A DNA stretch of 64,000 nucleotides, taken from NCBI RefSeq assembly GCF_023276435.1, contig NZ_JALLPO010000008.1, forward strand, positions 62,001 to 126,000. The letters run 5' to 3'. The DNA is from Sphaerisporangium perillae (GTDB taxonomy: Bacteria > Actinomycetota > Actinomycetes > Streptosporangiales > Streptosporangiaceae). The position numbers were made by a program, and so were the translations under genes. Below, piece by piece: positions 1 through 64,000 of the stretch (position 1 is the first letter of the stretch; each line of letters starts with the position of its first letter). Under the pieces are notes generated by a model that worked only from the letters and a program-made list of their open reading frames with translations, had not been told where the DNA came from and searched no databases.

Positions 1-134
1 CGTACCAGCCGCCGCCCGCTGCGGCTATGTGTCGCCCCTCATCGGACGCCGCTCGTCCCTCCGGATCGCCGATCGTCGATCTCTTACGAGGTTGTGACGT
101 CTCTGTGGGGGCAGCCCGGTTCGCGCTTACGGTG

Positions 135-1895
135 AGCAACGTGACCCAGGAGCCGGCCCGCCAGAGGCGATCACGGTCCCCGTCCGGACGGGCGACCGAC
201 ATCGCTACGGCAAGCGCCGGTGACCGGGGTGTCCGCGATAACGCGCCAGTTGGAGATCCGGTGGATACCGAGCGTGCGGTGGATACCGAGCGTGCGGTGG
301 AGGCACGAGGTCCAGCGGGTACCGGGCATGCGGCCGATCCACGGCAGGCAGTGGATACAAGGCATGCGTTGGATGCGGGGGAATTACGGCATGCGCGGCG
401 CTTTCTGGGTGTCTGGGCGGGGCTGATCGCGTTCGCCTTCGGGGTCGGCGGGATCCTTCACGCGTTCGGCGTGCTGACCATCGACCATCTGCCGCCGCTG
501 CACGCACACTTCCGCGTGCTCACGATCACGCTGCTGCCCGCCGGCGCCTTCGCCGCCGTCGCGGTCGCCGCCTTGCCCCGCCTGGTCCTGCGCGGCGGTT
601 TCGGCCGCGCGCTCCTCCTCGCGTACGGCTGCACGCTGGCCTGGACGGTGCTCCTTGCCGTCTCGGCCGACGGACTGGCGGCGCCGCTGGCCCGTCCGAC
701 CGAGTACCTCGCTGTCCTGCCCGCCGTCGGTGACGACCCGCTGGGCTGGCTGGCGTCGTTCACCGAGCGCCTTCCCGGCTATCCGACGCACGTACGGGGG
801 CACCCGCCCCTTCCCGTGCTCGCACTGTGGGGCCTCGCACGGTTGGGCCTGGCCGGGCCGTTCGCCGCGTCCGTGCTGGTGGTCGCCGTCGCATGCTCGG
901 CCACGGTGGCGATCGGGCTGGTGGTGCGGAACCTGGCGGGCGAGGGGGCCGCCCGCCAGGTCCTGCCTTATCTCGCGCTCGCGCCGTCGGCGGTGTGGAT
1001 CGCCACCAGCATGGACGCGTTCTTCGCGGGCATCGGCGCCTGGGGCGTGGCGCTGCTCGTGCTCGCCGGTCAGCGGGCGGCCTCGCCCATCCCGCCCGGT
1101 GTGGCGCCCGGACGTCCGCCAAGTCCGCTCCGTGAGCCACCGCTGCCTCGCCGATCGCCTCGGCTGCCTCCTCCGCCTCCGCCGCCTGCGCGTCCTTCGC
1201 CGTCTCCGTCCCCTCCACCGTCTCCGTCCCCTTCATCGCCTGCGCCGGTGTTCCTGGGGGTGCTGTACGGGCTTGTGGCAGGGATCCTGCTGGGGGCCCT
1301 TCCCTATCTGAGCTACGGGCTGGTGCCGTACCTGCTGATCCCCGTGGCGGCCGCGATGGTGGCCCGCGTGCCTCGAGCGGCGGTGACGGCGGCGCTGGCC
1401 GGCGCGGCGGGGGTGTCGGCGGCCTTCGCGGCGGCCGGGTTCCTCTGGCCGGCGGGGGTACTCGCCACGCACGCCGAGTGGGCGGCCGATCCAGGCGCCG
1501 CCAGGCCGTACTGGTACTTCCTGGTCGCCAATATGGCCGTCCTCGCCCTGGTCACCGGCCCCGCTACCGCCGCCGGCCTCGCCCGCTTCGGCCCCGTGAC
1601 GGTCGCCGCTCTGGCCCGGTTCAGTCCTGTGACGGCCGCCGGTTTGACCCGGTTCGGCCCGGTGACGGGTGCCGGGTCGCGGTGGTACGGATTGAAGGTG
1701 CTCGTCGGGACGGCGTTGGTCGCCGTGCTGGCGCTCGACGTGAGCGGAGTGACCCGTGGCGAGGTGGAGCGGATCTGGATTCCGTATGCCCTGTGGATCG
1801 GCCTGGCCGCGAGCCTGGCCGGCGGGCGCCGATGGCTCGCCGCTCAGGCTCTCATCGGGCTGCTGCTCCAGTCACTCGTACTTTCACCTTGGTGA
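135..1895 (+). CDS. Polytopic membrane protein, possibly GT-C-like
   Basis: This is a long hydrophobic protein with about ten membrane segments. It begins with a roughly 90-residue hydrophilic, repeat-bearing N-terminus in which VDTERA occurs twice in tandem. A loop near the middle is almost pure Pro/Ser/Arg and probably lies outside the membrane. The stretch GHPPLPVLALWG resembles the HPP loop seen in some GT-C glycosyltransferases, and the next gene is a sugar-nucleotide epimerase, so a role in polysaccharide or glycolipid synthesis is possible. That is inference; I do not recognise the family firmly. The start is uncertain: the frame is open back to position 27, and several GTG codons lie around 135-150 without a clear ribosome binding site. 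Late in the protein ARFGPVT-like units are repeated. Confidence 0.6.
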   Translation, partial: SNVTQEPARQRRSRSPSGRATDIATASAGDRGVRDNAPVGDPVDTERAVDTERAVEARGPAGTGHAADPRQAVDTRHALDAGELRHARRFLGVWAGLIAFAFGVGGILHAFGVLTIDHLPPLHAHFRVLTITLLPAGAFAAVAVAALPRLVLRGGFGRALLLAYGCTLAWTVLLAVSADGLAAPLARPTEYLAVLPAVGDDPLGWLASFTERLPGYPTHVRGHPPLPVLALWGLARLGLAGPFAASVLVVAVACSATVAIGLVVRNLAGEGAARQVLPYLALAPSAVWIATSMDAFFAGIGAWGVALLVLAGQRAASPIPPGVAPGRPPSPLREPPLPRRSPRLPPPPPPPARPSPSPSPPPSPSPSSPAPVFLGVLYGLVAGILLGALPYLSYGLVPYLLIPVAAAMVARVPRAAVTAALAGAAGVSAAFAAAGFLWPAGVLATHAEWAADPGAARPYWYFLVANMAVLALVTGPATAAGLARFGPVTVAALARFSPVTAAGLTRFGPVTGAGSRWYGLKVLVGTALVAVLALDVSGVTRGEVERIWIPYALWIGLAASLAGGRRWLAAQALIGLLLQSLVLSPW

Positions 1896-2018
1896 ACGGC
1901 CCTTCTCGCCGACCCGGCGCCGAACGCGTGAGCGCCCCACTGGGCGGGAGGAAGCGGCCCCGGCGTGGGGTGGCCGTGTGCGGAGGTCGGAGGTCTGGGC
2001 GGTGATTGGGGGGCCGGG

Positions 2019-3023
2019 TTAGGCGAGGGGGGTGGTGGCGAATTCTTTCATGCCTTCTGTGAAGCCGATGGTGGCGTGGAAGTGCAGGTCGCGGGCCGCG
2101 TGGGCGGGAGAGGCGACGACGTGGCGGACGTCGCCGAGGCGGTACTCGCCGGTGACGACCGGCTCGGGACCGCCCCGCTCGGCGGCCAGCGCGCGGGCCA
2201 TCTCGCCGATCGTGTGGGGCTCGCCGCTCGCGATGTTGTACGCGGCCAGGGCGCCGGGAGGGGTACGGGCTTCGGCGGCGGCGAGGTTGGCCCGGGCGAC
2301 GTCGCGCACGTGGACGAAGTCGCGGCGCTGGAGGCCGTCCTCGAACACTCGGGGCGCCCTGCCGGCCTCTAGGGCGGACCGGAAGATGGCCGCCACTCCT
2401 GAGTACGGCGTGTCCCTGGGCATTCTGGGCCCGTAGACGTTGTGGTAGCGCAGGGCGACCACCGTGCCGCCGGTTTCCCGTGCCCAGTTGGCGGCCAGAT
2501 GTTCCTGCGCGAGTTTGGTGGAGGCGTACACGCTGCGTGGGTCCGGAGGGGCGTCCTCGCTGATCGTCGCGGAGGTCAGCTCGGCCCCGCACACCGGGCA
2601 GCGGGGTTCGAACACGCCGCCGGACAGGTCCTGCGCGGTTCGCGGACCGGGGCGGACGCGGCCGTGCTCGCCGCAGTCGTAGGCGCCCTCGCCGTACACC
2701 ACCATGGAGGAGGCGAGCACGAGGCGGCCGACTCCGTGCCTGGCCATGGCGGCCAGGAGCACGGCGGTGCCGTACACGTTGACGGAGGCGTAGTCGGGCA
2801 GGTCCGCGACGTCGACCCCGAGCCCTACCTTGGCCGCCTGGTGCACGACCAGGTCCGCTCCGGCCAGCGGTCCGTCCAGTGCCTCGGGGGCGCGGATGTC
2901 GCCGGTCGTGCCGTCCGGCGTCCCGCGTAGATCGAGGCCGGTGACCTCGTGTCCGGCGGCGCCGAAGGCCTCCACGACATGACTTCCGATGAATCCGGCC
3001 GCGCCGGTGACCAGTGCCCTCAC
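2019..3023 (-). CDS. NAD-dependent epimerase/dehydratase (extended SDR)
   Basis: A 334-residue extended short-chain dehydrogenase of the UDP-glucose 4-epimerase type. The N-terminal Rossmann motif GAAGFIGSH is at residues 7-15. The catalytic YxxxK is seen as YASTK, preceded by the ASS serine. It should interconvert or dehydrate an NDP-sugar in the cytoplasm; the exact substrate cannot be read from sequence. Two CxxC-like pairs, in DCGEHG and CPVCGAE, sit in an insertion before the YxxxK and could bind zinc, which is unusual for the family. The start is GTG. The neighbouring membrane protein on the other strand may use the same sugar pathway. Confidence 0.85.
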   Translation of the reverse strand: MRALVTGAAGFIGSHVVEAFGAAGHEVTGLDLRGTPDGTTGDIRAPEALDGPLAGADLVVHQAAKVGLGVDVADLPDYASVNVYGTAVLLAAMARHGVGRLVLASSMVVYGEGAYDCGEHGRVRPGPRTAQDLSGGVFEPRCPVCGAELTSATISEDAPPDPRSVYASTKLAQEHLAANWARETGGTVVALRYHNVYGPRMPRDTPYSGVAAIFRSALEAGRAPRVFEDGLQRRDFVHVRDVARANLAAAEARTPPGALAAYNIASGEPHTIGEMARALAAERGGPEPVVTGEYRLGDVRHVVASPAHAARDLHFHATIGFTEGMKEFATTPLA

Positions 3024-3129
3024 GCCGCCGAGGCTAGCCGCGCCCGGGCCGCCTCACCCGGTGCGCGGCAAGATGTTCGCGGGACGTAAGAACCAGTGCC
3101 CTCGTGCCGCCGGGGCTTGCCGCGTCCGG
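3011..3129. repeat. Imperfect direct duplication at the epimerase start
   Basis: About 37 bases covering the epimerase start codon (3011-3047) recur at 3093-3129 with a handful of mismatches, displaced by 82 bases. Both copies begin CCAGTGCCCT. The distal copy lies in the short gap between the epimerase and the phosphatase gene. It looks like an old local duplication of the 5' end of the epimerase gene. Confidence 0.6.
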
Positions 3130-3139
3130 TGGGGTGGGC

Positions 3140-4198
3140 TCAGACTTCGCGGCATCGGAGGAGGAGCATGGCGGCGTCGTCGTGCAGGGGTGCGTCGACG
3201 TGGGCTACCAGGTCGAGCCGGAGTGCCTCGAGCGCGGCCTCGGGGTCGTCGTCCTTGAGCAGGAACGCCCGTTCGGCCAGCGGGTAGAAACGGCCCGCGC
3301 GGTCGCGGGCCTCGATCACCCCGTCGGTGTACAGCAGGATCTGGTCCCCCGGGTTGAACGTGACCTGGTGCGGGTTGGGGCCGTCCACCTCCAGGACGGC
3401 GAGGCCCAGCGGTGGCGCGGTGTCGTCGGGCTCGGCCAGGGTGATCTCGCCGTTGGCGTGCAGGATGAGCGGCGGAGGATGGCCGTAGTTGAGCAGCGTG
3501 AGCCGCCCGCAGGGATCGGCGTCGACGAGGATGGCCGTGACGAACTCCTCGCCCGACAGCCGCCGGTTGAGGGCCTTCTCCAGCCGCCCGCTGACGCCGC
3601 GCAGGTCGGGCTCGTCGTGGGCCGCTTCGCGGAAGGCTCCGAGGACCAGCGCGGCCGTCTCGACGGCCTCAAGGCCCTTGCCCTGCACGTCGCCCACGAT
3701 CGCGCGGACCCCGCTCGGGCCGGTGACGACCTCGTACAGGTCGCCGCCGATGCGCGCCTCGGCGTTCGCGGAGGTGTAGGACACGGCGGCACGCAGGTGG
3801 CCGGCCCGCCGGGGGACCGGTCTGAGCAGCACCCGCTGCGCCACCTCGGCGACGGAGCGAACGGTCGCCAGCTCGCGCTCGCGGCGCTGCCGGCCGACCG
3901 TGGCGAGGATGCTCGCGGCCGTGACGCCGGTGATCGAGACCAGGCTCATGTTGCTCTGCCGGTTCCCGAGGAGGCCGTTGTACACGGCGAGGATCAGCGA
4001 CAGGGCGAGCGCGACGATGCCGATCAGCACGGTGCGCCGGACGCCGCCGACCAGGCTGGCGAACGCGGGGCCGACCGCGAGCAGGGACAGGTAGCCGAGG
4101 TCGGGTCCGGTGAGGATGTCGACGGCGGCGACGACGCTCAAGGACGCGAGGGGCAGCGACCCCATGAGCCGCTGCGTTCTGCGGTTGACGGCGCTCAT
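3140..4198 (-). CDS. Membrane PP2C-type (SpoIIE) serine phosphatase
   Basis: A 352-residue protein with three or four membrane segments in residues 13-95, then a PP2C-like SpoIIE phosphatase domain from about 135 to the end. The metal-binding acidic motifs are present: GGDLYE (151-156), GDVQGKG (169-175) and a C-terminal HDDAAML. SpoIIE/RsbU-type enzymes dephosphorylate anti-anti-sigma factors and so release alternative sigma factors. No anti-sigma or STAS partner is encoded beside it, so the target is unknown. The N-terminal half has no PAS or GAF domain; sensing may be through the membrane region. Confidence 0.88.
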   Translation of the reverse strand: MSAVNRRTQRLMGSLPLASLSVVAAVDILTGPDLGYLSLLAVGPAFASLVGGVRRTVLIGIVALALSLILAVYNGLLGNRQSNMSLVSITGVTAASILATVGRQRRERELATVRSVAEVAQRVLLRPVPRRAGHLRAAVSYTSANAEARIGGDLYEVVTGPSGVRAIVGDVQGKGLEAVETAALVLGAFREAAHDEPDLRGVSGRLEKALNRRLSGEEFVTAILVDADPCGRLTLLNYGHPPPLILHANGEITLAEPDDTAPPLGLAVLEVDGPNPHQVTFNPGDQILLYTDGVIEARDRAGRFYPLAERAFLLKDDDPEAALEALRLDLVAHVDAPLHDDAAMLLLRCREV

Positions 4199-4753
4199 AG
4201 GCGGCGCTCCGCTGCCGTGACGGTTCGTTCTCGGTGAAGATCGCTCGTCACAGGATGCCTCCGCGGAATAGGTCCATTTCGGTGGTGTGCCGACCAGACT
4301 TCCCGGTGCTCCGCGGCCACTGTAACAAGGCGAGGATTCGGCGAACAGCGCGCCGAGCTTACGCCGCGGCCACAGCTGTGAGCGGCACGGACACGGGGTT
4401 GATGGTTCGCGACGGGTCTGGAAGCCGGAGAACCTCGCGACGGGCGGCGCCCGCGCGGGATCCGCTTACCGGAAGAATCTTGAGTTACTACGGAATGGGA
4501 TGATTCCGACCATTTCCCGCTTATGCATGCAACCACCTCGACGACCTCGCAACAACAACGAACCGGACGCTCCTCGGCGTCTGAAAGCCGGACCGAGCCT
4601 GCACGAGCGCGAATCGGACCGGGAGGTCTCTGAAGGCCTCATGAATCGAACCTTACTCTGGGATCGGCCAACTGGGACCGATTCGATACAGGTCCTCGAC
4701 TTTCCGTGCACGACCTACCTCAAAGCGCCCCGATAACTTCATCGGACGGAAAA
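4199..4753. other. Non-coding gap of about 555 bases
   Basis: This interval lies between two minus-strand genes. It is less GC-rich than its surroundings, especially after 4460. Short open frames exist on both strands but none has a convincing ribosome binding site, codon bias or recognisable domain. It probably holds the promoter of the phosphatase gene and the end of the kinase transcript. Confidence 0.5.
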
Positions 4754-6262
4754 TCAAGATGAGGCGGATAATTGCGGAATGCCGTTTCTCTCCGCGTCTG
4801 AGGTGGGTACAGGAAGGCGTACGACGAAGCGCGCACCGCCGCCCCGGCGTCCGGGACCCATCACGGCCCGACCGGTGATCGCCGCGGCTCCGTCACGCTC
4901 CTGCTCAACGACCGCTGCGGCTCCGTCACCCTCCTGCTCGACGGCCGTCGCCGCTCTCTCGCCCTGCTCGCCGCTCGTCACGGCTTCGCCGCGCTCCGCC
5001 TCCGCGATCGTCACGGCTCCACCGTGCAGCACGGCTATCTCCCTGACGATCGCCAACCCCAGGCCCGAGCCGCCCGCGTCTCTCGCCCGTGCCCCATCGA
5101 GCCGGGTGAACCGGTCGAACACGGCTTCGCGGTCCTCGGAAGGGATGCCCGGCCCGTCGTCCCGGACCTCGAGCAGAGCGCTCCCCTCCTGCCTGGCGAC
5201 GCGCACCTCGACGAACGACGCGGCGTGCCGCACGGCGTTGTCGACCAGGTTGGTGATCAGTCGGGCGAGGTGGGAACGGGAGCCCCGGACCACCACGTCG
5301 GGATCGATGGCGAGCCGCACCCGCACCCCGGCCCTGGGACGGAGCCGAAGGGATTCCTCCGCCGCCACCTGCCCAAGGTCCACCTCGTCGGCCCTCGGCG
5401 GCTCTCCCGCGTCCAGGGCGGCCAGCAGGAGCAGGTCGGCGGCCAGCGACTGCAACCGGTCCACGTCGGCGAGCGCCTCACCGGTCGTCTCGCCGGGCGG
5501 CGCCAGCTCCAGCCGGGTGCGCAGCGTCGCGATCGGGCTGCGCAGCTCGTGGGCGGCGTCGGCGACGAATCGCTTGTGCTGCTCGACGGCCTTCTCCAGC
5601 CGGTCGAGGGTGGCGTTGACGGTGCGGGCGAGGGAGGCGATCTCGTCTCGGGCCTCGGGTACGGGGACGCGCCGGTGCAGGTCGCGGGCCGTGATGTCGG
5701 CCAGCTTGGCCCGTATCCCGGACACCGGGACCAGAGCCTGGCCCACGAAGAACCACGTCATCCCCGCCACCAGCAGCAGCAGGGCGGGGATGCCGAAGAT
5801 CAGCAGCTTGTACAGCACCGTGAGCGCCTCGCGCGCGGGCTCCAGCGAGCTGCGCGCGGTGACGGTCAGCGGCCCGGTGCCGGTCTCGACGGTGGCGCTG
5901 GCCGTCGTGTAGCCGTCGGACGTCCACGTACGGCTCGGCGCCTCGGCGGGACGGCCGACCTGCACGTCGGGATCGGCCAGCGCCTGTGACAGGCCTTTCT
6001 CCGACCCGGTGTACAAGGACTTCAGCGCCGGCGTGCCGGGTACCGACAGGACGCCGGTCTCGCCCTGGGCCGGGACCGAGAGGACGCCGGCCGCCGCCGC
6101 GGCACGCCGGGCGGCCTGCGCGGTCGCGCTCCGTTCCAGGTTGTCGCGGAGAACCATGGTGAGCGCGGCGGCGGCCCCGCCGAGCGCGACCGCGACGATG
6201 AGAGTGGCGGCGACGGTGGCGCGGAGCCGTAACGACCATCGCGGGCGCGGGTGGAGGCGCAT
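4754..6262 (-). CDS. Sensor histidine kinase (OmpR-partner class)
   Basis: A 502-residue membrane kinase. Membrane helices lie near residues 14-38 and 152-174 with an extracytoplasmic sensor between them that contains GVLSVP twice. A HAMP linker follows, then the phospho-acceptor box with HELRSP (His about 239) and an ATPase domain with LVDNAVRH, DDGPGIP and GSGLGLAIV. The start codon overlaps the regulator's stop as TGATG, so the pair is translationally coupled. Oddly, about 55 residues rich in Glu, Ala and Gly, with EQE[GR]DGAAA repeated, are inserted between the last glycine box and the terminal RFVVRLPV strand. This may be an expanded loop that does not destroy the fold. Confidence 0.92.
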   Translation of the reverse strand: MRLHPRPRWSLRLRATVAATLIVAVALGGAAAALTMVLRDNLERSATAQAARRAAAAAGVLSVPAQGETGVLSVPGTPALKSLYTGSEKGLSQALADPDVQVGRPAEAPSRTWTSDGYTTASATVETGTGPLTVTARSSLEPAREALTVLYKLLIFGIPALLLLVAGMTWFFVGQALVPVSGIRAKLADITARDLHRRVPVPEARDEIASLARTVNATLDRLEKAVEQHKRFVADAAHELRSPIATLRTRLELAPPGETTGEALADVDRLQSLAADLLLLAALDAGEPPRADEVDLGQVAAEESLRLRPRAGVRVRLAIDPDVVVRGSRSHLARLITNLVDNAVRHAASFVEVRVARQEGSALLEVRDDGPGIPSEDREAVFDRFTRLDGARARDAGGSGLGLAIVREIAVLHGGAVTIAEAERGEAVTSGEQGERAATAVEQEGDGAAAVVEQERDGAAAITGRAVMGPGRRGGGARFVVRLPVPTSDAERNGIPQLSASS

Positions 6263-6936
6263 CACCGGTGCCCGTCGAGCCGGTAGCCCGCGCCCCGTAC
6301 GGTCACCAGCGACGAGCGGCCGAAGGGAGCGTCCACCTTGCGGCGCAGCGCGCTGATGTACACCTCGACGATGCTCGGATCGCCGTCGTAGGCGAAGTCC
6401 CACGCCTGCCGCAGCAGCTCGGCCTTGGACACCACCTCACCCGGCCGCCGGGCGAGGCTGTGCAGCACGGCGAATTCCTTAGGGGTGAGCGCGATGTCCA
6501 CGCCCGCCCGGCTGCACCGCATCCCGGCGGGGTCGATCACCAGGTCGCCGACCGTCAGCGCGACCGGGCGCTCCCGGCCGCCCCGCCGTACGAGGGCGCG
6601 CAGCCGGGCGAGCAGCACGACATAGGAGAACGGCTTGGACAGGAAGTCGTCGGCCCCGGTGTCCAGCGCCTCCGCCTCGTCGTACTCGCCGTCCTTGGCG
6701 GTCAGCATCATGATCGGCGTCCAGTTCCCGGCGTCGCGCAGGCGGCGGCAGACCGCGTACCCGTTGAGCCGCGGCAGCATGACGTCGAGCACGATGGCGT
6801 CGTAGGCGTTCTCGGTCGCCATCCACAGGCCCTCTGTCCCGTCGTGGGCGAGGTCGACGGCGAAGCCCTCGCCCGACAGCCCGCTCTTCACGAGCGTGGC
6901 GAGCCGCCGCTCATCCTCCACCAGCAGCACACGCAT
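6262..6936 (-). CDS. OmpR-family response regulator
   Basis: A 224-residue regulator with a receiver domain (acidic pair E7-D8, phosphorylated Asp51 in LDVML, Lys101 in SKPFS) and a C-terminal winged-helix DNA-binding domain ending in VRGAGYRL. It is the partner of the kinase that follows it in a two-gene operon. The divergent small secreted protein gene starts 150 bases away, and an 11-base-spaced direct repeat in the shared promoter is a plausible binding site for this regulator. Confidence 0.93.
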   Translation of the reverse strand: MRVLLVEDERRLATLVKSGLSGEGFAVDLAHDGTEGLWMATENAYDAIVLDVMLPRLNGYAVCRRLRDAGNWTPIMMLTAKDGEYDEAEALDTGADDFLSKPFSYVVLLARLRALVRRGGRERPVALTVGDLVIDPAGMRCSRAGVDIALTPKEFAVLHSLARRPGEVVSKAELLRQAWDFAYDGDPSIVEVYISALRRKVDAPFGRSSLVTVRGAGYRLDGHR

Positions 6937-6989
6937 GCCTCCAGCCTGCCGGAAGGACCTGAAGCGCAGCTTAAGATCATTTCGGGTGT

Positions 6990-7010
6990 CTTCAGGTTGG
7001 CTTCAGGTGG
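6990..7010 (+). promoter_or_regulatory. Direct repeat, likely response-regulator box
   Basis: CTTCAGGTTGG at 6990-7000 is followed directly by CTTCAGGTGG at 7001-7010, giving an 11-base period that matches the head-to-tail binding of OmpR/PhoB-type dimers. It lies in the divergent promoter between the two-component operon and the secreted-protein gene. The assignment to the adjacent regulator is inference. Confidence 0.55.
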
Positions 7011-7085
7011 CCGTTGGCAGTGTCTCTCCCGTCCGACCGCCGTAGGTCGATCCGGCTGTGGTCGACCGGTCTGAAGGAGATACGA

Positions 7086-7568
7086 ATGATCAGCAAGCGC
7101 ATGGGTTCGGCGATCTCGGCCGCGGTGCTCGGGGTGGCCCTGGCCGCCACCCTCACCGCCGCCGCGAGCGCCGACGAGGCCCCCCGCAGCGGCGGGCGCC
7201 CCACCTCCGGCGTGACGACCTGTGAGAGTCCGGCCAGGATCGTGGAGAAGGACGGCAAGCTTCTGCTCGACGACGGCAAGGAGGTCAGGGAGCTGAAGGC
7301 AGACGACCGGGTGCGAGCCGTGCCGGCCATCCCGGCCGTGCCCCCCGGCAGCGCCGTTCCGGAGGGCACGGGCGTTCCGCACACGGAGAGCGTTCCGTCG
7401 ACGGAGAAGGCTCCGCCCGCCGAGGACGCCCCCGAAGGGGAGAAGGGGCTGTCGGAGGACGCCGATCAGGGCGTGAAGGGGACCACCGAGCGTGGGACGC
7501 CCGCCGAGGGCGCGCACGGCCGCGTCACGGCCGTGTGCACAGCTGAGGCGCCGGCGCCCTCGAAGTAG
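7086..7568 (+). CDS. Small secreted protein, unknown function
   Basis: A 160-residue exported protein. A classic signal peptide (MISKR, hydrophobic core, ASADEA cleavage region) occupies residues 1-31. The mature part is hydrophilic, acidic and rich in Pro, Glu and Gly, with short VP-containing repeats; two cysteines (TTCES and AVCTA) could form one disulphide. The start is well placed: AAGGAG sits just before the ATG. Its divergent position next to a two-component system suggests it is a target or accessory of that system, as is common for such pairs. No known domain is recognised. Confidence 0.75.
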   Translation: MISKRMGSAISAAVLGVALAATLTAAASADEAPRSGGRPTSGVTTCESPARIVEKDGKLLLDDGKEVRELKADDRVRAVPAIPAVPPGSAVPEGTGVPHTESVPSTEKAPPAEDAPEGEKGLSEDADQGVKGTTERGTPAEGAHGRVTAVCTAEAPAPSK

Positions 7569-7667
7569 GCAAGGCCATCCCGCCGGCTGCCCTGGACCCG
7601 TGGTCCTGGACGGCCGGCGCGGGCACCGGCGTCGCCATCAGGCGCGCTCGCGGGCGAGGTGCTGCAC

Positions 7668-7727
7668 GATCAGGGGCGTTCGCGAGCGAGACGCTTCAGG
7701 ATCACTTCAGGATCAGGGGCGTTCGCG
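7668..7727. repeat. Duplicated end of the DUF2277 gene with 11-base tandem repeat
   Basis: A 17-base segment starting GATCAGGGGCGTTCGCG occurs at 7668-7684 and again at 7711-7727, the latter inside the 3' end of the DUF2277 gene. Between them CTTCAGGATCA is perfectly tandemly repeated (7694-7704 and 7705-7715), ending on the gene's stop codon. This looks like slippage or local duplication at the end of that gene. Confidence 0.65.
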
Positions 7728-7937
7728 GGCGACGTTCTTCACCTGGAGCTCGTCCAGAAGGGTCTGGGTCGCCGCGGCGACCGCCTCGACGGCCCGCTCG
7801 AAGGCCTCCGCGTTGCGCGCGGACGGCGCACGGAAGCCCGAGATCTTGCGGACGTACTGCAGTGCGGCGGCCTGCACGTCGTCATCGGTGACGTCGCTGG
7901 TGTAGGGCTCGCGAAGGGTCTTGATGCTCCGGCACAT
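7713..7937 (-). CDS. DUF2277 family protein
   Basis: A 74-residue protein starting MCRSIKTLREP, the hallmark N-terminus of the DUF2277 family of small conserved bacterial proteins. The function is unknown. The family cysteine at position 2 is present. An in-frame ATG further upstream (8003) exists, but the family start is at 7937. Its 3' end lies in the local duplication described above. Confidence 0.85.
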   Translation of the reverse strand: MCRSIKTLREPYTSDVTDDDVQAAALQYVRKISGFRAPSARNAEAFERAVEAVAAATQTLLDELQVKNVARERP

Positions 7938-8148
7938 GACAGGACGGTACGTCATGGGCGCGCCGGGTGAGGAGTCGCGGCGGCGGCCCAGGGGTGACCC
8001 CATGGCAGGGCGTGCGCGTCGGCGCTCTGGCGTACGCCGCGGCGTGGTTCCGGGGGGTGACTGATCGCGGCAAAGTACCCTTCAAGCGGCGTTACCGGAC
8101 ATCCCGCGCCGGGGATGGGCAGTACATCTCTGACGACCGGAGGCCGCC

Positions 8149-8418
8149 ATGGCGCAGAAGACGACCGCCGCCCGGAAGGGCGCGACGCGCGCTCCGATAA
8201 AGGTCGAGCGGCGGCCCGAGGTGACGTTGCCGCTGGTCGGCCGGGTGATCATGCCCCCGCCCGACCGGATCGCCTTCTATGTGGCGCTTGGCGCGCTGGC
8301 CGCCGTCGAGATCATCGAATGGCCCGTGGCGCTGATCATCGGATTCGGTCACTTCCTCGCCGAGCAGCATTTCTCCCGCGTCCTGCAGGCAGTGGGGGAG
8401 GCCGCCGAAGCCGCCTGA
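8149..8418 (+). CDS. Small protein with one hydrophobic helix
   Basis: An 89-residue protein: a basic N-terminal tail (about 25 residues rich in Lys, Arg, Ala, Thr), a short loop PPPDR, and a hydrophobic helix (FYVALGALAAVEIIEWPVALIIGFG) followed by an amphipathic end. GGAGG lies just ahead of the ATG. Such small proteins recur in actinomycetes but I do not know a function. It stands alone between genes of the other strand and the ferritin-like gene. Confidence 0.65.
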   Translation: MAQKTTAARKGATRAPIKVERRPEVTLPLVGRVIMPPPDRIAFYVALGALAAVEIIEWPVALIIGFGHFLAEQHFSRVLQAVGEAAEAA

Positions 8419-8528
8419 TCGGGCGGAGGTGCATCCCTGAAGGGGCGGGGGTGGAAGCCGCCTGGCCGCCTTCTCCGGCCGTCAATACCTATGACGGTTC
8501 GGCATTTCCCAAACGACCGCAAAATTCT

Positions 8529-8542
8529 TGACCGTGCGGTCA
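8529..8542. promoter_or_regulatory. Perfect palindrome upstream of the ferritin-like gene
   Basis: TGACCGTGCGGTCA (arms TGACCG/CGGTCA around TG) lies 137 bases before the ferritin-like start codon in an otherwise unannotated promoter region. The form suits a dimeric repressor such as a TetR or GntR protein. The binding protein is unknown. Confidence 0.45.
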
Positions 8543-8678
8543 TTGCGAAAGGGAGCGCAAAAACCCCAGCAAGTCTCGATATTGGCTGAATGTCGGCGCT
8601 CTGTGGATCGGGTTGTGGTCCATCCGGCTCGGGTACATGGTTCTCGCCCGCCGAAATAGGACAAAAGGAGTCATATCA

Positions 8679-9887
8679 ATGACTTTCAACCCTTTGGAAC
8701 AGCAGGGAATCCCGCTGGACCAGCAACTCCGTAACTGGCGGGAACTCAACGTCCCCCAGCTCGACCCCGACCACTCCGATCCTTACGCCCGGTGCCGGGT
8801 CATCACCATGAACGGCATCGAGATGGAAGCGATCATGTTCAGCCACCACTTCGCGCGGCGCTGCCCCGACCTGGACGTGCGTCGCCAGCTCGCCGAAGTG
8901 CGCTATATCGAGCAGCAGCAGCAGAAGGCCGTGAACTGGCTGCTTCCAGGCCTGGCGTCGGTCCTCGAGACCACGATCGCCTACGAGCAGGTGGCCGTGG
9001 ACCTGACCGCCTGGGTCGCCCGCATGGAGCCCGACCCCTACCTCAAGCAGTCGTTCGAGTTCGGCCTGCTCGAGGACTTCGACCACCTCTACAGGTACGC
9101 CAACCTGTACGAACTGATCGAGCACCGCAAGGCCGAGAAGATCGTCGACGCGCTGACCGAGGTCATGCCCGGCCGGCCCACTCCGCTGCACCACCGGCAC
9201 CCGATCGACAACGTCCGCGAGCACTACGACAAGGACACGGCGAGCCCGCTCTCCAAGCTCCACACCCTGACGATCATGTCCGCCGAGCAGCAGACCATGA
9301 ACTTCTACTGCAACGTCGGGCCCGAGTACATGGAGCAGATCGCCCGCCAGCTCTACCAGGAGATCGGGCTGATCGAGGAGGAGCACGTCACCCACTACGA
9401 GTCGCTGCTCGACCCGCACGAGACGTGGTGGGAACAGCTCGTGAACCACGAGTACAACGAGTGCTACATGTACTACTCCTTCATGGAGACCGAGACCGAC
9501 GACCGGGTGAAGCCCATCTGGGAGCTCCACCTCGCGATGGAGCTGGAGCACCTGCGCATCGCCTGCGAGCTGATGCGCCGCCACGAAGGCCGCGATCCCG
9601 CCGAGATCCTCGCTCCGCGATTCCCGGCGCCGGTGACCTTCGAGCCCAACAAGAGCTACATCCGCGAGCTCATCGCCACGCAGCTCGACCTCACGACGCT
9701 GGGGACGGGGTACGTGCGCGAGGCGCACGAGCGGTTCCAGCGCTTCCAGGAGCGGCTGCACGGCGGTGAGACGCCGCCCAGCGACCAGGTGCTGGAGGAG
9801 ACCATGGCGAAGTTCGGCCAGGACTACCGGATGGAGACCGACGGTCCGCACCCGGTGCCGAGCATGCGGCGCGCCTCCGGCAAATAG
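8679..9887 (+). CDS. Ferritin-like superfamily protein (putative diiron)
   Basis: A 402-residue, mostly helical protein. Several Glu/His-bearing helices fit a ferritin-like four-helix bundle: ETTIAYEQ, LEDFDHLY, EEEHVTHYES and ELEHLRIA. The EEEH...ELEH pair is typical of a dinuclear metal site. No known enzyme family can be assigned; an oxidase or oxygen-sensing role is conceivable. The start at 8679 follows AAAAGGAG, so the longer upstream frame is not used. The nearby hemerythrin gene would be a second diiron protein in the same neighbourhood. Confidence 0.72.
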   Translation: MTFNPLEQQGIPLDQQLRNWRELNVPQLDPDHSDPYARCRVITMNGIEMEAIMFSHHFARRCPDLDVRRQLAEVRYIEQQQQKAVNWLLPGLASVLETTIAYEQVAVDLTAWVARMEPDPYLKQSFEFGLLEDFDHLYRYANLYELIEHRKAEKIVDALTEVMPGRPTPLHHRHPIDNVREHYDKDTASPLSKLHTLTIMSAEQQTMNFYCNVGPEYMEQIARQLYQEIGLIEEEHVTHYESLLDPHETWWEQLVNHEYNECYMYYSFMETETDDRVKPIWELHLAMELEHLRIACELMRRHEGRDPAEILAPRFPAPVTFEPNKSYIRELIATQLDLTTLGTGYVREAHERFQRFQERLHGGETPPSDQVLEETMAKFGQDYRMETDGPHPVPSMRRASGK

Positions 9888-9989
9888 CGCCTCCGGCGAA
9901 TAGACAGGCGGCGCGCCATCGCGGTGTCCACCGGAAGATGCCGTCATCGTCAGCGCATCCGGGCCATCGCGACTCGACCACCGCCGGTC

Positions 9990-10074
9990 GGGGGGGGGGC
10001 GCCCCCCCCCGGGGGGCCGCCCCCCCCGCCCCCGGTGGGGGGGGGGGCCCCCCCCCGGGGGGCCCCCCCCCCCC
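9990..10074. repeat. Block of alternating poly-G and poly-C runs
   Basis: About 85 bases made almost only of G and C homopolymers of 5 to 12 bases: G10, C9, G6, C8, C5, G11, C9, G6, C12. The block can fold into extremely stable hairpins and contains two similar halves. It lies between the convergent ferritin-like and hemerythrin genes, where a bidirectional terminator would be expected. Run lengths in such sequence are often wrong in assemblies. Confidence 0.8.
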
Positions 10075-10103
10075 GACGCCGTATATGTGGCGGGCGAGCG
10101 TGC

Positions 10104-10703
10104 TCAGCCCTTGTTCTTGCCCATCGCCTGGCGGACGACGTCACGGACGCGATCCATCATCGCGGTCGGCGTCCCGACCAGCACGTTCTTCGTCGCCGAC
10201 TCCACACCGGGGTGCGGATGCGTGGGGGCCAGCGCCTCGGCCGCCTTGACACCGAGCGCCATGGTGCGCCGCTCCGCCTCGCTGGTCTCCCTCACGAGCT
10301 GGGCGAACTCGTAGCGTTCCTCGGCGCGGGCGTGCTCCTCGACGGCTATGCGGAGCTTCTGCAGATGGGAGGGGAACGACGCGTCGTCGGTGCCCCGCTC
10401 CTCCATGAGCGAGAGCAGCTCCTTGGCCTCGTTCTCCTCGCGAAGCCGCTCGTCGACGATGGCGTCCCCGCCTTCGAGGGCGCGCCTGGCGTAGGGGTGG
10501 ACGACCTCCTCCTCGGCGGTCTCGTGGATGGCCAGCAGCCGCACGAGCCTCTCGAACGCCTCCGCCCGCGCCCCGCCGGTGGCCTGCTCCACTTCGTCGA
10601 ACAGGTCCCTGATGGCGGCGTGCTGGCGGAGCAGCAGTCCGACCACATCGCTCTCGTCCATCAGTTCCGGAAGCGTCCGGTTCTTGCCCTTGCTTTTCGC
10701 CAT
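10104..10703 (-). CDS. Hemerythrin-domain (HHE) protein
   Basis: A 199-residue protein with a hemerythrin-like HHE domain over residues 20-160. The putative diiron ligands appear in RQHAAIRDLFDE, IHETAEEEVVHP, and later helices with EENEAKE and VEEHARAEERYE. Such proteins bind oxygen, nitric oxide or iron, or act in redox signalling. The N-terminus is Lys/Arg-rich. The next upstream minus-strand gene is 40 bases away, so the two may be co-transcribed. The ATG at 10703 is preferred because the longer open frame has no matching domain upstream. Confidence 0.87.
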   Translation of the reverse strand: MAKSKGKNRTLPELMDESDVVGLLLRQHAAIRDLFDEVEQATGGARAEAFERLVRLLAIHETAEEEVVHPYARRALEGGDAIVDERLREENEAKELLSLMEERGTDDASFPSHLQKLRIAVEEHARAEERYEFAQLVRETSEAERRTMALGVKAAEALAPTHPHPGVESATKNVLVGTPTAMMDRVRDVVRQAMGKNKG

Positions 10704-10743
10704 TGCGGTTCCCCTCGTGTTCTCGCCCTGGTGATGGCTCGGC

Positions 10744-10968
10744 TCACTTGGTGCTGTCGGCCAGGTCGACGAGCGCGGTGGCCGTGCGGAAGTACTTGTT
10801 GCGGCCCAGGTCGCCGACAGTGTTGATCTTGAAGGCTTCCTTGAGCAGCTTGGCGTCGCCTTCGCTGATGCCGGCCAGGGCGGACACGGGGGCCTTGACG
10901 AGTTCCGTGAGGCTCTTGTTCTCGTATTCCCTGTCGAGCAATTTGGACAGGTCAGCGGCTGTTGCCAT
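10744..10968 (-). CDS. Small helical protein with HhH-like segment
   Basis: A 74-residue protein. The stretch VSALAGISEGDAKLLKEAFKINTVGDL resembles one helix-hairpin-helix unit, as found in DUF4332-like proteins, where such units bind DNA or other proteins. It lies just upstream of the hemerythrin gene on the same strand and probably forms a two-gene operon with it. Function unknown. GGGGGATC precedes the start codon. Confidence 0.6.
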   Translation of the reverse strand: MATAADLSKLLDREYENKSLTELVKAPVSALAGISEGDAKLLKEAFKINTVGDLGRNKYFRTATALVDLADSTK

Positions 10969-11105
10969 GGATCCCCCTGTGATCTCGGTCTGGCGTGCCC
11001 GGACGGAGTGTCAGGCAATGAACACCTTCCCCATCGGTATGCACGACACGGACATCTACCGACAAGACACGGCAAAGACGTCATATGCCCTTTCGGGCAA
11101 CGAGA

Positions 11106-11136
11106 GCGGGGGTACGGCCCCCGGCCGTACCCCCGC
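11106..11136 (-). terminator. Strong hairpin after the mannanase gene
   Basis: A perfect 14-base-pair stem (GCGGGGGTACGGCC with its complement at 11123-11136) and a three-base loop lie 60 bases beyond the mannanase stop. There is no U-tract, as is usual for actinomycete terminators. Confidence 0.7.
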
Positions 11137-11195
11137 GTGATCGGATGTCCTGTACTCCGGGCCCGTGATCCCCGGGCCCGGAGCCGGCCGGTCAC

Positions 11196-12827
11196 TCAGG
11201 TAGCGGTGCAGGTGTAGCCCGAGGGCACCGCGGTGTTGCCGCCGGCGCGGGTGCCCTGGAAGCCGAACGTGGTGCCGGCGTTCGGCGCCAGTGCCCCGTT
11301 GTAGCTCGCGTTCTTCGCGGTCACCGTCTGCCCGCTGGTGGAGAAGGTCGCATTCCACGACCCGGAGATGGTGTGACCCGAGGGCAGGGTGAAGGTCACC
11401 GTCCAGCCACTGATGGCCGAGCTACCGGTGTTGGTCACCGTCACCGGCTGGATCACATAACCGCCGCTCCACTGCCCCTGCGTGGTCGCCGTGACGCCGC
11501 ACCCGCCGGTGCCGCCTCCGCCGCCGGCCGTGGTGGTGAAGGTGACCAGGCTGGAGTTGCCGGAGAGGTTGCCCGCGCCGTCACGGGCGCGCACGTACAC
11601 CTGGTACTGCGTGCTCGCGCTCAGCCCGGTGAGGGTGATGGAGTTGGTGGTCGACTGGCCGAGTTGCGGGTCGGTGCTGCCCTGCTCGCGGTAGACGTTG
11701 TACCCGGTCAGGCCGGATCCGCCGGAGTCGGTCGAGGCGCTCCACGACAGGGTGGCGCCCGACGAGGTGATGCTGGACGCCGTCGGGGTGCCCGGAGTGG
11801 CCGGAGGCGTCGTGTCGGTGGGGTTGCCGCCGCCGCCGAAGATCGTCGCTTCCTTGGCCGTCTGCTTGATGCCGTTGGCGCCGTTGAAGATCCGTGTGCC
11901 CCAGGACGTGAGGCTGCCGGCGTTGAAGTTGGTGACCATGTCGAGGTACTCGACGCCGCCGCTGTTGCCGCTCCACGACCAGCCGAGGTAGCCGATGCCG
12001 CGCGACTGCGCCTGCGACATGATCGTGTCCTCGTCGGGGTCGCCGTCGGAGTGCATGTTGCCGAACTCGCCGACCACCAGCGGCAGCCCCGCGGTCTGGA
12101 AGGCGTTGAAGTAGCTGTTGATCTCGGCCGCCGTGTCGAAGACGCCGTACATGTGGATGGAGAACACGGTGTTGCGCTGGGTGTCGGCGTTGGCGACGCT
12201 GGCGGCGTTGTCGCGCATGGTGAACGCCCAATCCTGTCCCCAGTTGGGCGCGTCGACCATGATCAGGTGCTGGAAGCCGTTGCCGCGCAGCCGGCTGATC
12301 GCGTTGGAGGTCGCCTGGGTCCAGCCGCTGACGTTGTTGTTGCCGTACGGCTCGTTGCCGATGTTGAGGACGACGTAGTCCTCCTGGCCCACCAGGGCGC
12401 TCTTGACGCTGATCCAGTAGTTGACCGCGGCGTCCAGCGTGACGGCGCCGTCCTGTTCGCCGTAGCCGGTCGTGTCGTGGTCCTCAAGGATGCAGATCAA
12501 CCGGTTCGCCTTGCACTGCGAGATGACGCTCGCCACGTCGCTCGCGCCGTTCGCCGTCCAGCGCCCGCCGCTCAGCACGATGCGCACCGCGTTGGCGCCG
12601 AGGGACTTGATGCCCGCCAGCGAGGAAGAGGTCTGGCCGGCGTACCAGGTGTGCGCGTGGCTCACACCACGCATGATGAAGTTGCTGCCGTTGGCCTCGA
12701 CGAGGTTCCTGCCGCTTATGTGCAGCCCCACCGCGGCGCTCGCGGGCTGCACGGCGACGAGCATCGAGAGGAGGAGGGCGAGCAGAGAGAGGATCGCCGC
12801 CTCCGCCATCCGGAGTCGCTTTCTCAT
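11196..12827 (-). CDS. Secreted GH5 endo-beta-1,4-mannanase with FN3 and CBM2
   Basis: A 543-residue exported glycoside hydrolase. A signal peptide (residues 1-31, ASA/AV) precedes a GH5 catalytic domain (about 32-335). The start GLHISGRNLVEANGSNFIMRGV and the motif HAHTWY are typical of subfamily-8 bacterial mannanases. The acid/base is Glu159 in NIGNEPYG and the nucleophile Glu254 in VVGEFGN. An FN3 domain (about 343-433) and a Gly-rich linker lead to a C-terminal CBM2 cellulose-binding module starting GGCGVTATTQGQW. It should cut mannan in plant cell walls outside the cell. A perfect CebR-type operator upstream suggests induction with the cellulose system. Confidence 0.92.
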   Translation of the reverse strand: MRKRLRMAEAAILSLLALLLSMLVAVQPASAAVGLHISGRNLVEANGSNFIMRGVSHAHTWYAGQTSSSLAGIKSLGANAVRIVLSGGRWTANGASDVASVISQCKANRLICILEDHDTTGYGEQDGAVTLDAAVNYWISVKSALVGQEDYVVLNIGNEPYGNNNVSGWTQATSNAISRLRGNGFQHLIMVDAPNWGQDWAFTMRDNAASVANADTQRNTVFSIHMYGVFDTAAEINSYFNAFQTAGLPLVVGEFGNMHSDGDPDEDTIMSQAQSRGIGYLGWSWSGNSGGVEYLDMVTNFNAGSLTSWGTRIFNGANGIKQTAKEATIFGGGGNPTDTTPPATPGTPTASSITSSGATLSWSASTDSGGSGLTGYNVYREQGSTDPQLGQSTTNSITLTGLSASTQYQVYVRARDGAGNLSGNSSLVTFTTTAGGGGGTGGCGVTATTQGQWSGGYVIQPVTVTNTGSSAISGWTVTFTLPSGHTISGSWNATFSTSGQTVTAKNASYNGALAPNAGTTFGFQGTRAGGNTAVPSGYTCTAT

Positions 12828-12850
12828 GGGTCACCTTTCTTGGGAGGTTA

Positions 12851-12862
12851 TTAACCGGTTAA
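12851..12862. promoter_or_regulatory. Palindrome TTAACCGGTTAA before the mannanase gene
   Basis: A perfect 12-base palindrome lies about 24 bases upstream of the mannanase start codon, next to GGAGG on the other strand. AT-CCGG-AT palindromes of this sort are typical LacI-family half-site pairs, so it may be a second operator. The regulator is not encoded here. Confidence 0.45.
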
Positions 12863-13005
12863 GTCATACGGCACAGATCGGCCTACGCGCGAAGAGGCCG
12901 GAAGCGGTGCGGGCGCCCCCCGGCGCCCGCACGCGGGGATGGTTCGAGAAAGGGGTTCGCGCCGTCAGGCGGCCGGGCCGCCGCCCGGGGGGTCTCGTCG
13001 GTTGG

Positions 13006-13019
13006 TGGGAGCGCTCCCA
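13006..13019. promoter_or_regulatory. CebR-type operator
   Basis: TGGGAGCGCTCCCA is a perfect 14-base palindrome identical to the known consensus operator of CebR, the LacI-family cello-oligosaccharide repressor of actinomycetes. It lies 179 bases upstream of the GH5 mannanase start codon and fits control of that gene; no other gene starts nearby in the matching direction. The cebR gene itself is not in this window. Confidence 0.85.
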
Positions 13020-13240
13020 TATTGGGTGCGCTTCACGGAGATGTACAGCACGTGTCGCCGATGGATCTCCGGGCGCCGTCCTCGCCCTCCGGGCGGCCCG
13101 CGGCACCCGAGCCCGGCCGGCCCCCGCGACGTCGCAAGACGCGACCGCGGCGCGGTGACGCGGCCCCGCCTCGGCCGTGAGGCGAGGGCGAACGAGTTGA
13201 AACTTTCAACCTCAGGCCGGCTGGACGGCCGGACCGAGGA

Positions 13241-13747
13241 TCAGAGGAAGATGCTCGCGGGCACGGTCACTCCCAGGCTGGAGATCGGGCACAGGCGGTC
13301 CAGCCCCGCGGCGATCTCGGGCACCCGCTCCAGCGTGGCGCGCACGACCGGATCGGTGACCTTGAGGAAGGCCAGGTGGCGGATGGCGTGGGCGACCACG
13401 TTCGCCACGGTCAAGTCGTCCGGGGTCGGCGTGGCCGGCGCACCGCCCCTGGCCACACGCATGTAGGTCAACTCGGCGGCGGGCAGCTCCAGCCAGGGGT
13501 CAGGGCAGACGGCATACGTCAGCACGACCTGGCCGCTCGGGTCGTACCGCCAGCTCGTGGAGTGGACGGTCACGCTCGACTGCTCGGCGGCCACCCCGGA
13601 CACGCGGCGGGCGGCCTGGTCGGGATTCTCCCCGGGCAGGGGCGTGGTGACCAGACGGCGATACGCCCAGCCACCGGAGGAGTTCGCCCGCAATGCCAAG
13701 GTCTCGACCGATACCGTCGTGGTGGTGACGATCTGATCTGTCAACAT
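13241..13747 (-). CDS. Conserved hypothetical protein
   Basis: A 168-residue soluble protein with no signal peptide. It contains TVHSTSWRYDPSGQVVLTYAVCPDPW and an alpha-helical C-terminal half with NVVAHAIRHLAFL. I recognise no catalytic motif. It is transcribed away from the S51-like peptidase gene, leaving a 158-base divergent promoter region. Confidence 0.6.
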   Translation of the reverse strand: MLTDQIVTTTTVSVETLALRANSSGGWAYRRLVTTPLPGENPDQAARRVSGVAAEQSSVTVHSTSWRYDPSGQVVLTYAVCPDPWLELPAAELTYMRVARGGAPATPTPDDLTVANVVAHAIRHLAFLKVTDPVVRATLERVPEIAAGLDRLCPISSLGVTVPASIFL

Positions 13748-13905
13748 GCGCTTCCATCCCGTCCTCGGCCCACCCGGGGCTGCTCGCCAATTCGCCTATT
13801 GCAACGAGTATGCAGGAGCGGTCACCACGCATCGCATCTCTGCTATTGCCGTAAGCGCCGCTTGTATGCGTGGCTTGACTCGTGCCACATGAGGAGGCGA
13901 GTGCG

Positions 13906-15114
13906 ATGCCGGACAGGCCGGGAGTACTGGTGCTCATGGGGTCGGGGGAGACCAGCCCGACCATGGTGGAGGTCCACCGCTCAGTCGTCCGGCGGCTGGG
14001 CCGCGGTCCACGGGCGCTGCTGCTCGACACGCCGTACGCGTTCCAGGAGAACGCGGCCGACATCTCCACCCGTGCCAAGCGCTACTTCGCCGGAAGCGTC
14101 GGCCTGGGCGTGGAGGTCGCCTCGGGCGCCGGCGCCCTGGTCCAGGCCGACTGGGTGTTCTCCGGACCGGGCAGCCCCACCTACGCGCTGGACCACTGGC
14201 GGGCGACCGAGGTCGGCGCCGCGCTACGGGCCAGGGTGCACGCCCGCAGCGGTGCCACGGTGCTGGCCTCGGCGGCCGCGTGCACGGCGGGGGTCGTGGC
14301 GGTGCCGGTCTACGAGATCTACAAGGTGGGCGCCGAACCGCACTGGCGTGACGGCATCGACCTGCTGTCGGTGCTGGGCCTGGACGTCGCGGTCATCCCC
14401 CATTACGACAACACCGAAGGTGGCACGCACGACACCCGCTATTGCTATCTGGGCGAGCGGCGGCTGGCGCGGATGGAGCGGGAGCTTCCCGAGGAGGTCG
14501 CCGTGCTCGGCATCGACGAGCACACGGCCGTCGTCATCGACCTGGTGGCCGAGACCGTCACGACCAGCGGGCGTGGCGCGCTGACGGTACGCCGCCAAGG
14601 GGCGCACACGGTGTTCCCCTCCGGGGCCGTGCTGAGCCTGGCCGAACTGCGTGAGCTGGCGAAGGGCGTCACGGGGTTCGTCCCAGCCGAACCGCTGACG
14701 CCCGTGGCCGTGCGGGACTCCTCCGGCCCGACGCTGGTCGAGTCCGTGCATGCGTGCCAGTCGCGGTTCGACTCCGCCGCCGGATGCGGCGACAGCGCCG
14801 CTCTGGCCGTGGCCGTGCTCGAACTGGAGGCCGAGATCGGCCGCTGGGCCGCGGACACCGAGGAGGACGAGGGCGGCGTGGAGCAGGCCCGGGCGGTGCT
14901 GCGCCACCTGGTCGCCCGGCTCGGTGGCATGGCCGACCTCCGCTCCGCCGAGGACCGGCTGGCCCCGCTGGTCGGCCCCCTGCTCGCGCTACGAGGGCGG
15001 CTGCGCGCCTCGGGCGCGTACGACACCGCGGACGCCGTGCGCGACGCGCTGACCGAAGGGGGCATCGTGGTCGAGGACACCCCGGACGGTCCCCGCTGGA
15101 CCGTGCGCGCCTGA
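13906..15114 (+). CDS. Peptidase S51/cyanophycinase-like protein with CysRS-like C-terminal tail
   Basis: A 402-residue cytoplasmic protein. Residues 1-250 match the class-I amidotransferase-like fold of peptidase E and cyanophycinase: LMGSGETSPTM, a GPGSP turn, and VPVYEIYKVG. The nucleophile elbow, usually GxSAGA, here reads LASAAA (Ser122), so the glycine after the serine is replaced and activity is uncertain. The last 55 residues (RLRASGAYDTADAVRDAL...VEDTPDGPRW) closely resemble the C-terminal helical domain of cysteinyl-tRNA synthetase. AGGAGG before the ATG at 13906 supports this start over the one at 13882. Confidence 0.75.
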   Translation: MPDRPGVLVLMGSGETSPTMVEVHRSVVRRLGRGPRALLLDTPYAFQENAADISTRAKRYFAGSVGLGVEVASGAGALVQADWVFSGPGSPTYALDHWRATEVGAALRARVHARSGATVLASAAACTAGVVAVPVYEIYKVGAEPHWRDGIDLLSVLGLDVAVIPHYDNTEGGTHDTRYCYLGERRLARMERELPEEVAVLGIDEHTAVVIDLVAETVTTSGRGALTVRRQGAHTVFPSGAVLSLAELRELAKGVTGFVPAEPLTPVAVRDSSGPTLVESVHACQSRFDSAAGCGDSAALAVAVLELEAEIGRWAADTEEDEGGVEQARAVLRHLVARLGGMADLRSAEDRLAPLVGPLLALRGRLRASGAYDTADAVRDALTEGGIVVEDTPDGPRWTVRA

Positions 15115-15356
15115 CGGCGTAGCGCAGGGCGGAAGAGGAGCCGACTGGGCCACGACCCGCTCACGCAGTGCGTCGACCATGCGACTGACCGGGGTCTTCC
15201 AGGGCAGGGGGGACGCCCTCCGGCCCCGCCGTCCGCGCACGCTGCCCGGTTCGCTCGTGGTTCGACGTGCGTGCCGGGACCGGCGGGGCGGGCCAGGCGA
15301 GAATTGGCTCAGGTTGCGCAGGTGATATCGGTGGCGTCCGGGGTAGCGGAGGGGAC

Positions 15357-15773
15357 ATGCGATGGGGAGCGGTCGCGCCGCCGGTGGCGGTGGTCACGAT
15401 AGTGGCGCTGGCGAGCCTGACGGGATGTGCCTCCGGCGAGGCGCCGACGGCCCAGCGGGCGGCGGAGCGCTTCTACAGCGCGGTGCACGCGGGGCAGGGC
15501 GAGGCGGCGTGCGGCCTGCTCACTCCGCGGGCGGCGGAGGACCTGCCTTTGGGTGGCGAGAGCTGTGCCGAGGCCGTCCTGCGGGCGCGGCTTCCCGCCG
15601 CGGACCGGCCCCGGCCGCAGGCGGCGCCGACGCAGGTGTGGGGGGACGAGGCACAGGTGCGGCTCTCGGGCGACACCGTCTTCCTGCACCGGTTCTCCCG
15701 CGGATGGCTGGTCAGAGCGGCCGGGTGCACGCCGCGTGGCGAGCAGCCGTACCGGTGCGAGGTGGGGAGTTGA
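15357..15773 (+). CDS. Small lipoprotein
   Basis: A 138-residue exported protein with a lipoprotein signal (hydrophobic core then LTGC, with the lipid-modified Cys near residue 24). The mature part contains AERFYSAVHAGQGEAACGLLTP, a pattern found in small actinobacterial lipoproteins with an NTF2-like or cystatin-like fold, and further cysteines that may pair. The start at 15357 follows GGAGGGG. Four bases after its stop a 27-residue membrane peptide begins, so the genes are coupled. Confidence 0.75.
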   Translation: MRWGAVAPPVAVVTIVALASLTGCASGEAPTAQRAAERFYSAVHAGQGEAACGLLTPRAAEDLPLGGESCAEAVLRARLPAADRPRPQAAPTQVWGDEAQVRLSGDTVFLHRFSRGWLVRAAGCTPRGEQPYRCEVGS

Positions 15774-15777
15774 GGGG

Positions 15778-15861
15778 ATGCGGGTGTTGTTCGTGGCCAC
15801 GATCGTGATCATCGTGATCGGGCTGGCCTACTTCATGACCATCGGGGTGCTGCGCAGATGA
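15778..15861 (+). CDS. 27-residue single-helix membrane peptide
   Basis: A very short ORF, MRVLFVATIVIIVIGLAYFM and a basic tail GVLRR. GAGGGG lies directly before the ATG, and it sits in a tight run between the lipoprotein and the DUF6766 gene, all on the same strand. It reads as one membrane helix with a positive C-terminus. Translation is likely from position and composition but unproven. Confidence 0.5.
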   Translation: MRVLFVATIVIIVIGLAYFMTIGVLRR

Positions 15862-15871
15862 GGTCGACGCG

Positions 15872-16546
15872 ATGAGACGCTTCCTGCGCGACAACGGGCT
15901 CAGCCTGTTCTTCCTCGTGGCGTTCCTGCTGGCACTGGGCGGCCAGTCCATCGCCGGCAACGCCGACTACAACGCCCGCCAGCTGACGGAGGGCGGCGCG
16001 CCCATCTCGTGGGTCTCCTACGTGACCTCCTCGGACTTCGCGGTCAACGTCGCGGAGAACTGGCAGTCGGAGTACCTGCAGTTCCTGCTGTACATCATGA
16101 TCACGGTCTGGCTCGTGCAACGTGGCTCTCCGGAGTCCAAGAAGCCGGGCGAGCAGGGGCGCGAGAGCGACGAGGAGCAGAAGGTCGGCCCGCATGCCGA
16201 GCCGGACAGCCCGGCGTGGGCCAAGGCGACCGGCCTGCGGCGGACGCTGTTCGCCAACTCGCTCGGCCTGGTGATGGGCACGATCTTCGTCCTGTCGTGG
16301 CTCGCCCAGTCGGTCGCCGGTACGGCGAACTACAACTCCGAGCAACTGGCTCAGCTGCAGGACCCGGTGACCTGGCTGGGCTACGTCGGCTCGGCGGACT
16401 TCTGGAACCGCACGCTGCAGAACTGGCAGTCGGAGCTGCTCGCGGTGCTGTCCATGGTCGTGCTGTCCATCTACCTGCGCCAGCGCGGCTCACCGGAGTC
16501 CAAGCCGGTCGGGGTCCCGCACCAGGCGACGGGCATCGAAGGCTGA
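15872..16546 (+). CDS. DUF6766-type membrane protein, internally duplicated
   Basis: A 224-residue protein made of two homologous halves. Each half has a membrane helix followed by Q-S-[IV]-A-G-x-A-[DN]-Y-N, then a [ST]W[VL][SG]YV-S-[SA]DF motif, a NWQSE motif and a second helix ending in QRGSPESK. The halves are joined by an acidic linker. This is the pattern of the DUF6766 family, whose function is unknown. It appears to be the third gene of an operon with the lipoprotein and the small peptide. Confidence 0.82.
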   Translation: MRRFLRDNGLSLFFLVAFLLALGGQSIAGNADYNARQLTEGGAPISWVSYVTSSDFAVNVAENWQSEYLQFLLYIMITVWLVQRGSPESKKPGEQGRESDEEQKVGPHAEPDSPAWAKATGLRRTLFANSLGLVMGTIFVLSWLAQSVAGTANYNSEQLAQLQDPVTWLGYVGSADFWNRTLQNWQSELLAVLSMVVLSIYLRQRGSPESKPVGVPHQATGIEG

Positions 16547-16552
16547 GGCCGC

Positions 16553-17422
16553 TCAGGCTTTCTGCTCGCGGGGGCGGACGACGGCGACGGGGCAGTGGGC
16601 GCCGTGCAGGACGCCGTGGCTGACCGAGCCCAGCAGCGCCCCGCCGAACCCGCCGAGCCCACGGGACCCGACCACGACGAGGTCGGCCTTCTCGGAGGCC
16701 TCCACCAGAGCCGGGGTGGGATGCCCGCAGATGGCCGACTCCACCAGCGGCACGTCGGGGTACTCGTCCCGCCAGGGCGCGAGCCACTGCTTGATCCTCT
16801 GCGCCCCGGCCTCGAAGATGTCGCGCGTCACATCGGCGTAGCCGGCGACGAACGGGGAGAACATCGGCATCGACCACGCGTACACCGCGTGTACGCGTGC
16901 CCCTCGGAGCCTGGCCTGGTCGAAGGCGTACCGCAGCGCGGCCTCCGAGTGCGGTGACCCGTCGACGCCCACGGCGATCTCGCCGAACCGCTCCTCGCGC
17001 GCGCCGCGCACGATCACGACGGGTCCGGCCGCGTGCCCGGCGAGCCCCGTGCCGACCGATCCGACGACCAGACCGGCGAAGCCGCCCATGCCCCGGCTGC
17101 CGAGCACCACCGTGTCGGAGTGCTCCGACTCGTGCCGGAGCCGTTCCACGACCGCGCCGGTGCTCAGCTCGGTGCTGACGGTCACGCCGGGCCGCCGCTC
17201 CCGGGCCTGTTCGGCGGCCTTCGCCAGCACGCCCTCGCAGTAGTCGGTCAGGGACTCGTTGAACCCCTCCACGCGGTGGAACGGGTACTCGTTGGCCCAC
17301 GGTTCGCGAACGTGCACGATGCGCAGCGCGGATCCCTCACGCGCGGCGTCGTCGACCGCCCAGTCGACCGCCGCGAGCGCGGAGGCCGAGCCGTCGACCG
17401 CGACGGTGACAAGCCCGAACAT
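16553..17422 (-). CDS. Tandem universal stress protein (UspA-like)
   Basis: A 289-residue protein with two USP domains (about 1-140 and 146-285). Each has the ATP-binding signature G-x2-G-x9-G[ST]: GSRGMGGFAGLVVGSVG and GSRGLGGFGGALLGSVSHG. The first strand of each domain carries the conserved Asp (VAVDGS, VGVDGS). In actinomycetes such proteins accumulate in dormancy, hypoxia and stress. It is convergent with DUF6766, seven bases apart, and was probably downstream of the CBS-BON gene whose remnant lies beside it. Confidence 0.93.
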   Translation of the reverse strand: MFGLVTVAVDGSASALAAVDWAVDDAAREGSALRIVHVREPWANEYPFHRVEGFNESLTDYCEGVLAKAAEQARERRPGVTVSTELSTGAVVERLRHESEHSDTVVLGSRGMGGFAGLVVGSVGTGLAGHAAGPVVIVRGAREERFGEIAVGVDGSPHSEAALRYAFDQARLRGARVHAVYAWSMPMFSPFVAGYADVTRDIFEAGAQRIKQWLAPWRDEYPDVPLVESAICGHPTPALVEASEKADLVVVGSRGLGGFGGALLGSVSHGVLHGAHCPVAVVRPREQKA

Positions 17423-17459
17423 GATCCTCCTTCGTCGTGCGGAATCGGCCGATCTCCGT

Positions 17460-17684
17460 CTACCGGTCTTCCCAGGAAGGAGTGTCGTCCTCGTCCCACT
17501 TCAGTTCGTCGATCACCTCTACCACGCCGTTGACCCGAAGGACCGACCGGGCGGCGATGTGCGCGTTGCTGCGCCGGTCCATCTGCCCGGCCAGCGTGAC
17601 GACGCCCCGGTTCACCGTGACCTTGACGCGGGAGGCGTCCAGCCACAGGGAGCGGCGAAACCCGCTCGGCGGGGAGAGCCGCAA
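17460..17684 (-). pseudogene. BON-domain remnant, likely of a CBS-BON protein
   Basis: The readable 74 residues correspond to the C-terminal BON domain of actinobacterial CBS-BON proteins: SLWLDASRVKVTVNRGVVTLAGQ followed by GVVEVIDELKWDEDD. The two CBS domains expected upstream are absent. The frame is closed by a TAG near 17748, and the only start in between is a TTG without a ribosome binding site. It therefore looks like a 5'-truncated gene. CBS-BON genes often lie beside universal stress proteins, as here. Confidence 0.6.
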
Positions 17685-17750
17685 GTCCTTGATTCCGGGG
17701 TTGGAGGAGCGGTGAGGCCGGCGGCTTGACGACTCCCTAATAGGGATCTA

Positions 17751-17775
17751 CTTCAGTTAGGGACTCTAACTGAAG
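17751..17775. promoter_or_regulatory. Perfect inverted repeat CTTCAGTTAG-ggact-CTAACTGAAG
   Basis: A 10-base-pair inverted repeat with a five-base loop, next to CCCTAATAGGG. It lies upstream of the BON remnant and downstream of the TetR gene. It could be an operator left from the lost 5' part of the BON gene or part of a double hairpin terminator. Confidence 0.45.
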
Positions 17776-17799
17776 GGCGGCGGCCCCCGGCCGCCGCCC
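17775..17799. terminator. GC-rich hairpin after the TetR gene
   Basis: GGGCGGCGGCC and its exact complement pair across a CCC loop, followed on the plus strand by TTT. It stands 25 bases past the TetR stop codon. Confidence 0.65.
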
Positions 17800-17823
17800 T
17801 TTCCGCCATGTGCCGCCGGTCGG

Positions 17824-18537
17824 TCAGGACAGGCCCCAAGTGTCGGCGAACGACTCCATCTCGGCCTCCAGCAACGTGGCCGGCTGGTGGCCCATGCCGG
17901 TGAACTGACCCTGGACCTCCAGGTCGACGACGCCGTGCAGCCGGGCCCAGAGGGCGACCGTGCCAGCGAGGGCCGTGGCGGCGTCGCATCCGGGGGCGTA
18001 GGCGCGTACCCACTCGGCGACCGCCGGGGTGTCGTCGGCCCACTGCCGCATCTGCGCGGCGAGCCGATCGGCGGCGGGGCCGAGGCGCCCCTGCGCGACC
18101 ACGGGCAGGAAGGGACCGAGCACGGCCCTCGCCCGGTCGACGGTCTCCGGCGGCGCCTCGTAGCCGGGCGACGGCGTGCCGGCGAGCAGTTGGTACAGGT
18201 GCGGTGCGGCCACCGCCCACTCGCGGTACGTGGCGGCCAGGGCGTGCAGCCGCTCGCGCGGCGGGCGTCCTGCCGTACGTTCGGCCGCCGCCCGCACCGC
18301 GGCGGCGGCGGCGTCGTAGCCGTCGCTGATCAGCTCGGTCAGCAGGTCGTCGCGGCTGCGGAAGTACTTGTACAGGGCCGGGCCGGTGACGCCCAGCTGC
18401 TTGGCGACGGCGTTGAGGCTGAGCGCGCCCGCTCCGCCGACCCCGATCTGGGCCAGCGCGGCCTCCTTGATCTCGGCACGCACCTGCTCCCGGTAGCGCT
18501 GGCGGGGTGTGCCGTCGCGGGTGGCCATGCGAATCAT
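17824..18537 (-). CDS. TetR/AcrR family repressor
   Basis: A 237-residue regulator. An N-terminal helix-turn-helix (LSLNAVAKQLGVTGPALYKYFRSRDDLL) is followed by a TetR C-terminal ligand-binding domain of the WHG type, seen in YREWAVAAPHLYQLL and ARLHGVVDLEVQGQF. A nearly perfect inverted repeat lies in the divergent promoter and should be its operator. The divergent gene it would control is cut off after 27 codons, so its original target has been lost here. The start could also be at 18528 (MATRDG). Confidence 0.9.
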   Translation of the reverse strand: MIRMATRDGTPRQRYREQVRAEIKEAALAQIGVGGAGALSLNAVAKQLGVTGPALYKYFRSRDDLLTELISDGYDAAAAAVRAAAERTAGRPPRERLHALAATYREWAVAAPHLYQLLAGTPSPGYEAPPETVDRARAVLGPFLPVVAQGRLGPAADRLAAQMRQWADDTPAVAEWVRAYAPGCDAATALAGTVALWARLHGVVDLEVQGQFTGMGHQPATLLEAEMESFADTWGLS

Positions 18538-18561
18538 CCTCTCTGCAAGGTCGACATATCC

Positions 18562-18592
18562 TAGCTACGGTTATTGTCTATAACCATAGCTA
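18562..18592. promoter_or_regulatory. Probable TetR operator
   Basis: TAGCTACGGTTAT (18562-18574) and ATAACCATAGCTA (18580-18592) form an inverted repeat with one mismatch and five central bases. It sits between the divergent TetR gene and the truncated SRPBCC gene, where autoregulation is expected. Confidence 0.75.
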
Positions 18593-18619
18593 CGATGACT
18601 AACCAAGCAGGGAGATCGC

Positions 18620-18700
18620 ATGGACATCGACATCGCCCGCGACGCACCCGTCATCGTCGAGCTGGAGACCACGGTCGACGCCGCACCGGCCATCGTGTGG
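18620..18700 (+). pseudogene. Truncated N-terminus of an SRPBCC-fold protein
   Basis: After a start codon preceded by GGGAGATCGC the frame encodes IDIARDAPVIVELETTV and DAAPAIVW, the usual beginning of SRPBCC/polyketide-cyclase-like proteins. Homology stops after about 27 residues; the remaining frame to 18877 is only the antisense of the convergent methyltransferase. A rearrangement appears to have joined the methyltransferase 3' end here. Confidence 0.55.
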
Positions 18701-18729
18701 GAGCCGCCGTGCCTGATCCGGGCGGCGCT

Positions 18730-19338
18730 TCAGGGAAGCGGTGTGTCGCGCGAGGCGATCACGAGGGTGTCGATGGCCTCGCGCGTGCCGGCGTCGGTGG
18801 CGACCGGACGGCGCACGCGGCCGGCCCGCGAGATGGTCAGCGGCTCGAGGCACCCGGCGATGGACTCCGGCGTGTAGAGGACGCGCGGGTCGCGCGGGCC
18901 GCCGACGCCCTCGTCGAGGTTGGTGACGTCATGCCCGACGATCATCAGCCGGCCGCCCGGCGCCACCGCTGTTACGGCCCGCCGCAGCATCTTGGCGAGA
19001 TCGTCGGGCGGCAGGTGCATGTAGGCGATGAGCACCAGGTCGTGGGCGCCTGGTTCGGGGCTGTACTCCCGGAGGTCCGCCGTCACCCACTCCACGGCCA
19101 CGCCGCGCTCGCCGGCCAGCCGCCCGGCCTTCTCCAGCCCGGTGGTGGAGAAGTCGACGCCGGTCGTCCGCCAGCCGCGCTCGGCGAGCCACACGGCGTT
19201 GCGCCCCTCACCGGTACCCAGGTCGAGCGCCCGGCCGGGCGTCAGCTCCGCGAGGTGCTCGACCACGAAACGGTTGGGCTGGGCGGTCCAGATCAACTCG
19301 CTCGTCTTGTAGCGCTGGTCCCACTCCGTCTTTTCCAT
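18730..19338 (-). CDS. Class I SAM-dependent methyltransferase
   Basis: A 202-residue protein beginning KTEWDQRYKTSELIW, as in the tellurite-resistance TehB/thiopurine-like group. The SAM-binding motif I is ALDLGTGEGRNAVWLAERG, with the acidic residue of motif II in GVDFS, then VLIAYMHLP and PGGRLMIVGHD. It methylates an unknown small substrate. The long open frame upstream of 19338 is not supported. Its 3' end abuts the truncated SRPBCC gene. Confidence 0.88.
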   Translation of the reverse strand: MEKTEWDQRYKTSELIWTAQPNRFVVEHLAELTPGRALDLGTGEGRNAVWLAERGWRTTGVDFSTTGLEKAGRLAGERGVAVEWVTADLREYSPEPGAHDLVLIAYMHLPPDDLAKMLRRAVTAVAPGGRLMIVGHDVTNLDEGVGGPRDPRVLYTPESIAGCLEPLTISRAGRVRRPVATDAGTREAIDTLVIASRDTPLP

Positions 19339-19578
19339 GGCCGCATCCTCCCCGCAGATCCTATGCCCGGAAGAAAGTCCGGAAGAAAGTCCGGCGCCGT
19401 GTCGAACGCGTCGCGCGGGCGGACCCGGATCCTCGTCATCGACCCCGTGTGGCCGCTGCCGCCGGTCGGGCTGGGCGTCGTGTTCGCGCCGGTGACGGCC
19501 GCGCCACAAAATCGGTTGTCCTCCGCGGCGGCCGTCTGTTGTACTCCCGGCAACGGCAGGTCGGACGAGGAGGCGGAA

Positions 19579-19689
19579 GTGCGAGCAGCGTTCATGTTCA
19601 TCCAGATGGAAATGACCACCTATCTGAAGGACATGGCGCTTCGTGCGAACGCTGAACTTGGGGATCCTGGCGCATGTAGACGCCGGTAA
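19579..19689 (+). CDS. Putative leader peptide overlapping the tetracycline resistance gene
   Basis: A 36-codon ORF starting GTG at 19579, with a near-ideal GAGGAGG five bases before it. It encodes VRAAFMFIQMEMTTYLKDMA and ends in TAA at 19689, 47 bases inside the resistance gene in another frame. The resistance gene's own ribosome binding site (GAAGG near 19626) lies inside this ORF. Such an arrangement suits translational coupling or drug-induced attenuation, but no control structure has been verified. It could also be a chance ORF. Confidence 0.5.
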   Translation: MRAAFMFIQMEMTTYLKDMALRANAELGDPGACRRR

Positions 19690-21631
19690 GACGAGCCTGA
19701 CCGAGCGGCTGCTCTTCGCCGCCGGTGTCATCGACGAGATCGGCAGCGTCGATGACGGCAGCACCCAGACCGACTCGCTGGCGCTGGAGCGCCGGCGCGG
19801 CATCACCATCAAGTCCGCCGTCGTGTCGTTCGCCATCGACGACGTCACGGTGAACCTCATCGACACGCCCGGCCACCCCGACTTCATCGCCGAGGTGGAG
19901 CGGGTGCTGAGCGTGCTCGACGGCGCCGTCCTGGTCATCTCCGCCGTCGAGGGGGTGCAGGCGCAGACCCGCGTGCTGATGCGGACGCTGCAGCGGCTGA
20001 GCATTCCCACCCTCGTCTTCGTGAACAAGATCGACCGTGGTGGCGCCCGGTACGAGCACGTCCTGCGGAGCATCGCCGAGAAGCTGACACCGGCCGTCAT
20101 CCCGATGGGGTCGGCGCAGGGTCTCGGCACGCGCGACGCCGGTTTCACCCCGTACGGGCCGGGTGACGCCGCCTTCACGGCCAGGCTGGCCGAACTGCTC
20201 GCCGACCACGACGACGCCTTCCTGGCCGCGTACATCGACGACCGGACGACGCTCTCCTACCGCCGGCTCCGCCGCGAGTTCGCGGCGCAGACCCGGCAGG
20301 CGCTGGTGCACCCGGTGTACTTCGGCTCGGCCATCACCGGCGCCGGCGTGGCGGCGTTGACCACCGGCATCAGGAAGCTGCTGCCGGTGGCCGCCGACGA
20401 CGCGGACGGCCCGGTCTCCGGCACCGTGTTCAAGATCGAACGCGGGCCGTCCGGGGAGAAGATCGCCTACGTGCGCATGTTCTCGGGAACGGTGCGCGTC
20501 CGCGATCGGCTGCCGTTCGGCGGGGACGGCGAGGGCAAGATCACCGCGATCGGCGTCTTCGACCGCGGCTCGGCCGTCCAGCGCCCGTCGGTCGCCGCCG
20601 GCCAGATCGGCAAGGTCTGGGGGCTCGGCGACGTTCGCATCGGCGACCACATCGGCCGCCGGAGGAAAGAGGCCTCCGAGCACCGCCACTTCGCCCCGCC
20701 GACCCTGGAAACCGTCGTCGTCCCCTGCCGCCCTGCCGACAGAGGCGCCCTGCACGCCGCGCTCACCCAGCTCGCCGAGCAGGACCCCCTGATCGACCTG
20801 CGGCAGGACGACATCCGGCAGGAGGTCTCCGTCTCGCTCTACGGCGAGGTGCAGAAGGAGGTCATCCAGGCGACGCTGGCGGACGACTACGGCATCGACG
20901 TCACCTTCCGGGAGACGACGACCATCTGCGTCGAACGGCCCGTCGGCACGGGTGCGGCGTTCGAGATCAACGACAAGGAGCCGAATCCGTTCCTCGCGAC
21001 CGTCGGGCTGCGCGTCGACCCCGCTCCGCTGGACACCGGCGTGGAGTTCCGGCTGGAGGTCGAGCTCGGGTCGATGCCGTTCACGTTCATCAAGGCGGTC
21101 GAGGAGACCGTCAGGGAGACCCTTCGCCAGGGCATCCACGGCTGGCAGGTCACCGACTGCACGGTCACCCTGACCCATTCCGGATACTGGCCGCGGCAGA
21201 GCCACTCCCACGCCGTCTTCGACAAGAGCATGTCCAGCACGGCCGGAGACTTCCGCAACCTGACCCCGCTGGTCCTGATGAGCGCGCTCGCGCGGGCCGG
21301 CACCAGGGTGTACGAGCCGATGCACCGTTTCCGCCTGGAGATCCCGGCGGACACGCTCGGAGCGGTCCTGCCCGCACTGGCACGGCTGCGCGCCGTCCCG
21401 CGCACAACGGAGATGCGAGGTCCGTCGTGCCTGCTGGAGGGCGAGATCCCGGCGGCCCGGGTGCACGAGCTGCAGCAACAGCTTCCTGGGCCGACCCGCG
21501 GTGAGGGGGTGCTGGAATCCGCCTTCGACCACTACCAGCCGGTCTCCGGCACGATCCCCGACCGGCGGCGGACCGACCACAACCCGCTCAACCGCAAGGA
21601 GTACCTGCTGCACGTCGTGCGGCAGGTCTGA
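19643..21631 (+). CDS. Ribosomal-protection tetracycline resistance protein, Otr(A)-like
   Basis: A 662-residue EF-G-related GTPase. The GTP-binding motifs are all present: AHVDAGKTS (about 10-18), RGITI, DTPGH, NKID and GSA. The domain II-V arrangement and the loop motif with VGLRVDP and SGYWPRQSHSHA are those of the Tet(M)/Otr(A) class, which displaces tetracycline from the 30S A site. The actinomycete Otr(A) branch seems the best fit. The start is GTG. No tetracycline biosynthetic genes are nearby, so it is resistance or self-protection out of cluster context. Confidence 0.92.
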   Translation: MRTLNLGILAHVDAGKTSLTERLLFAAGVIDEIGSVDDGSTQTDSLALERRRGITIKSAVVSFAIDDVTVNLIDTPGHPDFIAEVERVLSVLDGAVLVISAVEGVQAQTRVLMRTLQRLSIPTLVFVNKIDRGGARYEHVLRSIAEKLTPAVIPMGSAQGLGTRDAGFTPYGPGDAAFTARLAELLADHDDAFLAAYIDDRTTLSYRRLRREFAAQTRQALVHPVYFGSAITGAGVAALTTGIRKLLPVAADDADGPVSGTVFKIERGPSGEKIAYVRMFSGTVRVRDRLPFGGDGEGKITAIGVFDRGSAVQRPSVAAGQIGKVWGLGDVRIGDHIGRRRKEASEHRHFAPPTLETVVVPCRPADRGALHAALTQLAEQDPLIDLRQDDIRQEVSVSLYGEVQKEVIQATLADDYGIDVTFRETTTICVERPVGTGAAFEINDKEPNPFLATVGLRVDPAPLDTGVEFRLEVELGSMPFTFIKAVEETVRETLRQGIHGWQVTDCTVTLTHSGYWPRQSHSHAVFDKSMSSTAGDFRNLTPLVLMSALARAGTRVYEPMHRFRLEIPADTLGAVLPALARLRAVPRTTEMRGPSCLLEGEIPAARVHELQQQLPGPTRGEGVLESAFDHYQPVSGTIPDRRRTDHNPLNRKEYLLHVVRQV

Positions 21632-21643
21632 GGGACACCGCCG

Positions 21644-21823
21644 ATGCTTCCCTCATCCACGCGACGGGCCGTCCTGCGCTGCCTCCGCCCGGGACGCCGC
21701 TCCGCCATCGCCCTTGCCGCCGCCACCGCCGCGACGGTGCTCCCGCTGATGGCGCCGCAGATCACCGCCGGGGGAACCCGCTACGTGGACCTCGCGCCGG
21801 TCATTTCTCCCGCTGGAGGATGA
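21644..21823 (+). pseudogene. N-terminal scrap of an ABC exporter
   Basis: A 59-codon frame beginning 13 bases after the resistance gene stop: RAVLRCLRPGRRSAIALAAA, then TVLPLMAPQIT and RYVDLAP. This is how the first membrane helix of many ABC transmembrane-ATPase exporters starts (LRPHR...ATVLPLAGPQ...FVD). It is cut off where the convergent nitroreductase-fold gene begins. Tetracycline resistance genes are sometimes followed by exporters, so a deleted partner is plausible. Confidence 0.45.
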
Positions 21824-22244
21824 CCACCGGGATCGTCCTGCTGGTCTTCTTCTGGTATCCGGCGTAGGTGGGGAAGACCGACACCATCAGCTCCCACAGC
21901 CGCGGCTTCTCCTCGTCGGTGGCGACACGGGCCTGCGCGGCGAACTTGTCCGCGCCGACCTGGACGTCCACCTCGGGGTGCTCGAGCAGGTTGAGGTACC
22001 AGGCGGGGTGGTGGTCGGCGCCACCGTTCGACCCCACGACCACGTGGTCGTCGCCGTCCCGGCCATAGATCAACGCCGTACGGCGCAGCTTTCCGGACTT
22101 CCTGCCGCGCGTAGTGAGCAGCAGCGAGTCGTACCCGTTGAACTTGTGGCCGTCCTGGCCATCGGACTCCACGTACTTCTGGATGTGCTTGGCCACCCAG
22201 CCCGTGGGGCTGTCCACGACTTCTTCAGACTCCGGCGTTGTCAA
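21801..22244 (-). CDS. Nitroreductase-family deazaflavin (F420)-dependent oxidoreductase
   Basis: A protein of about 147 residues with the DDN-like split beta-barrel fold: TRGRKSGKLRRTALIYGRDGDDHVVVGSNGGADHHPAWYLNLLEHPEVDVQ is diagnostic. Homologues use F420H2 to reduce quinones or nitro compounds and often bind the membrane. Likely start is TTG at 22244, after GGGAGGTC; an in-frame frame extends further upstream but lacks support. It ends inside the ABC-exporter scrap. Confidence 0.87.
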   Translation of the reverse strand: MTTPESEEVVDSPTGWVAKHIQKYVESDGQDGHKFNGYDSLLLTTRGRKSGKLRRTALIYGRDGDDHVVVGSNGGADHHPAWYLNLLEHPEVDVQVGADKFAAQARVATDEEKPRLWELMVSVFPTYAGYQKKTSRTIPVVILQREK

Positions 22245-22642
22245 CAGACCTCCCGTGTGATCACCTGCGATCGGGGCCACGCTACCGCTGACCTGATCGC
22301 CACCGTCAAGCCCGGGCGCCGTGGATGTGACGCTCGCCCGGCCGGCGAAAGACGCGCACACGGCGAGCGGCCCCTGACCTCGGCGCCCTGGTCGCGATGG
22401 CCGTCATGTGGCACGGACAGACCGGTGGCTTTCACCATGCGACTCGAATCGCTGATCACGCCGTGACGGTTGTGGCTTTGGTGAATGCAGAGGTTCTCCC
22501 ATCCTTCGCCGGGTAGATCTGGGACACGGCTGTCTTCTCGGGGCGCCGTTCACATCAATCACCATCTTCACCAGGGCGTGAGCCGCGTGTCCACAACCGT
22601 CGCTCCTCAATCGCCCGTTGGTCCGAACGCCAGGAGACCGTC

Positions 22643-23092
22643 ATGATCAATCGAGGTAAGCCCACCAAGAGCGGACTGGTCGAACTCACCTTCACCGTGC
22701 CGGTGGCCGACTCGCCCGGGCAACTGTCGGTGGTCGGAGATTTCAACGGGTGGGATCCCTACGCCCATCCGATGCGGGCTGAAGACGGCGTTTACCAGGT
22801 GACGGCCATCGTCGGGGCGGGCGAGGCCGTCTGTTTCCGGTATCTGGCCGACGGCGGAGTGTGGTTCGACGACCCTGACGCCGACTATCACGACGAGCAC
22901 GGCGGGCACCTCCTGGCCGCCGCTCCGAATGGTCAGGCGGAAAGCGCCCCCGGCCGCGACGCCGCGAAAACCGACGTGCGCGACGCCGCGAAATCCGACG
23001 TGCGCGACGCCGCGAAATCCGATGTGACAGTGCCCGCGCGCGATTCATCCCGCAACGGGGCGAAGGACTCCCGCAGTCCGGTCGACGCCTAG
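22643..23092 (+). CDS. CBM48/isoamylase N-terminal domain protein
   Basis: A 149-residue protein. Residues 10-90 match the glycogen-binding CBM48/AMPK-beta fold: VVGDFNGWDPYAHPM and CFRYLADGGVWFDDPDADYH. The rest is a disordered tail in which DVRDAAKS-type heptapeptides repeat three times. There is no catalytic domain. It may bind glycogen or a regulatory partner. GGAGACC precedes the start. A neighbouring role in glycogen metabolism is not visible in the window. Confidence 0.85.
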   Translation: MINRGKPTKSGLVELTFTVPVADSPGQLSVVGDFNGWDPYAHPMRAEDGVYQVTAIVGAGEAVCFRYLADGGVWFDDPDADYHDEHGGHLLAAAPNGQAESAPGRDAAKTDVRDAAKSDVRDAAKSDVTVPARDSSRNGAKDSRSPVDA

Positions 23093-23407
23093 AAAGAACA
23101 TCCCGCGCGTAGCGGCGGGCCCGTCAGCGCCACCGTGCCGGCCCGGGATGACCTCGGTCGGCGCAGTGATGGATGCGGCGCCGCCGACACCTGTGGAGAT
23201 CATTCGAACCTGTGTACGACTCTGTGGATACTGTGGATAACTCCACCGGCCCCCGGGCGACTTGTCGCCATTGACAACTTGTCCGGGGTGACAGAAGTGA
23301 CAGGCGAGGTGTCGCACCGCCACCGTAATATCGGCTTGAAAGCGCATCTAAGCCTTGCATCTCCCGCTCTTCTGGCCATCGCAGCCCAGAATCTGCATGA
23401 TGAGCGT
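23093..23407. other. Intergenic promoter-like region with DnaA-box-like repeats
   Basis: This gap contains CTGTGGATA twice in tandem (23222-23239), the second extending to TGTGGATAAC, which is the reverse of a TTATCCACA DnaA box. TTGTC and GACAA form a small inverted repeat near 23262-23276, with a TTGACA hexamer at 23271. I see no gene here. Confidence 0.4.
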
Positions 23408-24463
23408 ATGGCGGACGATGCGGCGACGGCGGGGCGGACGATGACCGGCGCTCAGGTCCGCCGCTGGGAGGAGGTGTTGCGCAACATCACCGAGATGCTC
23501 CCGGCCGGACCGGCGTGCGTCGTGGTGGATGGCGTCGACCAGCAGAGCCTGGACTTCACTGAGCGCCTTGCCGCCACCCTCCATGCCGCCGGGCGCCCCT
23601 GCGCCCGTCTATCCGAGACCGACCCGTCCGCCGGCGAGGACGCCTGGTACGCCGGCCGCACCGCGGAAACGGTCGCGCTCGCCCACGGCCCCCACTGGCG
23701 CGCCCACCCGCCGCAGAGCGGTTGGGACGTGGTGATCTGGCTGCGCGCCTCACCCGGCGGCCACGGATCCCGGGGGAACGCCGAGCCCGACGCGGACATC
23801 GTCGTCGACCTGCACGATCCGAACTGGCCGGTGATCCGCCATGTGGCGGCGCGGCTGGCCGACCCGTCCCGGTGGTACATCACCGAAAACCGGGCCTTCT
23901 TCGCCACCCGCGCCGCGAGCTGGGACACGAGATTCGGCGACGACCTCCCCGCGTACACCGCCGCCATCACCGATTCAGGAATTCCGCGAGATGGCGTCGT
24001 CCTCGACGTCGGCTGCGGCAACGGCCGTGCCCTGCCCGCTCTGCGCCAGGCCGTCGGTCCTCAGGGTGCCGTCATCGCGCTGGACCTGACTCCCGAGATG
24101 CTCGAACAAGCCCGCGTCAAAGGCCGCGCCGAGCACGCCGCCCTCGTCCTCGCCGACGCCGGCCGTCTGCCCCTCACCCACGCGTCCGTCGACGCGGTGT
24201 TCGCCGCCGGGCTCCTCATGCATCTTCCCGACACCGAACAAGGCCTGCGCGAACTGGCCCGGGTCACCCGCCCCGGCGGCCTGCTCGTGCTCTTCCACCC
24301 CTCCGGGCGCATCGCCCTCGCCGCCCGCCACGGCCGCACGCTGCGCCCTGACGAGCCGCTCGCGAAAGAACCCCTCCGCCGATCGATGCGCCGCACCGGG
24401 TGGAAGTTGACCACCTACGACGACCCGGCACACCGCTTTCTCGCCATCGGCACTCGCCGGTAG
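23408..24463 (+). CDS. Methyltransferase fused to a degenerate nucleoside-kinase-like domain
   Basis: A 351-residue protein with two parts. The C-terminal half (about 190-351) is a class I SAM methyltransferase: VVLDVGCGNGRALPALRQ, IALDLTPEML, DAVFAAGLLMHLPD and PGGLLVLFHP. The N-terminal half resembles actinobacterial uridine-kinase-like proteins (CVVVDGVDQQSLDFTERLAA, ADIVVDLHDPNWPVIRHVA), but the Walker A motif expected after DGVD (GAGKT) is replaced by QQSLD, so it cannot bind ATP in the usual way. The substrate is unknown. The start codon is uncertain; no clear ribosome binding site precedes it. Confidence 0.75.
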   Translation: MADDAATAGRTMTGAQVRRWEEVLRNITEMLPAGPACVVVDGVDQQSLDFTERLAATLHAAGRPCARLSETDPSAGEDAWYAGRTAETVALAHGPHWRAHPPQSGWDVVIWLRASPGGHGSRGNAEPDADIVVDLHDPNWPVIRHVAARLADPSRWYITENRAFFATRAASWDTRFGDDLPAYTAAITDSGIPRDGVVLDVGCGNGRALPALRQAVGPQGAVIALDLTPEMLEQARVKGRAEHAALVLADAGRLPLTHASVDAVFAAGLLMHLPDTEQGLRELARVTRPGGLLVLFHPSGRIALAARHGRTLRPDEPLAKEPLRRSMRRTGWKLTTYDDPAHRFLAIGTRR

Positions 24464-24597
24464 CCGTGGTCGGCCCTGACGAGACCGGCAGCCGCCACCT
24501 ACTGAGACGCAAGTGCGATGGAATCCTCGTTGATCACGTTGCTGTTGCGATGAGCTACGGCTATTGAGGCCGGAATATGCGAAGGTATGGTGTTGTT

Positions 24598-25008
24598 GTG
24601 ACGACTTTTCGGATCAGTGAGGCTGCCGCGTTGCTCGGGGTCAGCCCGGACACCGTCCGGCGGTGGGTCGACGCGGGCCGGCTGGCTGCCGACCGAGACG
24701 AGCACGGCCACCGCATGGTGAACGGCACCGATCTGGCGGCGTTCGCGCGCTCCCAGACCGAGGCCGAGGACGGCTCGGGCCATTCCTCGGCCCGTAACCG
24801 CTTCCGCGGGATCGTGACCGAGGTGATCAAGGACGCGGTGATGGCCCAGGTGGAGATCGCCGCCGGCCCCTTCCGAGTGGTCTCGCTGATGAGCCGCCAG
24901 GCCGCCGATGAGCTGGGCCTGGCGGTGGGGGTGGTGGCGGTCGCCGTGATCAAGTCCACCAACGTCGTCGTGGAGATCCCCGACCACGCTCGCATGGCGA
25001 GTCAGTAA
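24598..25008 (+). CDS. HTH-TOBE molybdate-binding regulator
   Basis: A 136-residue protein. It has an N-terminal MerR/excisionase-like helix-turn-helix (FRISEAAALLGVSPDTVRRWVDAGRL) and a C-terminal TOBE/Mop domain (RNRFRGIVTEVIKDAVMAQVEI...VKSTNVVVEIP-like end), which binds molybdate. It is the first gene of the modABC cluster, 10 bases before modA, and probably senses molybdate and controls the operon or stores the oxyanion. The GTG start matches the family beginning TTFRISEAA; an upstream ATG (24577) is possible. Confidence 0.88.
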   Translation: MTTFRISEAAALLGVSPDTVRRWVDAGRLAADRDEHGHRMVNGTDLAAFARSQTEAEDGSGHSSARNRFRGIVTEVIKDAVMAQVEIAAGPFRVVSLMSRQAADELGLAVGVVAVAVIKSTNVVVEIPDHARMASQ

Positions 25009-25018
25009 GGAGCCCTCG

Positions 25019-25822
25019 TTGTCCAGGCGTGTCTCCCGGTGGGCCCTCGCGGTCCCCCTCGCGCTGACGCTGGCCGCCGGCCTGTCCGGTTGCGGTTCCA
25101 GCGACCAGGCCGGCTCGACCGCTTCTTCTCCGGGCTCCTCGGGCGCCGGGCCCACGACCCTGACGGTGTTCGCCGCCGCCTCGCTGACCGGGACCTTCAC
25201 CGAGCTGGGCAAGACCTTCGAGGCCGCCCACCCGGGGACGTCGGTGAAGTTCAACTTCGGCTCCAGCGCCACCCTGGCCCAGCAGATCACCCAGGGCGCC
25301 CCAGCGGATGTGTTCGCCGCCGCCAGCCCCGCCACGATGAAGACCGTCACCGACGCCTCGCTGGCCGGTACCCCGACGACGTTCGTCCGCAACAAGCTCC
25401 AGATCGCCGTCCCCGCCGGCAACCCGGCCAAGGTGGACGAGCTCAAGGACCTGACCGACCCCAAGATCAAGGTCGCCCTGTGCGCCGCCCAGGTGCCCTG
25501 CGGCGCCGCGGCGGTCAAGGCCCTGGACGCGGCCGGGCTGAAGGTCACCCCGGTCACCTACGAGCAGGACGTCAAGGCCACCCTCACCAAGGTCGAGCTC
25601 GGCGAGGTCGACGCGGCTCTGGTGTACACCACCGACGTGCTCGCGGCCGGCGACAAGGTGAAGGGCATCGCCTTCCCCGAGGCCGACAAGGCGATCAACG
25701 ACTACCCGATCGCCGCCCTGTCCAAGGCGCCGGCGGCGGAGCTGGCCGAGCAGTTCGTCGAACTGGTCCTGTCCCCCCAGGGCAAGGACGTGCTGACCAA
25801 GGCCGGCTTCCAAGCCCCCTGA
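25019..25822 (+). CDS. modA: Molybdate ABC transporter substrate-binding lipoprotein
   Basis: A 267-residue exported lipoprotein with lipobox LSGC (Cys25), a Ser/Gly linker, and a ModA-type periplasmic-binding fold starting LTVFAAASLTGTFTELGKTFEA. The oxyanion contacts are expected in AASLTG and in FGSSATLAQQI. It captures molybdate or tungstate for ModBC. The start is TTG after GGAGCC. The stop is five bases before modB. Confidence 0.93.
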   Translation: MSRRVSRWALAVPLALTLAAGLSGCGSSDQAGSTASSPGSSGAGPTTLTVFAAASLTGTFTELGKTFEAAHPGTSVKFNFGSSATLAQQITQGAPADVFAAASPATMKTVTDASLAGTPTTFVRNKLQIAVPAGNPAKVDELKDLTDPKIKVALCAAQVPCGAAAVKALDAAGLKVTPVTYEQDVKATLTKVELGEVDAALVYTTDVLAAGDKVKGIAFPEADKAINDYPIAALSKAPAAELAEQFVELVLSPQGKDVLTKAGFQAP

Positions 25823-25827
25823 CCGAC

Positions 25828-26676
25828 ATGACACCGACCACGACATCGACGGGCCGGGGCGGCGCGCGGCGCGGCCCCGGCCCGGTGGGTGCCCTGGCGG
25901 GACGTACCCCATGGGTGCTGGTCCTGCCCGCCGTCCTCGGCATGGCCTTCCTGCTGCTGCCGCTGGCCGGCCTGCTGATCAAGGCCCCCTGGCCGACGCT
26001 TCCGGAGCGGCTGGCCGAGCCCCAGGTGCTGGAGGCGCTGCGCCTGTCACTCGTCACCGCGACCATCGCCACGCTGGTCTGCCTGCTGCTCGGCGTGCCA
26101 CTCGCCTGGCTGCTGGCGCGGGTCGCCTTCCCCGGGCGGCGTGCGGTGCGCGCGCTGGTCACCGTCCCACTGGTGCTGCCTCCGGTGGTCGGCGGTGTCG
26201 CGCTGCTCCTCGTGCTGGGGCGGCGCGGCCTGGTCGGACAGTGGCTGGACGCCACGTTCGGTGTCACCTTGCCCTTCACCACCGCCGGCGTCGTGCTCGC
26301 CGAGGCGTTCGTCGCGATGCCGTTCCTGGTCATCAGCGTCGAGGGTGCGCTGCGCGCCGCCGACCTGCGGCTGGAGGAGGCGGCCGCCACGCTCGGCGCC
26401 TCCCGCTGGACCATCTTCCGCCGCGTCACCCTGCCCCTCGTCGCCCCGGGCGTCGTGGCCGGAGCCGTCCTTTGCTGGGCACGCGCACTGGGCGAGTTCG
26501 GCGCGACCATTACCTTCGCCGGCAACTTCCCCGGCCGGACTCAGACCATGCCGCTGGCCGTCTACCTCGCTCTGGAAACCGAACCCGAGGCCGCCATCGT
26601 GCTCAGCCTCCTGCTGCTCGCCGTCTCGGTCATCATCCTCGCCAGCCTGCGCGACAAGTGGGTGACCAGCCCGTGA
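25828..26676 (+). CDS. modB: Molybdate ABC transporter permease
   Basis: A 282-residue membrane permease with about six helices and the EAA loop (EEAAATLGASRWTIFRRVTLPL), which docks with the ATPase. The last helices contain GEFGATITFAGNFPGRTQT, characteristic of ModB. It overlaps modC by four bases (GTGA), so they are coupled. Confidence 0.95.
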   Translation: MTPTTTSTGRGGARRGPGPVGALAGRTPWVLVLPAVLGMAFLLLPLAGLLIKAPWPTLPERLAEPQVLEALRLSLVTATIATLVCLLLGVPLAWLLARVAFPGRRAVRALVTVPLVLPPVVGGVALLLVLGRRGLVGQWLDATFGVTLPFTTAGVVLAEAFVAMPFLVISVEGALRAADLRLEEAAATLGASRWTIFRRVTLPLVAPGVVAGAVLCWARALGEFGATITFAGNFPGRTQTMPLAVYLALETEPEAAIVLSLLLLAVSVIILASLRDKWVTSP

Positions 26677-27704
26677 GCCTGCACGCCCATCTGGTCGTCG
26701 CCCGCCCGCGCTTCCGTCTGGACATCGACCTCACCGTCGCACCTGGCCAGGTGGTCGCCCTGCTCGGTCCCAACGGCGCCGGCAAGACCACCGCCCTGCG
26801 CGCCCTGGCCGGACTCACCGGCCTGTCAGGCGGCCACATCACCCTGGACGGCGCCCCCCTGCACACCCTGGCGGCCGAGCGACGCCCGATCGGCATGGTC
26901 TTCCAGGACTACCTGCTGTTCCCGCACCTGTCAGCCCTGGACAACGTCGCATTCGGCCCGCGCTGCCACGGCGCGTCCAAGTCCGACGCGCGCCGCACGG
27001 CGGCCGCCTGGCTGGAGCGGGTCGGCCTCACCGAGCACGCGCGTGCCAGACCTCGGCAACTGTCGGGCGGGCAGGCCCAGCGTGTGGCCCTGGCCCGCGC
27101 CCTGGCCATTGAACCCCGCCTGCTGCTGCTCGATGAGCCATTGGCCGCCCTGGACGCCCGTACCCGGCTGGACGTCCGTGCCCAGCTGCGCCGCCACCTG
27201 GCCGCCTTCGACGGCGCCACCGTCCTGGTCACCCACGACCCGCTGGAGGCCATGGTGCTCGCCGACCACCTGGTGGTCATCGAGAACGGCGCCATCGTGC
27301 AACAGGGCACCCCCGCACAGGTCGCCCAGCGCCCGCGCACCGACTACGTCGCCCGCCTGGTCGGCCTCAACCTGTATCGCGGCATCGCCACCGGCCGGCA
27401 GGTCAAGATCGAGGACGTGCTGCTCAGCGTCGCCGAGCACCTCGACGGTCCCGCGTTCGTCGCCTTCCCACCCGCCGCCGTCGCGCTGTACCGGACCCGC
27501 CCGGACGGAACCCCGCGCAACCTGTGGCAGGCCCGCATCGAAGGCATCGAACGGCACGGCGACAACGTCCGCATCCATCTCGAAGGCCCGATCACCGCCT
27601 CCGCCGACATCACCCCCGCCGCCGTCGCCGAGCTGGACCTGACCCCCGGCCAGCGGATCTGGGCCGCGGTCAAGGCCACCGAGACGCACGCCTATCCCGC
27701 GTGA
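26673..27704 (+). CDS. modC: Molybdate ABC transporter ATP-binding protein
   Basis: A 343-residue ATPase. Walker A is GPNGAGKTT, the Q-loop is MVFQDYLLFPHL, the signature is LSGGQAQR, Walker B is LLLLDEPLAALD, and the H-loop His is in VTHDPLEAM. The last 75 residues form a TOBE domain (NLWQARIEGIERHGDNVRIHLEG), as usual for ModC. It energises molybdate uptake. It is convergent with the Acr3 gene, 10 bases apart. Confidence 0.95.
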   Translation: MSLHAHLVVARPRFRLDIDLTVAPGQVVALLGPNGAGKTTALRALAGLTGLSGGHITLDGAPLHTLAAERRPIGMVFQDYLLFPHLSALDNVAFGPRCHGASKSDARRTAAAWLERVGLTEHARARPRQLSGGQAQRVALARALAIEPRLLLLDEPLAALDARTRLDVRAQLRRHLAAFDGATVLVTHDPLEAMVLADHLVVIENGAIVQQGTPAQVAQRPRTDYVARLVGLNLYRGIATGRQVKIEDVLLSVAEHLDGPAFVAFPPAAVALYRTRPDGTPRNLWQARIEGIERHGDNVRIHLEGPITASADITPAAVAELDLTPGQRIWAAVKATETHAYPA

Positions 27705-27714
27705 ACGCGTCCAC

Positions 27715-28782
27715 CTAGGCGAACTTCTTGCGCCAGGCCAGGGAGACGTAGACGAGGGCGACCAGGACGGGGACCTCGATGAGCGGGCCGACGACGCCGG
27801 AGAGGGCCTGGCCGGAGGTCACGCCGAAGGTGGCGATGGCGACCGCGATGGCCAGTTCGAAGTTGTTGCCGGACGCGGTGAAGGCCAAAGTGGCGGTGCG
27901 GTCGTAGGGCAGGCCGATGCCGCGGCCGATGGCGAAGGAGCCGCCCCACATCACGGCGAAGTACGCCAGCAGCGGCAGCGCGATGCGCGCCACGTCCGCG
28001 GGCCGGTTGGTGATCGTATTCCCCTGCAGGGCGAACAGGATGACGATGGTGAAGAGCAGCCCGTACAACGCGATCGGCCCGATCTTGGGCAGGAACGCCG
28101 TCTCGTACCAGGCGCGTCCCTTGACCTTCTCGCCCATGCGACGGGTCAGGTAACCGGCCAGCAGTGGGACGCCTAGGAAGACCAGCACGTTGATGACGAT
28201 GTCGGCGACCGAGAAGTGCAGGTCGTCGGTCCGCAGGCCGAGCCATCCAGGCAGGATGTCGAGGTAGAACCAGCCGAGCAGGCCGAAGGCGAGGACCTGG
28301 AACACCGAGTTGAGCGCGACCAGCACGGCGGCGGCCTCCCGGTCACCGCAGGCGAGGTCGTTCCAGATGATCACCATCGCGATGCAGCGGGCCAGGCCGA
28401 CGATGATCAGTCCGGTGCGATACTCGGGCAGGTCGGGAAGGAAGGTCCAGGCCAGCGCGAACATCAGCGCCGGACCGGCCACCCAGTTGAGGACGAGCGA
28501 GGTGATCATGAGGCGCCGGTCCCCGGTGACGGTGTCCAGGCGGTCATAACGGACCTTGGCCAGCACCGGGTACATCATGACCAGCAGGCCGAGCCCGATG
28601 GGCAGGGAGACCCCGCCGATCTCGACCTTGCTCAGTACGTCGTTGAGGCCGGGGAGGGCCCGCCCCAGGCCGAGTCCGGCGGCCATGGCGGCGATGATCC
28701 ACACCGGCAGGAAGCGGTCCAGGGTGGACAGCTTGCCCACCAGGCCGCTTCGCGAGGCGGCGGCGGTCGATTCGGCGGTCAC
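27715..28782 (-). CDS. acr3: Acr3-type arsenite efflux permease
   Basis: A 355-residue protein with ten membrane helices. The family cysteine and signature occur in GLARCIAMVIIWNDLACGDREAAAVLVALNS, and FTASGNNFELAIAVAIATFG is the second conserved motif. It exports arsenite using the proton motive force. The GTG start at 28782 is chosen because the frame upstream is low-complexity. It faces the ArsR-ArsC fusion gene across a 95-base divergent promoter. Confidence 0.95.
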   Translation of the reverse strand: MTAESTAAASRSGLVGKLSTLDRFLPVWIIAAMAAGLGLGRALPGLNDVLSKVEIGGVSLPIGLGLLVMMYPVLAKVRYDRLDTVTGDRRLMITSLVLNWVAGPALMFALAWTFLPDLPEYRTGLIIVGLARCIAMVIIWNDLACGDREAAAVLVALNSVFQVLAFGLLGWFYLDILPGWLGLRTDDLHFSVADIVINVLVFLGVPLLAGYLTRRMGEKVKGRAWYETAFLPKIGPIALYGLLFTIVILFALQGNTITNRPADVARIALPLLAYFAVMWGGSFAIGRGIGLPYDRTATLAFTASGNNFELAIAVAIATFGVTSGQALSGVVGPLIEVPVLVALVYVSLAWRKKFA

Positions 28783-28858
28783 GCGCAGGGCCTTTTCTCT
28801 CGGTGGTGGCGGTGTGCCGGGCTTGGCCGGTGGCCCGCCTTTGACGCGATCAGGATAG

Positions 28859-28874
28859 CTCAATATATTTTGAG
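28859..28874. promoter_or_regulatory. ArsR-type operator in the acr3 divergent promoter
   Basis: CTCAA and TTGAG form an inverted repeat around an AT-rich six-base centre (28859-28874), ending three bases before the start codon of the ArsR-ArsC fusion gene. AT-rich TCAA-N6-TTGA sites are typical for ArsR/SmtB proteins. The position implies a leaderless or nearly leaderless fusion transcript. Confidence 0.6.
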
Positions 28875-28877
28875 GCA

Positions 28878-29558
28878 ATGAATGCTGACTGGTCTTCCTC
28901 GTTGCGTGGGCGGGCTCGCGTGCACGCCGCGCTCGGCGACCCGGCGCGGCTGTCGATCGTGGACCGGCTGATCCTCGGAGACGCTTCGCCAGGGGAGCTC
29001 GGCGGGTTGCTCGGGCTGCCCACCAACCTGCTCGCCCACCACGTGAAAACCCTGCAGGAGGCCGGCGTGGTGGAGCGGTGCCGCTCGGAGGGGGACCGGA
29101 GGCGGACCTACCTCCGACTGGTTCCCGGCCCGCTGCACGACCTGCTTCCGGCCCCGACGCGACAGGCTCCACGGGTCGTCTTCCTGTGCACGCACAATTC
29201 GGCGCGCTCCCAGCTGGCCGCCGCGCTGTGGGCGCGAAAGAGCTCGGTGCCGACGGCCTCGGCGGGCACCCGACCGGCCACCATGGTCCACCCGACGGCC
29301 GTCGCCGTCGCGCGCCGCCATGGGCTGAGGCTCGATGACGCCCGTCCCACCCATACGGACGAGGTCGTGCGGCCCGATGACCTGGTCATCGCGGTGTGCG
29401 ACAACGCCCATGAGCAGCTCCGGCAAGACGATCATCTGCACTGGTCGGTACCCGACCCCGTCCGCGCCGGCACCGAGGACGCCTTCGAACGCGCCTTTGA
29501 CGACATCGCCGGCCGGATCGACCGCCTGGTCCCGGCCGTTCACCCCCCACAGGAGTGA
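28878..29558 (+). CDS. ArsR repressor fused to an LMW-phosphatase-like arsenate reductase domain
   Basis: A 226-residue fusion. Residues 1-90 are an ArsR winged helix (ALGDPARLSIVDRLILGDASPGELGGLLGLPTNLLAHHVKTLQEAGVV). Residues 95-220 are a low-molecular-weight phosphatase/ArsC domain with the P-loop CTHNSARSQ and a late acidic PDPVRAG. The phosphatase-type CX5R motif is intact. Such fusions may sense arsenic through the reductase half. It starts an operon with arsC seven bases downstream. Confidence 0.9.
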   Translation: MNADWSSSLRGRARVHAALGDPARLSIVDRLILGDASPGELGGLLGLPTNLLAHHVKTLQEAGVVERCRSEGDRRRTYLRLVPGPLHDLLPAPTRQAPRVVFLCTHNSARSQLAAALWARKSSVPTASAGTRPATMVHPTAVAVARRHGLRLDDARPTHTDEVVRPDDLVIAVCDNAHEQLRQDDHLHWSVPDPVRAGTEDAFERAFDDIAGRIDRLVPAVHPPQE

Positions 29559-29564
29559 CAACCG

Positions 29565-29987
29565 ATGAGTGACAAGCCCAGCGTCCTGTTCGTCTGCGTG
29601 CACAACGCCGGACGCTCTCAGATGGCGGCCGGCTGGCTCGCCCACCTGGCCGGCGACCGCGTCGAGGTACGCTCCGCCGGGTCCGTCCCCGCGGACCGGA
29701 TCAACCCCGTCGCCGTGGAGGCGATGCGCGAGGTCGGCGTCGACATCACCGGCGAGCTCCCCAAGGTCCTCACCGCCGATGCCGTCCAGGCCTCCGACGT
29801 GGTCATCACCATGGGCTGCGGCGACGCCTGCCCCATCTTCCCCGGCAAGCGGTACGAGGACTGGCGACTGGACGACCCGGCCGGCCAGGGCATCGAGGCC
29901 GTCCGCCCGATCCGCGACGAGATCCGCACCCGCGTAGAGAAGCTCATCGCCGAGCTCGCACCGGCGAATGCCGGACCGACCGCCTAG
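29565..29987 (+). CDS. arsC: Arsenate reductase, LMW-phosphatase family
   Basis: A 140-residue enzyme with the P-loop CVHNAGRSQ (CX5R) near residues 11-19, a later cysteine pair in MGCGDACPIFPG and WRLDDPAGQ. This is the thioredoxin- or mycothiol-linked ArsC class, reducing arsenate to arsenite, which Acr3 then exports. AGTGACAACCG separates it from the fusion gene. It is convergent with an ArsR gene, and the two stop codons lie in successive copies of a 16-base repeat. Confidence 0.93.
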   Translation: MSDKPSVLFVCVHNAGRSQMAAGWLAHLAGDRVEVRSAGSVPADRINPVAVEAMREVGVDITGELPKVLTADAVQASDVVITMGCGDACPIFPGKRYEDWRLDDPAGQGIEAVRPIRDEIRTRVEKLIAELAPANAGPTA

Positions 29988-30005
29988 CGGACCGACCGCC
30001 TAGCG
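29974..30005. repeat. Perfect 16-base tandem repeat across two stop codons
   Basis: GGACCGACCGCCTAGC is present twice head to tail. The TAG of arsC (29985-29987) lies in the first copy. The reversed stop of the ArsR gene (30000-30002) overlaps the second. Confidence 0.8.
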
Positions 30006-30389
30006 GACCGCGGCCTCGGTCATGGCAGGGGCCGCTAGAAGCGCGGAGAGCTGGTGCAGCCGCTCCCTCACCGGGCGGTAGTACACCCAAGTGCCGCGAC
30101 GATCGTGATCCACCAGGCCTGCCTCACGCAGCAGCTTCAGGTGGTAGGAGATCGTAGGGGCCGCGACGTCGAACAGATCGGTGAGGTCGCACACGCACAC
30201 TTCTCCATCGGGATGCGCGGCGATCAACGACAGGAGTCGCAAGCGGACCGGGTCGCCCAAGGCTTTGAACGTCTTGGCCATGTCGACCGCGTGCACGGGA
30301 TCCAGCGGCAGAGACTCGAGCGGAGCGCAGCAGCCTTGCCGGGCCAAGGCGCGATCCGTGGCTTCCGACGCCAACCCTCTATTCGACAT
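30000..30389 (-). CDS. arsR: ArsR-family arsenic repressor
   Basis: A 129-residue winged-helix repressor (FKALGDPVRLRLLSLIAAHPDGEVCVCDLTDLFDVAAPTISYHLKLLREAGLV). The CVCDL motif supplies the classic Cys-x-Cys arsenite site, and an early CC pair (QGCCAPL) may also bind metal. The start ATG lies in a short tandem duplication. It is transcribed away from a broken MFS gene and the flavoprotein, towards arsC. Confidence 0.93.
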   Translation of the reverse strand: MSNRGLASEATDRALARQGCCAPLESLPLDPVHAVDMAKTFKALGDPVRLRLLSLIAAHPDGEVCVCDLTDLFDVAAPTISYHLKLLREAGLVDHDRRGTWVYYRPVRERLHQLSALLAAPAMTEAAVR

Positions 30390-30405
30390 GCCTCTATTTT
30401 GACAT
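30376..30405. repeat. Tandem duplication of the arsR start region
   Basis: On the plus strand CCTCTATTCGACAT (30376-30389) is followed by CCTCTATTTTGACAT (30391-30405). The first contains the arsR start codon; the second would start ATG TCA AAA TAG and is dead. The duplication lies in the likely operator region, next to a TTAGACAGATGTC motif on the minus strand. Confidence 0.65.
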
Positions 30406-30409
30406 CTGT

Positions 30410-30875
30410 CTAACTGCTGGACAACTCGTGGCGATGGTAGGTGAGAAGGGCGCTCGCGGCGGTGAAACAGCCCACGGCGACGGCCGCCATCACCGAGCCG
30501 TACCCGGCCGCCTGGGCGAGGGCGACCGCACCAAGCGGGGCGGTGGCCTTGGCGGTGATGGAGAAGAAGGCGATGCGTCCGGCGATGGTGGCGTAGGCGG
30601 TGGTGCCGTACCGGGCGGCGAGCAACTGCGGCCGGGTGATGGTGCCGACGCCGAAGCCCAGCCCGAACAGCAGCACGCACCCGACCGCTCCCGCCACGCT
30701 GCGACCCACCTGAGGCAACAGCAGCACGGCCAGACCTTGAGAAGGCGTAGTAGAGCACGCCGTATCCGATGGTCTGGGTGACGGCCAGCGCGGCGACGAT
30801 CCGCCACCCCCTGCGGGAGCCCGGACGGCCGCCGCCTGCCGTAGCGGAGGCGGCGGCATGGGCAGGGACGCTCAC
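30410..30875 (-). pseudogene. MFS transporter with internal deletion and frameshift
   Basis: The N-terminal end (GTG start at 30875, GWRIVAALAVTQTIGYGVLYYAFS) is the normal beginning of an MFS permease. Immediately after YYAFS the frame changes, and the other frame continues SQGLAVLLLPQ...GLGFGVGTITRPQLLAARYGTTAYATIAG to the usual MFS C-terminus at 30410. Some 230 residues of the middle are missing. In similar arsenic islands an MFS permease next to arsR exports arsenic compounds, so a lost function is likely. Confidence 0.8.
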
Positions 30876-30949
30876 ACCGGCTCACCGTGGCATGAGATCA
30901 GGTGACGGTGTCCCTGCGGCATGATGAGGTCATTCCCCCTGGACGCGGT

Positions 30950-32347
30950 TCAACCGCAGCAGCCGCCGCCGTCGACGGTGACCAGGGGCAACGGAGTCGC
31001 GAGCAGGCCGCCGCCGATGCCGGTGGCCAGTCCGACGCGTGACTCCTGGGCCTCGGCCAGGTTGGCGGAGCAGACTCCCGTTTCGGGCAGCTCCAGCCGC
31101 ACGTCCCGGGCGGCTTCCCAGTCGCCGGCCAGCGCCGCGGCCACCGAGCGGACCTGCTCGTAGCCGGTGGCCATCAAGAACGTGGGGGCGCGGCCGTAGC
31201 TCTTGACGCCGACCGCGTAGTAGCCGGACTCGGGGTGAGCCAGCTCATCCACACCGTGGGCGGGCACGGTGCCACACGAGTGCTGGTTGGGGTCGATCAG
31301 CGGTGCGAGGGTGCGGGTGGAGCCGAGGATCGGGTCCAGGTCCAGCCGCAGCTCGCCGGCGATGGAGTGGTCGGGGCGGTAGCCGGTGGCCGACACGATC
31401 CGATCGACGGTGATGGACCGCTCGGCTCCGGAGGGGTCGCGGCTTGTCACTTGGAGGCCGTTGGCGGTGGCGGTGATGCGGTGGGTGTAGAAGCCGGTGA
31501 CCAGGTTGATCCGTCCCGACTCGACCAGGGCGTGCAGGCGGGTGCCCAGGGCGCCGCGGGCCGGCAGTGCGTCGGCGGCGCCCCCGCCGTAGGTCCGGGT
31601 GGCGCTGCCGGCCCGGATGGCCCAGGTGATCGGCGTGTCCGGCAGTTGTGCCAGGGCGAGCAGCGTGGTGGCGGCGGAGTGGCCCGCGCCGACGACCAGG
31701 GTGTGCCGGCCCTCATAGGTGCCGCGGCCGGCGCCCAGCACGTCGGGCAGCGCGTGGTCGACGAGCTTCGCCGCCTGGTCCTCACCGTGGGCGGGCAGGC
31801 CGCTCGCCCCGAGAACGTTGGGGGTGGCATAGGTGCCGGAGGCGTCGATGACGGCCCAGGCCTGCAGTTCCTCCCCGCTGTCCAGTCGGATGAGGAACGG
31901 CGCCTGCTCCCGCCCGTTGGTGCGGACCCGGTCGTAGCCGAGGCGGCTGATCGCGGTGACCTTCGTGCCGAGCCTGAGCCTGGGCGCGATCGCGGGATGG
32001 CCGGCGAGCGGGGTGAGGTAGCCCTCGATCAGCTCGGCGCCGGTCGGCAGCCAGTCCGAATCGGGGGCCGTCCAGCCGTCCGCTTCGAGGAGACGGCGAG
32101 CGGCGGCGTCGATGTCGTACCGCCAGGGGCTGAAGACGCGCACGTGTCCCCACTGGGCGACCGAGGCGCCGGCCTGGCGGCCGGCCTCCAGTACCAGGAA
32201 GTCCAGGCCGCGCTCGGCAAGGTGGGCGGCGGCGGCCAGCCCGACCGGGCCCGCGCCGATCACCACGACGGGCAGCGCGTGCGCGCCGGCCTGCGATGGA
32301 AAGGGCTCGATCTCCAGGCCCACCGGGCCGCAGCATCCGTCACTCAT
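30950..32347 (-). CDS. ArsO-like flavoprotein monooxygenase
   Basis: A 465-residue flavoprotein. It has an FAD Rossmann motif (VVVIGAGPVGLAAAAHLAERG, residues about 26-46), a second dinucleotide motif (TLVVGAGHSAATTLLAL) and ATGYRPDHS, as in group-B flavin monooxygenases of ars operons. Unusually, the protein starts MSDGCCGP and ends GGGCCG, so vicinal cysteine pairs cap both ends and could bind arsenite. The substrate, arsenical or thiol, is not known. It is divergent from a truncated SRPBCC gene with an inverted repeat between. Confidence 0.82.
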   Translation of the reverse strand: MSDGCCGPVGLEIEPFPSQAGAHALPVVVIGAGPVGLAAAAHLAERGLDFLVLEAGRQAGASVAQWGHVRVFSPWRYDIDAAARRLLEADGWTAPDSDWLPTGAELIEGYLTPLAGHPAIAPRLRLGTKVTAISRLGYDRVRTNGREQAPFLIRLDSGEELQAWAVIDASGTYATPNVLGASGLPAHGEDQAAKLVDHALPDVLGAGRGTYEGRHTLVVGAGHSAATTLLALAQLPDTPITWAIRAGSATRTYGGGAADALPARGALGTRLHALVESGRINLVTGFYTHRITATANGLQVTSRDPSGAERSITVDRIVSATGYRPDHSIAGELRLDLDPILGSTRTLAPLIDPNQHSCGTVPAHGVDELAHPESGYYAVGVKSYGRAPTFLMATGYEQVRSVAAALAGDWEAARDVRLELPETGVCSANLAEAQESRVGLATGIGGGLLATPLPLVTVDGGGCCG

Positions 32348-32452
32348 GGTCGCTTCTCCGCGCGGTCGTGTGTCGGTCCCGGGTCATCTCCGGGCTGTTT
32401 CGAACTTCATCTAAGCAAGCCCAGTGTCCCGCTCAACTTAGAGTGATGTCAA

Positions 32453-32470
32453 ATTAGATGAGCTTCTAAT
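32453..32470. promoter_or_regulatory. Inverted repeat ATTAGA-N6-TCTAAT upstream of the flavoprotein
   Basis: Perfect six-base arms separated by TGAGCT lie in the AT-rich divergent promoter, together with TCATCTAA at 32407-32414. The form fits an ArsR-family site and would connect the flavoprotein to arsenic control. The protein bound is an inference. Confidence 0.5.
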
Positions 32471-32472
32471 TC

Positions 32473-32688
32473 GTGCGAGCGCCAGTTGCTTTCATTCTTG
32501 GTCCAGTGGCCGTCCAGGTAGCCGGGGCGGATCACCACGGCGGCACCGTGCGCCTCACCGTCACCCACGAAGACCTGCCGGCCGACCAGTACGAGGGCAC
32601 CGCTCAGGGCTGGGCGAAGGTCCTCTCCAGCCTGAAGTCCCTGCTGGAGACGGGCCAGCCCCGCCCGATCTCGGTGCTGTGCTCCTGA
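32473..32688 (+). pseudogene. C-terminal fragment of an AHSA1/SRPBCC protein
   Basis: The frame ends with VRLTVTHEDLPADQYEGTAQGWAKVLSSLKSLLETGQP, the typical C-terminus of AHSA1-type SRPBCC proteins. The N-terminal three quarters are missing. The remaining 5' part carries no recognisable sequence. ArsR-linked SRPBCC genes are common, so this is probably a deleted member of the arsenic island. Confidence 0.6.
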
Positions 32689-32815
32689 GGCGAGGGCCGG
32701 CCCGCGTACGCTGCGCGGCCGGCCACTACAGACGACAAGCAGCTCACGAGAGAAGTGAAGATCACGATACCGCTGGAGTACTAGGAGATCGTCTGACTGC
32801 AGGCGCTCCGCGACG

Positions 32816-33439
32816 TTATGCGCCGCGGCCAACCATCTTGTAATGCAGCAGCACGTTGTCCGACTCATCCTGTCGCCGGGTGCTCATGAGCCGCAGCGGC
32901 GGGACCTGCCCGGCGCCGAAGGCCGAGGTACCCCCGCCGAGAACGGCGGCGCCGACCATGAGGTGCAACTCGTCGACGAGCCCGGCGACCAGCAGGTCGT
33001 TCCAGAGCGTCCGGCTCCCGAACATCAGGATGTCCTTGCCCGGCCGCTCCTTGAGCTCCGCGACGACCTTGTGCGCGTCCGCCCGTCGCACGATGGTCGT
33101 GGTGTCGGTCCACGGCGCCGTGTCCTCCTCGGTCAGGGAGTCGGACACGACGACCTTCCGCATCTCGTTGTTGCGCCGGCCGGTCTCACGGTGCAGGTCG
33201 GCCACGCCGGGGTTGTTGGCCACCGCCGGGGACACCCCGGGGTTCTCGGCCACCGCCGGCCAGTACCCCTTGAGCCCCATGTACGTCGTCGCACCAAGCA
33301 GCAGCGTGTCGGCGCCCCGCTGCCGCTCGAGGTTGTGCTCGTCGAAGAACCCGTCCATCGGCAGAGCCATGACGTTGCGGCCCGGCCCCTCGAAGTACCC
33401 GTCCAGCGACATGATGTTGGAAACGATCAGCTTGCGCAT
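32816..33439 (-). CDS. Dihydrofolate-reductase-like (RibD C-terminal) protein
   Basis: A 207-residue protein of the RibD_C/DHFR-like fold: MRKLIVSNIMSLDGYFEGPG, then LLLGATTYMGLKGYWP, KVVVSDSLT and ILMFGSRTLWNDLLVAGLVDELHLMV. These proteins bind NADPH, but the actinobacterial group near ECF sigma factors has no proven reaction. A short tandem repeat, ENPGVSPAV-NNPGVADL, is inserted in the middle. It is 62 bases downstream of the sigma-factor gene and probably co-transcribed. Confidence 0.85.
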   Translation of the reverse strand: MRKLIVSNIMSLDGYFEGPGRNVMALPMDGFFDEHNLERQRGADTLLLGATTYMGLKGYWPAVAENPGVSPAVANNPGVADLHRETGRRNNEMRKVVVSDSLTEEDTAPWTDTTTIVRRADAHKVVAELKERPGKDILMFGSRTLWNDLLVAGLVDELHLMVGAAVLGGGTSAFGAGQVPPLRLMSTRRQDESDNVLLHYKMVGRGA

Positions 33440-33501
33440 GGTGCGCCCCTCAGGTTGGTGTTCGAGCTGTCACCCCTTCAGAGACACCGGCGACGCCGGA
33501 T

Positions 33502-34371
33502 TCATCGGTCCGGCGGAGAAAATTCCATGGGGACGGAGAAGCGGCGGAGCAGCTGGGGGTCGACGAAGCCGGCGATCCACGAGATCCGGCCGTCCCGAAG
33601 GCTCAGCACATTGACCGCGCCCAGCCGGAACCGCTCCCCGTCGTGCTGGTAGCACGCGAACGCGGGCTGCCCGTTCGCAGCGATCGGCACCAGCCGCCAC
33701 GGCGTGGCGAACATCCGCTCGGCCAGAAACCGGCCGACATCCTCGCGACCGTCGAACCACGCGGGCAGAGGCGGCATTGTGAACCGGGCGTCCTCAGCCA
33801 GCAACTCGAGCAGCGCCGGGACGTCGGCCCGCTGCCACGCCGTCACGAACGCGTCCACCAACGCGCGGCGTCCGCCCGAACCCAGCGCAGCCAGCTCGGC
33901 TTGCTGGGTGCGCCGGGGCACCCGCTGCTCCAGAGCCGCCCGGGCGCGCTGCATCGCGCTATTCACCGACGCAGGCGTGGTATCGAGGATTTCGGCGACC
34001 TCCGCGGCGGTGAACCCGAGCACCTCACGAAGGATCAGCACCGCGCGCTGGGTACCCGGCAGGTGCTGCAGCGCGGCAACGAAGGCCAGTTCGACGCTCT
34101 CCCGGCGCAGGTACGCCGCCGCCGGGTCGGGCTCCTCCTCCGCGGGCAGATCGTCGGGCCACGGCTCAAGCCAGACCGGACCGGTCACCGGCTCCCCGAG
34201 GTCGCCGGTGTCGGAACGGGCCGGGCCGTGGTCGAACGACAGCATCCGGCGGGGTCGCGACGACAGCCGCAGGCAGGCGTTGGTCGCCACGCGGAAGAGC
34301 CAGGTCCGCAGCGAGCTCCGGCCCTCGAAGCGCACCAACGCCTCGGCGGAATCCTCCACGAGTATCAGCAT
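33502..34371 (-). CDS. ECF sigma factor with SnoaL tail, N-terminally truncated
   Basis: About 289 residues. Region 4 (LPGTQRAVLILREVLGFTAAEVAEILDTTPASVNSAMQRAR) and a SnoaL/NTF2-like C-terminal domain (DAFVTAWQRADVPALLELLAEDARFTMPP) are intact, as in the SigJ/ECF41-like group. However, homology begins only at VRFEGRSSLRTWLFRVATNACL; most of region 2 with its core-binding and -10-recognition helices is missing, and the sequence before it is unrelated. The gene is thus probably inactive as a sigma factor. The start at 34371 is only the nearest ATG. Confidence 0.75.
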   Translation of the reverse strand: MLILVEDSAEALVRFEGRSSLRTWLFRVATNACLRLSSRPRRMLSFDHGPARSDTGDLGEPVTGPVWLEPWPDDLPAEEEPDPAAAYLRRESVELAFVAALQHLPGTQRAVLILREVLGFTAAEVAEILDTTPASVNSAMQRARAALEQRVPRRTQQAELAALGSGGRRALVDAFVTAWQRADVPALLELLAEDARFTMPPLPAWFDGREDVGRFLAERMFATPWRLVPIAANGQPAFACYQHDGERFRLGAVNVLSLRDGRISWIAGFVDPQLLRRFSVPMEFSPPDR

Positions 34372-34839
34372 GCCGCCTGACCTGCACGGATGAGATTTTC
34401 GGCAAGCGCAGCGCTCCTTGGCGGATGGACTCTCTAATCTCATCAAATAAATCAAATGCTCGTTTAAGAGGGTCAGGTGGGATGATCCCCCGGGTAACGG
34501 CGTGTCTGGGAAGCTGCGGAGGCCATCGGCCGGTTTCCGGCGACTCGTTCCGGGTGACTACATCGGTTCGGGGAGGATCTCGGTATCGAGGCCAGCCCCT
34601 CCACGACGCCCTAGAAGCGTATGAGGCGCTCCGCCTCCCGCCGGGCGGAGAATTCGCCGGGGACGTAAAGCGCGCCTCGTCTGGCATATCGGGGGTCGTC
34701 TTCGGATGCGAGTATAAGGATACCCATCGTCTTGTTGTCTCTGAGCTCAAAGGGCGTTCGCCTTGGCATAGCCGACGAGCGTGATCTTGCTGGCCGCTTC
34801 TTCAGCAGTGCGGCGTAGACAGCCAGGTGCTTGTTGCGG
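34372..34839. other. Scrambled intergenic region, no gene recognised
   Basis: Upstream of the truncated sigma factor lies about 470 bases of lower-quality coding character. Open frames on both strands (for example 34425-34784 plus) have no domain I recognise. A CTCTGAGCTCAAAGGG stretch near 34737 resembles CTCTCAGCTCAAGGG at 42053, hinting at remnants of one repeat or mobile element. Rearrangement here probably removed the sigma-factor N-terminus. Confidence 0.4.
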
Positions 34840-35277
34840 CTACACGCGCTTTAGTTCGAGGACGGGAATGATGCGGACCCCGGCGGTTTGGCGTTCGTAC
34901 TCGGCAAAGCCTGGGAAGCGCCGCGCTTGCTCGGCGTAGATGCGGTCGCGTTCGACGCCGGTCAATTCGCGGACGGTCACCTGGTACGTCTCGGTTCCGC
35001 GTTCGACGCTGGCGTCGCTGGCGTCGCTGGCGGCGGTCAGGTTGTAATACCAGTCCGGGTTGGTGGGTGCTCCGCCCTTCGTCGCGAAGACGTAGGCGAT
35101 GTCCGGCTCGGTGTCGTGCGGGAGGTACATCGTCGGAGTGACGTACTCGCTCCCGCTTCTGCGACCGCGGTGGTGCAGCAAGACCATGGGAGCGCCCTCG
35201 AAGATCCCGCCGACTCTGCCCTCGTTCGCTCGAAACTCTGCGATGGTCTTCGCGTTCCAATCGAGCGGTTCGTTCAT
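34840..35277 (-). CDS. Nitroreductase-family deazaflavin-dependent oxidoreductase
   Basis: A 145-residue DDN-like protein: MVLLHHRGRRSGSEYVTPTMYLP and GAPTNPDWYYNLTA are the family motifs for F420 or flavin binding. SDASDAS is a small low-complexity insert. It follows the alpha/beta hydrolase by 34 bases on the same strand and so should be the second gene of a transcript from the LAL-regulon site at 36276-36303. It probably reduces a small organic molecule. Confidence 0.88.
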   Translation of the reverse strand: MNEPLDWNAKTIAEFRANEGRVGGIFEGAPMVLLHHRGRRSGSEYVTPTMYLPHDTEPDIAYVFATKGGAPTNPDWYYNLTAASDASDASVERGTETYQVTVRELTGVERDRIYAEQARRFPGFAEYERQTAGVRIIPVLELKRV

Positions 35278-35311
35278 ATCGAACTCCTGTCGTTAGCGGT
35301 CCCGGGATAGG

Positions 35312-36202
35312 TCAGGCGAGATGCGCCGACAAGAACCGTCCGGCTCTGTCCAGTGCTGCGGCGGCTTCGTCGAGGATCGGGTGGTAGGCCTGGAAGACGT
35401 GGGGCACCCCGGGGACGATCTCGAGCGTGACCTCGACGTCGGCGAGCGCGGCCTGTCGCGCGAGGCGGGTGGCGTCGTCGAGGAGGACCTCGTGCGTTCC
35501 TGCCTGGATGATCAGGGGCGATAGTCCGGACAGGTCGGCGAATATGGGGCTGATGAGGCCGAGGGCGGCATCATTCCCCGAGACGTAGTCGGTGACTCTG
35601 GGTTGGAGCGCTTCTGGGCTGAGCAGCGGGTCGGCCTTGCGCTTGGTTTCCATGGTTATCCCGGCCAGGGTGAGATCGGCGTACGGTGACATGACGAAGG
35701 CCGCGGCCGGCAGCGGCAATCCGTGATCGCGGGCGTTGACCAGGGTGGCGACGGCGAGCCCGCCGCCCGCGGATTCTCCTGCGAAGGCGATGTCCGAAGG
35801 GTCCGTGCCGTTGTCCAGGAGGGCTCTGTAGGCGGCGAGAGCGTCGTCGACCGCCGCCGGATAGGGGTGCTCGGGGGCGAGCCGGTAGTCGACGGAGATG
35901 ACCTTGGCGCTGGTCCGCCGGGCGACCTGCGAGGCCAGCTCGGCGGCGAGGAAGGCGTCCCCCAGCACGTACACGCCGCCGTGGAAGTACAGGACAGTGT
36001 GGCGAGGTTCGATTCCGTCGACTGTGACCTCGGCCGTTGGGACACCGCCCAGTACTGCCGCGGTCACGGTCACATCGGCGGGCAGGGGCTGCGCCGACAG
36101 CAACTCCCGGAGCTGTCGCCGCTGCTCGTTGACGTCACTCACGGCGGGAAAGGCTGACTGCCGCAGGATCGCGTCGAGGTTCTCTCGCTGTTCGTTGCTC
36201 AC
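35312..36202 (-). CDS. Alpha/beta hydrolase of the HSL/GDXG family
   Basis: A 296-residue esterase/lipase-like enzyme. The oxyanion HGG is in YFHGGVYVLG, the nucleophile Ser in AGESAGGGLAV, and the acid/His come late with GTHEVLLDD and GVPHVFQAYHP. It hydrolyses an ester or lactone of unknown identity in the cytoplasm. A regulon element reading in its direction ends 73 bases before its start codon, and the reductase gene follows. Confidence 0.92.
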   Translation of the reverse strand: MSNEQRENLDAILRQSAFPAVSDVNEQRRQLRELLSAQPLPADVTVTAAVLGGVPTAEVTVDGIEPRHTVLYFHGGVYVLGDAFLAAELASQVARRTSAKVISVDYRLAPEHPYPAAVDDALAAYRALLDNGTDPSDIAFAGESAGGGLAVATLVNARDHGLPLPAAAFVMSPYADLTLAGITMETKRKADPLLSPEALQPRVTDYVSGNDAALGLISPIFADLSGLSPLIIQAGTHEVLLDDATRLARQAALADVEVTLEIVPGVPHVFQAYHPILDEAAAALDRAGRFLSAHLA

Positions 36203-36275
36203 GGACGAATCTCCTCGTCGGTTGGGAGTTCCCAGCAGGGAGGTGCGCTGCGTGCTGATGCTTGCAGCCAGCCGG

Positions 36276-36303
36276 GTGAGGAGACGTCACCGGATCCCGG
36301 TGA
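36276..36303 (-). promoter_or_regulatory. LAL-regulon element A (hydrolase operon)
   Basis: Read on the minus strand: TCACCGGGATCCGGTGA (36303 to 36287), six bases, then CTCAC (36280 to 36276). The seven-base arms are perfect. It is 73 bases upstream of the alpha/beta hydrolase start and points towards it. Confidence 0.8.
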
Positions 36304-36430
36304 TTCGCTGGGACCGAGCAGGCAAGGCCCGGTCGGCGATGCTGAACGCCGTCTGGCGGTCCTGGTCCTCCCGCTGCCCTGAGGGGCCGCTGTGATCCCG
36401 TCCTGTGCTGCGTTGTCGAGTTGGGGCGAA

Positions 36431-36458
36431 TCACCGGGATCCGGTGATGACCTCTCAC
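36431..36458 (+). promoter_or_regulatory. LAL-regulon element C (MFS exporter)
   Basis: TCACCGGGATCCGGTGA at 36431-36447, six bases, then CTCAC at 36454-36458. It is identical in core to element A and forms a divergent pair with it. It precedes the MFS start by 78 bases. Confidence 0.8.
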
Positions 36459-36536
36459 TTTGCTGAAGGCGAGCCTTGGTTCGTCATGACGCTCGCAGGC
36501 CGCTGCGGACGTGCGGCCAGATCCTGGGGAGACACC

Positions 36537-38201
36537 GTGACATCACCTGCCTCCGGCGAAGACAACACCTTCGATCCATCCGGCGCCACTAACCCTCGCC
36601 TCGGCCTGGCTCTGATCGTCATTGCGACCGCTCAGCTCATGGTCGTGCTCGACTCCACCATCGTCAATGTGGCGTTGCCGCGTGTGCAGAGTGCGCTCGG
36701 CTTTTCCGGTAGCGGCCTGGAATGGGTGGTGAACGCCTACGCGGTCACCTTCGGTGGGCTGCTGCTGCTCGGCGGACGTGCCGGTGACATTCTCGGCCGG
36801 AGGCGAGTGTTCATCGTCGGGCTGCTGCTGTTCTCCATGGCGTCCCTGCTCGGTGGGTTCGCCACCAGCCAGTGGTGGCTGCTCACCGCCAGGGCACTAC
36901 AGGGTGTCGGCGGCGCGGTGATCGCGCCGACCGCGCTGGCGTTGATCACTACGAACTTCCCCGGGGGCGCGGAACGCAACAGGGCGTTCGGTGTCTACGC
37001 GGCGATGGCCGGTGCTGGCAGCGCGGCGGGCCTGCTGCTGGGCGGTGTACTGACCACCTATGCGTCGTGGCGGTGGGTCATGTTCGTCAACGTCCCCATC
37101 GGGATCCTTGTGGCGGCCGCGGCGCCGCGCGTGCTGGCCGAATCGCCCCGCAGGCCGGGCCGGATCGACATGGCCGGCGGGGTCTCTGCCACCGGCGGAG
37201 TCGCGTTGCTCGTCTACGGCCTGTCCAAGGCCGCTGCTGGGCCCGAGGGGGTGTCGCACTGGGGTGACGTGCCGGTACTGGCGTCGCTGGTTGCCGCCGT
37301 CGCGCTGCTCGTGTCGTTCGTACTGATCGAGATGCGCAGTTCGCACCCGCTGCTGCCGATGCGGCTGCTGGCCGACCGTGACAGGTCGGGCGCCTACCTG
37401 ATCATGCTGTGCGTCTCCACCGCGCTGTTCGGGCTGTTCTTCTTCCTCACCCTGTTCATGCAGAGCGTGCTCGGATACAGCGCGATCCGGTCGGGCATGG
37501 CCTACCTGCCGTTCGCCGTCGGGGTCGTGGCTGCGTCGGGGCTGGCCACGCCGCTGATGGCGCGGATCGGGGCCCGGCCGCTGATCCTGACAGGCGTCGC
37601 CGCGGTCGTGGTCGGGACGTTCTGGTTTTCCAGGTTGACCGAACAATCCGGCTATGCCGGGCAGCTGCTCGGCCCGCTGCTTGTGACCTCATTCGGGCTC
37701 GGCCTGGTGTTCGTCCCACTGTCGCTGGTCTCCCTGCACAACGTGGCCGAGCAGGACTCAGGCGTCGCCTCCAGCCTGCTCAACGCAGGCCAACAGATCG
37801 GCGGCGCGATGGGGCTCGCCCTGCTCGGCACGATCGCCTGGACAACCGTCGCCGACAGCGTCAGGACACAGGCCGCGGACGCCGCGAAGGCGGGCCGGCC
37901 ACTGCCGAAGCCGGGCACCGCACCGCCTGCAGCCATCTACGATCACGCCCTGGCAGTCGGCTTCTCCCGTGGTTTCGAGGTTGCCGCAGGGGTCGCGCTG
38001 CTCGCCCTCCTCATCGCGATCGCCACCATCAGGCTCGGCCGCAAGGAACTTACCGGCGCCGCGCCGCTAGAGGTGGCACCAGAGCCCGCAGCGGAGCAGG
38101 AAGCGGCACCGCAGCTCGCAGCCCTTCAGCCCGAAGCTACGCAGCGTTATGAGGATCGAGTCGCTCTCGCTTCGGCGGTCCGTCCATGCCGGCTCTGCTA
38201 G
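36537..38201 (+). CDS. MFS multidrug exporter, DHA2 (14-helix) family
   Basis: A 554-residue efflux pump of the EmrB/QacA type. It contains LDSTIVNVALPRVQ (motif D1), GGRAGDILGRRRVF (motif A) and the long 14-helix pattern, with a hydrophilic Ala/Glu-rich C-terminal tail. It should export a drug or toxic metabolite by proton antiport. GTG at 36537 with GGGGAG before it is preferred over earlier starts. It carries its own copy of the shared regulon element and is divergent from the hydrolase. Confidence 0.92.
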   Translation: MTSPASGEDNTFDPSGATNPRLGLALIVIATAQLMVVLDSTIVNVALPRVQSALGFSGSGLEWVVNAYAVTFGGLLLLGGRAGDILGRRRVFIVGLLLFSMASLLGGFATSQWWLLTARALQGVGGAVIAPTALALITTNFPGGAERNRAFGVYAAMAGAGSAAGLLLGGVLTTYASWRWVMFVNVPIGILVAAAAPRVLAESPRRPGRIDMAGGVSATGGVALLVYGLSKAAAGPEGVSHWGDVPVLASLVAAVALLVSFVLIEMRSSHPLLPMRLLADRDRSGAYLIMLCVSTALFGLFFFLTLFMQSVLGYSAIRSGMAYLPFAVGVVAASGLATPLMARIGARPLILTGVAAVVVGTFWFSRLTEQSGYAGQLLGPLLVTSFGLGLVFVPLSLVSLHNVAEQDSGVASSLLNAGQQIGGAMGLALLGTIAWTTVADSVRTQAADAAKAGRPLPKPGTAPPAAIYDHALAVGFSRGFEVAAGVALLALLIAIATIRLGRKELTGAAPLEVAPEPAAEQEAAPQLAALQPEATQRYEDRVALASAVRPCRLC

Positions 38202-38329
38202 CCAAGGCTCAGCAGAACTGAGGTTCGCACGCCGTTGACAGTGCGTGCGACGGCCCGATAGAGAGACAACAGGTGCCAGGGATGCGTGACCGGCGCCAGC
38301 GTGTCGGGCATTGATATCAAGGCAGGCCT

Positions 38330-40990
38330 GTGACGGTTGTTCCAACGACTCCCCGGCTGATCGACCGGCGTGATCTGCTCGCTGCCCTGGATCGCGCTGC
38401 GGCGAGCAAGGTGACGATCATCTCGGCCCCGGCCGGCAGCGGGAAGACGTCACTGCTGCGCGCCTGGGTCGGCCGAGCAGGCCGGCCGCATCGGCTCGCC
38501 CTCGTGCAGGTACAACGCGACCAGAACGATGCCCAGCAGTTCTGGCTGGCCCTGCTCGACGCGGTCCGTCGCGCCACCGGTGCGAACAGCGACGCGGAAC
38601 TGTCAGCAGCGACACCTGACTTCAACGGGTACGCGATGGTCGACCGAGTGCTCTCGGAGCTCGCCGAAGCTCAGGGCGGTGTCACGCTGGTAGTTGATGA
38701 TCTCCACGAGCTGCATCCGCCGGAGATCCCCGCTCAGCTCACCCGGCTGCTGACCAACCTTCCCCCGAACGTGCACGCGATCCTGGCCACGCGTCACGAT
38801 GTGCGGCTGGGGCTTCACCGGCTGCGCCTGGCAGGCGAGCTCGCCGAGATCCGCGCGGTGCACCTGCGCTTTTCGGAGCGCGAGACCCGCGAGCTGCTCG
38901 AAGCGTCGGGCGTCGCGCTGTCCGCGGCAGGGACGGCGCTACTGCACCAGCGGACCGAGGGATGGGCCGCAGGCCTGCGACTCGCGGCCCTCTCCCTGAT
39001 CGGCCACGCAGACCCGGAGCGGTTCGTCGCCGAGTTCTCAGGCAGCGACCGCACAGTCGCCGAGTATCTGCTCGCCGAGATGCTCGACCGCCAGCCGCCC
39101 GACGTCCAGAACCTGCTGCTGCGCACCTCCCTGCTCGACCGGGTCAACGGCGAGCTGGCCGACCTGCTGACCGGCCGCCCGGGCTCAGAGCAGATCCTGC
39201 TGGACCTCGAAGACACCAACGCCTTCGTCGAATCGTTCGACCCCGGACGCACCTGGTTCCGCTACCACCAGCTGTTCGCCGATCTGCTCCGGCTGGAAAT
39301 GCGCCGTACGCTGCCCGCGGAAATACCCGCACTGCACCGGCGCGCCGCCGGATGGTTCAGTCGGCACGGCCAGGCGGCCGAGGCCATCCGGCACACCCAG
39401 GCCGCCGGTGACTGGCCGGAGGCGGCCCAACTACTCGCCGACCATGCATTCAACCTGACCCTCGACGGGCAGGCGCAGACCATGCAGGCACTGCTGCAGG
39501 CCTTTCCGCCGGGCGCGGACCACCCCGAGCTGGCCCTGGTGCACGCGATGGGTGACCTTGCTCATGGGCGCCTGGACGAGGCGGCCGCCCACCTGGTGGT
39601 CACCGAGACGTACGCCGAGACGACGCCACCAGGTCGCCAGCACAGCCTCCACGTGGCGATCGCGTCACTGAAGCTGTCGCTGGCCAGGCGGCGCGGTCAT
39701 TTGGCCGGCGTCATCGAGCAGGTCCGGTTCCTGGCTTCCCCGCTCACGGGATGGTCCGACGAAGACCTCGCCTTGGGCAGTGACCTGCGAGCGGTGGCGC
39801 TGATGAATCTAGGGACCGCCGAGGCGTGGTCCCTAGGGGTGCCAGACGCTGAACGCCACCTCAGGGAAGCCGCCGCCCTGGCCCGGAGGATCGGTCGACC
39901 CTACCTGGAAGTCGGCTGCCTCGCGCAGCTCGGTTTCGCTTCCATCTTCCACGGTGCAGCCATGCCGAAGATGGAAGCGTTCGCCACGACACAGCGGCGC
40001 TGCCGCGAAGCGATCACGCTCGCTGAACGGTACGGCTGGGGCACAGAACCGGTCATCGCACCCGCACTGATGACGCTCACCAGCACGATGGTGTTTCTGG
40101 GTGAGTTCGACGAGGCCGACCGGTGGTTGCGGCGCACCGAACAGGCTGTCCAAACAGACACCGGGCCGGACATCAGGCTCCTGCTGCACCAGACGGTCGC
40201 GATACTGCACGCCTGTCGCGGCCGCCACCACGAGGCACTCGAAGAGTTCGGCGCGGCCGAAGACCTGGCATCGCAGATGGAGGGATCACAGGCGCTGGCG
40301 AGGCAGATGACTAGTTGGCTGCTCGCCACCCAAGCCCGCCTCGGACTGCTCGGTGAAGCCCGTGCCGCTCTCACAGCACTTGATGATGAGTGGACCAGCT
40401 CCGGCGAGATACGTAATGCCCGGGCGGTGATCTGCCTCGCGGAAGGCGATCCGGCCAGAGCCCTGGACGCGTTGCACGATGTGCTCGATGACACGGCACC
40501 CGTCCTTGGCTACGTCACGCTCGTTGAAGCGCACCTGCTCGCCGGGCTCGCCCATCGTGAGCTCGGCGACCAGCGCGCGGCGAACCAGGCGGCTGAACGT
40601 GCACTGGCCCTGGCGGATTCTGACCGGCTGGTCCTGCCCTTCGCGATGACCGGCTCGGCAGAGCTGCTCGAGGCGCTGCCCCGGCACCAGACCTCGCACG
40701 CCGCGCTGCTCGCCGACATCCTCGAGGTACTCCACGGCTCATCTTCGATGGCCAAAGAGCAGTCCTCGTTCCCGCCGGCGAAGAAGCTCAGCCCGGGCGA
40801 GCTCAGGGTGCTGCGGTACCTGGCGACCAACCTGTCCAGGCCCGAGATCGCCAACGAACTGTCCGTCTCGCTGAACACCGTCAACACGCATCTGCGCAGC
40901 GTCTACGCCAAGCTCCAGGTCCGTGACCGTTCCTCGGCCGTGCGGCGTGCCAGGGAACTGCGGCTACTTGCTGCTCGCCGCACTAGCTAG
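38330..40990 (+). CDS. LAL/MalT-like LuxR-family regulator (LAL-1)
   Basis: An 886-residue large ATP-binding LuxR-type regulator. The P-loop is SAPAGSGKTSLLRAW (about 32-46), Walker B is in VTLVVDDLHEL, and the long middle is helical and TPR-like. The C-terminal LuxR helix-turn-helix is LSPGELRVLRYLATNLSRPEIANELSVSLNTVNTHLRSVYAKL. Such proteins are ligand- and ATP-driven activators. It is paralogous along its whole length to the one at 45609-48236. GTG start after AAGG. No shared element precedes its own start. Confidence 0.95.
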   Translation: MTVVPTTPRLIDRRDLLAALDRAAASKVTIISAPAGSGKTSLLRAWVGRAGRPHRLALVQVQRDQNDAQQFWLALLDAVRRATGANSDAELSAATPDFNGYAMVDRVLSELAEAQGGVTLVVDDLHELHPPEIPAQLTRLLTNLPPNVHAILATRHDVRLGLHRLRLAGELAEIRAVHLRFSERETRELLEASGVALSAAGTALLHQRTEGWAAGLRLAALSLIGHADPERFVAEFSGSDRTVAEYLLAEMLDRQPPDVQNLLLRTSLLDRVNGELADLLTGRPGSEQILLDLEDTNAFVESFDPGRTWFRYHQLFADLLRLEMRRTLPAEIPALHRRAAGWFSRHGQAAEAIRHTQAAGDWPEAAQLLADHAFNLTLDGQAQTMQALLQAFPPGADHPELALVHAMGDLAHGRLDEAAAHLVVTETYAETTPPGRQHSLHVAIASLKLSLARRRGHLAGVIEQVRFLASPLTGWSDEDLALGSDLRAVALMNLGTAEAWSLGVPDAERHLREAAALARRIGRPYLEVGCLAQLGFASIFHGAAMPKMEAFATTQRRCREAITLAERYGWGTEPVIAPALMTLTSTMVFLGEFDEADRWLRRTEQAVQTDTGPDIRLLLHQTVAILHACRGRHHEALEEFGAAEDLASQMEGSQALARQMTSWLLATQARLGLLGEARAALTALDDEWTSSGEIRNARAVICLAEGDPARALDALHDVLDDTAPVLGYVTLVEAHLLAGLAHRELGDQRAANQAAERALALADSDRLVLPFAMTGSAELLEALPRHQTSHAALLADILEVLHGSSSMAKEQSSFPPAKKLSPGELRVLRYLATNLSRPEIANELSVSLNTVNTHLRSVYAKLQVRDRSSAVRRARELRLLAARRTS

Positions 40991-40998
40991 ACCGACGG

Positions 40999-41026
40999 CC
41001 ACCCGATCCCGGCGATCCGGGGTCAC
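40999..41026 (+). promoter_or_regulatory. LAL-regulon element H (small protein 1)
   Basis: A more degenerate copy, CCACCCGATCCCGGCGA at 40999-41015, six bases, then GTCAC at 41022-41026. Exactly 24 bases separate it from the ATG of the 80-residue protein, the same spacing as element G has to the paralogous gene. Confidence 0.65.
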
Positions 41027-41050
41027 CTGCCAACACTCGACCATGGTGTC

Positions 41051-41293
41051 ATGAACCCGGCACCCGCCCCGTACATGATCCGGATCAACGGGCACCTTGG
41101 CGCTACCGTGCTGTCGGCCTTTCCTGCGCTGGCGCCGCAGCATCACGGCGCGCACACCGTACTCACCGGCCTGCTGGATCGGTCTGCGCTCTACGGTGTG
41201 CTGGCCGAGATCGAAGCGCTCGGCCTGGATCTGCTCGAGATCCGAAGGCTCGCCCCGGAACGTAGATCATCGGAACCAGGTGACAGCCGCTAA
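41051..41293 (+). CDS. Small conserved protein 1 beside LAL-1
   Basis: An 80-residue soluble protein: YMIRINGHLGATVLSAFP, then HTVLTGLLDRSALYGVLAEIEALGLDLLEIRR. The core is clearly paralogous to the protein at 45364-45573 next to LAL-2. The pattern (beta strand, HTVLTG, DRSALYG, alternating helix and LGLDL) suggests a compact alpha/beta fold of the ACT-like type; the family is unknown to me. No ribosome binding site is visible, and the regulon element is only 24 bases from the ATG, so a leaderless mRNA is likely. Confidence 0.75.
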   Translation: MNPAPAPYMIRINGHLGATVLSAFPALAPQHHGAHTVLTGLLDRSALYGVLAEIEALGLDLLEIRRLAPERRSSEPGDSR

Positions 41294-41440
41294 GCGTGGC
41301 GGTCACCCCGCTCGCTGACCATCTCCTCACCTCGCAGAACACAGCGCTCCTGCTCATCGGCTACCAGCCCTCACAGACGGCAGTGGTAGCAGGACGGCCT
41401 GCAACGCCTCCTTCATGCCCGGTGAGCGTAACTCCCGATA

Positions 41441-41468
41441 TCACTGGAATACGGTGACGACCTCTCAC
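41441..41468 (+). promoter_or_regulatory. LAL-regulon element D (SnoaL-1)
   Basis: TCACTGGAATACGGTGA at 41441-41457, six bases, CTCAC at 41464-41468. Fifty-five bases before the SnoaL-1 start codon. The segment GACCTCTCAC is shared word for word with element C. Confidence 0.75.
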
Positions 41469-41523
41469 CGTCCCGGGGGTGAATCTGGTTACGCCGTGTT
41501 CGAGGCTCAGATGGGAGATCACA

Positions 41524-41997
41524 ATGACGACCGACACCGAAGCGCTCGTGCGCCGCGCGTACCACTTGACGGAGGGTGATGTCCTGGACGTCCAGGGGTT
41601 CGTCGATCTGTTCGCCGAGGACGGTGTGTTCAACGGTATCGGCGGTGTGTCCGGGCAGGAGAGCTACCGTGGTGAGCAACTCGGCGACGTCGTTGTCTGG
41701 ATGGGCAAACTATTCCCCGATGTTCACCGCGAGCTGCACCGGGTCAACGTGCTCGGGAACGTCGTCGCGATCGAGCTGTCGATCCAGGGGACTTTCCTCG
41801 GGCCGTTCGAGACGCCCGTCGGCGTCATCCAGCCCACGGGAGCCAAGCTCGACATCCCGACCGCCGACTTCTGGTACCTGAGCGACGGCAAGATCAAGAT
41901 GTTCAACTGTCACATCGGCATGACCACCATGTTCGCGCAGCTAGGCGTACTGCCGGACTTCACCTCCGCAATAGCGGCGTCCGCGCCAGAACGATGA
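41524..41997 (+). CDS. SnoaL-like (NTF2-fold) protein 1
   Basis: A 157-residue protein of the SnoaL/NTF2 superfamily: FVDLFAEDGVFN, LFPDVHRELHRVNVLGNVVAIELSIQGT and YLSDGKIKMFNCH. The His/Asp pair in PDVHRE and a late Asp are where related polyketide cyclases and ketosteroid isomerases hold catalytic residues. It is a paralogue of SnoaL-2 at 42264-42707. GGGAGATCAC precedes the ATG. The substrate is unknown. Confidence 0.87.
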   Translation: MTTDTEALVRRAYHLTEGDVLDVQGFVDLFAEDGVFNGIGGVSGQESYRGEQLGDVVVWMGKLFPDVHRELHRVNVLGNVVAIELSIQGTFLGPFETPVGVIQPTGAKLDIPTADFWYLSDGKIKMFNCHIGMTTMFAQLGVLPDFTSAIAASAPER

Positions 41998-42210
41998 GCC
42001 CGACCGAGAAGCGTGCGGTGCGGGAGATAGGCCTGCTCTTCGTCGTGTTATCTCTCAGCTCAAGGGTTCCGGGTGGAACCCGGCGCCGGCATAGGGCTGG
42101 GCATCCAACTCAGGCGCGCCGGATCGGAATGCCTCGTTCGGCAGGCACGCATGGCTGGGTTCTCGCGACAAGCGGCATCTATGCCCAGGTCAGCATGCCC
42201 CTTCAGCGGC

Positions 42211-42270
42211 ATGGCCTACAACGATGCCAACCAGCTCACCAGCCGAGCGGGCCAGACCCTCACCTACGGC
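42211..42270 (+). pseudogene. YD/RHS-repeat scrap
   Basis: In one frame this encodes AYNDANQLTSRAGQTLTYG, a recognisable RHS/YD repeat (YDDANQLTS...GQTLTYDANGN in intact genes). The flanks do not continue the pattern. It is a tiny remnant wedged at the junction of the two convergent half-clusters. Confidence 0.45.
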
Positions 42271-42707
42271 GCTGGGTGTACGGCTGCATCGAGTGCGCCG
42301 AGTACTCCGAGTTGGGCGAGGATCACCGTTCCCGATGGGTAGCAATCGAAGCGCTTGATCTTGCCGTCTTCCAGTTCGAAGACGTCGCAGCAGGGTGCGT
42401 CCATCCGGTTCCCCGTCGGTTCGAGGGTTCCACCGGCTGTGCTCAACGGGCCGTTGTGGGTGCCCTGGAGAGCGAGCTGGACGATGACCAGGTCGCCAGT
42501 GACGTACACCTGGTGGAGCTCGCGGTGCATGTCGGGGAAGGCGCGGGCGAAGTTCTCCACCGGGAAGGCGCGGTCCCGGCCCCGGTAGGTGACGCCGATG
42601 GACTCGTCGGTGAAGGTGCCGTCCTCGGTGAAGGCGGCAAGCCAGCCCTCGCTGTCCTGGTCCTCGGCGATCTGGTAGGCGTTGCGGATGGTCTGTTCGT
42701 TGTCCAC
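42264..42707 (-). CDS. SnoaL-like (NTF2-fold) protein 2
   Basis: A 147-residue paralogue of SnoaL-1: WLAAFTEDGTFTDES, FPDMHRELHQVYVTGDLVIVQLALQGTHNGPL and ELEDGKIKRFDCYPSG. GTG start with AAAGGAC before it, two bases after the stop of the aldo/keto reductase. It is the last gene of the minus-strand operon that begins at 45271. Confidence 0.87.
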   Translation of the reverse strand: MDNEQTIRNAYQIAEDQDSEGWLAAFTEDGTFTDESIGVTYRGRDRAFPVENFARAFPDMHRELHQVYVTGDLVIVQLALQGTHNGPLSTAGGTLEPTGNRMDAPCCDVFELEDGKIKRFDCYPSGTVILAQLGVLGALDAAVHPAP

Positions 42708-42709
42708 GG

Positions 42710-43610
42710 TCAGGTCCTTTCTGGTGAGGGGAAGTGTCGGGCTAGCTCGGTGCGGGCGGGATCGTCCAGGGCCACGCCGGGGGCTCCGAGGTTGTCGGCG
42801 AGGTGGGCGCGGCTGCGGGTTCCGGGGATGAGCAGGATGTTCGGGGAGAGGTCGAGCAGCCAGGCGAGTGCGAGCTGGACCGGGGTGGCGTGCAGCCGTT
42901 CGGCCATTGCGGTGAGCACAGGGTCGGCGAGCAGCCGGCTCCGGACGGGGCCGGGCAGGCCCAGCGGGGCAGTAAGGGATGAAGGCGATCCCGCGCCGGC
43001 TGCACTCGGCGAGCACGTCCGCCGAGTTCTGGTCGGCCAGGTTGAAGAGGTTCTGCACACAGACGATCTCTGTCTGGTCGACAGCGCGCAGCAGGTGGTG
43101 CAGGGAGACGTTGCTGAGCCCGACGCCGTCGATCAGCCCCTCATCCCGGGCCCTGGCCAGCGCCGTGAGCCGGGCGTCGAACCGCCCGTCAGGTGCCTCC
43201 GCCGGGTCCATCATGCGCAGGTTCACGGCGGCCAGCTGGTCCACGCCGAGAGCGGTGAGGTTCTCCTCGATCCCGTGGCGGAGCTGGTGCGGTTCGTCGT
43301 ATCGCACCAGTGTGCCGCCGGAGGTGCGGCGCGCGGCCACTTTACTCACCAGCGCCAGCCCCTTCGGGTAGGGGTGCAGCGCCTCGTGGATGAGGGCGTT
43401 CACCGTGCCCGCGCCGTAGAACCGCGCGGTGTCGATGTGGTCGACCCCGGCCTCGATAGCGGCTCGCAGTACCTGGAGGGCCTCGTCCCGGTCCCGGGGC
43501 GGTCCGAAGACCCCGTCGCCGGCCAGTTGCATCGCGCCGTACCCGGCACGGTGCACCCGCCAGGGGCCGAGCGCGACGGTACCACCGAGACCGGGGCCTT
43601 TCGCGATCAT
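42710..43610 (-). pseudogene. Aldo/keto reductase with a one-base frameshift
   Basis: The reading frame from ATG 43610 encodes an aldo/keto reductase (GYGAMQLAG, IDTARFYG, LVSKVAARR, GVGLSNVS, VQNLFNL). At IAFIPY it runs through a CCCC tract (plus strand 42966-42969) and loses frame; removing one C restores LGLPGPVRSRL...VQLALAWLLDLSPNILLIPGTRSRAHLADN to the stop at 42710. A single base was gained, or the tract is miscalled. The ATG overlaps the preceding gene's TGA by one base. Confidence 0.85.
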
Positions 43611-44671
43611 CAGTCGTGGACCTGGGAGCCCGCGCCGAGGTCCAGGCGGATGGATTCGAGGATGATGAACGCCGTGCTGGCGGTGTAGACGTCGGCGGCG
43701 GCCAGCACTCCGGTGTATTTCTTGATGACGGGTGCGGCGGCGTAGTCGGCCTGCGCGGCCTGGTAGGTCTTGACCGCTGCCCAGGAGTTGTTGCCGTACT
43801 TGGCGAAGTAGGGGGTCGGGTCGACGGCCGTCAGGGCCTTGGTGACTCCCGCGATGATGTCGTTCACGTATTGCTGGTAGGTGACCATGTCGGCGCGGGT
43901 GCCGAGTTGGCCCATGTGGCCGCCGATGTAGTGCTTCCAGGGGTAGGTCATGGCTTTGGCGGGGGCGGCGATGGAGCCGGGGACGTCCTCGTTGAGGTTG
44001 AAGTTGTCGAAGGGCACCCAGCCGGGCAGGTTGATGTCGACCAGCATGAGGGTGTCGTGTTCTGGTAGGTGGATGTAGGTGTTGTCGGGGGTGTGGTTGG
44101 TGCCGTGCCATGCCAGGTCGATGCGCTCGCCGCCGACGTGCAGCGTGTGGCGCTTGTCGAAGGCGACGTCGGGCAGCGGCCGGGTCGGGTCGTTGTCGCG
44201 GGCCAGCAGCTTCTTGGTCTCGGCGTGGCCGACCCGTACGACGTGCTTGCCGAACAGTGACGAGGCCCCGAGGTGGTCGGCGTGGTGGTGGGAGTAGACG
44301 ATGTGGGTGACCTTGTTGGAGACGCCGTTGGCGGAGGCGATCTGGTCGATGGCCCGCTGGAGGTTGCGCCCGATGGACGGCGGCGCGTCGAAGAGGACGA
44401 CGCCTTCGCGGGTGGTGAGGAAGGCGGCCTGGTAGGTGCCGTCGGTGACCCAGTACAGGTTCTTCTCCACTCGTCCGACGTAGTAGCCCTGCGCGTTGAG
44501 GGCAGGGCCGAGCGCCGATGGTGGGATCGGTGCGTAGTCGGGCAGGGTGTCGGCTGACGCCGGGCCGGCCAGCGTGCTGCCTGCCACCGTGGCGAGGGCG
44601 GGCACGGCCGCGACGGCCGCTGACCGGGCCAGGAAGGAACGGCGGTTCGAGGGGTTGCCGAGCAGGGACAT
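43610..44671 (-). CDS. Tat-exported metallo-beta-lactamase-fold hydrolase
   Basis: A 353-residue protein. A Tat-type signal (NRRSFLARS with a hydrophobic stretch ending ASA) takes up the first 41 residues. The MBL zinc motif is YSHHHADHLGA, and later metal ligands appear around THEY-like loops: WHGTNHTPDN and YIGGHMG. It should be a secreted or surface hydrolase of an ester or lactone. It is the second gene of the operon; its stop overlaps the reductase start. Confidence 0.88.
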   Translation of the reverse strand: MSLLGNPSNRRSFLARSAAVAAVPALATVAGSTLAGPASADTLPDYAPIPPSALGPALNAQGYYVGRVEKNLYWVTDGTYQAAFLTTREGVVLFDAPPSIGRNLQRAIDQIASANGVSNKVTHIVYSHHHADHLGASSLFGKHVVRVGHAETKKLLARDNDPTRPLPDVAFDKRHTLHVGGERIDLAWHGTNHTPDNTYIHLPEHDTLMLVDINLPGWVPFDNFNLNEDVPGSIAAPAKAMTYPWKHYIGGHMGQLGTRADMVTYQQYVNDIIAGVTKALTAVDPTPYFAKYGNNSWAAVKTYQAAQADYAAAPVIKKYTGVLAAADVYTASTAFIILESIRLDLGAGSQVHD

Positions 44672-44704
44672 GACTCTCCTGGAGGTTGGCTGAGGGGATA
44701 CGGG

Positions 44705-45271
44705 TCAGTCGGTCTCGGGTCGGCGGCTGAGCAGTGCCCAGCCCGAGGCGCAGACGCCGAGACCGACGAGGACGGCGAAGCCGAGCACGGTGTCGGGTGG
44801 GCTCGCACCTTGGTCGAGGGCGATACCGGCACCGATCACGGGGACCGAGAGCCCGATGAAGAGTGCGATGAGAAGGGCCGAGGTCATCGCCAGGCGGGCT
44901 TCGGGCGGGGCGGCCTCGAGAACGAGGGCGGTGGTGCCCTTGAAGACCGCTCCGGATCCGGCCCCGATCAGGGCGCCCCCGATCAGGAAGAGCGCCAGGT
45001 CGGGTGTCGGAAGGCGCTCGATCGGCTCGATCCCCTCGAGATCGGACAGCACCGCCGGGAGCGTAGGCGCGTTGAGGCCGAACTTGACGCCCACCGTCGA
45101 CAGGACGATCGGCATGTTGAACGCCTTGGCGGTCCTCGCCAGCAGCCTGACATTCAGCTCGACCATCTCCGCGCTGGTCTCCGACCGGATGACCTCGAAC
45201 ATCTCGTTCTGGTAGTCGATCAGCACCAGCGCGCAGTCCTCGGCCTTCCAGACACCCAGATCCTTCGTCAT
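44705..45271 (-). pseudogene. Chimera of isochorismatase-family N-terminus and MFS C-terminus
   Basis: Residues 1-80 (ALVLIDYQNEMFEVIRSET through PAVLSDLEGIEPIERL) are the N-terminal half of a YcaC/isochorismatase-type hydrolase, including the catalytic Asp. From PDLALFLIGGALIGAG on, the protein is the last three or four helices of an MFS permease (SALLIALFIGLSVPVIGAG). A deletion appears to have fused two adjacent genes in frame. The product is unlikely to work as either. It is the first gene behind element E, with GGAGGGAAC before the start. Confidence 0.8.
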
Positions 45272-45334
45272 CGACCCGTTCCCTCCTGTGGCGGCGTGCC
45301 TTACCCAGTGGCAAACAGCCTCTGACCGACCCAG

Positions 45335-45362
45335 GTGACTGGCCATCACCAGATCCTGGTGA
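45335..45362 (-). promoter_or_regulatory. LAL-regulon element E (four-gene operon)
   Basis: On the minus strand: TCACCAGGATCTGGTGA (45362 to 45346), six bases, GTCAC (45339 to 45335). Sixty-three bases before the chimera's start codon. It lies directly after the stop of small protein 2. Confidence 0.78.
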
Positions 45363-45363
45363 T

Positions 45364-45573
45364 TCAGATCGATCTGGTGAGTTCGATGAGGTCGAGCCCG
45401 AGCATCTCCATTTGGGAGAGGACGCCGTAGAGCGCGGAGCGGTCCAGCAGGCCGGTCAAGACGGTGTGGTCGGGCCGGTGCTCGGCGATCAGGGAGGGTG
45501 GGAACGCCGACAGGGCGGTGGCGCCGAGGCGGCCGGCTACGCGGATGGTGTACTGGGCCGGTTCTGCGTTCAT
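45364..45573 (-). CDS. Small conserved protein 2 beside LAL-2
   Basis: A 69-residue protein from ATG 45573: YTIRVAGRLGATALSAFP, HTVLTGLLDRSALYGVLSQMEMLGLDLIEL. Over this core it is strongly similar to small protein 1, with DRSALYG identical. A longer frame to 45612 would run into the regulon element and has no support. It stands downstream of LAL-2 in the same orientation. The unusual shared features suggest it is a functional partner of the regulators or an effector-binding subunit. Confidence 0.75.
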   Translation of the reverse strand: MNAEPAQYTIRVAGRLGATALSAFPPSLIAEHRPDHTVLTGLLDRSALYGVLSQMEMLGLDLIELTRSI

Positions 45574-45597
45574 ACGAGCAGGGTCGGCGGGCGGTCG

Positions 45598-45625
45598 GTG
45601 ATTGGGCCTCACCCAGATCGGGTGA
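45598..45625 (-). promoter_or_regulatory. LAL-regulon element G (small protein 2)
   Basis: On the minus strand: TCACCCGATCTGGGTGA (45625 to 45609), six bases, ATCAC (45602 to 45598). It overlaps the stop codon of LAL-2 (45609-45611) and is separated by 24 bases from the ATG at 45573. Confidence 0.72.
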
Positions 45626-48236
45626 ACCTGGTGAGGAGTCGGCGTTCGCGCGCTCGTTTGACGGCTGAGGAGCGGCCGGTGGCCTGGAGCTTGGTGTAGA
45701 TGTTGCGGAGGTGGGTGTTCACTGTGTTGACGGAAATGGAGAGTTCATTGGCGATCTCGGGACGGGAGAGGTTGGTCGGTAGGTAGCGCAGGACCCGCAG
45801 CTCTGCGGGGCTGAGCTCTGGGAGGGCCGCCGAAGACAGGGCCGGGGACGCTCCCCGGACGACGTCGAGAATGTCAGCGATGAGTGCTGTGTGAGCGAAC
45901 CGGTGGTGCGGCAGCGACTCCAGGAGGTCACCCCCGCCGGTCATCACGAAGGGCAGAATCAGCCCCTCTGGTTCGGCGAGCGCCAGGGCGTGCTCAATGG
46001 ACTGCCGGGTCAGTTCGGCGGCGCCGAGCCCAGAGTGGGCCAGTGCGGCGAGCAGGTGAGCCTCGACGACAGTGGCGATGTGGACGGCGGGCGCGCTCCG
46101 GTCGATGACCCTGGAGACCGCGGCCAGGGTCCCGACCAGTTCGCCCTCTGCCAAGCAGACGGCCGCCCGAGCGTTGCAGATCTCCGCAGAGTCGGCCAGT
46201 GGACCGCCGAGTGCTTCGAGAGCGTTGCGGGCTTCGGTGCAGAATCCGAGACGGGCCTGGGAGGCCAACAACCAGCCGGTTACGTATCCCGTCAACGCGT
46301 GCGGGTGAGACAGCTGTGACTGCAGGCGATGTGCGTCGGCGAACTCCTCCGCGGCTCGTTGGATGCGCCCTCGACCGGCCTGGAGCATTCCCTTCACAAG
46401 GTGGAGCAGCGTGCCGATGCCCGGTCCTTCGTCTGAGCCCAATGCCAGGTCGGCACGTCGCAGAGCGAGATCTGCGTCGTCGAACTCCCCCGTCCAGACC
46501 ATCGAACAGGCCAGGGTGATCAGTGCTGGCGCGAGGATTGCCGCAGTACCCCAGCCATGCTCCTCGGCGAGGGCGATCGCTTCCTCGCAGCGCCTGCGGG
46601 AGTAGGTGAAATCAGGGAGCTTCGTCGCGAATCCGAGCTGGGCCAGACAGGCCACCTGCAGATAGGGCCGGCCGATCTTTCTGGCCAGGTCGGCGCCCTC
46701 CTGCAGATGACGAGCGCCATCGGAGATCCCCAGGGTCCAGGCCTCCGCCGTTCCCAGATTCATCAGGGCCATGACACGAAGTTCACTGCTCAGGGCGATG
46801 CCTCCGGGCGACGGGGAGTCGATGAATCGGGCATAGCGCATCACATCGGCGAGAACACCACGCCGCCGGGCGAGCGACAGGTTGAGTGAGGCGACCACAG
46901 TGGCGAGCCGACGCCGCCGGTCCTCAGGAGCCGTCGCCAGCCGGGCTTCGGTGATGGCCAGCTGAGCAGCCGCCTCGTCGAGACGTCCGTGGAAGAGGCT
47001 GACCATCGTGCGCACGACGCTCAGCTCCGGAAAGCTCGACCCAGTACGTAGGGGGAAGGCTTCCAATAGCGCCTGCATGGTTTCCTCCTGCCCGTCAAGC
47101 AACATGCCGAATGAGTAGTCGGCGAGCAGCACTGCGGCGTCCGCCCAGTCACCGGCGGCTTGCAGATGCCAGACGGCTTCGGTGATCTCCCCCTGGTCGG
47201 CGAGCCAGCCGGCAGTCCGGCGATGCAGGTTCTGCACTTCACCCGGCAGAATCCGGCGTAGTTCCAGCCGCAGGAGATCACCGAACAGGTGGTGGTAACG
47301 GAACCAGGTCCGGTCAGGATCGAGGGAGACGACGAACGCGTTGGCATCTTCCAGTCCCAGCAGGATCCGTTCTGCCCCGGTGCCCCCGGTCAACAGGTCA
47401 GCCAGCTCGCCGTTGACCCTGTGGAGGATCGAGGTCCGCAGCAGCAGATTCTGCACGTCCTCCGGCTGGTGGTCCAGCATCTCAGCGACCAGGTACTCCG
47501 CGACGGCCCGGTTGCTGCCAGTGAACTCGGCGACGAAGCGCTCCGGGTCTGGATGATCCGTCAGGGAGATCGCCGCCAGCCGCAAACCGGCGGCCCAGCC
47601 TTCGGTGCGTTCGTGCAGCTGGGCGACAGCGGCATCCGACAGGGTGATCCCCTCGGCGGCGAGCAGGGCCCGGGTCTCGGTCGCGTTGAAGCGCAGGTCG
47701 GCGGCCCGCAGCTCGGCGAGCCGCCCGGCCAGACGTAGTTGGTGGAGCCGGAGGGGAAGATCTCGACGGGTCGCGAGGACCGCGTGCACGTGCGGCGGAA
47801 GGTTGATCAGAAAATGGGTCAAGTGGAGGAAGGCCTCGGGCGTGGTCAGTTCGTGCAGGTCATCGATCACGAGGCAGACGCTGCCGGTCAGTTCGGCCAG
47901 TTCCGACAGGATACGGTCCGCGACGAGAGCGCCGCTGAAGTCCGGTGATGCGGTCAGCGGCTCGGCAGGGGTCGGCCTGTCCGACAGTTCCTGGACGGCG
48001 TCCAGCATCGCGAGCCAGAAGAGTTGGGCGCACTGCTTATCGCGCTGCACCTGGACGATCGCCAGTCGTTCACGATGCTCGAACCAGGCTTGCAAGAGCG
48101 ATGACTTCCCGCTGCCGGCCGGTGCGGTGATGATCGTCACTCGCCTGGTGGCCGCCCGATCCAACGCGGCCACCAGAGCATCCCGAGCAATGAGTCGACG
48201 ATGGAGCGGCTTTCCTGCGAGGGGTAGCACGATCAA
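45609..48236 (-). CDS. LAL/MalT-like LuxR-family regulator (LAL-2)
   Basis: An 875-residue paralogue of LAL-1. P-loop TAPAGSGKSSLLQAW, Walker B VCLVIDDLHEL, and a C-terminal LuxR helix-turn-helix (LSPAELRVLRYLPTNLSRPEIANELSISVNTVNTHLRNIYTKL). The recognition helices of the two regulators are almost identical, so both probably bind the same DNA element. The start could be TTG at 48236 or GTG at 48230; no clear ribosome binding site is visible. Its upstream region has ATGTCAACGG repeated twice and element F. Confidence 0.95.
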   Translation of the reverse strand: MIVLPLAGKPLHRRLIARDALVAALDRAATRRVTIITAPAGSGKSSLLQAWFEHRERLAIVQVQRDKQCAQLFWLAMLDAVQELSDRPTPAEPLTASPDFSGALVADRILSELAELTGSVCLVIDDLHELTTPEAFLHLTHFLINLPPHVHAVLATRRDLPLRLHQLRLAGRLAELRAADLRFNATETRALLAAEGITLSDAAVAQLHERTEGWAAGLRLAAISLTDHPDPERFVAEFTGSNRAVAEYLVAEMLDHQPEDVQNLLLRTSILHRVNGELADLLTGGTGAERILLGLEDANAFVVSLDPDRTWFRYHHLFGDLLRLELRRILPGEVQNLHRRTAGWLADQGEITEAVWHLQAAGDWADAAVLLADYSFGMLLDGQEETMQALLEAFPLRTGSSFPELSVVRTMVSLFHGRLDEAAAQLAITEARLATAPEDRRRRLATVVASLNLSLARRRGVLADVMRYARFIDSPSPGGIALSSELRVMALMNLGTAEAWTLGISDGARHLQEGADLARKIGRPYLQVACLAQLGFATKLPDFTYSRRRCEEAIALAEEHGWGTAAILAPALITLACSMVWTGEFDDADLALRRADLALGSDEGPGIGTLLHLVKGMLQAGRGRIQRAAEEFADAHRLQSQLSHPHALTGYVTGWLLASQARLGFCTEARNALEALGGPLADSAEICNARAAVCLAEGELVGTLAAVSRVIDRSAPAVHIATVVEAHLLAALAHSGLGAAELTRQSIEHALALAEPEGLILPFVMTGGGDLLESLPHHRFAHTALIADILDVVRGASPALSSAALPELSPAELRVLRYLPTNLSRPEIANELSISVNTVNTHLRNIYTKLQATGRSSAVKRARERRLLTRFTRSG

Positions 48237-48288
48237 CTGCGTATCAAGCGCCTAGAACGGATGTCAACGGATGTCAACGGATCCACAA

Positions 48289-48316
48289 TCACCGGGATCC
48301 GGCGATGAACGGTCAC
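48289..48316 (+). promoter_or_regulatory. LAL-regulon element F (orphan orientation)
   Basis: TCACCGGGATCCGGCGA at 48289-48305, six bases, GTCAC at 48312-48316. It reads rightwards, away from LAL-2, into the broken integrase region where no regulated gene is left. Alternatively the symmetric core may serve LAL-2 itself, whose start is 53 bases to the left. Confidence 0.7.
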
Positions 48317-48506
48317 CAGACCCGGCGTGAACCTTGACCTGCGGCGTCAGCGAACGGAGCCACACCATTTCAGTCTCTCGCGAGACTTGGGGAGTGACTT
48401 AATCAGGGCGAGAACAAGATCTTTTAGACAGTGACTTTGACGGTGGCCGACCTCCGCGGTGATCTCACCGATGATGGTGGGTGGGCAAGGGTGACGGACC
48501 TCGATC

Positions 48507-49444
48507 GGATCGACCATCGCCAGCTACAAGAAGAACATCCGCCTGCACATCAAGCCGGCGCTCGCCGCCGTCCCCCTCTCCTCGTTGACGACGGCCCGGA
48601 TCAACACGCTGTACCGGCTTGAGCGCCAGGGCCGCAGCGACCACAAGGCGGGCGATGGGCTGAGTCCGCGGACGGTGCGCTACATCCACACGATCCTCCG
48701 GGCCGCGCTTCAGGGTGCCGTCGACAGCGACCGCCTGGCGAAGAACCCCGCCGACCGAGCGAACCCGCCGACGGCGAAGCAGGCTAAGGCGCCGGAGATG
48801 CATCCGTGGACCGCCGGCCAGCTCCGGGCGTTCCTCGACTGGTCGAAGGAGGGCAGCCACCTTCACACCGCGTGGCATGTGCTGGCCATGACCGGTATGC
48901 GCCGCGGCGAGCTGCTCGCGCTGCGCTGGCGCGACGTCGACCCCGAGGCCGGCACCGTCCGGATCCGGCGGTCGGTGGGGGTCGTCAGGGTCAAGGGCGA
49001 GGGCATGCAGGTAAAGGAAGGGGACACCAAGACGGCGAAGCCCCGCGTCGTAGACCTCGACGAGGGGACGGCCGCGCTCCTGAAGGCGCACAAGCGGGAG
49101 CGCGGCGGCCTGGCCCTGGAGCTCGCGCGTGATGGGGCTCTGGTGTTCGGTGACATCGAGGGCCGGCACCGGCACCCAGAGCGCTTCTCCCGCACCTTCC
49201 GCGAGCATCTGGCGAGGTGCCGGAAGGAGCTCGGCGAGGAGCCGCGCCATCGGAGATCCGCCTGCACGATCTTCGGCATACGCACGCGACGCTCATGCTC
49301 GCCAAGGGGGTACCGCTCAAGGTGGTCAGTGAGCGGCTCGGCCACGCGAGCGCCACGGTGACCTTGACCGTCTACGCGCACGTGCTCCCGGGCAACCAGA
49401 AGGACGCGGCAGACACCTTCGCAGCCCTGGTTTCGGGGGTCTGA
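48507..49444 (+). pseudogene. Tyrosine-recombinase integrase, truncated and frameshifted
   Basis: Homology starts with STIASYKKNIRLHIKPALAAVPLSSLT, part of the SAM-like core-binding domain, so the true N-terminus is missing. The catalytic domain follows: Arg in TGMRRGELLALRW, Lys near DTKTAKPRVVDL. At about 49240 the frame shifts, after which EIRLHDLRHTHATLMLAKGVPLKVV and the catalytic Tyr in LTVYAHVLP are read in another frame to 49444. It is an inactive remnant of an integrative element. Confidence 0.88.
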
Positions 49445-49500
49445 AACCATGATCGGTATCACCGCTGGTATCACGCGGGAGATCGGCCCGGAATAGAGAA

Positions 49501-49535
49501 AGTCCCGAGCCTGTGGCCTGCACAGAGTCGGGACT
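49501..49535. terminator. Hairpin after the integrase
   Basis: AGTCCCGA (49501-49508) pairs with TCGGGACT (49528-49535), and inside it CTGTG pairs with CACAG. Position after the integrase stop fits a terminator or an arm-type site next to an attachment site. Confidence 0.55.
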
Positions 49536-49542
49536 GATCTTG

Positions 49543-49565
49543 TGTCCGAGGGGCGACTCGAACCC
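49543..49565 (-). other. tRNA-3'-end-like sequence, possible attachment site
   Basis: These 23 bases match the 3' end of the tRNA-Leu gene (53683-53705) at 21 of 23 positions, on the same strand. The rest of a tRNA is absent. Adjacent to the broken integrase, it looks like an old att site from insertion at a tRNA-Leu. Confidence 0.5.
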
Positions 49566-49761
49566 TTCGCCTATCTTTTGGATTCTCAAGCGGACCCTTG
49601 GCTGCACCTCCCGTGAGCATCCGGCCTCATGCCGATCCCTCCGCGATCAATGAATGGGGCAAGCGTCGGTCACCGATCTTGCTTTGCTGGCAGCGCTGAG
49701 TCTTTGCGTGACGACCCGCGCGAGGGACCGAGGCCGAGTTGACGAAGATCATGGGTGTTAG

Positions 49762-49793
49762 TACCCTTTTACTAATCTAATAGGAAAAGGGTA
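49762..49793. promoter_or_regulatory. Operator of the YtrA-type regulator
   Basis: TACCCTTTT (49762-49770) and AAAAGGGTA (49785-49793) form a perfect nine-base inverted repeat. TTAGTA and TACTAA form an overlapping one (49759-49775). It lies right before the GntR start codon and fits autoregulation. Confidence 0.72.
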
Positions 49794-49798
49794 GTGCA

Positions 49799-50191
49799 GT
49801 GATCAAGCTTCGCCTCGACCCAAGCTCTGGTGTGGCGACATATCTGCAACTAGTGCATCAGGTCAAACACGCCTTGCGGCTTGGTGTGCTCATGCCGGGC
49901 GATCGGCTGCCAACGATCAAAGAGGTCGTCAGCGACCTCGCGATCAATCCGAACACAGTGGCCAAGGCCTACCGCGAACTGGAACGCGAGGGCCTGGTCG
50001 TTGGCCGGCCGGGGTTGGGCACGTTCGTGCAGCGGTCCTTGGGCGGCGGATCCATGGCCGATCACACCCGGTTCCGCAGTGATCTCGCCCGGTGGGTGCA
50101 CGGCTGCCGTGAAGCAGGGCTCGACCAAGAGGACATGGAGGCGCTGTTCACCTCGGTGCTCACTGACTCCCTTCGGGAGGAGACCGCATGA
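49799..50191 (+). CDS. GntR regulator, YtrA subfamily
   Basis: A 130-residue repressor with a GntR winged helix (ATYLQLVHQVKHALRLGVLMPGDRLPTIKEVVSDLAINPNTVAKAYRELEREGLV) and the very short C-terminal domain that defines YtrA. These repressors control the ABC transporter genes that follow them and respond to cell-wall antibiotics in known cases. GTG start. Its stop overlaps the ATPase start (ATGA). Confidence 0.9.
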   Translation: MIKLRLDPSSGVATYLQLVHQVKHALRLGVLMPGDRLPTIKEVVSDLAINPNTVAKAYRELEREGLVVGRPGLGTFVQRSLGGGSMADHTRFRSDLARWVHGCREAGLDQEDMEALFTSVLTDSLREETA

Positions 50192-51150
50192 CGGCGGACC
50201 GGATGGTAGGGATGTTCGGCGGCGGATCTGGTGAGTTCACCCCTCCCGTACAGAGCCCGACGGCTCTGGAGGCCATAGGGCTCGCCAAGCGGTATCGGGG
50301 CATGTGGGCGTTGCGCGACTGCTCGCTGTCTGTCCCCGCCGGCCGGGTGGTCGCGCTCGTCGGACCGAACGGCGCGGGCAAGTCCACGTTCCTGCACCTG
50401 GTCGCCGGTCTGATCGCCCCCACCCGGGGCAGCGTGCGTGTCTTCGGCGAACCGGTCGGGCAGCGGGCGGCGGCCCTCGCGCGGGTGGCGTTCCTGGCTC
50501 AGGACAAACCCCTCTATGACGGCTTCACCGTCGCTGAGATGCTCCGCTTCGGACACCATCTCAATCCGGGGTGGGACGACGCCCTCGCCCGGCAACGGCT
50601 GGCGGAGCTGGACATCCCGTTGAACCGCAAGGTCGGCAAGCTTTCCGGCGGTCAGCAGGCACAGGTCGCGCTGAGCGTCGCCGTGGCCAAGCGTCCGGAT
50701 CTGCTGGTCATGGACGAGCCGCTGGCCAACCTCGATCCAGTGGCCCGGCACGATGTCATGCGCTCCCTGATGGCGGCAGTCGCCGAGACGCAGATGACCG
50801 TCGTGCTGTCCTCCCACGTGGTGTCCGACCTGACCAACGCCTGCGACTGGCTGGTGGTGCTCAACCGCGGCCAGGTCCAGATCAGCGGCGAGGTCGATGA
50901 GCTGCTCGCCACCCACCGGATGCTGTCCGGTCCGGCCGAGCTCGCCGACGGGGTGGCGGCCCGGATGCCGGTGATCAGCGACAGCCGCAGCGAACGGCAG
51001 GCCGACCTGCTGGCCCGCACCGGCCCGGGAACGCCGTTGCATGACCCGCGATGGAGCTCCTCCGGCGTGAACCTGGAGGAGCTGGTGCTGGCCTACCTGC
51101 GCCGCCCCGACACCACCTCACTGCCTCGTCCGACCCTGACCATTTCCTGA
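50188..51150 (+). CDS. ABC transporter ATP-binding protein
   Basis: A 320-residue ATPase: Walker A GPNGAGKST, signature KLSGGQQAQ, Walker B LLVMDEPLANLD, and H-loop SSHVVSD. About 80 extra C-terminal residues follow, ending NLEELVLAYLRRPD, common in YtrB-like proteins. It partners the permease 13 bases downstream to export a drug or peptide. It is encoded within the GntR operon. Confidence 0.93.
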   Translation: MTADRMVGMFGGGSGEFTPPVQSPTALEAIGLAKRYRGMWALRDCSLSVPAGRVVALVGPNGAGKSTFLHLVAGLIAPTRGSVRVFGEPVGQRAAALARVAFLAQDKPLYDGFTVAEMLRFGHHLNPGWDDALARQRLAELDIPLNRKVGKLSGGQQAQVALSVAVAKRPDLLVMDEPLANLDPVARHDVMRSLMAAVAETQMTVVLSSHVVSDLTNACDWLVVLNRGQVQISGEVDELLATHRMLSGPAELADGVAARMPVISDSRSERQADLLARTGPGTPLHDPRWSSSGVNLEELVLAYLRRPDTTSLPRPTLTIS

Positions 51151-51163
51151 CCGCTAAGGAGAC

Positions 51164-52135
51164 ATGGAAGTGTTGTGGCTTACCTGGCGGCAGCACCGCA
51201 TGCAGGTGCTCCTCACCACGGCGCTGCTGGCCGTCCTCGGCGCAGTTCTGCTCATCAGCGGTCTGGGCGCCGCCGACTTTGCCGCCCAGAACGCTCCGGC
51301 GACCGACTGCGTGACGGACACGCCCGCATGCAGCGCTTACCTCGTGGCGATGAACGAGCGCATACGGCCGGTGGGTGAACTCCTCGGATGGCTTCCGCTG
51401 CTGGCCCCGGCGATGATCGGCGCCTTCTGGGGCGCTCCGCTGCTGGCCCGGGAGTTCGAGCACGGCACGCACCAACTGACCTGGACCCAGTCGGTGACGC
51501 GGCGCCGCTGGTTGGCGACCAAGATCGTCGGGCTCGGTGCCACGGTCACGCTCGGCGGGCTGGTGCTGGCTGGCATTGTCAACCCGTGGCTGGCCGCCTT
51601 CGACGTCCCCCCCTACAACATTGACCACCTCGACTTGAGATGGTTCCGCCTTGTCGGCATCGTGCCAGCGGCGTGGTGGCTGTCCGCGTTCGTGCTCGGC
51701 ATGGCCACGGGCGCGCTGTTCCGGCGGACCCTGCCGGCGATGGCGGTGACCCTGGCGGTGTGCGCGTTAGCATTCTTTGGACTTCTTAGGGCGCCGTCCT
51801 TCTACGCGACGCCGGAGCGAGCAGTGCAGGCCACGGTCGCGGACGAGCTCGCGCCGGAGGGCTCCTTGGGGGTGAACGACTATTGGATTGACAGAAGTGG
51901 CGTGAAGTTCACCTCTCAGGAGAGAGCGCTCGCGCTCGCCGGCTCCTGTGGGACAGACGAGACGACCAAGAAGTACGCCAAGTGCGCTTTCGGCCACGGC
52001 TATCGACAGGTCGCCGAATTCCACCCCGCGAGCAGGTTCTGGCGGTTCCAATGGACCGAAGCGGGAATCCTGCTCATCCCCGCTCTCGTATTGGGCGGTG
52101 TCGCCGTCCGGCGCACCCTTCGGCCCCGCATCTGA
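51164..52135 (+). CDS. ABC transporter permease
   Basis: A 323-residue membrane protein with six predicted helices. It begins EVLWLTWRQHRMQVLLTTALL, as is usual for actinobacterial ABC-2-type permeases of this kind. FWGAPLLAREFEHGTHQLTWTQSVTRRRWLATKI is the conserved loop. A long extracytoplasmic loop (about 195-290) lies before the last helix. Third gene of the operon. Confidence 0.88.
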   Translation: MEVLWLTWRQHRMQVLLTTALLAVLGAVLLISGLGAADFAAQNAPATDCVTDTPACSAYLVAMNERIRPVGELLGWLPLLAPAMIGAFWGAPLLAREFEHGTHQLTWTQSVTRRRWLATKIVGLGATVTLGGLVLAGIVNPWLAAFDVPPYNIDHLDLRWFRLVGIVPAAWWLSAFVLGMATGALFRRTLPAMAVTLAVCALAFFGLLRAPSFYATPERAVQATVADELAPEGSLGVNDYWIDRSGVKFTSQERALALAGSCGTDETTKKYAKCAFGHGYRQVAEFHPASRFWRFQWTEAGILLIPALVLGGVAVRRTLRPRI

Positions 52136-52360
52136 AACCAATTATCGCCTTATCACGGTGACGGGACGGCCTGGCGCAGGACCGTCACCGCCTTCTGCAA
52201 GGCGTCCAGTAGAGGGCGAGCAGGGGATCATGCAGGACCGAGAGCAACGAGTTCTGCGTGGCGTAGGCCGGCCCGCTGCGGACTTGCCCGTCCTGATCAA
52301 ACTGCCCGACTCTTCCTTGAGTAGATGCCCGAACGACAGCGCCCTTGCCGACTCGGCAGG

Positions 52361-52763
52361 TCAAAAGAGGGTGTCGCGCACCCGCAGCGGCCGGTAGCCA
52401 GTGGGGCCAAGCTGAGCCAGCTCGCCCTCGATGTCGACGTCGATGGACCCGAAGAAGTTGATGTTCTCGCTGTGCGCCGGGGATATGTGGGCCAGCACCT
52501 CATCGTCGACGCTCCGCCCGGTGGCGCGCATCGAGTCCACGGCCAGGCCGTAATACTCCGTCGTCCACGCGACTACGGAGTTGGTCACGAGCGTCAGGCA
52601 CCACGCCTGCTCGGTCTGCTGCTCCAGGTGCCGCGCCCGGACGGTGCCCTCGTGGGCGTAGAGCAGATCGCGCTTCAAGACGTGCAGTGACTTCGCCTTT
52701 GTTCAGCTGCCGCGAGATCTTCCGCCGGTACGCCGGGTCAGCTAGGCCGTGTTCGGAGTTCCG
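52361..52763 (-). pseudogene. C-terminal remnant of a Tn3-family transposase
   Basis: Two frames together encode HGLADPAYRRKISRQLNKGE and then SLHVLKRDLLYAHEGTVRARHLEQQTEQAWCLTLVTN...AHISPAHSENINFFGSIDVDIEGELAQL, the end of Tn3-type transposases. A frameshift lies near 52690. Everything upstream is gone. A possible terminal inverted repeat may lie between 52300 and 52345, but it cannot be confirmed without its partner. Confidence 0.85.
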
Positions 52764-53282
52764 ATCTTTTAAGTCGCCGCAGCCGAATCCCGGAAGATCC
52801 ACCTTTGTCGACCTGGCAGACGATCAGGAGCCATGATCTCTGCCGCCTACCAGCGGAGATTACTCCCGATACCGTCAGGCCAGCACCTCCCACTTGCGGA
52901 AACAGGATGGAAACTACTCAGCGGGTCTCAAGAGAGCTTCCGCAATCAGATAGCGCCGGATTCCGTTTGGTTTCACAGCGCAACAACGATCTACAAATTG
53001 TTACCTTGACGAGGTTCCGCTGTTCGAGCCCGCACAGGCGACCGTGCGGGGCTTGTCGCGTTCCGGGGATCACGACTCTGCGGTGAGGCGCTCTGCCTGG
53101 GCGCGGCCGACCGCGGCGGCCCGGGGGAGGTAGTCGGCGATCAGAGCCAGTTCAGCGTCGTCGTAGCGGTCGAGCACCTCGCCGAACGCCCTGCCCGGGA
53201 TCTCCCAGGCCGAGCTGATCCGCGCGCGGGCCGACTGTTCGCTCCCCATAACATCACCCAGACGCTTGACGCCCTCGTCGCG
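52764..53282. other. Remnant DNA between mobile-element scraps
   Basis: No intact gene is visible. A short stem (CCCGCAC at 53029-53035 and GTGCGGG at 53044-53050) follows TGTTCGAGCCC, a tRNA-T-arm-like string. The open frame here on the minus strand is the antisense of the recombinase tail. Confidence 0.35.
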
Positions 53283-53741
53283 GTCCAGGACGTACTGCCG
53301 CCACAGGCGCAGGGGATCGCCGCGGCCCGGCGGCAGATTGCCGAATGTGATCGCAAGCTCTCCCAGCACCGTGCCGCACTGGAGGCCGGCGCCGACCCCG
53401 CCGTGGTCGCCGGATGGATCCGTGAGGAACAGGCGCGCAAGGCCGAGGCCGAGAGCCGGCTGCGGCGGATGCCTGTGGCCCGACAGGGGCCGATAGAGCG
53501 CGACGAGCTGGCCGCTGTGATGCGCCGGCTCGGCGATATGGTGCATGTGCTCGCCCAGGCGGACCCGCTGCGGAAGGCCAAGGTGTACGCGACCTTGGGC
53601 CTGCGGCTGATCTATCACCCCAGCAAGCAAAAAGTCCTGGTCACGAACTCTCGTGACCAGGACCACATAGGCGACCGGTTTGTGTCCGAGGGGGGACTTG
53701 AACCCCCATGCCCCGTAAAGGGCACTAGCACCTCAAGCTAG
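53283..53741 (+). pseudogene. C-terminal tail of a large serine recombinase
   Basis: The frame reads AAARRQIAECDRKLSQHRAALEAGADPAVVAGWIREEQARKAEAESRL, then GPIERDELAAVMRRLGDMVHVLAQ and AKVYATLGLRLIYHPSKQKVLV, the coiled-coil and C-terminal part of actinobacterial site-specific serine recombinases. The catalytic N-terminal and zinc-ribbon domains are absent. The end (RFVSEGGLEPP) is read from the opposite strand of the tRNA-Leu 3' end, as expected when the element sat at this tRNA. Confidence 0.78.
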
Positions 53742-53768
53742 CGCGTCTGCCTATTCCGCCACCCGGAC
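53683..53768 (-). tRNA. tRNA-Leu(GAG)
   Basis: An 86-base class II tRNA. The acceptor stem is GTCCGGG with CTCGGAC, the D-arm contains GGCGGAATAGGCAGACGC, and the anticodon stem CTAGC/GCTAG holds the loop TTGAGGT with anticodon GAG. A long variable arm (GTGCCCTTTACGGGGCAT) is the leucine hallmark, and the T-arm is GGGGGTTCAAGTCCCCC. No CCA is encoded. Its 3' end is an integration site for mobile elements. Confidence 0.95.
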
Positions 53769-53948
53769 AGGTGGTGCCTGCACGTTGGAACGTCTTCCCG
53801 CGTCGGCTGCACTAGGTTAGCAAACTTCGGGCACTGCTTCATACCGGGAATCGGCCCGACGGGGATCAGGCTATGCCGGAGATGCTGGTAGGTGTCCTCG
53901 GACGGCAGGATGGGTGATGTCAGCCTGTACTGAACCGAAGGAGCACGT

Positions 53949-55247
53949 ATGACCGCGTTCAACGGCGAGGACGAGGTCGTCGAGCTGTGCCGCGACCTTA
54001 TCCGCATCGACTCGACCAACGCTGGGGACAACGCGGGCCCGGGGGAACGGGCTGCGGCGGAGTATGTCGCCGGGAAGCTGGCCGAGGTGGGGCTGGAGCC
54101 GCGCATCCTGGAGAGCGACGACAAGCGGGCCAATGTGATCGCCCGCATCGAGGGTGAGGACCCGGGCCGGGGGGCTCTGCTGCTTCACGGGCACCTTGAC
54201 GTCGTCCCCTTCGACGCCGGCGACTGGACCCATCACCCGCTGAGCGGGGAGATCGCCGACGGCTGCGTCTGGGGGCGGGGCGCGGTGGACATGAAGGACA
54301 TGGACGCCATGATCCTTGCGGTCGTCCGCCAGCGGCTGAGCGAGGGGCGCAGGCCGCCGCGTGACGTGGTGCTGGCGTTCACGGCGGACGAGGAGGCCGG
54401 CGGCGAGTACGGCGCGCAGTGGCTGGCCACCGAGCACCGGAACCTGTTCGAGGGCTGCACCGAGGCGATCGGTGAGGTGGGCGGGTTCAGCGTCTCCGTC
54501 GGGGAGGCGAGGCGGCTGTATCTGATCGAGGCGGCGGAGAAGGGCATCGCCTGGATGAGGCTCGCCGCCGCCGGCCGGGCGGGGCACGGGTCGATGTTGA
54601 ACAGCGAGAACGCCGTCACCGAGCTGGCCGAGGCCGTCGCCCGCATCGGGCGTTACGACTGGCCGGTACGGCTGACGCCCACGGTCCGGGCGTTCTTCAG
54701 CGAGGCCTTCGAGATCGAGCTGGAGGCGGACGACGCCGAGGCCGCGGTGGCGAAGCTCGGCCCGCTGGCCCGCATGATCGGTGCGACGCTGCGCAACACG
54801 GCGAACCCGACGATGCTGGACGCGGGGTACAAGGCCAACGTGATCCCGCAGACGGCGACGGCGCACGTGGACGGCCGCTTCCTGCCCGGGTACGAGGAGG
54901 AGTTCTTCGCCACGATCGACGAGCTGCTCGGGCCCAACGTGACCAGGGAGTTCGTCTACCACGACATCGCGGTCGAGACGGCCTTCGACGGGCCTCTCGT
55001 CAAGGCGATGGCGGGCGCCCTGCAGGCGGAGGACCCGGGGGCGCGGGCGGTGCCGTACACGCTGTCCGGGGGTACGGACCTCAAGGCGTTCAGCCGTCTG
55101 GGCATCCGCGGGTTCGGGTTCGCGCCGTTGAAGCTGCCCGCCGACCTGGACTTCTCCGGGATGTTCCATGGCATCGATGAGCGGGTACCGGTGGATTCGC
55201 TCCGGTTCGGAGTTCGGGTTCTTGACCGTTTCCTCGACTCCTGCTGA
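53949..55247 (+). CDS. M20/M25/M40-family metallopeptidase
   Basis: A 432-residue zinc amidohydrolase. HGHLDVVP carries the first metal His and the Asp, GRGAVDMKDM the bridging Asp, DEEAGGEYGA the catalytic and metal Glu, and the last His is in SGMFHGIDERVPVDSL. The dimerisation lid lies in the middle (AAGRAGHGSML). It cleaves a dipeptide or N-acyl amino acid of unknown identity. GAAGGAG precedes the ATG. Homologues of this length annotated as carboxypeptidase or acetylornithine-deacetylase-like are common in actinomycetes. Confidence 0.92.
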   Translation: MTAFNGEDEVVELCRDLIRIDSTNAGDNAGPGERAAAEYVAGKLAEVGLEPRILESDDKRANVIARIEGEDPGRGALLLHGHLDVVPFDAGDWTHHPLSGEIADGCVWGRGAVDMKDMDAMILAVVRQRLSEGRRPPRDVVLAFTADEEAGGEYGAQWLATEHRNLFEGCTEAIGEVGGFSVSVGEARRLYLIEAAEKGIAWMRLAAAGRAGHGSMLNSENAVTELAEAVARIGRYDWPVRLTPTVRAFFSEAFEIELEADDAEAAVAKLGPLARMIGATLRNTANPTMLDAGYKANVIPQTATAHVDGRFLPGYEEEFFATIDELLGPNVTREFVYHDIAVETAFDGPLVKAMAGALQAEDPGARAVPYTLSGGTDLKAFSRLGIRGFGFAPLKLPADLDFSGMFHGIDERVPVDSLRFGVRVLDRFLDSC

Positions 55248-55368
55248 CGTGTTCCGCGAAAAAGCGTTGCCTTAACTCCAAGTGCTGCTACGGTAACTTT
55301 CCGTTGAGGGGTTGGTCCCAGGGTCTGTCCTGCGAAAGCCGGGCGCTCGAGGAGTTCGGGGAGGTCAC

Positions 55369-56037
55369 GTGGCACGCATGCCGGAAGGTAGGCGGAGGGC
55401 TGAGTCGCCCGCCGTCGCCGGGCGCGTGCCCGTGACCGTTTCAGGCGATCAGGCCCAGACGGGCGTGACGCGGGAAGGCCGGATGGCACGGTTCGTGGCC
55501 GGCTCCCGGTTCGGTCGTCTGCTGGCCATCGGCGGTCTGATCGCCGTCGGCTGGTTGCTGGGCGTGGTCTTCGGTACCGTCGGCGCCGCGCCCGCGGCCG
55601 CGGAGGCTCGCGTTCCGGCGGGTCACGTGGCTACGGCGAAGGTCGGCGACCTGGTCGAGAGCGCCCATACCGGAGCGGTGCGCCGTTCCGTCTCCACAAC
55701 CCCTCATGTCGCCACCGGGCCGGCGTTGGCCGGCGGTTTCCCCACGGTGAGCGTCAACGCTCCGGCGGATGCCGGGGCCATGGCCGGAAGGACGGTCGAC
55801 GGGCTCACCAGCCAGTCGAAGCCCGTTCATCCTCAACCATCCACCGCCGATCACTCGGCGGGGGCCAATGGGTTCGTGCCCAGGGGTGGTGGCTCCGGCC
55901 CGTCCGGGCCGAGTCTGGGGGACGTCGCGAGGTCCGTCTTCGACCTGCGGCTCATGGTCGCGCCCGCCGTCCTGGTGAGTGCGCCCACCCCTGTCGTCCG
56001 TACGGCAGCGGACGACCCTTCTTTCTCTCCCGACTGA
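55369..56037 (+). CDS. Secreted or membrane-anchored Ala/Gly/Pro-rich protein
   Basis: About 222 residues. A basic N-terminus of some 50 residues precedes a hydrophobic helix (LLAIGGLIAVGWLLGVVFG) ending in APAAAEA, a likely signal peptide or anchor. The mature part is Ala/Ser/Pro-rich and disordered, with no known domain. The GTG at 55369 with GGGGAGG before it is preferred over 55312. It stands just upstream of the chaplin-like gene on the same strand and may serve the same aerial or wall surface. Confidence 0.6.
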   Translation: MARMPEGRRRAESPAVAGRVPVTVSGDQAQTGVTREGRMARFVAGSRFGRLLAIGGLIAVGWLLGVVFGTVGAAPAAAEARVPAGHVATAKVGDLVESAHTGAVRRSVSTTPHVATGPALAGGFPTVSVNAPADAGAMAGRTVDGLTSQSKPVHPQPSTADHSAGANGFVPRGGGSGPSGPSLGDVARSVFDLRLMVAPAVLVSAPTPVVRTAADDPSFSPD

Positions 56038-56182
56038 TCCCGCCTAGTGCCGGCCCTGACCTGAGCTGTCCGGCCGGTTGCGGAGCGTGCCGCCGATCTC
56101 TTCGTCGAGAAGCGACCTAGGCCGTCTCCGCGCGGGTGACACGTCGATTCCAGTCTCGCGATGGTCCCGGGCTCCACCGTGC

Positions 56183-56261
56183 GATCCGGCGATCCGCGTG
56201 ATCCACCAGGTCGATCCATCGATTCGGGTGAATCCGCGCGATCCGGTGATCCGGATGATCC
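56183..56261 (+). repeat. Cluster of seven GATCC words
   Basis: GATCC occurs at 56183, 56191, 56200, 56213, 56240, 56248 and 56257, mostly spaced 8-13 bases, within the 375-base region that otherwise holds no gene. It lies 150-230 bases before the chaplin-like start. The meaning is unclear; it could be a repeated regulator site or simple sequence drift. Confidence 0.5.
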
Positions 56262-56412
56262 GCCGACTCGTGCGATGCGTTCGATCTCCGCGCCCTGCCG
56301 CCCCCGCGATCCACGCGGTGTGCGCAGTGTGTGCGGTCTCGTGTGGCACCGCCCCGTGCTCTTCGCGGTCTGTCAGGAACTACCCCCCAAAGAAACCAAG
56401 GAGCGATCTGTT

Positions 56413-58152
56413 ATGCGAACGTGGGCGAAGGGCTCCGCTCCCGCAGCTCTGCTTGCGGTGGGCGTCATGGCTCTCGGTAGCGGCACGGCCGTTGCCGACA
56501 CCTCCGGCACCGGTTCGGTGGGTGGCGGTAACCAGGTCAACCTGCCCATCACCATCCCCGTCGACATCAGCGGCAACGCGGTCGGCGTGATCGGCGAGTC
56601 GTCGGCCTCGTCCCGTGGCGGCTCGTCCGTCCAGGGCGGTTCCGGCTCCGCCGGCATCCAGGGCAGCACTTCAGGGCGCAACAGCGTGCTCGGCGGCAAC
56701 CAGGTGAACGCCCCGATCACCGCCCCCATCAACGCGTGCGGCAACGCCGTCTCGCTGGTCGGGCGTTCCGACGCCGGCTGCCGGGGCGGGGCGACGGTCA
56801 AGAACGGCGGCGGCAGCGGCGGCGCGGGCGGCAACAGGACCGACGGCCGCAACAGCGTCCTCGGCGGCAACCAGGTGGTCGCCCCGATCACGGCCCCCAT
56901 CAACGCGTGCGGCAACGCCGTGGCGATCTTCGGCGAGGCGACGGCAGGGTGCCGGGGCGGCGCGTCGGTCGTGAACGGCGGTGGACGCGGCGCGGGTGGC
57001 AACCGGACCTCTGGGCGTTCCTCCGTGCTCGGCGGCAACCAGGTGGTCGCCCCGATCACCGCGCCGATCAACATCTGCGGCAACTCGGTGGCCCTCATCG
57101 GAGAGGCGTTCTCCGGCTGCCGGGGCGGTGCCCATGTCAAGGGCGGCAACGGCGGCAACGGCTACAACGGCCACGGTTCCAAGGGTGGCTCGGGCGCCGG
57201 GCGTAACACGACCAGCGGGCGTCACAGCATCGGTGGCGGCAACCAGGTCGTCGCCCCGATCAACCTGCCGATCGAGGCCTGCGGCAACGCGGTGGGCAAC
57301 GCCAGCGCGGGTTGCACGGGCGGCATCACCGCACGTCCGGCCGGGCGTGGCGGCGGCGCGGGCGGCAACAGGACCGACGGCCGCAACAGCGTCCTCGGCG
57401 GCAACCAGGTGGTGGCCCCGATCACCGCTCCCATCAACGTCTGCGGCAACGCGGTCGCCGTGATCGGCGAGGCCTTCGCGGGCTGCCGGGGCGGCGCGTC
57501 GGTGAAGGGCGGCGCCGGGCGCGGCGCGGGCGGCAACCGCACCGACGGGCGTCACAGCATTCTCGGCGGCAACCAGGTGGTGGCTCCGATCACCGCGCCG
57601 ATCAACGTCTGCGGCAACGCGGTCGCCGTGCTGGGCGACGCCGCCGCGGGTTGCCTGGGCGGCGCGCGCGTCGGCGGCGGGCGGCAGGGCCACGTGGCTC
57701 ACAGCTCCGGCCAGGTCTCGAGCACCAGGGCGTCGGGTCTCGGGCTGCTGCCCGACCTGCCTCTCGTCCCGGCCCTGCCGGGTCAGCGCGGGAACGTGAC
57801 GCACCAGGCCGGCGGGCCGGAGAAGCCGGCCGCCCTGCCCGTGCTGCCGGCTCTGCCCGGTCAGGCCGGCGCCAAGAAGGGCCCGGCCGACGGGCCGCTG
57901 GACCAGGTCACCGGCATGGTGTCCAACAGCCCGGTCGGCGAGGCCGTGGCGAACACCCCTGTCGGCGGCGTCGTCGGCGGCCAGGCGACCCGCAACCTGC
58001 CGGTCAACACCGGCCTGATGAGCGCGGAGCAGCCGCTCGGCCTCACGGGGATGAACTCCGGTTCGCTGGCCGCTCTGCTGGCCGGTGCCCTGTTCGCCGC
58101 CTCGGCGACGCTGTTCGCGGGCACCCGCCGCCTTCGCTTCCGGCGGAAGTGA
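56413..58152 (+). CDS. Chaplin-like seven-repeat cell-wall protein with sortase-type end
   Basis: A 579-residue secreted protein. The signal peptide ends at about AVADT (residue 28). Seven units of about 50-60 residues follow, each with GGNQVVAPITAPIN-x-CGNAV then AxxGCxGG. This is the pattern of chaplins, the amyloid-forming surface proteins of aerial hyphae; the two cysteines in units 2-7 probably pair, and unit 1 lacks them. A Pro/Gly-rich stretch then leads to LPVNTG/LGLTG-like signals, a hydrophobic helix and RRLRFRRK, a sortase-type anchor. AAGGAG precedes the ATG, so the longer upstream frame is not used. Confidence 0.88.
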   Translation: MRTWAKGSAPAALLAVGVMALGSGTAVADTSGTGSVGGGNQVNLPITIPVDISGNAVGVIGESSASSRGGSSVQGGSGSAGIQGSTSGRNSVLGGNQVNAPITAPINACGNAVSLVGRSDAGCRGGATVKNGGGSGGAGGNRTDGRNSVLGGNQVVAPITAPINACGNAVAIFGEATAGCRGGASVVNGGGRGAGGNRTSGRSSVLGGNQVVAPITAPINICGNSVALIGEAFSGCRGGAHVKGGNGGNGYNGHGSKGGSGAGRNTTSGRHSIGGGNQVVAPINLPIEACGNAVGNASAGCTGGITARPAGRGGGAGGNRTDGRNSVLGGNQVVAPITAPINVCGNAVAVIGEAFAGCRGGASVKGGAGRGAGGNRTDGRHSILGGNQVVAPITAPINVCGNAVAVLGDAAAGCLGGARVGGGRQGHVAHSSGQVSSTRASGLGLLPDLPLVPALPGQRGNVTHQAGGPEKPAALPVLPALPGQAGAKKGPADGPLDQVTGMVSNSPVGEAVANTPVGGVVGGQATRNLPVNTGLMSAEQPLGLTGMNSGSLAALLAGALFAASATLFAGTRRLRFRRK

Positions 58153-58265
58153 TCACCTCATAGCGGCTCCGTCCGATCGCGGGACGGAGTGACAGACGCC
58201 TCGCCGCTTGCGAGGACGGCCGCGGTGCCGGGCCGTTGAGCCGGTTCGCGCGGCGAGGCACAGAA

Positions 58266-58306
58266 GCTTTGCCCGTTCCGGGGGCGCGGCCCGGAGCGGG
58301 CAAAGC
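58266..58306. terminator. Bidirectional hairpin terminator
   Basis: GCTTTGCCCG (58266-58275) pairs perfectly with CGGGCAAAGC (58297-58306), with further GC pairing inside. It lies between the convergent chaplin-like and DUF5703 genes. Confidence 0.75.
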
Positions 58307-58343
58307 CATGTCCGGAGGGGGGTTACAGTGGGCCGGACGGGGG

Positions 58344-58529
58344 TTACAGTGTGCTGGCCACTCGCAGGATCTTGCGGCGGAGCCGTACGTGCCGGCGGCC
58401 ATCGGGATACAGCCGCAGGCGGTCCAGCTCCCAGTGTCCGTATTCAGCATGTTCTGTCAGCACTCGCCGGGCGGTTTCCCGTGTGGTCCCGCGCGGCAGA
58501 TACAGGTCCAAATAGGAGTACTCGAGCAC
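58344..58529 (-). CDS. DUF5703 family protein
   Basis: About 61 residues from GTG 58529: LEYSYLDLYLPRGTTRETARRVLTEHAEYGHWELDRLRLYPDGRRHVRLRRKIL is a full match to the DUF5703 pattern of actinobacteria. These are small, basic, beta-rich proteins of unknown function. An in-frame start further upstream (58556) is less likely by comparison with the family. Confidence 0.83.
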   Translation of the reverse strand: MLEYSYLDLYLPRGTTRETARRVLTEHAEYGHWELDRLRLYPDGRRHVRLRRKILRVASTL

Positions 58530-58741
58530 AGCGGTTAGTCTCCGAAGGGTGTGCAAGGGGACGCTGGCACTCTCTGGGCTCTATTCTGCGTCCTCGTGGG
58601 TATCGGGTCCAGGTAGGTGGAACACCGGTAAGTGACCGGGTAGTCCGACGGGGAGAGGTTTCCGACGACGGGTTACCTTCATGCCTGTGACGGATCACTC
58701 GGGCCGCCTCCCACGGTGGCCCGTCAGCGATCGGCAGGGGA

Positions 58742-61435
58742 ATGACAGCGAACAGCGAGGTAGGAAGCAGCGTGCCAGCCAAGAACGGCAACGCCGGCGG
58801 AACCCGCCTGGTGATCGTGGAGTCGCCCGCCAAGGCGAAGACGATCGCCGGGTACCTCGGGCGCGGCTACATCGTGGAGTCCAGCATCGGCCATATTCGC
58901 GATTTGCCGGAAAAGGCCGACGACATCCCCGAGAAGTTCAAGGGCGAGGCATGGGCCCGTCTCGGGGTGAACGTGGACAACGAGTTCGAGCCGCTGTACG
59001 TCGTCAACCCGGACAAGAGGTCGCAGGTCTCCAAGCTCAAGCAGCTGCTCAAGGACGCCGACGAGCTCTACCTCGCCACTGACGAGGACCGCGAGGGAGA
59101 GGCCATCGCCTGGCACCTGCAGGAGGTGCTCAAGCCCAAGGTGCCCGTGCACCGCATGGTCTTCCACGAGATCACGCCGCAGGCGATCCAGGACGCGGTG
59201 TCCAACCCCCGCGCCCTGAACCTCCGGCTGGTCGACGCCCAGGAGACCCGGCGCATCCTCGACAGGCTCTACGGCTACGAGGTCAGCCCGGTCCTGTGGA
59301 AGAAGGTCAAGCCGCGCCTGTCGGCCGGCCGCGTGCAGTCGGTCGCCACCAGGCTGGTCGTGGAGCGCGAGCGCGAGCGCATCGCGTTCACCTCCGCCGA
59401 CTACTGGGACCTGCGTGCGATCTTCGACGTGGGCCGCGACGAGGACCCGCGCAGCTTCGGCGCGACCCTGACCGGGGTGGACGGCCGGAAGGTCGCCCAG
59501 GGCCGTGACTTCGCCAGCACGGGCACGCTCAAGAACGCCGACGTCCTCCAACTGGACGAGCAGGCGGCCCGGGCCCTGGCGCAGCGCCTTTCGGACTCCC
59601 GCTACTCGGTCACCTCCGTCGAGAGCAAGCCGTACACGCGCAGGCCGTACGCGCCGTTCCGGACGACGACGTTGCAGCAGGAGGCGAGCCGCAAGCTCGG
59701 CTTCTCGGCGAAGTACACGATGCAGGTGGCCCAGAAGCTATACGAGAACGGCTTCATCACCTACATGCGTACCGACAGCACGACGCTGTCGGAGACCGCC
59801 CTGGCCGCCGCCAGGAGCCAGGCCGTGCGGCTGTACGGCCCCGAGTACGTCCCGGACAAGCCGAGGGTCTACCAGAGCAAGGTGAAGAACGCTCAGGAGG
59901 CCCACGAGGCGATCAGGCCCTCTGGGGACGAGTTCCGCACGCCCGGGGAGACCGGACTCTCCAGTGACATGTTCCGGCTGTACGAGCTGATCTGGCAGCG
60001 CACGGTGGCCTCGCAGATGAAGGACGCCGTCGGCGAGTCGGTCAGCGTCCGCATCGGCGGCACCTCCAGCACCGGTGAGAAGGTCGAGTTCAGCGCCTCC
60101 GGCCGCACGATCACCTTCTACGGCTTCCTCAAGGCGTACGTCGAGGGCGCGGACGATCCCTCGACCGACCGCGACGACTCGGTCAGCCGGCTGCCCAACC
60201 TGGGCCAGGGCGATCCGCTGACGGCGCTGGAGCTGGCAGCCGAGGGACACTCGACCCGCCCGCCGGCGAGGTTCACCGAGGCTTCGCTCGTCAAGGAGCT
60301 CGAAGACCGCGAGATCGGCCGCCCGTCAACGTACGCGTCGATCATCGGAACGATCCTCGACCGCGGGTATGTGTTCAAGAAGGGCACGGCGCTGGTGCCG
60401 TCCTTCCTGGCGTTCGCCGTGGTCAACCTGCTCGAGCAGCATTTCGGCAACCTGGTCGACTACGACTTCACGGCCGAGATGGAGAAGGTGCTCGACGACA
60501 TCGCCAACGCCCGGGCCGAGCGGGTGCCCGAGCTGCGCCGGTTCTACTACGGCGAGCAGGGCGACGACGGCCTGAAGGAGCTGGTCAGCGACCTCGGCGA
60601 GATCGACGCGCGCGAGATCAGCTCGTTCTCGATCAAGGGCACGGACATCGTGATCCGCGTCGGGCGTTACGGACCGTACCTCGACCGTGACGGCGCGCGG
60701 GTCAACGTTCCAGAAGATCTCGCGCCCGACGAGCTCACGGCGGAGAAGGCCGAAGAGCTGTTCACGCAGCCGAGCGGCGAGCGTGAGCTGGGCGCCGATC
60801 CGGCCACCGGCCACATGATCGTGGCGAAGTCGGGGCGTTTCGGGCCGTACGTGACCGAGATCCTGCCAGAGGAGGAGCCGCCCGCCGAAGGCGCGAAGAA
60901 GAAGGCGAAGAAGGACGTCGCCAAGCCCCGCACGAGCTCGCTGCTCAAGTCGATGTCGCTGGACACGATCACGCTGGACGACGCGCTCAAGCTGCTGTCG
61001 CTGCCCCGCGTTCTCGGGGAGATCGACGGCGAGGAGGTCACCGCGCAGAACGGCAGGTTCGGCCCCTACATCAAGAAGGGGACGGACTCCCGCTCGCTGG
61101 CCTCCGAGGACGAGTTGTTCACGGTCACGATCGAGCAGGCCAAGGAGCTGTTCGCGCAGCCCAAGCAGCGTGGCAGGGGTCGTGCGGCCACCGCTCCGCC
61201 GCTGCGCGAGCTCGGCGTGGACCCGGTCTCCAAGCAGCCGGTCGTGGTCAAGGAGGGCCGTTTCGGGCCGTACGTGACCGACGGCGAGACCAACGCGTCC
61301 CTCCGCAAGGAGGACTCCGTGGAGCAGATCACGATCGAACGCGCCGCCGAGCTGCTCGCCGAGCGCCGCGCCCGTGGCCCGGCGCCGAAGCGGCCCCGCG
61401 CCAAGGCGGGAGCCAAGGCCGGCGCCAAGTCCTGA
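58742..61435 (+). CDS. topA: DNA topoisomerase I
   Basis: An 897-residue type IA topoisomerase. The TOPRIM domain has VIVESPAKAKTI (about 24-35) and DEDREGEAIAWHL; the active-site Tyr is in FITYMRTDST. The C-terminal third carries repeated GRYGPY/GRFGPY units and ends in a Lys/Ala/Arg-rich tail without zinc-finger cysteines, as in mycobacteria and streptomycetes. It relaxes negative supercoils and is essential. The first codons are non-conserved; a start at GTG 58772 is also possible. Confidence 0.97.
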   Translation: MTANSEVGSSVPAKNGNAGGTRLVIVESPAKAKTIAGYLGRGYIVESSIGHIRDLPEKADDIPEKFKGEAWARLGVNVDNEFEPLYVVNPDKRSQVSKLKQLLKDADELYLATDEDREGEAIAWHLQEVLKPKVPVHRMVFHEITPQAIQDAVSNPRALNLRLVDAQETRRILDRLYGYEVSPVLWKKVKPRLSAGRVQSVATRLVVERERERIAFTSADYWDLRAIFDVGRDEDPRSFGATLTGVDGRKVAQGRDFASTGTLKNADVLQLDEQAARALAQRLSDSRYSVTSVESKPYTRRPYAPFRTTTLQQEASRKLGFSAKYTMQVAQKLYENGFITYMRTDSTTLSETALAAARSQAVRLYGPEYVPDKPRVYQSKVKNAQEAHEAIRPSGDEFRTPGETGLSSDMFRLYELIWQRTVASQMKDAVGESVSVRIGGTSSTGEKVEFSASGRTITFYGFLKAYVEGADDPSTDRDDSVSRLPNLGQGDPLTALELAAEGHSTRPPARFTEASLVKELEDREIGRPSTYASIIGTILDRGYVFKKGTALVPSFLAFAVVNLLEQHFGNLVDYDFTAEMEKVLDDIANARAERVPELRRFYYGEQGDDGLKELVSDLGEIDAREISSFSIKGTDIVIRVGRYGPYLDRDGARVNVPEDLAPDELTAEKAEELFTQPSGERELGADPATGHMIVAKSGRFGPYVTEILPEEEPPAEGAKKKAKKDVAKPRTSSLLKSMSLDTITLDDALKLLSLPRVLGEIDGEEVTAQNGRFGPYIKKGTDSRSLASEDELFTVTIEQAKELFAQPKQRGRGRAATAPPLRELGVDPVSKQPVVVKEGRFGPYVTDGETNASLRKEDSVEQITIERAAELLAERRARGPAPKRPRAKAGAKAGAKS

Positions 61436-61450
61436 TATTTCCGGCCACTA

Positions 61451-61479
61451 CTCGGGGCGTCACGGACTGACGCCCCGAG
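61451..61479. terminator. Bidirectional terminator between topA and efeB
   Basis: CTCGGGGCGTC (61451-61461) and GACGCCCCGAG (61469-61479) form an 11-base-pair stem with a seven-base loop between the convergent genes. Confidence 0.8.
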
Positions 61480-61500
61480 CACGCCGCCAGGCGCCCACCG

Positions 61501-62751
61501 TCAGGCGAAGAGCGCGCGGCCCCAGTAGTCGCCGGCGTCGCGCAGGCCCGGCGGGCAGGCGAACAGGCCGCTGGAGATGTGCTTGATGTACTCGTTCAGC
61601 GTGTCCTTGCGCGCGAGCTCCATCTGGATGGGGACGAACTGCTTGCGCGGGTCGCGCTGGTAGGCGATGAAGAACAGCCCCGCGTCGAGCCGCCCGAGCC
61701 CGTCGGAGCCGTCCACGTAGTTGTAGCCCCGGCGCAGCAGGCGGGCTCCTCCGTGCGTGGTCGGGTGCGCGAGCCGGATGTGGGAGTCCATCGGGATCAC
61801 CGGGGTGCCGTCGGCCTTCTTGCCGGCGAAGTCGATCTCGTCGAACTCGTGCTTCTTGCCCAGTGGCGCGCCCTCGCCCTTGTCCCGCCCGAAGATCTCC
61901 TGCTGTTCGGACAGCGACGTCCTGTCCCAGGTCTCGATGTTCATGCGGATCTTCCGGGTGACCAGGTAGCTGCCGCCGGACATCCAAGCGGGGCCGTCCG
62001 CGGCGGCGACCCACAGGTTGTCCCTGAGCATGGCGGCGTCCTCGAGCTTGAGGTTGTTGGTGCCGTCCTTGAAGCCCATCAGGTTGCGCGGGGTGGCCTG
62101 GCTGCGGGAGGTGGAGGACGTACGGCCGAAGCCGAGCTGCGACCAGCGGACAGACACCTTGCCGAAGCCGATGCGGGCCAGATTGCGCACCGCGTGCACG
62201 GCGACCTGCGGGTCGTGGGCGCACGCCTGGATGCAGATGTCGCCGCCGGAGATCTCCGGCCGCAGGTCGTCCAAAGGGAACTTCGGCAGGTCGGCGAGGG
62301 CGGCGGGCTTCTTGGCCGCGAGGCCGAACCGGTCGTCGAACAGCGATGCCCCGAAGCCGATGGTGATGGTCAGACCGGACGCGGGCAGGCCGAGCGCCTC
62401 ACCGGTGTCGTCCGGCGGGGCCTCCACCGCGCCGCCGACGGCGCCGAAAGTCCCGGCGTCCTTGCCCTGGGTCATCCGCGCGGCCGCCGCCGTCCACTCC
62501 TGGAGCATCTCGACCAGTTCGTCGCGCTTCTTGGTGATCACGTCGAAGCTGACGAAGTGCAGGCGGTCCTGCGCGGGGGTGACGATGCCGGCCTGGTGCT
62601 CGCCGTAGAACGACACGGGGTCTGAGGTGGAGGCGGCCGCGGCGGGCGGCGTGCCGTCCATCACGGTGCGGGTCGCGAGCACTCCCGCGCCGGCGGCGGC
62701 GACGCCGGCCGCTCCGAGGCCGAGCAGCTTGCGGCGGTTGATCTGCGTCAT
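61501..62751 (-). CDS. efeB: Dyp-type deferrochelatase/peroxidase
   Basis: A 416-residue haem peroxidase of the Dyp/EfeB family. The Tat signal is INRRKLLGLGAAG with a hydrophobic stretch. The Dyp motif GFKDGTNN has the distal Asp, and the proximal His should lie in IRLAHPTTHGG; RRGYNY and LFFIAYQRDPRKQF are further family motifs. It takes iron from haem or oxidises Fe(II) for EfeO/EfeU. It overlaps efeO by four bases (ATGA), confirming the operon. Confidence 0.95.
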   Translation of the reverse strand: MTQINRRKLLGLGAAGVAAAGAGVLATRTVMDGTPPAAAASTSDPVSFYGEHQAGIVTPAQDRLHFVSFDVITKKRDELVEMLQEWTAAAARMTQGKDAGTFGAVGGAVEAPPDDTGEALGLPASGLTITIGFGASLFDDRFGLAAKKPAALADLPKFPLDDLRPEISGGDICIQACAHDPQVAVHAVRNLARIGFGKVSVRWSQLGFGRTSSTSRSQATPRNLMGFKDGTNNLKLEDAAMLRDNLWVAAADGPAWMSGGSYLVTRKIRMNIETWDRTSLSEQQEIFGRDKGEGAPLGKKHEFDEIDFAGKKADGTPVIPMDSHIRLAHPTTHGGARLLRRGYNYVDGSDGLGRLDAGLFFIAYQRDPRKQFVPIQMELARKDTLNEYIKHISSGLFACPPGLRDAGDYWGRALFA

Positions 62752-63902
62752 CGGGCCACCACCGCGGCGACCTTGCTGATCGGCTCGGCAAGGGCGTTGA
62801 TGGCGTCGGAGAGTTCCTTCAGATCGTCCTTGGACAGCTCGGTGTGCAGCTTCCAGCCGTCGCCGTCGCGGTGCTTGCCGAGGGTGTCCTCGGCGTGGGC
62901 GAACTTCTCGTCGAGCGTCTTGGCGAGGTCGGGGGCGCGCTCGTCGAGCACGGGGCGCAGCGCGGAGACGGCGGCCTGCGAGCCCTCGAGGTTGGCGGCG
63001 AAGTCCCACAGGTCGGTGTGCGAGTAGCGGTCCTCCTCGCCGGTGATCTTGCCGGTGGCGACCTCGTCGAGCAGCTCCTTGGCGCCGTTGGCGAGCTTGA
63101 GGGGCGGGACCTTCTCGGCGGAGGCCTTCTCGACGATCTTCTTCACGTCGGCCATCAGCTTGTCGGCGATCGGGCCGTCCTTGCTGATGTCCTTCGTGAC
63201 CCAGAGGTCCTTCTCGATCTTGTGGAAGCCGGTCCACTCCTCGCCCTTGGCCAGGTCGCCCTCGCGGGCGTCGATGGCGGGGTCGAGGTCGCCGAAGCTC
63301 TCGGCGGCGGGCTCGATGCGCTCCCAGTACGTGCGCGCGATCGGGAACAGCGACTTGGCCTTGTCGATGTCGCCCGCCTTGACGGCGTCCACGAACTCCT
63401 GGGTCTTGACGAGCAGCGCGTCGGTCTGGCTCTTGACGTACCGCTGGTAGTCGGCGGTCGCCTTGGCGAGCTTGGCGTCTTCGCTGAGCGCGACGGCGTC
63501 GCCGGTGACCTTCAGCGGGTTGCGGATGCCCTTGCCGATCATGCCGGGCTTGCAGGCGGCCTCGTACACGCCGGCCGGCAACTCGATGAGGACGTCGCGG
63601 GTGAGGCCCGGGACGATGTTCTCCACCTCGCCCATCACCCGGTCGCCCGCGGCGTAGACGTAGAACTCGGTGACCTTGCTGCCGCCGTTGGTGACCGAGA
63701 ACGTAGAGGTGCCGGCGGGGAGGGCGGCCGTGGAGACCTTGCACTCGGTGTCGGAGGCCGCGACGGTGATCTTTCCGGGCTTGCCCGATGCCTGGGCGGC
63801 CGTGTCGCCACCGCCGCTCGATGACGAGCATGCGGTGAGCCCCGCCAAGGCCAGCGCGCCGGCGGTGAGGACGAGGGCGGTACGCATGGTTCTCCAGTTC
63901 AC
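62748..63902 (-). CDS. efeO: Iron-uptake lipoprotein EfeO (cupredoxin + M75)
   Basis: A 384-residue exported protein. A lipoprotein signal (LAGLTACSSSS) precedes an EfeO cupredoxin domain (about 40-130; EFYVYAAGDRVMGEVENIVPGL) and an M75/imelysin domain (about 140-380) with YWERIEPAAESFGDLDP and WTGFHKIEKDLW, the latter including the conserved HxxE. It binds ferric or ferrous iron at the cell surface for the EfeU permease. The start is GTG at 63902 or ATG at 63887. Confidence 0.93.
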   Translation of the reverse strand: MNWRTMRTALVLTAGALALAGLTACSSSSGGGDTAAQASGKPGKITVAASDTECKVSTAALPAGTSTFSVTNGGSKVTEFYVYAAGDRVMGEVENIVPGLTRDVLIELPAGVYEAACKPGMIGKGIRNPLKVTGDAVALSEDAKLAKATADYQRYVKSQTDALLVKTQEFVDAVKAGDIDKAKSLFPIARTYWERIEPAAESFGDLDPAIDAREGDLAKGEEWTGFHKIEKDLWVTKDISKDGPIADKLMADVKKIVEKASAEKVPPLKLANGAKELLDEVATGKITGEEDRYSHTDLWDFAANLEGSQAAVSALRPVLDERAPDLAKTLDEKFAHAEDTLGKHRDGDGWKLHTELSKDDLKELSDAINALAEPISKVAAVVAR

Positions 63903-63933
63903 GAGATCACGTTGAGCAAGGAAGGGGAGGTGG

Positions 63934-64000
63934 TCACGACGAAGCTGAGGCGGTGGTCGCGGACGGCGCGGGCTTTGGGCCCGGCCCCTTGCGAGCCGGC
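63934..64000 (-). CDS. efeU: Probable end of the EfeU permease (partial)
   Basis: At the window edge one minus-strand frame reads PARKGPGPKPAPSATTASASS and stops at 63934, 31 bases before efeO. A Pro/Ala/Ser tail of this kind is plausible for the C-terminus of the FTR1-type permease expected first in an efeUOB operon, but no membrane segment is inside the window. Confidence 0.35.
   Translation of the reverse strand, partial: PARKGPGPKPAPSATTASASS

Follow-up and report, generated by a model that had tools for sequence, protein, structure and literature searches.

In Streptomyces coelicolor, the long chaplins carry two chaplin domains and an LAXTG signal and belong to an eight-gene set that also includes short chaplins (PMC5618241, PMC5148588). 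ChpA-C are substrates of class E sortases, and the long chaplins of Streptomyces are thought to tether the short ones (PMC5618241). A chaplin domain without the conserved cysteines is already in print for ChpB (PMC13251363), and chaplin-like genes have been noted in Streptosporangium roseum, Thermobifida fusca, and other species in passages that do not go into their architecture (PMC4255298). Here, we describe a chaplin-family gene in the window, i.e. the 64,000-nucleotide stretch of DNA from the soil actinomycete Sphaerisporangium perillae that was analyzed, in which a single polypeptide carries seven units and ends in a putative wall anchor.

The ORF occupies positions 56413-58152 of the forward strand, exactly from the ATG at 56413, with GGAG just 5' of it, to the stop codon at 58150-58152, and encodes 579 amino acids. 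Seven stretches of this protein match PF03777 (ChpA-C; 129.4 bits, E 4.3e-38, cut-off 21), the sole family listed for it in a Pfam scan at E up to 1. This supports two claims of an earlier sequence-only reading, that seven chaplin-like repeats lie on one polypeptide and that they are of the chaplin family; that the repeats belong to an unrelated secreted family, which had been named as a refutation, was not borne out. Six of the seven units pass the PF03777 cut-off singly in the genome profile search, unit 5 falling below it at 19.9 bits. In 81 aligned upstream regions, the gene is preceded by a conserved 5' block, CTGTCAGG..A..CCCCC..AA, together with the ribosome-binding site (56370-56406, forward strand). 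A 663-residue reading from 56161 was rejected because the MRTW start and the ribosome-binding site are conserved, R2, T3, and W4 being invariant across a 62-row alignment. The 5' block matched no Rfam family, and a known RNA element 5' of the gene was rejected: the one match lay on the opposite strand downstream of the gene, at E 0.95 and far under the gathering score.

All features of the protein are encoded on the forward strand. A putative signal peptide (residues 1-28, MRTWAKGSAPAALLAVGVMALGSGTAVA; 56413-56496), in which AlphaFold predicts a low-confidence helix at residues 9-21, precedes seven HMM-defined units of about 43 residues each with a period of 54-68. Unit 1 (56503-56631) is chaplin-like and without cysteines; units 2 (56671-56799), 3 (56842-56970), and 4 (57010-57138) each have a cysteine pair 14 apart; unit 5 (57214-57333), which follows the longest linker, has a shortened loop with its cysteines 11 apart; and in units 6 (57376-57504) and 7 (57544-57672) the spacing is again 14. 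Cysteine counts of 0,2,2,2,2,2,2 for units 1-7 and the spacing of 11 versus 14 uphold the earlier description of a cysteine-less first and a shortened fifth unit. A Pro/Gly-rich stalk follows (residues 423-533; 57679-58011), poorly conserved and predicted to be mostly disordered (pLDDT mostly <50), and then the C-terminal signals, a hydrophobic membrane segment (58057-58125; AlphaFold predicts a helix at 549-571), and the basic tail RRLRFRRK (58126-58149). Because this layout is found again in 80 related loci, it is not due to chance.

Judged by sequence, the units are chaplins by family profile and not by the strict Streptomyces definition, with a cysteine spacing of 14 instead of 18 and the third GN motif missing. 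In hhalign, the cysteine-containing units align to a set of 41 Streptomyces-type domains (36 distinct) at 98.0 % (E 2.2e-13, 32 columns), and unit 1 does so at 93.3 %; the pattern used to collect this set demanded both cysteines and the third GN, so that cysteine-less domains were left out of it, and a profile scan did pick up a few that do not have two. Within the set, all 41 domains have their cysteines 18 apart, and 37 of them have GN spacings of 15 and 14; among the 540 cysteine-containing units, 389 have exactly two GN motifs, 15 apart, and one has spacings of 15 and 15 (counted start to start). Coverage of the units by the PF03777 profile stops near position 48 of 57. Measured against the strict two-cysteine pattern, six of the seven units in the window hold two cysteines and unit 1 none, at spacings of 14 or 11 and not 18, and where long chaplins are defined by two domains plus a sortase signal, there are seven units here.

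That long chaplins carry two domains, the premise from which this protein had seemed exceptional, agrees with what has been published on the S. coelicolor type (PMC5618241, PMC8166509) and fails family-wide, as the loci examined include four-unit and 6-10-unit proteins. The other PF03777 forms that were found have a single unit with spacing 14, four units followed by an LPVTG-like tail, or 6-10 units, all without cysteine, followed by an LAXTG-like tail, and the two-domain long chaplin is therefore one of several architectures. PF03777 was matched in 16 of 296 genomes drawn evenly across the phylum, and 11 of the 16, with scores up to 105 bits, come from one genus, presumably Streptomyces.

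Of 204 loci confirmed in a search of genome contigs, the best 80 were kept and, with the window, make up 81 proteins; having been picked by similarity to the window, these loci describe its lineage and not the whole PF03777 family. They come from Sphaerisporangium, Nonomuraea, Microbispora, Herbidospora, Planotetraspora, Acrocarpospora, Streptosporangium, Planomonospora, Planobispora, Microtetraspora, and other genera, as well as from Actinomadura rudentiformis. Counting of repeats in relatives, which the sequence-only reading had proposed, gave 6-10 units in 81 of 81 proteins with a unit-derived profile: eight in 57, seven in 17, six in 6, and ten in 1. Unit 1 is without cysteines in all 81, every later unit has exactly two, and their spacing is 14 in units 2, 3, and 6 throughout. 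The fifth unit has a spacing below 14 in 76 of 81 proteins (11 in 65); counting two proteins in which the shortened unit is at position 4 (L077 and L080), such a unit is present in 78 of 81, the three proteins without one being L108, L113, and L115. Decay as the origin of the cysteine-less unit 1 and the short unit 5 was rejected on these frequencies. In an even draw of 120 genomes from the GTDB family, 96 have a PF03777 match and 91 match a query of signal peptide plus unit 1 at E 1e-5; 47 of the 91, as counted from the matches listed, do so at E 1e-21 or better, with an N-terminal match that covers residues 1-73 or beyond. The architecture is real and widely conserved within the known family PF03777. 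As a variant within that family it has apparently not been described before: we came across no account of these 6-10-unit proteins in the open-access literature on chaplins, as far as its accessible text goes, which is not proof of absence.

Units at the same position resemble each other between species. In a matrix built from 20 of the 57 eight-unit proteins, same-position identity is 0.74-0.83 versus 0.48-0.72 off the diagonal, and the array is therefore mostly old and has not been homogenized; one protein (L075), with ten units of which three in the middle are identical, is an exception. The contrast is weaker in the 17 seven-unit proteins, where unit 6 reaches 0.73 versus up to 0.72 elsewhere and unit 5, at a same-position identity of 0.64, does no better than against its neighbors or unit 7. 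Units 2, 3, 4, and 6 of the window are nearest to the like-numbered positions of eight-unit proteins. Its unit 7 best matches the last (eighth) unit of these relatives (VLGDAAAGCLGG), with a mean identity over the 57 proteins of 0.81 to position 8 and 0.69 to position 7, and the window therefore is without the usual seventh unit. Unit 5 has no preference for position 5 (0.65 versus 0.66 for position 2 and 0.67 for position 3). Comparison of the window with five Sphaerisporangium relatives gave dN/dS values of 0.02-0.20 for the signal peptide, 0.04-0.50 for units 1-4, 0.04-0.18 for unit 7, and 0.09-0.24 for the tail; values were 0.29-1.06 for unit 5, which indicates weak constraint, 0.11-0.69 for unit 6, and 0.45-0.84 for the stalk.

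The neighborhood is conserved as well. Upstream and on the same strand, 55483-56037 encodes a syntenic protein of 184 residues, counted from the ATG of MARF, that has an N-terminal hydrophobic segment and to which no family is assigned, there being no Pfam match (the longer ORF was scanned) and no NCBIfam match. Of the 80 loci, 79 have a homolog upstream in this orientation, and the one in which none was found is the Actinomadura locus. The nearly invariant C-terminus of this protein, RTAADDPSFSPD, is exact in 66 of 80 extracted proteins and in 73 with two positions free. Downstream, topA (58742-61435, forward strand; TIGR01051, 802.4 bits) follows in the same orientation at all 80 loci; its function is presumably unrelated to the chaplin-family array.

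At the C-terminus, LPVNTG and LGLTG had both been singled out as unusual signals, and only the second stands. LPVNTG (57997-58014) occurs in 1 of 81 proteins, an accident that was rejected as a sorting signal; its LP pair alone is conserved (L in 77 and P in 80 of 81). LGLTG (58036-58050) is part of the conserved non-canonical motif LMSAEQP-LGLTG-MN (58015-58056), which across the 81 tails reads LMSA[AE]QPxG[VL]TGMN and is followed by the membrane segment and RRxR. L, M, S, and A of LMSA are each kept in 80 of the 81 proteins, P in 79, G at P3 in 73, T in 76, the next G in 80, and M in 79; all three R of RRxR are invariant. The T of the motif is absent in five tails and P4 is Leu in just five. 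LAXTG was found in none of the 81 proteins within the last 100 residues, its position being mostly occupied by xG[VLI]TG, and LPXTG occurs in two tails. From the last G of the motif to RR there are 25 residues in all 80 measurable tails; the Actinomadura protein (L123), with a different tail, is not measurable. The order of motif, hydrophobic segment, and basic tail found in sortase substrates is thus present and conserved with a non-canonical pentapeptide, in agreement with the earlier proposal of a non-canonical wall-anchor signal. Other multi-unit relatives carry LPVTG, LPLTG, LAVTG, LASTG, or LALTG before the membrane segment, and the best reading of xG[VL]TG is therefore a sorting pentapeptide that has drifted.

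Which sortase class would act on this signal had been left as a check, and the genome offers three class F genes and a single class E gene (L010; NF033747, 220.7 bits, cut-off 160). The class E protein matches solved sortases including SrtE1 5cuw (E 7.8e-23); it would most likely be the acting enzyme. It has been proposed that a tyrosine of class E sortases binds the amide of the P3 residue (PMC5148588); glycine at P3 has a free amide and proline does not, which would fit this model. A plain membrane anchor, in which the protein stays in the membrane and LMSAxQP is a binding or processing site, is decidedly unlikely in our view. LMSA is better kept than T, P3 is Gly and not Ala or Pro, and the genome that contains the window yielded no second protein with such a tail (next E 0.60), all of which would suit such an anchor; the sortase-signal order of the tail, the LASTG, LALTG, or LPVTG-like motifs of relatives, and the presence of a class E sortase gene whose tyrosine model the P3 glycine fits (PMC5148588) speak against it and for the drifted sorting signal.

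AlphaFold stacks the units as a β-solenoid, for which support is suggestive only. The whole protein was modeled with a mean pLDDT of 64.9 and a pTM of 0.58, the units reaching about 70-88, and the repeat array alone with 71.7 and 0.72; the five array models diverge widely, with a mean pLDDT of 71.7 for the best and between 62.4 and 41.8 for the other four. No relative of the 579-residue protein was found at E up to 1 in a PDB sequence search, and with neither model did Foldseek against the PDB reach E 0.001 (best 0.48 and 0.30). The Foldseek matches, none significant, are largely β-helical or solenoid proteins, curli CsgA appearing at E 0.48 with one model and at E 5.5, rank 32, with the other. 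In VIA-align, CsgA (8c50) scored Z 11.0 over 177 residues at 5.6 Å and, with the second model, Z 10.0 over 164 residues at 3.4 Å, the latter making it the closest low-rmsd match; the tool warns that values of Z below about 13 may reflect merely an arrangement common for repeats. SufB/SufD-type β-helices equal CsgA in Z, at 9.3-13.5 Å rmsd, and FapC (9u4u), another functional amyloid, scored Z 2.4.

On a crude AGGRESCAN-type scale, the repeats were not enriched in aggregation hot spots: 68 of 394 residues in the repeat region are hot, a number equaled or exceeded in 492 of 500 shuffles. Hot residues number 0.17 per residue versus 0.40 in Streptomyces-type domains, and the hot spots occupy the latter half of units 1-4, 6, and 7. 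Evidence on amyloid nucleation by the array, which the sequence-only reading had suggested, is indirect and points both ways: the predicted fold hints for it and the aggregation scale against it. These data also bear on the idea of an adhesin or structural wall protein, i.e. a stiff, non-amyloid β-solenoid rod that binds spores or hyphae together or to surfaces, with hydrophobicity being secondary. Stalk plus rod is a usual adhesin layout, the aggregation score is low, and the β-helical adhesins EtpA and antigen 43 are among the fold matches. Those matches, however, are at rmsd 8.9-10.5 Å, and by sequence the protein belongs with the chaplins, the amyloid surfactants of Streptomyces (PMC5618241); we consider an adhesin improbable.

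The gene seems to stand alone in its genome. The PF03777 profile search found no second chaplin gene there, and a short-chaplin query gave E 0.25 as its next best hit; two further PF03777 matches (E 0.60 and 0.97) do not rise above chance, as 4 of 14 control genomes also match at that threshold. The assembly comprises 120 contigs and is 99.28 % complete, so that a small gene could have escaped the search but probably did not. Whole-genome searches of 16 named relatives placed the PF03777 matches in a single ORF in 11; the other five have a second ORF, one of which, in Planomonospora, is of the Streptomyces type with spacing 18. Single-unit proteins with a 14-residue cysteine loop are found at four loci (L125, from the Nonomuraea dietziae genome, L024, L031, and L042). 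These small proteins and second ORFs could be partners of a wall-anchored tether or nucleator, whose array would template the amyloid of separate short chaplins. Because no short chaplin was found in the genome of the window or in 11 of the 16 relatives, such a partner does not seem to be generally present, and we think a tether unlikely.

Altogether, we slightly favor a model, based on sequence, in which the protein is a self-sufficient, covalently concatenated, wall-anchored member of the chaplin family that gives hyphae, spores, or sporangia a hydrophobic coat from a single gene. In this model, the protein would be exported, each cysteine pair would close a disulfide inside its own unit, and the units would stack head to tail as β-solenoid rungs with the GN pairs at the turns, so that a single polypeptide would already supply several of the rungs for which Streptomyces brings individual short chaplins together. 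A sortase, most likely of class E, would cut between T and G in [AVL]G[VL]TG and join the stalk to peptidoglycan; the array would therefore be held at a distance from the wall, and arrays may associate side by side or by their ends. The cysteine-less unit 1 would be the outermost rung, as a cap or joining face, and the last unit, among the most conserved, would be at the stalk side. More tentatively, and with some doubt, we speculate that an entire lineage of sporangium- and spore-forming actinomycetes swapped the many-gene chaplin set for one covalently concatenated, pre-registered stack in which the rungs are ordered and have their own conserved roles (cysteine-less cap, short inner rung, stalk-side last rung), with a private signal, xG[VL]TGMN, and a one-molecule amyloid-like filament of fixed length. 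A natural chain with 6-10 chaplin-type rungs in fixed order would be a tractable target for the chaplin fold, and removal of rungs on such a chain could tell how many are needed for surface activity. The tail offers a test of how class E sortase specificity drifts away from LAXTG, and the system bears on the formation of aerial hyphae or sporangia in actinomycetes that do not have the chaplin set of Streptomyces.

Comparison with known systems places the protein among several partial analogs. With curli CsgA (8c50), it may share a predicted one-chain stack of β-arch repeats with Asn at the turns; CsgA consists of stacked β-arches with conserved Asn at the arcs (PMC10192328), to which the GN motifs are analogous only. 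CsgA differs in having no sequence match to the protein (there is no match to the curlin family), no wall anchor, and repeats of about 23 residues versus about 56 here (PMC10192328). CwpA and CwpB of Actinoplanes missouriensis are hydrophobic wall proteins of a sporangium-forming actinomycete and depend on a class E sortase, but according to their authors are without chaplin domains (PMC13251363). Within PF03777 itself, some proteins from other actinobacterial families (L145, L146, and L161) share 6-10 units on one chain, which resemble unit 1, and a wall-anchor tail; they differ in that all units are without cysteine and the tails are of the LAXTG type (LASTG, LALTG). The four-unit PF03777 proteins of the same GTDB family (e.g. 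L022, L023, and L030) share several units, a cysteine spacing of 14, and a wall-anchor tail, whereas all four of their units have two cysteines, with no cysteine-less first unit, in ORFs of 346-514 residues; 18 such ORFs end in LPVTG (11), LPLTG (4), or LAVTG (2), the motif of one being outside the part examined. Finally, the Streptomyces long chaplins ChpA-C share PF03777 domains, a stalk, and a sortase-type signal with membrane segment and basic tail. In contrast to the cysteine spacing of 18 and the three GN motifs of Streptomyces-type domains, the protein described here has seven units, a spacing of 14, two GN motifs, and xG[VL]TG, and it is the product of the one gene found.

Upstream of the multi-unit chaplin gene (56413-58152), a gene at 55483-56037 encodes a protein with a hydrophobic N-terminal segment. 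Of the 80 nearest related loci (the best 80 of 204 confirmed), 79 have a homologue of this protein 5' of their chaplin gene. Searches of Pfam and NCBIfam with this protein returned no family match. Its extracted homologues share the well-conserved stretch AMAGRTVDGLTSQSKP, and 66 of 80 end exactly in RTAADDPSFSPD at the C-terminus. Further 5' of this gene pair is an M20 peptidase that is also upstream in 53 of the 80 loci; in the other 27 (for example, L047, L049, and L051), no upstream match to it was found within the flanks examined, which covered 6 kb upstream in 25 of them. Alignment of 81 upstream regions, including that of the window, places a conserved DNA block, CTGTCAGG..A..CCCCC (56370-56406), directly 5' of the chaplin start codon, and no Rfam family was found for it.

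In Nonomuraea indica (L075, 6001-8220), the array comprises ten units, of which three share one identical sequence, a recent tandem expansion. DSITG at the sorting motif in all seven Herbidospora loci fetched (L059, L064, L065, L071, L072, L095, and L110) is a further drift of this motif. Planomonospora sp. ID67723, which also encodes a six-unit protein (the genome of L116), carries a lone Streptomyces-type chaplin (L124; cysteine spacing 18, 88.9 bits) that was perhaps acquired horizontally.

Multi-unit PF03777 proteins also occur in other architectures. A second one, with four cysteine-containing units, is represented by 18 ORFs among loci L015-L040 of the same GTDB family, with tails in LPVTG (11), LPLTG (four), or LAVTG (two) and one tail not visible. 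Finally, PF03777 proteins of 6-10 units from other actinobacterial families (L145, L146, and L161) have LASTG or LALTG tails, and their units, similarly to unit 1 of the window chaplin, lack cysteine.
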